Source of the DNA: Candidatus Desantisiibacteriota bacterium
Lineage (GTDB): Bacteria; JACRDZ01
Direction of reading: 5' to 3'
Length of the DNA stretch: 6,855 bases
NCBI GenBank assembly: GCA_016209155.1
Contig: JACQWU010000149.1
Coordinates: 1-6,855, forward strand
The translations under genes and the position numbers were made by a program. The notes under the pieces were generated by a model. The model saw only the letters and a list, made by a program, of their open reading frames with translations, searched no databases and was not told the origin of the DNA. Positions 1-6,855 of this stretch are shown here, piece by piece (positions within the stretch are counted from its first letter, which is position 1; the number at the start of each line of letters is the position of its first letter).

Positions 1-939
1 AGCCCGGCGGAAATTAATTTAAAATCACATGTTTTTGTGAATATTAAAATGGCGGAATATACCAGAGCGCCTGTTATTTTGGTTTGCGATATTGATAAAG
101 GCGGGGCATTGGCATGGATAGTCGGGACGCTGGAACTATTAACAAAAAAAGAAAGAAGCAGAGTAAAAGGAATAATAATAAATAAATTTCGCGGAGATAT
201 AGATTTGCTTGTCCCCGGAATAAAATTTTTGGAAAAACGCACGGGTATTAAGGTTTTAGGGGTAGTCCCATATTTTCGTGATGTAAAGATACCTGAGGAG
301 GATTCGGTTCCGCTTGAGATCATAGATCAAAGAGTAAAGATGATAGCGCAAGAAAAAAAGACAGAGATACTGCTGGATATAGCGGTTATATATTTGCCTC
401 ATATCTCAAATTTTACAGATTTTGATCCTCTGGAAAAAGAATCTGATGTTTTGCTGCGTTATATAAAAAATCCGGAAGAGTTTGGATGTCCTGATATTAT
501 TATCCTTCCAGGTACAAAAAACACAATAGGTGATTCAAAATATTTAAAAGATTCCGGTCTTGACGTTAAAATCTTATCTGCAATTCACAATTCAAAGTGT
601 ACATTTTTAATTGGTATTTGCGGCGGTTATCAGATGTTAGGCAGAAAAATATTTGATAAAAAGTCTCTGGAATCCGGTTGTAAGGAAATTAATGGATTGG
701 GAATTTTACCTGTTGAAACAAGCATGGGAAGTGAAAAAATACTCAGGCAGATAAAAGGAAGGGATATATCTTCAAATAAAATAATCCATGGTTATGAAAT
801 ACACCACGGCCGCACAAAAATTATTAATAAATCTGATTCTTTTAAAAAAGATACAGGTTCATATTCACATTTTTTTGAAATTATTGAATGCGATGATAAA
901 AAAGCAGAATACTTCGATGGTATAGTTCAAAAATATTGA
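1..939 (+). CDS. cobQ: Cobyric acid synthase, 5'-partial, C-terminally truncated
   Basis: This cytoplasmic, ATP-dependent glutamine amidotransferase amidates the side chains of adenosylcobyrinic a,c-diamide in cobalamin synthesis. The frame is open from base 1: the first codons read SPAEINL, a conserved CobQ block, so the start lies outside the window and the GTG at 37 is not the true start. Visible parts are the dethiobiotin-synthetase-like ATPase half (DIDKGGALA, INKFRGD, VLGVVPYF) and the amidotransferase half (ILPGTKNT; GICGGYQMLG with nucleophile Cys at 619-621; HGYEIHHGRT at 787-816). The frame then ends at TGA 937-939, right after FDGIVQKY. Family members normally continue about 60-80 residues through GTYxHGxFxN, which supplies the catalytic His, to a tail resembling LDMxxIYxI. 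That block is missing here. Glutamine-dependent activity is therefore doubtful and the gene may be a recent pseudogene. Family identity is certain; the fate of the gene is inference. Confidence 0.93.
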   Translation, partial: SPAEINLKSHVFVNIKMAEYTRAPVILVCDIDKGGALAWIVGTLELLTKKERSRVKGIIINKFRGDIDLLVPGIKFLEKRTGIKVLGVVPYFRDVKIPEEDSVPLEIIDQRVKMIAQEKKTEILLDIAVIYLPHISNFTDFDPLEKESDVLLRYIKNPEEFGCPDIIILPGTKNTIGDSKYLKDSGLDVKILSAIHNSKCTFLIGICGGYQMLGRKIFDKKSLESGCKEINGLGILPVETSMGSEKILRQIKGRDISSNKIIHGYEIHHGRTKIINKSDSFKKDTGSYSHFFEIIECDDKKAEYFDGIVQKY

Positions 940-973
940 TATGGATTATTTATATAAAATAATGAAAATATAA
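932..973 (+). pseudogene. Out-of-frame remnant of the CobQ C-terminal tail
   Basis: In the +2 frame, immediately across the cobQ stop codon, the sequence reads NIDMDYLYKIMKI and then TAA. Intact CobQ proteins commonly end in a stretch such as (L/V)DMxxIYxI, so this looks like the true C-terminus of the same gene, brought close by a deletion of roughly 55-60 codons whose length is not a multiple of three. The match is short and was made from memory of the family, so chance similarity is possible. Confidence 0.5.
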
Positions 974-1109
974 AAATACAATGCTTGGCAAATCGTAAAA
1001 AATGCTGTTTGGCAGCTTTTGCTGAAGTCGGAACTTTTCTCCAATGAATTGGAAATCCCCAAAAACATGTTGCATTTGATCTTATTTGGAGTTGATCGAA
1101 AATATGGGA
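940..1109. other. Intergenic, no gene seen
   Basis: No credible coding frame lies here after the CobQ tail remnant. A small hairpin (GCTG 1004-1007, CAGC 1013-1016) followed by four T could be a weak terminator for cobQ. A second small inverted repeat, TCCAAT-GA-ATTGGA, lies at about 1040-1053. Neither is convincing on its own. Confidence 0.4.
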
Positions 1110-1196
1110 GGTAGGAGCAATCTCCTGATTGCGATATTTATAAATTCGTTACAGCAATTACAATTACAGCATCGCAGTCAGGAGACTGCTCCTACC
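1110..1196. repeat. REPIN-like inverted repeat, copy 1
   Basis: Two 26-nt arms (1110-1135 and 1171-1196) are inverted and separated by 35 nt. They are complementary at 24 of 26 positions. Each arm, read inward, is GGTAGGAG, four variable bases, CTCCTG, the reverse complement of those four bases, then CGAT. Each arm can thus form its own hairpin (G-nnnn stem with a CTCCTG loop), and the two arms can form a long cruciform or RNA hairpin. The GTAG head followed by a hairpin is the hallmark of REP elements mobilised by RAYT (TnpA_REP) transposases, and an inverted pair is a REPIN. No RAYT gene is present in the window. It lies in a convergent gap, where it could also act as a transcription barrier. 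Confidence 0.85.
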
Positions 1197-1342
1197 AGTT
1201 CCTGCCTGCTCTTATAAATTTTCATGCTCCTTTGTGCCAATTTGTTGATATGAACGTTTCATTTTATTTTCCTTTTTATATCTTAGGTAATGTCAAAAAT
1301 TAACCACAGAAGATAAAGAGAAAACCTTAAAAATTAATTATT
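1197..1342. other. Intergenic spacer between repeats
   Basis: No gene is seen. The stretch at about 1302-1328, starting TTAACCACAGAAG and running into AAAGAGAAAACC, resembles the degenerate ACCACAGAG-type intergenic repeats found in many bacterial genomes. One diverged copy is not enough to establish this. Confidence 0.25.
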
Positions 1343-1370
1343 GTAGAGACGCAAAATTTTGCGTCTCTAC
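1343..1370. repeat. Perfect 28-bp palindrome with GTAG head
   Basis: GTAGAGACGCAAAA (1343-1356) is followed directly by its exact reverse complement (1357-1370), giving a 14-bp perfect inverted repeat with no spacer. Palindromes of the GTAGAGACG...CGTCTCTAC type are dispersed, presumably mobile, repeats in many bacteria, including cyanobacteria. The GTAG at each end is shared with the REPIN-like arms nearby, which suggests the same kind of single-strand hairpin transposition. Confidence 0.85.
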
Positions 1371-1405
1371 CCTGTGCACTCTAAATTAAGAATTTTTTTA
1401 TCTGG

Positions 1406-1429
1406 ATGAGGGTTCTTCATTTTTTTTTT
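1406..1429 (+). terminator. Possible weak intrinsic terminator
   Basis: A short imperfect stem (ATGAG 1406-1410 against CTTCAT 1415-1420 with one bulge) is followed by ten T residues (1420-1429). The T-run is good but the stem is weak and AT-rich, and it lies about 470 nt past the cobQ stop. It could end residual rightward transcription. Confidence 0.25.
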
Positions 1430-1490
1430 GCATTTTGCATTAAAATTTAATAATTCAACGTAATACTTTTAGTCATCAGTAGAAATGGAT

Positions 1491-1566
1491 GTCATCGCGT
1501 AGGGCTTTATCCTGAAGCAATATAGAAAAGCAGGGATTGCTTCGCAGTTTTACTTCTCGCAATGAC
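1491..1566. repeat. GTCATTGCG-type imperfect inverted repeat
   Basis: The ends are mirror copies: GTCATCGCG at 1491-1499 and CGCAATGAC at 1558-1566. Further in, GAAGCAAT (1514-1521) pairs perfectly with ATTGCTTC (1536-1543) around a 14-nt loop. The pattern GTCATTGCGA...GAAGCAAT is, from memory, a widespread dispersed repeat in many anaerobic bacterial genomes. It sits 18 nt beyond the desulfurase stop codon (which reads leftwards), so it may also shape that transcript's 3' end. Confidence 0.7.
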
Positions 1567-1584
1567 TTATTAGGATAATTCCCA

Positions 1585-2733
1585 TCATTTTTTTTTAAGG
1601 ATTTTTTTTATACATTTAATTGTAAAATCAATCTCTTTTTCCGTTGTAAAAAAGCCCATACTCATTCTTATTGTCCCTTGCGGAAAAGTTTTAATGGTTT
1701 TGTGAGCAAGCGGAGCGCAATGAAGTCCTACTCGGGTCATAATATTATATTTATCGCTTAATGCAGTTCCGAATTCCCCTGAATCCATTCCCTTAATATT
1801 AAAAGATATAACAGGCATCTGAGAAGAAGGATTGGATAGCCCATAAATATTAAGTTCTTCTATTTCTTTAAGTTGTGACAGCAGATACTTAGTAAGCAGT
1901 ATTTCTTTTTCTCTTATATTTTTTATACCGGTTTTTTTTATAAATGCTATTCCTGCGCCAAGTCCTGCAATTCCCGGAGTATTTAAAGTCCCTGATTCAA
2001 AACGTTCTGTAAGAAGTTTAGGCTGTATATCTTTTTTTGAATCAGTACCGGTGCCGCCTTCAATTAACGGGAGGAGGTTTACTCCATGGTTTATGTAAAT
2101 AAAACCTGTTCCCTGTGGACCAAATAAATTTTTATGTCCTGAACAGGCGAGTATATCTATTTTTGATTTTTTTACATCAATTGATAATGCCCCCGCGGTT
2201 TGAGATGCGTCTACCATAAAAATAATTCTATTTTTTTTTGCTGTTTCCCCGATTCCATCTATTGGATTTATAGTTCCAACCACATTGGATGCATGAGTAA
2301 TAACAATAAGTTTTGTATTCGGCAGGATGCTATTTTTTATAGCTTCTACCGGAACATATCCATATTTATCAGCCTTTACCCGTGTTACAGATATAACTAC
2401 GTCATCTTCAAGTCTATGTAAAGGTCTCAGTACGGAATTATGTTCCATCGTTGAAGTAATCGCATGGTCACCTTTTTTAAGAAGCCCCTTTATTCCAAGA
2501 TTTAATGCTTCTGTTGCATTTGAAGTAAAAATAATACGGGAAATGTCAAGTATCCCAAAGAGGTCTCCAATTTGCTCTCGGGTATTAAAAATAATATGGT
2601 TTGCTTCCATAGCTAATTTATGGCCTGAACGTCCGGGATTTCCGCATTTATAGCGCAAACATAAATCAATAGCTTTATATACCGTTTCCGGTTTAGGAAA
2701 AGAAGTTGCCGCATTATCTAAATATATATTCAC
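1585..2733 (-). CDS. Cysteine desulfurase family protein (class V aminotransferase)
   Basis: This PLP enzyme of the NifS/SufS fold is expected to release sulfur from cysteine as a protein persulfide, in the cytoplasm. In the 382-residue product given here, the motifs run in order: YLDNAATSFPKP at the N-terminus; MEHNS, whose His would stack on PLP; MVDASQTAG with the PLP-contacting Asp and Gln; CSGHKNLFGPQGTG with the PLP lysine (residue 201); ERFESGTLNTPGIAGL; and GLHCAPLAH with the probable catalytic Cys (residue 339). The short active-site loop and the ending RMSMGFFTTEKEID match the TIGR01977-type subfamily, whose substrate is not always established. Start choice: GTG at 2733 is preceded by AAAAGGAA with good spacing and gives the usual short N-terminus. 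An in-frame ATG at 2760 (391 aa) has no visible ribosome site. It reads in the same direction as tetR upstream, but a 310-bp gap separates them. Confidence 0.92.
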   Translation of the reverse strand: MNIYLDNAATSFPKPETVYKAIDLCLRYKCGNPGRSGHKLAMEANHIIFNTREQIGDLFGILDISRIIFTSNATEALNLGIKGLLKKGDHAITSTMEHNSVLRPLHRLEDDVVISVTRVKADKYGYVPVEAIKNSILPNTKLIVITHASNVVGTINPIDGIGETAKKNRIIFMVDASQTAGALSIDVKKSKIDILACSGHKNLFGPQGTGFIYINHGVNLLPLIEGGTGTDSKKDIQPKLLTERFESGTLNTPGIAGLGAGIAFIKKTGIKNIREKEILLTKYLLSQLKEIEELNIYGLSNPSSQMPVISFNIKGMDSGEFGTALSDKYNIMTRVGLHCAPLAHKTIKTFPQGTIRMSMGFFTTEKEIDFTIKCIKKILKKK

Positions 2734-2781
2734 ATGGAAATTCCTTTTGATGTTCTGCATCGTGCTTCGGGATAATTAATT

Positions 2782-2809
2782 ATTTTATCACTATTTATTC
2801 AAAAAGCAA
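2782..2809 (-). promoter_or_regulatory. Candidate promoter for the desulfurase gene
   Basis: On the minus strand TTGCTT (2809-2804) and TAAAAT (2787-2782) are 16 nt apart, about 50 nt upstream of the preferred GTG start. The -10 is good but the -35 matches only in TTG. In DNA this AT-rich such pairs arise by chance, so it is a candidate only. Confidence 0.3.
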
Positions 2810-2939
2810 ACTTTTTATCCATTTCATTTGGAATTAAAGTTATGTGTCTGTAGCGATAATTGACGATGAGCATTTAACAAAGTCCGGCGGGCTGTAAAAT
2901 GCAGAACTCCTGACCTTATAAATATGCGATATTGTTTTG

Positions 2940-3028
2940 GGTAAGAGTGATCTCCTGATCACGATTTTTTAAGGAAATCTGTATTTCTATTGATTAAAAA
3001 TTATCGCTGACAGGAGTCACCTCCTACC
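2940..3028. repeat. REPIN-like inverted repeat, copy 2
   Basis: This element has the same design as the one at 1110-1196. Two 26-nt arms (2940-2965 and 3003-3028) are separated by 37 nt. The fixed blocks GGTA(G/A)GAG, CTCCTG and CGAT are kept, while the four-base stem differs: TGAT/ATCA in the left arm and GTGA/TCAG in the right arm (one mismatch). The arms have drifted apart more than in copy 1, with 17 of 26 positions complementary, yet the internal stems persist. It lies 15 nt past the tetR stop codon and may act as a 3' hairpin for that transcript. Confidence 0.8.
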
Positions 3029-3043
3029 TTTTATTCCGATTTT

Positions 3044-3298
3044 CTATTTATTGGCTCTATTTATCCATGCCGGATTCTTTATAAGAGCAGAGATTGCTGC
3101 TTTTTTCGCGGTATCACCTGTTAAACCCTGTGTGCTTTCCAAAAAACCAGTCATTCCCGCAACTGCTTCATCAAATGATTTCATACTTCCATCCGGTCTT
3201 GCGCAATATTTACAATAATTTTTGCTTTCATCTCCATTAGGATAATCCTCTTTTGTTCTTAAGGGCATACCACAGCAAATACATTTTTCATTTTTCAT
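3044..3298 (-). other. Possible separate zinc-ribbon protein by internal initiation
   Basis: Within the tetR frame, ATG at 3298-3296 is preceded by a perfect AAGGAG with nine-nt spacing. Starting here gives an 84-residue protein, MKNEKCICCGMPL..., which corresponds to the free-standing form of this zinc-ribbon family. Either the site is a relic of two once separate genes whose intervening stop was lost, or both a long repressor and a short zinc-ribbon protein are made from one frame. Which one holds cannot be told from sequence alone. Confidence 0.45.
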
Positions 3299-3853
3299 TT
3301 TTTGTTTCTCCTTAACGGTTAAAAAAGATATGATTTTTCTTATATGATCTTCCTTTACCTTATTTTTATCAAACATATAATCACCGAAAAAAGTTAAATA
3401 AACCATAGCCCCCTGCCATAAGATTGTCCGGGTAAAACTCTTATCCGACCATTTATTAAATGCTTCCATTATTTGACCATTTATGGCAGCAAAATATGTT
3501 ATCACCTCCTCCTTTGTCTCCTCATTGAAATTTGAAAATCCTGCAAGAAGCGATCTATATAGAGGCCAATTTTTTTTAAGTATTTTCGTATAGGAATTTA
3601 AAAAGGTTTCTAATGATTCAGCTTCTCTTACTTCGAAATATAATGAATCTGTTATCCTTTTAACTAAATTTATAACTACATTTAATACAATTTCATCTCT
3701 GTTTTTAAAATGAAAAAATATCGTACCATGTGCAAGCCCGGCTTTTTTGGTAATTTCAATTGTTGAAATATTAAATCCTTTTTCAATAAATAATTTTTCG
3801 GCAGTTTTTAAAAGCTTTTTTTTTGTATTCTCTTTTTCTTTAGATCGTTTCAT
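3044..3853 (-). CDS. TetR-family repressor fused to a C-terminal zinc ribbon
   Basis: Residues 10-60 are a typical TetR DNA-binding domain: TAEKLFIEKGF, then the helix-turn-helix ITKKAGLAHGTIFFHFKNRDE. Residues 65-180 are the helical ligand and dimer domain, which does not reveal the ligand. Residues 186-269 form an unrelated module with Cys pairs C191/C194 and C214/C217 (CICCGMPL, YCKYCARPDGSM), matching the small putative zinc-ribbon family usually seen as free proteins of about 85 residues. TetR proteins usually end near 190 residues, so the join looks like a fusion. The join falls exactly at a Met codon with a strong internal ribosome site. The ATG at 3853 has CAGGA upstream. The divergent region carries a near-consensus promoter overlapped by palindromes, so autorepression is likely. 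Whether it also controls the hydrogenase genes is unknown. Confidence 0.9.
   Translation of the reverse strand: MKRSKEKENTKKKLLKTAEKLFIEKGFNISTIEITKKAGLAHGTIFFHFKNRDEIVLNVVINLVKRITDSLYFEVREAESLETFLNSYTKILKKNWPLYRSLLAGFSNFNEETKEEVITYFAAINGQIMEAFNKWSDKSFTRTILWQGAMVYLTFFGDYMFDKNKVKEDHIRKIISFLTVKEKQKMKNEKCICCGMPLRTKEDYPNGDESKNYCKYCARPDGSMKSFDEAVAGMTGFLESTQGLTGDTAKKAAISALIKNPAWINRANK
3308..3313 (-). promoter_or_regulatory. Internal Shine-Dalgarno site within tetR
   Basis: AAGGAG on the minus strand is a full match to the anti-Shine-Dalgarno core, nine nt before the in-frame ATG that begins the zinc-ribbon module. It is stronger than the site in front of tetR itself (CAGGA, about 11 nt from the ATG). 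Confidence 0.55.
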
Positions 3854-3879
3854 CTTTTGATTTTTCCTGTTTAATTTTA

Positions 3880-3913
3880 ATTGAGTTAAAACTCAATGAG
3901 CATATACTCATTG
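3880..3913. promoter_or_regulatory. Tandem palindromic operator (probable TetR binding site)
   Basis: Two palindromes share four bases. The first, 3880-3897, is ATTGAGTT-AA-AACTCAAT with perfect 8-bp arms. The second, 3894-3913, is CAATGAG-CATATA-CTCATTG with perfect 7-bp arms. Their centres are 15 bp apart, so four GAG/CTC half-sites lie in a row. The second palindrome overlaps the -10 element and likely start site of the tetR promoter, a standard position for autorepression. Binding by the adjacent TetR protein is inferred from location and symmetry. Confidence 0.75.
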
Positions 3914-3938
3914 TATTTATTTTAAACTATTATGTCAA
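3910..3938 (-). promoter_or_regulatory. Sigma70-type promoter of tetR
   Basis: On the minus strand TTGACA (3938-3933, perfect consensus), a 17-nt spacer and TACAAT (3915-3910, five of six) point at tetR. Transcription would begin near 3903, inside the palindromic operator, leaving a leader of about 50 nt. Confidence 0.75.
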
Positions 3939-4082
3939 GTAAAAAATTTTGTTTAACGGCTGGATTGATATCCGGCAATGCAGGGGGTGAAATTGCTAAC
4001 CCGCAAAAATGGCAAATTGTAATTCGCCCGCTACTAATTACTAACAGAAATTTTCATTTCCATAACATTATCCCGTTATAAC
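3914..4082. other. Divergent intergenic region, no gene seen
   Basis: Between the two promoter cores there is no credible coding frame. A hairpin GCTGGAT-TGAT-ATCCGGC (7-bp stem with one G-T pair) lies at about 3959-3976. No further copy of the GAG/CTC operator half-sites is seen towards the hydrogenase promoter. Confidence 0.4.
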
Positions 4083-4111
4083 TTGACATTTTTATTTATG
4101 TATACTATTAT
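4083..4111 (+). promoter_or_regulatory. Sigma70-type promoter of the hydrogenase operon
   Basis: TTGACA (4083-4088, perfect), a 17-nt spacer and TATTAT (4106-4111, five of six) point rightwards. Transcription would start near 4118, giving a leader of about 60 nt before the beta-subunit gene. No clear activator or redox-regulator box was recognised around it. Confidence 0.7.
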
Positions 4112-4177
4112 TATTTTTTAAGTAAAAGTGTTCACCCCTATAATCTGCAATATTCAAATTCAAGAGAAAATTCAAAT

Positions 4178-5248
4178 ATGAAATATAAAATAATTAAGAT
4201 TAATGATTTTAAATCAAGATTGCGTTTACTTCTTTCAAATTATGAATTTTGGGGTGTTACAGAGAAAGTAAAAGTTCCTACGACAGGTCCGAAATTTTCA
4301 TTTGAAAGAATAAATGATATCGAAAATATAAGCTGGGATTATGATTTTACTATACTTCCTCCGAAAAAAATATTATTTCCGCCTGTACAGACGCTTATGA
4401 AATATAGAGAAAATGAATATATTCCGCCTCAAAAGCAGTATCCGGAATTGGATAAAAATATTATTATATTCGGGGTTCATTCTTACGATATTGTCGCTTT
4501 AAACATACTTGATATTTGTTTTCTTGCTGAAAATGCGGACCCGTATTATAAACAAAAAAGAGATAAAACCATCTTGATAGGTATTGAACATAAACCGAAT
4601 GAATATAATTTCAGCAAAGATATGCAGACACATCAAATAGAAAAGGGATTTGATCTTTTTCTTTATAAAATTAATGACGATTATATAATCGCTGTTGGTT
4701 CGGAAAAAGGTAAAATTATTTTAGATGAATTAGAAGTTAAGGAAGAAGCAAGCATAGATCAGGTTTTTGCTCTAAATGATAAACGTTATGCTGATGCTGA
4801 AGCTATTCCTTATAAGATGAAAATGACAAATCATGAGCTGCCTAATATATTGTCAAATAGCGAAAATAATAAAATGTGGGAGGAAATAAATGAAAAATGT
4901 TTTTCCTGCGGTTCATGTAATTTAGTTTGTCCCACCTGTTATTGCTTTGATGTCAGAGATAATCCTGATATAGATTTAAAAACAGGTTTCAGAAAGCGTT
5001 ATTGGGATGGATGTATGCTGCGGGAATTTGCAATTGTTGCCGGAGGAGAGAATTTCAGACCCAATGCCAGGCATCGCCTTATGCATAGATTTTTCAGAAA
5101 AGGATGGTATTTAAAAGAAAAACTTGGCGGAAAACTTGCCTGTGTCGGATGCGGGAGATGTTCTCAAACCTGTAAAGCGGAAATAAATATTTTAGACTGC
5201 TTTAACAAATTAAAAGAGGAATATAATGCAACCTGCAGAATCAGTTAA
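4178..5248 (+). CDS. hydB: [NiFe]-hydrogenase (group 3b type) beta subunit, Fe-S protein
   Basis: This cytoplasmic electron-transfer subunit belongs to the HydB/AsrA family and would pass electrons between the hydrogenase small subunit and the flavin subunit. Residues 1-200 are the family's characteristic N-terminal region (ILPPKKILFPPVQTLMKY, IIFGVHSYDIVALNILD). Residues 241-256 (CFSCGSCNLVCPTCYC) and 322-332 (CVGCGRCSQTC), with further Cys at 279 and 341, supply ligands for two [4Fe-4S] clusters. The segment GFRKRYWDGCM and the Arg/His-rich NARHRLMHRFF are typical. AsrA of anaerobic sulfite reductase is a close relative, but the downstream hydrogenase small subunit settles the assignment. 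The ribosome site is weak (AAGAGA 12 nt upstream) and the leader carries a direct repeat of ATTCAAAT (4152-4159 and 4170-4177). The 3' end overlaps the next gene by 23 nt, implying translational coupling. Confidence 0.92.
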   Translation: MKYKIIKINDFKSRLRLLLSNYEFWGVTEKVKVPTTGPKFSFERINDIENISWDYDFTILPPKKILFPPVQTLMKYRENEYIPPQKQYPELDKNIIIFGVHSYDIVALNILDICFLAENADPYYKQKRDKTILIGIEHKPNEYNFSKDMQTHQIEKGFDLFLYKINDDYIIAVGSEKGKIILDELEVKEEASIDQVFALNDKRYADAEAIPYKMKMTNHELPNILSNSENNKMWEEINEKCFSCGSCNLVCPTCYCFDVRDNPDIDLKTGFRKRYWDGCMLREFAIVAGGENFRPNARHRLMHRFFRKGWYLKEKLGGKLACVGCGRCSQTCKAEINILDCFNKLKEEYNATCRIS

Positions 5249-6053
5249 TTATATACCTGAACAGGCAGAAATTCTGGATACAAAAAATTTCACTGAGAAT
5301 GAAAAATTTTTTCGTATAAGATTAAAGAGTGAAAAATGTTTGGGTCATATCCCCGGACAGTTTGTTGAATTATCTATACCCGGGATAGGTGAAGCTCCCA
5401 TATCCTTATGTTCTTCTCCCACTGAAAAAGATTTTTTTGAAGTTTGTATTCGTAAAACAGGAAATGTTACAAATGCAATTCACAAATTGAAAACAGGCGA
5501 TACAATCGGAATAAGAGGTCCTTTTGGTAATGGATTTCCTGTTGAGAGGTTAACTCAAAAAAATATTATTATTGTTGGCGGCGGATTAGGTGTGGTCCCT
5601 TTGCGTTCATTAATAAATTATATTTCAGATAACAGACTGGATTATAAAAATATATATTTGCTGTTTGGAACAAAAACTCCGGGTTCTTTATTATTCTACG
5701 ATGAATTTGTAAAAAAAGCGGATAAACATACAACATATATGAACATTGTTGATTATCCGGATAAAGGCTGGACAGGAAGAGTAGGTGTTATTACCACATT
5801 AATTCCAGAAGTAGATATAAATTTCAGGGAAGCATATTCTGTTATAGTCGGACCGCCGATAATGTATAAATTTGTTATAAGGGAATTAGTATCCTATGGT
5901 ATGCCTAAGGAACATATATTTTTATCTCTTGAAAGACGTATGAAATGCGGTTTGGGGAAATGCGGACATTGTCAGATGCATAATCTTTTTACATGTCAGG
6001 ATGGACCTGTTTTTGATTATGCACAACTTGAAAATATAAAAGGTGCTATTTAA
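5226..6053 (+). CDS. hydG: [NiFe]-hydrogenase (group 3b type) gamma subunit, FAD/NAD(P)-binding
   Basis: This is the NAD(P)H-oxidoreductase subunit of the complex (HydG/AsrB; ferredoxin-NADP reductase fold), which exchanges electrons between NAD(P) and the Fe-S chain. It should not be confused with the radical-SAM HydG of [FeFe]-hydrogenase maturation. Residues 43-65 (PGQFVELSIPG, APISLCSSP) are the FAD-binding barrel. GDTIGIRGPFGNGF (91-104) follows. IIIVGGGLGVVPLRSL (114-129) is the nucleotide-binding turn, and IVGPPIMYKF (207-216) is the C-terminal NAD(P) domain motif. C241, C246, C249 and C257 (MKCGLGKCGHC...C) bind a [2Fe-2S] cluster. NADP versus NAD preference cannot be read reliably. 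The start is well supported by AGAGGA five nt upstream. It overlaps hydB by 23 nt and its TAA abuts the ATG of the next gene. Confidence 0.93.
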   Translation: MQPAESVNYIPEQAEILDTKNFTENEKFFRIRLKSEKCLGHIPGQFVELSIPGIGEAPISLCSSPTEKDFFEVCIRKTGNVTNAIHKLKTGDTIGIRGPFGNGFPVERLTQKNIIIVGGGLGVVPLRSLINYISDNRLDYKNIYLLFGTKTPGSLLFYDEFVKKADKHTTYMNIVDYPDKGWTGRVGVITTLIPEVDINFREAYSVIVGPPIMYKFVIRELVSYGMPKEHIFLSLERRMKCGLGKCGHCQMHNLFTCQDGPVFDYAQLENIKGAI

Positions 6054-6794
6054 ATGGAAAAAGTTAAACTTGCTTTTTTTGAGTTTACAAGCTGTGAAGG
6101 ATGCCAGCTTGAGGTTATAAATCAGGGACAGGAACTTTTAGAATTATTACAGTATGCGGATATAGTTACATTCAGAGAAGCTATGAGCGAGAAAAGCGAT
6201 GATTATAGTATAGCCATAGTAGAAGGCAGTATCTCTAATGATGAGCAGGAAAAGAAATTAATAGATATAAGATCAAAAGCAAAAATATTAATCGCAATCG
6301 GAGCATGCGCGGTATCGGGAGGAGTAAATAGTATTAAAAATCACTACCCCGCGGGATTTGTTAGAAAATACGTATATGGAGATAAATTTGAAAAATTTCC
6401 AAGTTTTAATGCAAAACCCCTAAGTTCATTTGTGAAGGTTGATCATAATATCAGGGGATGCCCACCCAGAACAAAAGAATTTTTATCTATTTTAGGAGAG
6501 ATCCTTTTAGGTAAAAATCCATTTGTTCCGGACTATCCGGTATGCGTTGAATGTAAGATGAAAGAAAATCCGTGTTTGTTTGATCTTGGTAAGATCTGCC
6601 TTGGGCCTGTTACCCGCGCCGGATGTGATGCCTGGTGTCCGTCATACGGAGACAAATGTTCCGGGTGCAGAGGTCTTATTACAGAAGCCGCGATAGATGC
6701 GCACAGAGAAATATTGTTAAAATATAAACTGACAACAAAACAAATTCTTAATGAATATAATCTATATGGAACTCATTCTGAAGATTTTGAATAA
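6054..6794 (+). CDS. hydD: [NiFe]-hydrogenase (group 3b type) delta (small) subunit
   Basis: This is the small subunit that carries electrons from the Ni-Fe site of the large subunit through three [4Fe-4S] clusters. Ligands of the proximal cluster are C14 and C17 (TSCEGCQLE), C85 (IGACAVSGG) and C136 (RGCPPRTKE). Eight further Cys (164, 167, 174, 182, 191, 195, 202, 205), including CLGPVTRAGCDAWCPSYG and CSGCRG, fit two more [4Fe-4S] clusters as in group 3 enzymes. There is no twin-arginine signal peptide, so it is cytoplasmic. At 246 residues it is full length. ATG follows the hydG stop codon directly, with AAAGG about ten nt upstream. In the familiar beta-gamma-delta-alpha order the large-subunit gene should follow, but the window ends 61 nt later. 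Confidence 0.94.
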   Translation: MEKVKLAFFEFTSCEGCQLEVINQGQELLELLQYADIVTFREAMSEKSDDYSIAIVEGSISNDEQEKKLIDIRSKAKILIAIGACAVSGGVNSIKNHYPAGFVRKYVYGDKFEKFPSFNAKPLSSFVKVDHNIRGCPPRTKEFLSILGEILLGKNPFVPDYPVCVECKMKENPCLFDLGKICLGPVTRAGCDAWCPSYGDKCSGCRGLITEAAIDAHREILLKYKLTTKQILNEYNLYGTHSEDFE

Positions 6795-6811
6795 TTGGGA
6801 ATTATTCCAAT
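6794..6811 (+). terminator. Weak hairpin after hydD
   Basis: ATTGGGAA and TTCCAAT pair with one bulged G around a TTA loop, starting at the last base of the hydD stop codon. No T-run follows directly (only TTTT at about 6820-6824 and 6828-6831), so termination is doubtful. It may be an attenuating or mRNA-processing hairpin if the large-subunit gene lies beyond. Confidence 0.2.
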
Positions 6812-6831
6812 CCGAGGTTGTTTTGCGTTTT

Positions 6832-6855
6832 GTAGGGGTTCGATTCATCGAACCC
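6832..6855. repeat. GTAG-headed hairpin repeat at window edge
   Basis: GTAG is followed by GGGTTCGA-TTCA-TCGAACCC, a perfect 8-bp stem with a 4-nt loop that ends at the last base of the window. The stem may extend, since the G at 6835 would pair if the next base is C. The GTAG-plus-hairpin form resembles REP-type dispersed repeats and is distinct in sequence from the two REPIN-like elements. It may be only the first arm of a larger element. Confidence 0.6.

Follow-up and report, generated by a model that had tools for sequence, protein, structure and literature searches.

The operator published for RamR, a TetR-family regulator of Salmonella and Klebsiella, is atgagtgcgtactcactcat and includes the palindrome TGAGTN4ACTCA (PMC4310594). 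Zinc ribbons of the family PF12674 (Zn_ribbon_2) are encountered as free-standing proteins named 'zinc ribbon domain-containing protein', and our literature search brought up nothing direct on the function of PF12674 or on TetR-zinc ribbon fusions. Here, we analysed a stretch of 6,855 nucleotides, referred to as the window, in which a TetR part and such a zinc ribbon are encoded by one gene. We consider it probable that the product of this gene represses its own promoter, that it originated from an old fusion of operon neighbours, and that the Cys4 module serves as its sensor or partner. The gene and its two parts are located as follows:

3044 to 3853, minus strand: fused TetR-zinc ribbon gene, 269 aa (single open frame, Pfam, six full-length orthologues)
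3299 to 3853, minus strand: TetR part, residues 1-185 (Pfam, PDB matches, AlphaFold2 helices 2-178, TetR tree)
3047 to 3298, minus strand: zinc-ribbon module, residues 186-269, with Cys191, Cys194, Cys214 and Cys217 (Cys4 alignment, stand-alone model, free homologues)

The fusion of a TetR repressor to a zinc-ribbon module, as claimed by the earlier note, was confirmed, the single frame of 269 aa containing both Pfam domains above their cut-offs: TetR_N at residues 14-57 with 40.6 bits (curated cut-off 24) and PF12674 at residues 191-241 with 43.5 bits (cut-off 22.5). Within the TetR part, the HTH is found at approximately residues 9-57, followed by what appears to be an all-helical ligand/dimer body extending to about residue 178; PDB matches of this part were 3vpr, 2eh3, 6azh, and RamR. 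The full-length AlphaFold2 model was mediocre (pLDDT 73) and weak in residues 130-190, where the TetR body ends and the linker follows. In this model the body has helices up to residue 178, and TetR-family structures were the best matches, with TM-scores to the query of 0.36-0.5 and a pLDDT of 49-67 for residues 121-190. The zinc-ribbon module modelled alone reached a pLDDT of 91.8 and comprised the cysteine region and three helices, by which it would be an independent domain. Its three-helix tail ends in NPAW, and both CxxC pairs (four Cys) as well as the Trp of the tail are invariant in 39 modules. Searches by sequence, Foldseek and VIA-align for a solved structure of the module yielded no convincing match; such a weak search is no proof of a new fold.

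Elsewhere, the module is mostly free-standing, also in agreement with the earlier note, and in genome G156 a TetR and a zinc ribbon are encoded by adjacent separate genes. Free variant modules were present in 25 of the 132 genomes of one phylum. The window's own genome, G000 (79% complete), contained one PF12674 match, and no second copy of the module was found in it. No relatives were found in the viral collection, and the plasmid collection contained solo modules only, in large Escherichia and Klebsiella records. These solo Zn_ribbon_2 genes (L159, L160, L150) are located in PLSDB 'plasmid' records of 0.8-5.4 Mb, which look like chromosomal or mislabelled sequences. A further regulator-type domain occurs together with the module in L054 (Zn_ribbon_2 and GyrI-like). 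Filifactor FA519, described in the literature, is a different kind of protein, made up of a coiled coil and a zinc ribbon at its C-terminus.

Six full-length fused orthologues with 42-49% identity to the window protein were detected in WOR-3/TA06 genomes, five by the bacterial genome scan and the sixth (L073) among 147 genomes of the WOR-3/TA06 phylum. The HTH core and the Cys4 are invariant in all seven fusions, which are distributed across two candidate phyla, and in the TetR tree the seven fused TetR bodies form one clade (support 100/97). A fresh fusion by loss of a stop codon, or a missed stop, had been put forward in the earlier note; this is not supported, given the six distant full-length fused orthologues in another candidate phylum, whose TetR bodies form one clade with that of the window. 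Judged from these comparisons, the TetR-zinc ribbon fusion looks old, not fresh. The fused gene was absent from three further genomes of the window's own phylum, and a search of 386 broader relatives with PF12674 revealed no further TetR fusion; its distribution is therefore patchy. The linker from residue 178 to the first cysteine (Cys1) comprises 12 residues in the window and 19-23 residues in the six orthologues; it is thus 7-11 residues shorter than those of the others, with no clear sequence in common.

At the gene's own promoter we found a conserved tandem operator, predicted from sequence, which is new in that the earlier note had missed it:

3910 to 3938, minus strand: fused-gene promoter (11 of 12 consensus positions matched in a promoter scan; geometry found in eight genes)
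3882 to 3910, no strand assigned: predicted tandem operator with a 15-bp period (recurs in the seven fused genes and in the G156 split operon)

The promoter consists of TTGACA (3938-3933), 17 nt, and TACAAT (3915-3910), and its -10 box abuts the operator, which is composed of two 14-bp palindromes, TGAGTTAAAACTCA (3882-3895) and TGAGCATATACTCA (3897-3910). Common to all seven fused genes is CTTGACA...TAtaAT followed directly by TGAGTN4ACTCA-N-TGAGTN4ACTCA, with perfect or near-perfect palindromes. The same promoter-operator geometry is present in eight genes, CTTGAC and both palindromes being fixed in position. When seven genomes were searched with a 20-base pattern allowing up to three mismatches, the fused-gene promoter was recovered in each of them together with one other place, in G062, while the reversed control pattern gave no match in six genomes and one match in the seventh. 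The operator therefore marks mainly the fused gene itself, as is characteristic of an autorepressor. The extra site in G062 (L158 1501-1529; G062:C48:27704-27732) has a full promoter and tandem operator with the geometry seen at the fused gene. It precedes a gene for a secreted PSII_BNR/Por_Secre_tail protein with a C-terminal sorting domain, a candidate second target by its sequence.

We infer that the fused protein binds the operator at 3882-3910 and represses. A TetR/RamR-like dimer would bind the two tandem 14-bp palindromes directly after its own -10 box, and the bound one-component repressor would stop transcription of its own gene until it is released. The Cys4 zinc ribbon at the C-terminus would be an ancient and permanent partner derived from a neighbour gene of the same operon. 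Most likely, the module would set the DNA affinity or the oligomeric state of the repressor in response to zinc or thiol-redox state; such tuning of DNA binding is our conjecture. The main product would be the fused protein, and a second, free zinc-ribbon product starting from ATG186 may be made in the window species only. This reading of the gene as an autorepressor rests on seven fused sequences and one split operon.

The gene neighbourhood was also analysed. In the window, a cysteine desulfurase gene is located downstream of the fused gene, and a hydrogenase/sulfhydrogenase operon is divergent to it. The latter (4178-6794, plus strand) encodes beta, gamma and delta-like subunits and is accompanied by a promoter-like site at 4083-4111; its matches to the NCBIfam models HydB/ShyB, HydG/ShyC, and HydD were all under the equivalog cut-offs. 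Control of this operon by the fused protein was considered and is not favoured, the promoter-like site being about 170 bp away from the operator; no second TGAGT operator was found at 4083-4111. Downstream of the fused gene in WOR-3 lie genes whose products are probably secreted: a protein with FlgD_ig/Por_Secre_tail in L039, similar ones in L038, L040, and L073, and an esterase first in L036. In L036, L039, and L040 there is an overlap of a few bases, and this arrangement suggests that the WOR-3 fused gene may form an operon with the secreted-protein genes. A gene like that for the DUF4097 protein of L039 is divergent in L036, L038, L039, and L040. The neighbours thus differ between the window and WOR-3; therefore, the operator stays with the gene while the neighbours change. 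Two intergenic regions of the window (1109-1196 and 2940-3029) contain dispersed inverted repeats that are related to each other (GGTAGGAGCAATCTCCTGATTGCGAT / ATCGCAGTCAGGAGACTGCTCCTACC, with variants) and may represent a REP/MITE-like element in this genome.

In G156, which is a distant genome, the two parts are encoded by separate genes. At locus L061, the tandem operator (835-863) lies after a similar promoter and before a TetR gene of 193 aa (890-1471), which is followed by a co-oriented zinc-ribbon gene of 80 aa (1489-1731); the 17 nt between the TetR stop and the zinc-ribbon gene contain AAAGGAG. The G156 TetR, 25% identical, is sister to the seven fused TetR bodies (94/97), and the G156 module is the free module nearest to that of the window, with 56% identity. 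G156 excepted, no TetR was found beside other free modules in about 50 loci with flanks of about 1.5 kb. The simplest history suggested by these data would be a two-gene operon under one operator, the genes of which were later fused. At the sequence level, then, the fusion, its age, the conserved promoter and operator and the split operon are all apparent.

The split operon also bears on a reading which we hold to be somewhat unlikely, namely that the module is the output and not the sensor. In that case the TetR body would sense a small molecule and thereby set the dose of a zinc-ribbon protein with its site of action elsewhere, the fused repressor carrying its effector along. This would fit the G156 operator, behind which only the TetR and the zinc-ribbon gene are found, and the occurrence of the operator almost nowhere else in the genomes; with the operator nearly confined to the fused-gene promoter, regulation would therefore chiefly be of the gene itself. 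However, an effector fixed to a DNA-bound repressor would be an odd means of delivery, and the WOR-3 fused gene runs into a gene for a secreted protein, which provides another output.

With respect to the history of the gene, a single fusion has to be weighed against two fusions, one in the window lineage and one in WOR-3/TA06, that would both have started from one two-gene operon and of which the more recent event would have left ATG186 and its Shine-Dalgarno sequence (SD) as a relic. The window module indeed shares more identity with the free module of G156 (56%) than with any fused one (42-48%), the seven fused modules group together in the module tree with weak support (52/53, or 88/89 with fewer rows), pairing of the window module with that of G156 was not rejected (p-AU 0.23), and the linkers differ in length and sequence. 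On the other hand, the seven TetR bodies form a strong, all-fused clade, the best module tree groups the fused modules too, and a single event is simpler. We regard two independent fusions as unlikely.

At the join of the two parts, a possible internal start was found:

3308 to 3313, minus strand: Shine-Dalgarno-like AAGGAG at the join (sequence; rarity and synonymous resampling)
3296 to 3298, minus strand: ATG of codon 186, in frame, where translation of the zinc-ribbon module might begin internally (sequence)

In the join DNA, GTTAAGGAGAAACAAAAAATG, AAGGAG (3313-3308) is followed after a 9-nt spacer by the ATG of codon 186, which leaves 84 residues. As background for internal starts, 314 kb of stretches from the window's genome (33% G+C) were used, in which AAGGAG was present 4-11 nt 5' of 2 of the 1,325 internal ATGs. 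The pairing energy with the anti-SD of the 16S tail was -7.1 kcal/mol for M186 versus -4.0 kcal/mol for the gene's own start, and in the same 314 kb an equal or better energy was reached by 4.3% of the internal ATGs and by 25% of the gene starts. When the codons of residues 178-185 were resampled synonymously, 2.9% of the trials yielded AAGGAG and 4.0% an equal energy; the join site was chosen after being seen, and a chance of about one in 30 is not decisive. AAGGAG-ATG at the join is unusual at approximately the 3-4% level, not overwhelming. Hence, of the 'perfect' internal ribosome site described in the earlier note, the arrangement AAGGAG-9 nt-ATG stands, whereas the attribute 'perfect' has to be qualified in view of the background counts and the resampling. 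The proposed gene-within-gene was weakened as well: the site is present in the window, but an ATG with a Shine-Dalgarno sequence at the join was found in none of the six fused orthologues, all of which are distant (42-49% identity). Such a lack in fused orthologues is the outcome that the earlier note had itself named as refuting its idea.

ATG186 is located five codons before Cys1, where free-standing modules also start, and its SD-ATG arrangement resembles theirs. In both alternative frames a TAA occurs at the SD or immediately 5' of it, and the join contains a T6 run. With its short linker, the TAAs around the SD and the position of ATG186, the window join looks like a former intergenic stretch, and therefore the reading as a dual-product gene stays alive. 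According to this reading, which appears unlikely, the full repressor and a free 84-aa zinc ribbon from ATG186 would both be made, as were the two proteins of the ancestral operon. It is favoured by a site that outscores the start of the full-length gene and is seldom seen at internal ATGs, by the location of this site at the point from which free modules are translated, by the separate co-oriented module gene of G156, which has AAAGGAG in the 17 nt that follow the TetR stop codon, and by a linker shortened by 7-11 residues with TAAs in the alternative frames, as expected of a former intergenic stretch. It is opposed by the lack of an ATG with SD at the join in all six orthologues and by the chance of about 3% for the SD in the resampling. 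A self-repressing gene with two products in one frame, whose internal start would have been retained from an ancestral two-gene operon and whose free zinc ribbon could mix with the repressor or titrate it, is slightly less likely still. That an assembly or sequencing error joined two real genes in the contig, for which the T6 run and the closing of the other two frames at the join might speak, is extremely improbable given six independent genomes with the full-length fusion at 42-49% identity, conserved on both sides of the join.

Two independent connections, a fused protein and a shared operon, tie PF12674, an uncharacterised family, to a regulator. The precise predicted DNA target of 29 bp makes the function of the regulator testable. 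In addition, the locus offers a small and clear example of how neighbours in an operon merge into a single protein, in which the unfused state, the operator and possibly a leftover start codon are visible.

Compared with known systems, the fused protein resembles RamR, which was the best solved match of the HTH of orthologue L036, and shares with it the TGAGT half-sites; this is a resemblance in DNA reading, not orthology. Unlike the fused protein with its tandem operator at its own promoter, RamR is without a zinc module and one inverted repeat controls romA-ramA, which is absent as neighbour of the fused gene, a cysteine desulfurase gene and the hydrogenase operon being found there instead. 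Free-standing PF12674 proteins have the same Cys4 pattern and, in a variant subgroup, the PAW tail, but are without a DNA-binding part. In L058 and L067 (XRE-type HTH_3 and Zn_ribbon_2), a second, unrelated DNA-binding domain is combined with Zn_ribbon_2. As in the fused protein, the Zn_ribbon_2 is placed C-terminal to the DNA-binding domain; however, the HTH is of the Cro/C1 type, the Zn_ribbon_2 is canonical and not the variant, and there is no TetR body. The split operon of G156 shares the geometry of tandem operator and promoter, a sister TetR and the nearest module (56%), and differs in consisting of two genes 17 nt apart and in a TetR with 25% identity.
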